Part shown: piece after piece, positions 1-7,011 of the stretch
Layout: each line of letters begins with the position of its first letter
How positions within the stretch are numbered: the first letter of the stretch is position 1
Source of the DNA: Pseudomonadota bacterium
Lineage (GTDB): Bacteria; Pseudomonadota; Alphaproteobacteria; Parvibaculales; Parvibaculaceae
Assembly: GCA_021780275.1 (NCBI GenBank)
Contig: JAJXZC010000404.1
Coordinates: 1 to 7,011, forward strand
DNA: 7,011 nt
Direction: 5' to 3'
Translations under genes and position numbers: made by a program
Notes under the pieces: generated by a model
The model's input: only the letters and a program-made list of their open reading frames with translations
Databases searched by the model: none
Told to the model about the DNA's origin: nothing

Positions 1-2
1 GG

Positions 3-182
3 ATCGCCTCGAGCCTCAACATGAGCGTGCTCGAACTGCTCGGCTTCGAGGTCGACGATGCGCGCCGCGCGCTGAAGAAGAGCGGCGTCGATTACGACGA
101 TCTGTCCGCAGCGATCAGCAAGAAGAACCAGGCCGATCGGCGTGTCGCCCGGCAGGCGCGCTCGCGCAAGGTCGGGGGATAG
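3..182 (+). CDS. 3' end of an unrecognised gene (or a 53-residue small protein)
   Basis: The frame is open from the left edge to the TAG at 180-182 and reads IASSLN followed by MSVLELLGFEVDDARRAL. Translation could start at the ATG at 21, giving 53 residues. No stop precedes it in the window and no clear ribosome binding site is visible, so the C-terminus of a longer protein is more likely. The visible part looks helical: a hydrophobic stretch (SVLELLGF), an acidic DD/YDDL segment, and a basic tail rich in K and R (SKKNQADRRVARQARSRK) of the kind that often contacts nucleic acid. I do not recognise the family and assign no function. The 64 bp to the next gene show nothing notable. Confidence 0.5.
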   Translation: MASSLNMSVLELLGFEVDDARRALKKSGVDYDDLSAAISKKNQADRRVARQARSRKVGG

Positions 183-246
183 CGTCACGCCGACGCGCCG
201 TCAGCGGAGCAGCCCCGGCGCCGACGCTACGTGTTAGATATCGACG

Positions 247-843
247 ATGGCAAAACGCGATATCGCCTTTCTTCTCGCTCCCGGCGCCGGCGCTCCAACG
301 TCGCATCCGCGCATGCAGAGCTTTCGCGCGATGCTGGAATCGATTGGGGCGGTCGTCCCGTTCGACTACTCCTACGCGCTTGACGGTCGGAAAAGCCCCG
401 ACCGACTACCCAAGCTCATCGAAACCCACCGAGCCGCGCTCGCGGCGCTGCGCGAAAGTCACGCGGGCCCGATCGTGCTGGTCGGCAAGAGCATGGGCGG
501 ACGCGTTGGCTGTCACGTCGCTTTGGCCGAGCCGGTCGAGGCGGTCGTCTGCCTTGGCTATCCGCTGTGCGGCGCCGGCGATCCCTCGAAGCTGCGCGAC
601 GAAGTGCTGGTCTCTCTCCGCGTACCGACGCTGTTCGTCCAGGGAACGAAGGATAGGCTCTGCCCCCTCGACCTGCTGGACGGCGTTCGCCGGCGCATGA
701 CGGCGCCTAACGCCCACCATGTCGTCGAGGGCGGAGACCATTCGCTGCTCGTCTCGAAGACCGAACTGAAAGCTCGAGGAATCTTCCAAGATCAGGTGGA
801 CGACGACATCCGTAAATCCATCGTCGATTTTCTGGCGCGTTAG
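247..843 (+). CDS. alpha/beta hydrolase, KANL3/TEX30-like family
   Basis: This 198-residue protein has the features of a small cytoplasmic alpha/beta hydrolase. It opens with a beta strand and a glycine-rich oxyanion-type loop (AFLLAPGAGAPTSHP, residues 7-21). The nucleophile elbow is GKSMGG with Ser82. The likely acid is Asp136 in VQGTKDRLC, and the likely catalytic histidine is His165 in GGDHSL. All three triad positions are in the expected order and the length fits the compact family (KANL3/TEX30, dienelactone-hydrolase-like fold). Family members are mostly of unknown substrate, so esterase or other hydrolase activity is inferred from the fold only. The ATG at 247 has no strong Shine-Dalgarno sequence, but it places the first strand correctly. 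The gene stands alone and converges with the minus-strand gene ending at 855, with an 11-bp gap. Confidence 0.88.
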   Translation: MAKRDIAFLLAPGAGAPTSHPRMQSFRAMLESIGAVVPFDYSYALDGRKSPDRLPKLIETHRAALAALRESHAGPIVLVGKSMGGRVGCHVALAEPVEAVVCLGYPLCGAGDPSKLRDEVLVSLRVPTLFVQGTKDRLCPLDLLDGVRRRMTAPNAHHVVEGGDHSLLVSKTELKARGIFQDQVDDDIRKSIVDFLAR

Positions 844-854
844 GCGAAGCCCCC

Positions 855-1097
855 TTAGGCGGGCGCGCGGCCCATCCCCGGCGCCCGCAATTCCAGCCAG
901 TTGGGCCTAACGAACGCCGGTCGCTTCCCGCAGTCCGAGCATCGGAGCCGCAGCCTTAGCGACGGAACTTCGACAGATCCCGGCAAGGCGGAGACGTTGA
1001 TGATCGACTCGCGTCCGCAGGCGCAGGTCACTTCGACCGACTCGACGCCGAGGCCGCGCATATTGGCGAGCGTCATCGCCTTGCAAGCGTCTTTCAT
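855..1097 (-). CDS. small zinc-ribbon-like conserved hypothetical protein
   Basis: This 80-residue product matches a small protein family that I recall as widespread in Rhizobiales, recognised by a TLANMR start (residues 9-14), a hydrophobic pair of strands, a second cysteine pair and an RPNW motif (residues 64-67). Cysteines 25 and 27 (VTCACG) and 53 and 56 (CSDCG) could bind one zinc ion as a zinc ribbon. The first knuckle is CxC, whereas the homologues I recall have CxxC. The function of the family is unknown. The start is uncertain: ATG at 1097 gives 80 residues, while ATG at 1076 gives MTLANM, the usual N-terminus of the family as I recall it. Neither has a well-spaced ribosome binding site. 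It is convergent with the hydrolase and divergent from the methyltransferase. Confidence 0.75.
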   Translation of the reverse strand: MKDACKAMTLANMRGLGVESVEVTCACGRESIINVSALPGSVEVPSLRLRLRCSDCGKRPAFVRPNWLELRAPGMGRAPA

Positions 1098-1131
1098 GCG
1101 GAGGCGGCGACGGTGAGCCGAGGAACTTCCG

Positions 1132-1160
1132 TTGACACTCGCCTCGCACGCCCATAGCTT
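1132..1160 (+). promoter_or_regulatory. possible sigma-70 promoter of the methyltransferase gene
   Basis: A perfect -35 hexamer TTGACA at 1132-1137 is followed after 17 bp by TAGCTT (1155-1160), a weak -10. ATAGCT with a 16-bp spacer is an alternative. It lies in the 161-bp divergent gap and would give a leader of about 90 nt to the ATG at 1259. The -35 is convincing and the -10 is not. Confidence 0.4.
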
Positions 1161-1258
1161 TCCGGCATGACCTCGATCCGCGAAACGCTGCGACTTATCT
1201 GACCGGTCTCCGCGGAGGCCGGCGCGCAGCCATTTCCATTTCGCGATCGGAAGAACCC

Positions 1259-2047
1259 ATGACCCCCGAAAACGCAGACGCGCACGACCGCGCGATCCAA
1301 GACCAGTTCAGCCGCCAGGCGACCGGCTTCGCAGGCGCCAGGGAACTCCATGCCGACGGCGTCGTGGCGCTCGTCGTCGACGCCGCTTGCCCGCGGCCGG
1401 ACGACAGGGCGATCGACCTCGCCTGCGGCCCCGGCACAGTGGCCTGCGCGCTGGCCAAACGCGTCAGCCACGTCGTCGGACTCGACTCGACGGCGGCCAT
1501 GCTCGACAAGGCGCGCGAGCTCGCCGGTCGCGAAGGCGTCAAAAATGTTGAATGGCGCACAGGCGACGTCTACCAGACACCTTTCGCCGACGGGTCGTTC
1601 GACGTCGTGACCTGCCGGTTCGCCTTCCACCATTTCGAGAATCCCGCCCTTGCGTTCGCAGAGATGGTCCGCCTCGCCGCGCCGGGCGGCCGGATCGTCA
1701 TCTGCGACGCCTTCGCCTCCGACGATCCTGTAAAGGCGGCGGCGTTGAACGCCATGGACCGCATCCGTGACCCCTCGACCGCCGAATACTGGACGCTGCT
1801 CTATTTGCGGCGCCTTTTCGAGGCGGTCGGCCTCGGCGAGCCGGAAGTCCGGCGGTTCGACGTGTCCTATCTGGCGCCCCAATTCGTCGCCCGCTCGTTT
1901 CCCGCCAACGACGACCGCGCGGGACTCCTCTCGATGATCGAGGACAGCGTCGAGGGCGACAAGATGGATACCGGAGCGCACTGGACGCCCGAAGGTGTCA
2001 GGTTCGTGTTTAGGGCGGCGGTGCTCACGGCCGCGAAGCCGGGCTGA
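1259..2047 (+). CDS. class I SAM-dependent methyltransferase (Methyltransf_11 / UbiE-like)
   Basis: This 262-residue protein has the motifs of a Rossmann-fold methyltransferase in order. Motif I is AIDLACGPGT (51-60), which binds the SAM methionine part. An acidic ribose-binding strand end follows at GLDST (74-78), then GDVYQTPF (102-109), motif IV FDVVTCRFAFHHF (114-126), and the LAAPGGRIVICD strand-turn (139-150). The pattern resembles the UbiE/MenG and general small-molecule methyltransferase group. The substrate cannot be read from the sequence. The C-terminal part (about 170-262), including EYWTLLYLRRLFEAVGL, probably forms the substrate cap. A GGAAGA ribosome binding site at 1249-1254 sits 4 nt before the ATG. 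It is monocistronic by context. Its last 23 bp overlap the 3' end of the convergent gene at 2025. Confidence 0.92.
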   Translation: MTPENADAHDRAIQDQFSRQATGFAGARELHADGVVALVVDAACPRPDDRAIDLACGPGTVACALAKRVSHVVGLDSTAAMLDKARELAGREGVKNVEWRTGDVYQTPFADGSFDVVTCRFAFHHFENPALAFAEMVRLAAPGGRIVICDAFASDDPVKAAALNAMDRIRDPSTAEYWTLLYLRRLFEAVGLGEPEVRRFDVSYLAPQFVARSFPANDDRAGLLSMIEDSVEGDKMDTGAHWTPEGVRFVFRAAVLTAAKPG

Positions 2048-2273
2048 CAGGCGACGTCTCCCCCTTCGCCAGTTCGCGCAACCTGAACGGCGTCAGGTTG
2101 CCGCGCACATAGCCGCGCGAAACGCACGCCTCGGAGTCTAAAGCGATCTGCGTCAGGTCGTGCAGGAGTTCGCGGATCGCTAGTCGAGGATCGCCGCCGA
2201 ATTCGGCGACGACGGCGTCGATTTCCTCGTCCGTGGCGTCGACGACGACAGGTTGCTCGGCCGCTGCCGACAT
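2025..2273 (-). CDS. small conserved hypothetical protein
   Basis: This 82-residue product has an acidic N-terminal half (VDATDEEIDAVVAEFGGDPR, 11-30) and a helix (LAIRELLHDLTQIALDSEA, 31-49) followed by SRGYVRG. I recall similar short proteins in Rhizobiales genomes, with a DATDEEID opening and an SRGYVRG element, but no function. There is no signal peptide or membrane segment, so it is probably cytoplasmic and helical. The start is well supported: GGAG lies 7 nt upstream of the ATG on the minus strand (plus-strand CTCC at 2281-2284). A TTGACT (plus-strand AGTCAA at 2327-2332) could be a -35 element, without a convincing -10. The 3' end overlaps the methyltransferase gene by 23 bp tail to tail. 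Confidence 0.75.
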   Translation of the reverse strand: MSAAAEQPVVVDATDEEIDAVVAEFGGDPRLAIRELLHDLTQIALDSEACVSRGYVRGNLTPFRLRELAKGETSPVSPASRP

Positions 2274-2360
2274 GGTTCCGCTCCATTTCGAATTGAGAAC
2301 GCAAGGAGAACATTTCGGCGGCGCGGAGTCAAGGATGCTGGCAACTCACGATACAAAGCG

Positions 2361-2384
2361 GCCCGTGTCCGAACGGGCAGTTTT
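2361..2384 (+). terminator. terminator-like hairpin without an upstream gene
   Basis: GCCCGT (2361-2366) pairs perfectly with ACGGGC (2373-2378) across a 6-nt loop and is followed by AG and TTTT (2381-2384). The shape fits a plus-strand intrinsic terminator. The stem is short and the T-tract only four bases. No plus-strand gene precedes it, so it could end a small RNA or be chance. Confidence 0.3.
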
Positions 2385-3123
2385 GAGCCGAAGTGGATTC
2401 CGAAGTCGCCTCCCGAGTCGGTCTACTTTTGTGCTGAAAGCAGACGCATGACCTGCTCGACGACTATCATGTTGCCGAAGCATTAGGCTACGTGTCGTGG
2501 ATGATCTCGTTATAGCGCATCCGGCCTTGGTCAATCGAAGCCGGCCCGATCGTTGAGCATCCCTCGAGGCCCAAGCAAGAAAAGACCGACGCGATTAGAA
2601 AACGCCGGATAGTGATGGCAGAAACGTGACTTGCATTCGAAGCCAAAGACATTTTCTTGCCAAATCAAAGACCGAATTAACGACGATGTTTATGAATATT
2701 AACAATTACGAAGCGGCAAGGCGAATTTGCGCGATTCACAGCGAGGGGAAAACTCGCTTGCGCGTTGTGGCATCCACGCAACATTCGCCGTCCCAGATCT
2801 CAATACCCCGCGACGACGACACACCCTCGTCGTGCCATCGGAAAAAGTCGGCGTGAGTATCAGCGCCGGAGCCATCGCGCGGCCAGCTGGCAACGAATCC
2901 GACGCTGAAGACAACGATCGCGGTCATGAAGGTGCTTGGAATCGAGCTGACGGCAAAAGCTGGCTGACCTCCCGCGGGTCGAGCACCCGTAAGACCGCGA
3001 TCAGCGCCAACCTTTTCGTATCTGCCACCTCGGCAACAACCATCGCCGAGCTGGTGCCTTCCCCGGCATGTCCGCGGCTGGATGAACAGTGAGAAAAAAA
3101 CATCAATGAAAGCTGCGCCGGTT

Positions 3124-3132
3124 TGCTATACT
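3124..3132 (+). promoter_or_regulatory. possible extended -10 promoter of the exported-protein unit
   Basis: TGCTATACT carries the extended -10 TG dinucleotide followed one base later by TATACT (3127-3132, five of six matches to TATAAT). There is no clear -35, which fits an extended -10 promoter. The transcript would start near 3139 and reach the chosen start codon at 3226 after about 87 nt. Confidence 0.45.
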
Positions 3133-3225
3133 GCGCGTTGATCAGTGCCTACGCTGACAATGGCCGCTCCGGTCACGGCCACGCCGGCTATGGCCACATG
3201 GTTCAAAGCGCGAGGGGGGATCGGC

Positions 3226-4233
3226 ATGAACCAGGTCTGGGGTAAACCGCGCCCGCTTCGGGGCGCCGCATGGCTTTATCCGATACTTGTGTTTGGCGCG
3301 ATGGCCCCTCCCGCCGCAGCCGGGACACCCTGGCAGCTCACCTCCGCGGCCTGTCCCCAACCTGCGACGCCGCTGAGCTTGGTCAAGGACCATAAGGACC
3401 CCGAGACAGCGACCGTCTCCGAGCTGGGCCAGACCGCGCAGCTCGACATCGCCTCGGCCTATGCGCCACAGGCGAACGCCGTCGGCGGATCATGGTGCGC
3501 CAGGTATGAAATTACCAACAACGGGCCCGATACCGTCCCGGTCATTTGGTGGCCACTGGCCGGGTTGGAGGTAAAGCCCTCGGAGCCGCGTTCTCCGCCA
3601 TCGCCGGACAGCACGATCACCACCCTGCCACCCGGGCGGCCCCCGATTGTCAAGAACACCGACGTCTATGCGTTCCGATCGCAAACGGTCCACACCAGCG
3701 CCTATCAATCCGCTGCGGCGGAGCAGCCTGCCCGTGTGTTTCTCGCCGCCTCATCCACCGGCGCTGACCTGCCAGATACGTCGGGGCAGCCCATCGTGAT
3801 CACCATGGGCGACCGCCGATCATTGCCGCAGATCGGTGCCGAATTCACCGGCGGCCGGGCGGACGTCGGCGCCACGTCCACGGTCACCCGGGACGACAAG
3901 GGCTACACGTTCACGGTATTCGTGGGGCGCAATGACGAAGACTTCGTCCAATCGGTCTCGGCGCCCTTCGCGCGGGCCCTCACCCTGCGGGGCGTGAGCC
4001 CTGATGCTCTCCCAGAGGCCACGGCCAAGTACCGCGCCGAACCCAGGCCGTTGGCGCTGACACGTAACGAATATCAGTCGTCGTTTCAGGTTCCGGCGGA
4101 ACCGGGAACACAATTGCACATCTATTTGATCCGCCAACCGATCGTGCTGCAGCGTCAGGACGGCCAGGTCTGCTTCCTGGCGCCGGCCTACTCGCCCGCG
4201 CCCATGCCGGAGTCATTCCAGTCATGCCGGTGA
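3226..4233 (+). CDS. exported protein of unknown function
   Basis: The ATG at 3226 is chosen over the in-frame ATG at 3145 because AGGGGGGA (3213-3220) lies 5 nt upstream and a signal peptide starts exactly there. The product is then 335 residues. The signal has a basic n-region (K7, R9, R12), a hydrophobic core (AAWLYPILVFGAMA) and a probable cleavage after PPAAA near residue 32. The mature part contains exactly four cysteines (43, 91, 316, 334), which could form two disulfides in the periplasm. It looks beta-rich: a WCARYEITNNGPDTV strand pair (90-104), a proline-rich linker (118-140), and a C-terminal half with alternating hydrophobic strands. I do not recognise the family. The membrane-protein gene follows after 19 bp, so the two products probably work together at the inner membrane or periplasm. 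Confidence 0.78.
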   Translation: MNQVWGKPRPLRGAAWLYPILVFGAMAPPAAAGTPWQLTSAACPQPATPLSLVKDHKDPETATVSELGQTAQLDIASAYAPQANAVGGSWCARYEITNNGPDTVPVIWWPLAGLEVKPSEPRSPPSPDSTITTLPPGRPPIVKNTDVYAFRSQTVHTSAYQSAAAEQPARVFLAASSTGADLPDTSGQPIVITMGDRRSLPQIGAEFTGGRADVGATSTVTRDDKGYTFTVFVGRNDEDFVQSVSAPFARALTLRGVSPDALPEATAKYRAEPRPLALTRNEYQSSFQVPAEPGTQLHIYLIRQPIVLQRQDGQVCFLAPAYSPAPMPESFQSCR

Positions 4234-4252
4234 TGTTCCGCGGGTTCAAAGC

Positions 4253-4678
4253 ATGAGCACGACCTCACCCGCGGCCGGGACGCCCCCCACACCGCCGCCC
4301 GGCCCGTCGCTGGAAAAAATCATCGCCGGTGCCGTTTCGTTTGGCGTGTCGCAGGTCCCTGGAGCTTCCACCCTGCTGGGCTACAACGCCCTCCAACTCT
4401 ACGTTCCGACCATTTACCACGGCTATGAGCCGTTTCTCCTGGTCCCGGCGGCCGTCGCCCTGGCGAGCATTCTCCTCGTTGAGACCGTGCGTGTCGGATG
4501 GGTGGTGGTATTCCTCGGCTTTATCGCCCTCACCGCCGCGGTGTGGTGGATCTATGGCGCATTCCCCGCCGACAGCCCCTGGCACTTCTGGAACTGGATC
4601 TTCTGGAACTGCGCTATCGCGCTGTTCGTTTCGCTATTTCTGCACGTCTATCTGTGGTCCCGGAGCCTGTCACCTTGA
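4253..4678 (+). CDS. small membrane protein with three predicted transmembrane segments
   Basis: This 141-residue protein starts with a proline-rich soluble tail (TPPTPPPGP, 10-18). A glycine-rich stretch (24-45) follows, then three hydrophobic segments at about 61-77, 82-102 and 113-135. The last segment is rich in tryptophan (WHFWNWIFWN, 110-119). It should reside in the inner membrane. I do not recognise the family. It lies 19 bp behind the exported-protein gene on the same strand and is followed by a terminator-like hairpin, so the two form a probable operon. No strong ribosome binding site precedes the ATG, and translation may depend on the gene upstream. Function is unknown. Confidence 0.75.
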   Translation: MSTTSPAAGTPPTPPPGPSLEKIIAGAVSFGVSQVPGASTLLGYNALQLYVPTIYHGYEPFLLVPAAVALASILLVETVRVGWVVVFLGFIALTAAVWWIYGAFPADSPWHFWNWIFWNCAIALFVSLFLHVYLWSRSLSP

Positions 4679-4762
4679 GGTTGAACGGCCCACAGCCCTG
4701 ATGCCACATCCGCCCTCAAGCGAGCAGCCGCGCACTGGATCGACCCGCGGCGATCAAATAAC

Positions 4763-4804
4763 GCCGGCCCGTGCATGGATACAGAGGGGCCGGTCGTTGT
4801 TTTT
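4763..4804 (+). terminator. intrinsic terminator of the exported/membrane protein unit
   Basis: CCGGCCC (4764-4770) pairs with GGGCCGG (4787-4793), with a possible G-U closing pair outside and a 16-nt loop. It is followed shortly by TTGTTTTT (4797-4804). It lies 85 bp downstream of the membrane-protein stop codon. The large loop is unusual, but the GC stem and T-rich tail fit rho-independent termination on the plus strand. Confidence 0.55.
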
Positions 4805-4892
4805 GGTCCGCGTCGAGACATCGCCGACGTTGGAAAATTCAAGAATTTTGAGTGAGTTAAAGCGCGCTGATATTACTGGTGTTTTTCGTTGC

Positions 4893-4923
4893 AAAAGTCT
4901 GGTGCAGAAATCTGCACCAGACT
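4893..4923 (-). terminator. perfect 13-bp inverted repeat, probable minus-strand terminator
   Basis: AGTCTGGTGCAGA (4896-4908) and TCTGCACCAGACT (4911-4923) are perfect inverted copies separated by two bases, leaving an effective 4-nt loop. On the minus strand the stem runs into TTTT (plus-strand AAAA at 4893-4896). It begins 16 bp after the stop codon of the minus-strand gene at 4940. There is no T-tract on the plus-strand side. Confidence 0.65.
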
Positions 4924-4939
4924 CCTGATCTTCAGCGCC

Positions 4940-5290
4940 TCAGTGAGATGAAACCAGCCGTCGCAAAGCGCGCCCTCGCCAGCGAAAATGCCGATCAATT
5001 TCTTCGCACAGCGCCGGCGGGCAGCCCGGACAGTTGCGTATGGGCTTCATGTGTTCAAAAACCCATATGTGCTCGATTTGCTCGCGACGCATAGGCGGCC
5101 AATCTTTTAGTGCTTGAGCGTGACGCTTGAAGATTTCGGACGCATGTCGAATCCATGCGCGCGCTACCTGTTCAGTCCACTCGCCGTCCGTATAGCTGAG
5201 CAGCTGTATAAAATAGGGATCTCCGGTCATTCCCGCTTCGGCCTGATTGCGGATGTAGCCCTGGCTGTTTTTGGGTCCATCTGATGACAT
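4940..5290 (-). CDS. unrecognised 116-residue protein
   Basis: The start is supported by GGAG 8 nt upstream of the ATG on the minus strand (plus-strand CTCC at 5299-5302), and the gene ends just before a strong hairpin. The product looks soluble and mostly helical, with tryptophans at 38, 46, 64 and 76. It contains a cysteine cluster C87-x2-C90-x4-C95 (NCPGCPPALC), which might bind a metal together with nearby histidines (His75, His80, His101), and a basic C-terminus (RWRGRALRRL). I do not recognise the family and assign no function. It is divergent from the 163-residue gene at 5455, sharing a 164-bp control region. The lower GC content compared with the left part of the window suggests accessory origin. 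Confidence 0.65.
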   Translation of the reverse strand: MSSDGPKNSQGYIRNQAEAGMTGDPYFIQLLSYTDGEWTEQVARAWIRHASEIFKRHAQALKDWPPMRREQIEHIWVFEHMKPIRNCPGCPPALCEEIDRHFRWRGRALRRLVSSH

Positions 5291-5350
5291 GATTCTGGCT
5301 CCATTGGTTTTGGACAGCCAGAAGCCTTTGAACCCGCCAAGTTCGGTTCG

Positions 5351-5382
5351 GCGGCGCGAAAAAAATTTCGAGCCGCGTTTTT
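5351..5382 (+). terminator. terminator-like hairpin in the divergent control region
   Basis: GCGGCGCGAAA (5351-5361) pairs with TTTCGAGCCGC (5366-5376) with one G-A mismatch and an AAAA loop. It is followed by G and TTTTT (5378-5382). The geometry fits an intrinsic terminator on the plus strand, yet it lies upstream of the plus-strand gene and opposite the leader of the minus-strand gene. It may stop an antisense or leader transcript, or be an attenuator. Confidence 0.4.
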
Positions 5383-5406
5383 CGGAAGCCTCGCCTTAGC
5401 CAAGAG

Positions 5407-5432
5407 TATATGATAATAACCTTTATCATATA
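5407..5432. promoter_or_regulatory. perfect inverted repeat, candidate operator
   Basis: TATATGATAA (5407-5416) and TTATCATATA (5423-5432) are perfect 10-bp inverted arms around a 6-bp spacer TAACCT. It lies 22 bp upstream of the ATG at 5455 and 116 bp from the divergent start codon, and it contains -10-like hexamers (TATGAT, TATCAT). An A/T-rich dyad of this size is typical of an operator for a dimeric regulator overlapping a promoter. The regulator is not identified. Confidence 0.5.
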
Positions 5433-5454
5433 CAATTTGGGAGGGATTTTGGGA

Positions 5455-5946
5455 ATGCTAGTCGCTCGTGAACAGTTGCGTTTCGTCGAAGCGCTAATCG
5501 CGCAATTTGGAGAGCGCGCGTTCGCCATGCAGCCGATGGAGACGATCCAAGCGAGATATATCGCGATCGTTTCGATGCTGCGCTCTATTGGCCACGTTTT
5601 TCGAAAGGTAGATTGTGACACGCCTGCAAAGAGGGCATGGGCAGACGACCAATGGTCATCGCATTGGAGCGGAGAAGCAATTTTCAGAGAATTCATTGAG
5701 CCGAACCGGAATGCGTTATTGAAAGAATTCAGGGGAGGCTTGACGCTTCGGTCGCCGGGTATGAGCTCTTCTGCTTTCGTCGCCAATCCGGGACACCCGG
5801 AAGGATGTTCGACCGTTGTAGATTTTGACGCAGTCGAATGCCGTGATTCGCAAGGGAGATTAGTTTTGCCGTTATTCAAGTTGGCGGTCTCCTTTTGGGA
5901 TCGAATGCTGAAACGCGCCGAAGTGGAGTGGAAGGTGGGGCAATGA
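5455..5946 (+). CDS. unrecognised 163-residue protein, first gene of the integrase-linked unit
   Basis: The frame is open from 5410, but the ATG at 5455 is preferred because GGAGGG (5440-5445) lies 9 nt upstream and the ATG at 5410 falls inside the inverted repeat. The product is soluble. The first 50 residues look helical (EQLRFVEALIAQFGERAF, IQARYIAIVSMLRSIGHVF). A segment IFREFIEPNRNALLKEF (77-93) carries an RN pair that faintly recalls HEPN-like helical proteins, but no Rx4-6H active-site motif is present. The C-terminal part looks mixed alpha/beta (TVVDFDAVECRDSQGRLVLPL) and ends in a basic helix. I do not recognise the family. Its stop codon overlaps the start of the truncated integrase by ATGA, so translation of the two was probably coupled. 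Confidence 0.65.
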   Translation: MLVAREQLRFVEALIAQFGERAFAMQPMETIQARYIAIVSMLRSIGHVFRKVDCDTPAKRAWADDQWSSHWSGEAIFREFIEPNRNALLKEFRGGLTLRSPGMSSSAFVANPGHPEGCSTVVDFDAVECRDSQGRLVLPLFKLAVSFWDRMLKRAEVEWKVGQ

Positions 5947-6071
5947 ATCATTTAGCCCTTGCGTCGCTCATTAGCTCCGCGCTTGTCGCCGCCGCAGGGA
6001 TCCGCGCCCAGACTCGTTTTTTTGAATTCTTCGTCCCGAACATCCACGACCCGCACACGCGCCGTTTATGA
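5943..6071 (+). pseudogene. truncated integrase N-terminus (42 codons)
   Basis: The frame from ATG 5943 to TGA 6069-6071 encodes a 42-residue peptide starting MNHLALASL and ending RFFEFFVPNIHDPHTRRL. With one gap it matches the first 43 residues of the integrase at 6508 at about 23 positions, including RFFEFF and PHTRR. At the DNA level, TTTGAATTCTTC (6021-6032 and 6589-6600) and CCGCACACGCGCCG (6051-6064 and 6619-6632) are identical, each pair 568 bp apart. Homology stops after 6064, where the integrase would continue with AYVRAA. It is a remnant of a related but diverged integrase and lacks all catalytic residues. Its ATG overlaps the TGA of the preceding gene. Its stop overlaps the ATG at 6068, but the next gene probably starts at 6095. 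Confidence 0.82.
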
Positions 6072-6094
6072 GATATCATTGGAGAGATGAGATC

Positions 6095-6511
6095 GTGAAA
6101 ATTGAGCTTCACCGAGTTCCGGTCGATGAGCTTCTACATCACGTCAATCCGTTGAATGCGACACTTTGGGGATGCGATCCGATTTCCGAGCCTGAAATTC
6201 TGGCGGCGGCTGAAAACGACCAACTCGAAAGCGAACCATGGGATCAGGCAAAGGGCCGCCTACAGGGTCCTGAAGGACGGAAATTCCACATCGAACGCAT
6301 TGCGCACTTCGTCAAGATTGGCCTGCCGTGTGATCAATTTCGTGTTCAGCTAGACCTGCAGCCATCAGCCGGCAAAGAAATAGGCATCCTCAACGGAAAT
6401 CATCGGATAGCCGCAGCTCGAATTCGGGGCGATGCGACAATCGATGCGCTCCTGTATTTCTTCGATGCGGCCGATATCACACGATTACTCCCTGGGGCGC
6501 GCAAGCTGTGA
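6095..6511 (+). CDS. ParB/Srx-like (ParB N-terminal fold) protein
   Basis: GTG at 6095 is preferred to the in-frame ATG at 6068 because GGAGAG (6081-6086) lies 8 nt upstream, while the ATG has no such site. The product is 138 residues. It begins with KIELHRVPVDEL, the strand-turn typical of ParB N-terminal domains. Near the C-terminus it has ILNGNHRIAAARIRGDATIDALLYF (98-122), the GNHR-type box II of free-standing ParB/Srx-like proteins, followed by a strand. The middle (35-90) is divergent. There is no helix-turn-helix or dimerisation domain, so it is not a plasmid partition ParB. Members of this fold include nucleotide-binding and hydrolysing enzymes, nucleases and sulfiredoxin, so the activity here is open. 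Its stop overlaps the integrase start (GTGA). Confidence 0.7.
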   Translation: MKIELHRVPVDELLHHVNPLNATLWGCDPISEPEILAAAENDQLESEPWDQAKGRLQGPEGRKFHIERIAHFVKIGLPCDQFRVQLDLQPSAGKEIGILNGNHRIAAARIRGDATIDALLYFFDAADITRLLPGARKL

Positions 6512-7011
6512 CCACTCTTCCGGCCCTCGTAACCGATCGCGCCCCTGCCCTCGTCTCCGCCGGGGGCGAACGCGCCTCGTATCGCTTCTTTGAATTCTTC
6601 ACGGCGCCGATCAGGAATCCGCACACGCGCCGCGCCTATGTGCGCGCCGCACATGAATTCTTCGCCTGGCTTGAGGCGCATGGCGTGACGCAGCTGGCGG
6701 CGATCGAGAGCGTCCATGTCGCGGCCTATATCGAGCAGTTGCAAAAGGCGCGTTCGGCTCCAACCGCGAAACTTCGTCTCGCGGCGCTGAAACATTTGTT
6801 CGACTGGATGGTGAACGGCCAGATCATGCCGACCAATCCCGCCGCCGCCGTGCGCGGGCCGCGTCATATCGTGCGGCGCGGCAAGACGCCGGTGCTCGAT
6901 CCGGTCGAGGCGCGCCAGCTCCTCGACGCGATCGACACGACAACCGTGATCGGCCTCCGCGACCGCGCCCTGATCGGCTTGATGGTCTATTCCTTCGCGC
7001 GCATCGGCGCG
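6508..7011 (+). CDS. tyrosine recombinase/integrase, 5' half (runs off the window)
   Basis: The start is GTG at 6508, overlapping the stop of the ParB-like gene by four bases. The visible 168 residues contain the core-binding SAM-like domain, from RFFEFF and NPHTRRAYVRAAHEFFAWLEAHGV through YIEQL, APTAKLRLAALKHLFDWMV and the NPAAAVRGPRH linker. The catalytic domain begins around RGKTPVLDPVEARQLLDAID and continues with GLRDRALIGLMVYSFARIGA. Arg165 in FARIGA is the expected first catalytic arginine. The remaining H-x-x-R and tyrosine lie outside the window. I recall the full-length family as roughly 300-340 residues and common in Rhizobiales, where it accompanies mobile DNA. No frame disruption is seen in this half. 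Its N-terminus is duplicated in the remnant at 5943-6071. Confidence 0.9.
   Translation, partial: MTTLPALVTDRAPALVSAGGERASYRFFEFFTAPIRNPHTRRAYVRAAHEFFAWLEAHGVTQLAAIESVHVAAYIEQLQKARSAPTAKLRLAALKHLFDWMVNGQIMPTNPAAAVRGPRHIVRRGKTPVLDPVEARQLLDAIDTTTVIGLRDRALIGLMVYSFARIGA

Follow-up and report, generated by a model that had tools for sequence, protein, structure and literature searches.

The 3′ end of the window, by which we mean the whole 7,011-nucleotide stretch of DNA that was analysed, reads as two stacked modules, a core site, a gene and an integrase stub being fused to a half site, a gene and a second integrase. We put the probability that this arrangement is a module-stacking scar, left by replicon fusion and a deletion, at about 0.54. 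A module would consist of a dif-like core site, at least one small gene and a Xer-like recombinase gene overlapping the stop of the last small gene. Two module-bearing replicons would have fused, either through the recombinase acting at their sites or by homologous recombination, which would have placed the modules in tandem, and a deletion would then have taken the 3′ part of the first integrase together with the left half of the second site. The architecture is real and recurrent; the system is likely of the Xer/dif type with an integron-like slot, and the window is likely one scarred, stacked example of it.

Layout of the window 3′ end

Four overlapping reading frames, all on the plus strand, make up the 3′ end of the window, and the features are as follows.

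5406..5433, plus strand: core site of 28 bp, GTATATGATAA-TAACCT-TTATCATATAC, with perfect 11-bp arms and a 6-bp spacer
5455..5946, plus strand: first slot gene, 163 aa, whose stop overlaps the start of the stub by 4 bp
5943..6071, plus strand: integrase 5′ stub of 42 codons and a stop (ATG at 5943, stop at 6069-6071)
6021..6032, plus strand: 12-bp block TTTGAATTCTTC, with a second copy at 6589-6600
6051..6064, plus strand: 14-bp block CCGCACACGCGCCG, conserved HTRR codons, with a second copy at 6619-6632
6065..6076, plus strand: TTTATGAGATAT, matching a second core site in its right half, where the stub meets the second module
6095..6511, plus strand: second slot gene, 138 aa, with a GTG start and a stop that overlaps the integrase start by 4 bp
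6508..7011, plus strand: first 168 aa of a Xer-like tyrosine recombinase, with a GTG start, running off the window

Both slot genes therefore overlap the next integrase start by the same 4 bp. The open frame of the 163-aa gene permits an alternative start at 5410, within the core site, and the second slot gene has an alternative ATG at 6068 that would yield 147 aa, GTG 6095 being most likely its start. The G+C content was 51-57% in both slot genes and the stub and 66% in the integrase, and the spacer of the core site departs at two of six positions from the family consensus TGTCCT. A search for a near match of the window among plasmids found none. Upstream of the slot, positions 4896-4923 form a perfect inverted repeat, AGTCTGGTGCA-GAAATC-TGCACCAGACT, which could be a terminator, a repeat or another recombination site.

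The initial annotation had described a small gene with an integrase stub on one side and a related, apparently intact integrase of that family on the other, and this layout was borne out, the integrase being open to the window end. The identical 12- and 14-bp blocks that it reported occur on the plus strand at the listed positions only, at an offset of 568 bp. Its figure of about 23 of 42 shared residues came out slightly lower, at 21 identical residues of 37 in a local alignment and 22 in a global one; the likeness itself is clear, as the two copies had a local score of 46, whereas none of 2000 codon shuffles exceeded 33, and their DNA was 69% similar along 86 bp (E 9e-6 for a comparison limited to these two stretches). 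The stub was only 50% identical to the window's own intact copy, whereas two Methylocystis integrases, L052 and L003, matched it at 62% and 57% identity; this agrees with the claim that a recent duplication would have left the copies more alike. The "163-residue gene" placed between the integrase copies was, however, misassigned, since a length of 163 residues is that of the gene preceding the stub (5455-5946).

The 6095-6511 gene, labelled "ParB-like" in the initial annotation, had no Pfam or NCBIfam match at E 0.01. Its product carries a GNHRxAAAxxRGD motif common to two relatives, and we take the ParB label to rest on that motif and on the general features of ParB domains; the structural model (pLDDT 62) gave no usable fold match. 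A 138-aa database protein (P0001) was 99% identical to this product, and further relatives were found at 40% (P0002) and 27% (L004) identity. For the 163-aa product, 20 proteins matched, with 96% identity in one case, and at E 0.01 nothing was obtained from Pfam, NCBIfam or PADLOC; its AlphaFold model was helical (pLDDT 91), and a HEPN fold was considered. Fold searches returned no reliable relative for either slot protein. It had been proposed that the 163-residue gene would be found directly before such an integrase, and this was negative in all four relatives inspected (L166-L169, L167 being a weak one), none of which had such an integrase or site within 1.5-2.5 kb of flank. This gene family thus also exists outside the slot.

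The recombinase, its putative site and the gene slot

The integrase fragment of the window matched PF02899 (E 5.6e-10) and NCBIfam XerD (E 5e-16, well below the equivalog cut-off), the catalytic part lying mostly outside the window. The plasmid integrase L003 matched XerD (E 8e-30) and XerC (E 8e-29), both again well below the equivalog cut-offs; the integrases are thus not XerC or XerD themselves. The family profile also matched the XerD, XerA and XerH structures (1a0p, 5hxy and 5jjv), whereby the recombinase, judged by its sequence, appears to belong to the Xer family in the broad sense, and L003 scored 34 bits against the integron integrase model, for which the cut-off is 265. Among plasmid records, 285 matched the window integrase at E 1e-5, 88 of them with at least 60% identity, and one relative came from viral contigs. 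In many short integrase N-terminal ORFs (P0012, P0015, P0031, P0032, P0035, P0048, P0049, P0051, P0052 and others) the frame ends exactly ahead of the Trp in EEFLAW, which would fit a change of TGG into a stop. In P0071 the integrase N terminus is in frame with what is apparently its own C terminus (AADEVSLAEVERIVI), an internal deletion; the longest contig there has 130,393 bases.

The first lead to a site came from three plasmid integrases (L001-L003), each preceded by a different small gene that overlaps the integrase start by 4 bp. Before these small genes lies a palindrome that is present in the window too, and which the initial annotation had not included although it is the usual left boundary in relatives. 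This core site is a 28-bp Xer/dif-like palindrome of 11-6-11 geometry with the family consensus ATRTRTGATAA-TGTCCT-TTATCACATAT, and from the architecture it is probably the site of the recombinase. Relatives were drawn from a genome-collection scan (best 80 of 125), whole-genome searches, one viral contig and plasmids. Together with the window they made up 154 sequences, from which 103 distinct loci were kept; 51 were dropped for having no usable integrase start, for having less than 400 bp upstream or for repeating a locus. To be counted as a site, a sequence had to have arms with no more than one mismatch in 12 and a spacer similar to TGTCCT in either orientation; spacer conservation is therefore in part definitional. 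By this definition, a site occurred within 3.5 kb upstream of the integrase in 85 of the 103 distinct loci, window included, singly in 84 and twice in one (L039), where the second is of another palindrome type. The spacer was inverted in 8 of 86 sites, and conservation upstream of the 28 bp dropped within a few bases. The other 18 loci had no site in the upstream stretch; in some of them this stretch may be too short, as many loci from the whole-genome searches reach only about 1.5 kb upstream, and L104 may carry a diverged site, ACAGGACATAA-TGTCCT-TTATGTCCTGT.

Outside those upstream stretches, arm matches with at most one mismatch were found only twice in 827,855 bases. When the 103 loci were scanned without a given motif, 109 palindromes of 11-6-11 geometry came up; 50 of these had TGATAA arms, and no other arm ending accounted for more than four. 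Furthermore, all of eight complete plasmids, chosen from the site matches, had one perfect-core site and one such integrase each, a pattern that fits a plasmid resolution system; altogether 76 plasmid records matched the site. Within 300 bp after the integrases, the best scores for a second core site were in median no better than those of shuffles, a scan that strongly degenerate sites may escape. In L024, a perfect 11-6-11 palindrome, GCACGTGATAG-ATTGGA-TTATCACGTGC, lies 5 bp after the integrase (about 2475-2502), that is, on its far side, with nearly core-site arms (TGATAG/TTATCA) and a different spacer; it is unexplained by the one-site picture. The best downstream scores, those of L027 and L073, were rejected as second core sites, as they belong to a different palindrome of the GTAACATTA-CGTCCT-TTATGTTAC type, which in L027 (5935-5962) stands between the integrase and a large gene that looks helicase-like by eye and in L073 about 113 bp after the integrase, before genes that look, by eye, type I restriction-like. 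Another palindrome family, ACTCTTGATAA...TTATCAAGAGT-like, was seen on the same kinds of replicon, at 10980 in L163, at 15807 in L164 and in the upstream regions of L033 and L039, and is perhaps the site of another recombinase. Among the open-licence PMC papers listed by literature searches, no title or opening of an abstract described this arrangement, and the 18-base core had no matches.

Between the site and the integrase lies a slot of zero to four small ORFs of at least 40 codons. Among the 85 site-bearing loci the slot was empty in 15, held at least one ORF in 70 and at least two in 25, and all of these 25, the window among them, had a single full site. The 100 slot ORFs fell by BLAST clustering into 60 families, 46 of them singletons; ORFs were called mechanically and a few are surely not genes, the window stub being one of these. 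The first ORF, by its mechanically called start, began 7-20 bp past the site in 47 of 70 loci, and the last overlapped the integrase start in 59 of 70 (by 4 bp in 49, by 8 bp in 10). These data support a recurrent gene-integrase slot, and the recurrence of a variable small gene with an integrase that the initial annotation envisaged does exist among relatives. Of ten slot proteins scanned, Pfam named four (DUF6650, DUF2513, DUF29 and a PIN domain) and PADLOC none at E 0.01, and plasmid annotations directly before the integrase include a TIGR02391 protein and a GIY-YIG nuclease. The ORF pairs in L035, L043, L099, L105 and L024 look by eye like toxin-antitoxin pairs, the PIN domain of L043 being the one profile-based case. 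On one plasmid (L155, 2498-3140) a site and a DUF2513 slot gene stand without an integrase after them, an ATGA overlap and a short stub faintly resembling an integrase N terminus remaining.

Slot content changes among close relatives. The last slot family differed in 94 of 112 locus pairs whose integrases are at least 85% identical (none of them at least 95%). The left flank was similar up to the site, with different slot families, in L008/L038 and L002/L032, and similar to within about 70 bp of the site in L034/L040, L029/L040 and L007/L025. Likewise, four Pseudomonas plasmids have a type I methyltransferase flank in common, of which that of P. avellanae (L032) goes on with a different gene and the other three with related DUF2513 genes, one of these three being without the integrase. 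The right flank past the integrase was mostly unrelated. Since an unrelated gene follows the site directly in any case, a loss of left-flank similarity at this point or close by does not demonstrate an exchange there; the comparison shows the slot to be a place of change. The link between the integrase 5′ end and the slot gene was weak: across 55 loci, 14 of 2000 permutations were as extreme.

The proposed scar and the competing explanations

The half site TTTATGAGATAT stands directly after the stub and is followed by GGAGAG and GTG 6095. It departs from the right half of the core at two positions, one of them invariant (C to G), and ends 18 bp before GTG 6095, within the usual spacing. It scored 13.85 bits, a value reached at a fraction of 4.4e-5 of 1,021,530 other positions, so that a 60-bp stretch would contain about 0.003 matches of this quality by chance, a figure for a match that was scored after being noticed. 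With this half site and this spacing, the second slot gene and its integrase look like a normal module minus the left half-site, and the 163-aa gene and the stub resemble, in sequence, a normal module whose integrase has lost its 3′ part. The half site is a single case, seen in the window only: among 28 internal ORF starts of other loci none had one (best score, 3.0). On its integrase side, the junction had no likeness to the core site by eye, and a left-half scan gave nothing above 0.9 bits.

Stubs were present in 3 of the 103 loci and derive from two events. Two Caballeronia loci (L018 and L009) carry an integrase stub of 44-49 bp between slot genes, 93% and 88% identical to the integrase 5′ ends of L022 and L026, L009 having a DUF2513 5′ stub in addition. 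As these two have the junction and the sequence after the stub in common, they represent one event, and no half site was found at their junction.

The strongest competitor of the stacked-module reading, though still somewhat unlikely, is that related plasmids recombined in the ordinary way, by illegitimate or homologous recombination, which would have made both the swaps and the stub, the palindrome being a dimer-resolution site with no role in exchange. The one-site, one-integrase pattern of the eight plasmids suits dimer resolution. The stub junctions of the two events are not alike, the left flanks and integrase bodies of some pairs are similar enough for a homologous crossover, and the 163-aa gene has relatives that do not stand near such an integrase. 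By itself, however, this process explains neither why the variable place is the slot between site and integrase, with such regular spacing, nor the half site at the junction.

The initial annotation proposed an integrase-mediated insertion of a gene and its integrase into the 5′ end of a resident integrase, with the 14-bp block as the exchange point, and this we consider improbable. The block is common to the stub and the intact copy at the constant offset; however, it encodes conserved residues, the HTRR of the family, and no core-like arm was found on the integrase side of the junction. Moreover, the only other stub junction found, that of L018 and L009, breaks at about codon 15 and not at codon 42, which leaves the integrase 5′ end unsupported as an exchange point. 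In a search for short-protein stubs, 2855 of 7985 candidates scored were matches, and among the best 120, which were read by eye, a good number diverge just past NPHTRRAYxR; this clustering is biased, because the ranking profile ends there and the set includes proteins cut short by frameshifts or contig ends, and the search was set aside as unusable for breakpoints. The cassette idea behind that proposal thus fared unevenly, as breakpoints differ between the two events and many other gene-integrase pairs exist.

It is also quite doubtful that the palindrome is an operator or promoter element of a gene-integrase operon and not a recombination site. Its place 7-20 bp before the first start in most loci would suit such a role, and TTGACA was matched at four or more positions, at a suitable distance, in 21 of 85 upstream stretches versus 16% in shuffles, yet the 11-6-11 geometry, the asymmetric spacer with its inversion in some sites and the Xer-like recombinase gene that follows all speak against it. 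A tandem duplication of the integrase with decay of one copy, suggested by the same protein family and orientation, was rejected, as the stub is closer to a Methylocystis integrase (62%) than to the window's intact copy (50%) and a different gene stands before each copy.

If the module-stacking reading holds, the recombinase could delete the first gene again between two intact tandem sites, and the second site should therefore be missing from surviving stacks. The relation to Xer, the dif-like geometry, the one-site pattern of the plasmids and the report on Acinetobacter taken up below lead us to infer that replicons bearing such modules can fuse and that a stack lasts only without its inner site. 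A still broader proposal, which we hold tentatively and judge rather unlikely as a whole, is that of a widespread integron-like platform, in Proteobacteria and beyond, in which a Xer-like recombinase would capture, swap and stack single genes at its own 28-bp site; the slot would be bounded by that site and the recombinase start codon, captured genes would form an operon with the recombinase, and surviving stacks would have lost the inner site. If the site is active, many plasmids would have a gene-exchange slot. Its contents, for the most part families without a known function, would then offer a ready catalogue of accessory functions of plasmids, and with only one site the mechanism of capture would be open to direct tests. 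A site that served dimer resolution alone would still define a resolution system for many plasmids.

Comparison with known systems

The closest likeness is to Xer/dif and plasmid resolution by XerCD/dif, with which Cre/loxP is also grouped. A recombinase related to XerD, XerA and XerH, a dif-like site of 11-6-11 geometry and one site per plasmid (in the eight plasmids) are common to both, whereas the scores here lie far below the XerC/XerD equivalog cut-offs and a variable gene slot stands between the site and the recombinase.

For the XerC/D (pdif) modules of Acinetobacter plasmids, plasmid fusion and resolution at Xer-type sites have been reported (PMC5790767). Xer-type sites on plasmids are thus a common feature; in the present loci, by contrast, there is mostly a single site with an adjoining recombinase gene, and the slot genes were not seen between two sites. 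A gene flanked by two Xer-type sites, as in pdif modules, was not found, 84 of 85 site-bearing loci having a single site in the 3.5 kb upstream; L024, with its palindrome of nearly core-site arms just after the integrase, is an exception.

Integrons, including those with delta-attI cassettes (PMC12901181), likewise have a tyrosine recombinase beside a site where diverse genes gather, and platform remnants among the genes. Here, however, the slot genes are co-directional with the recombinase and usually overlap its start codon, so that the slot is closed. Finally, the integron-like elements in rulB (PMC4542609) resemble the present system in combining a XerC/D-like recombinase with variable genes on Pseudomonas plasmids, and differ from it in their reported insertion at a GAT in rulB and in their three recombinase genes.
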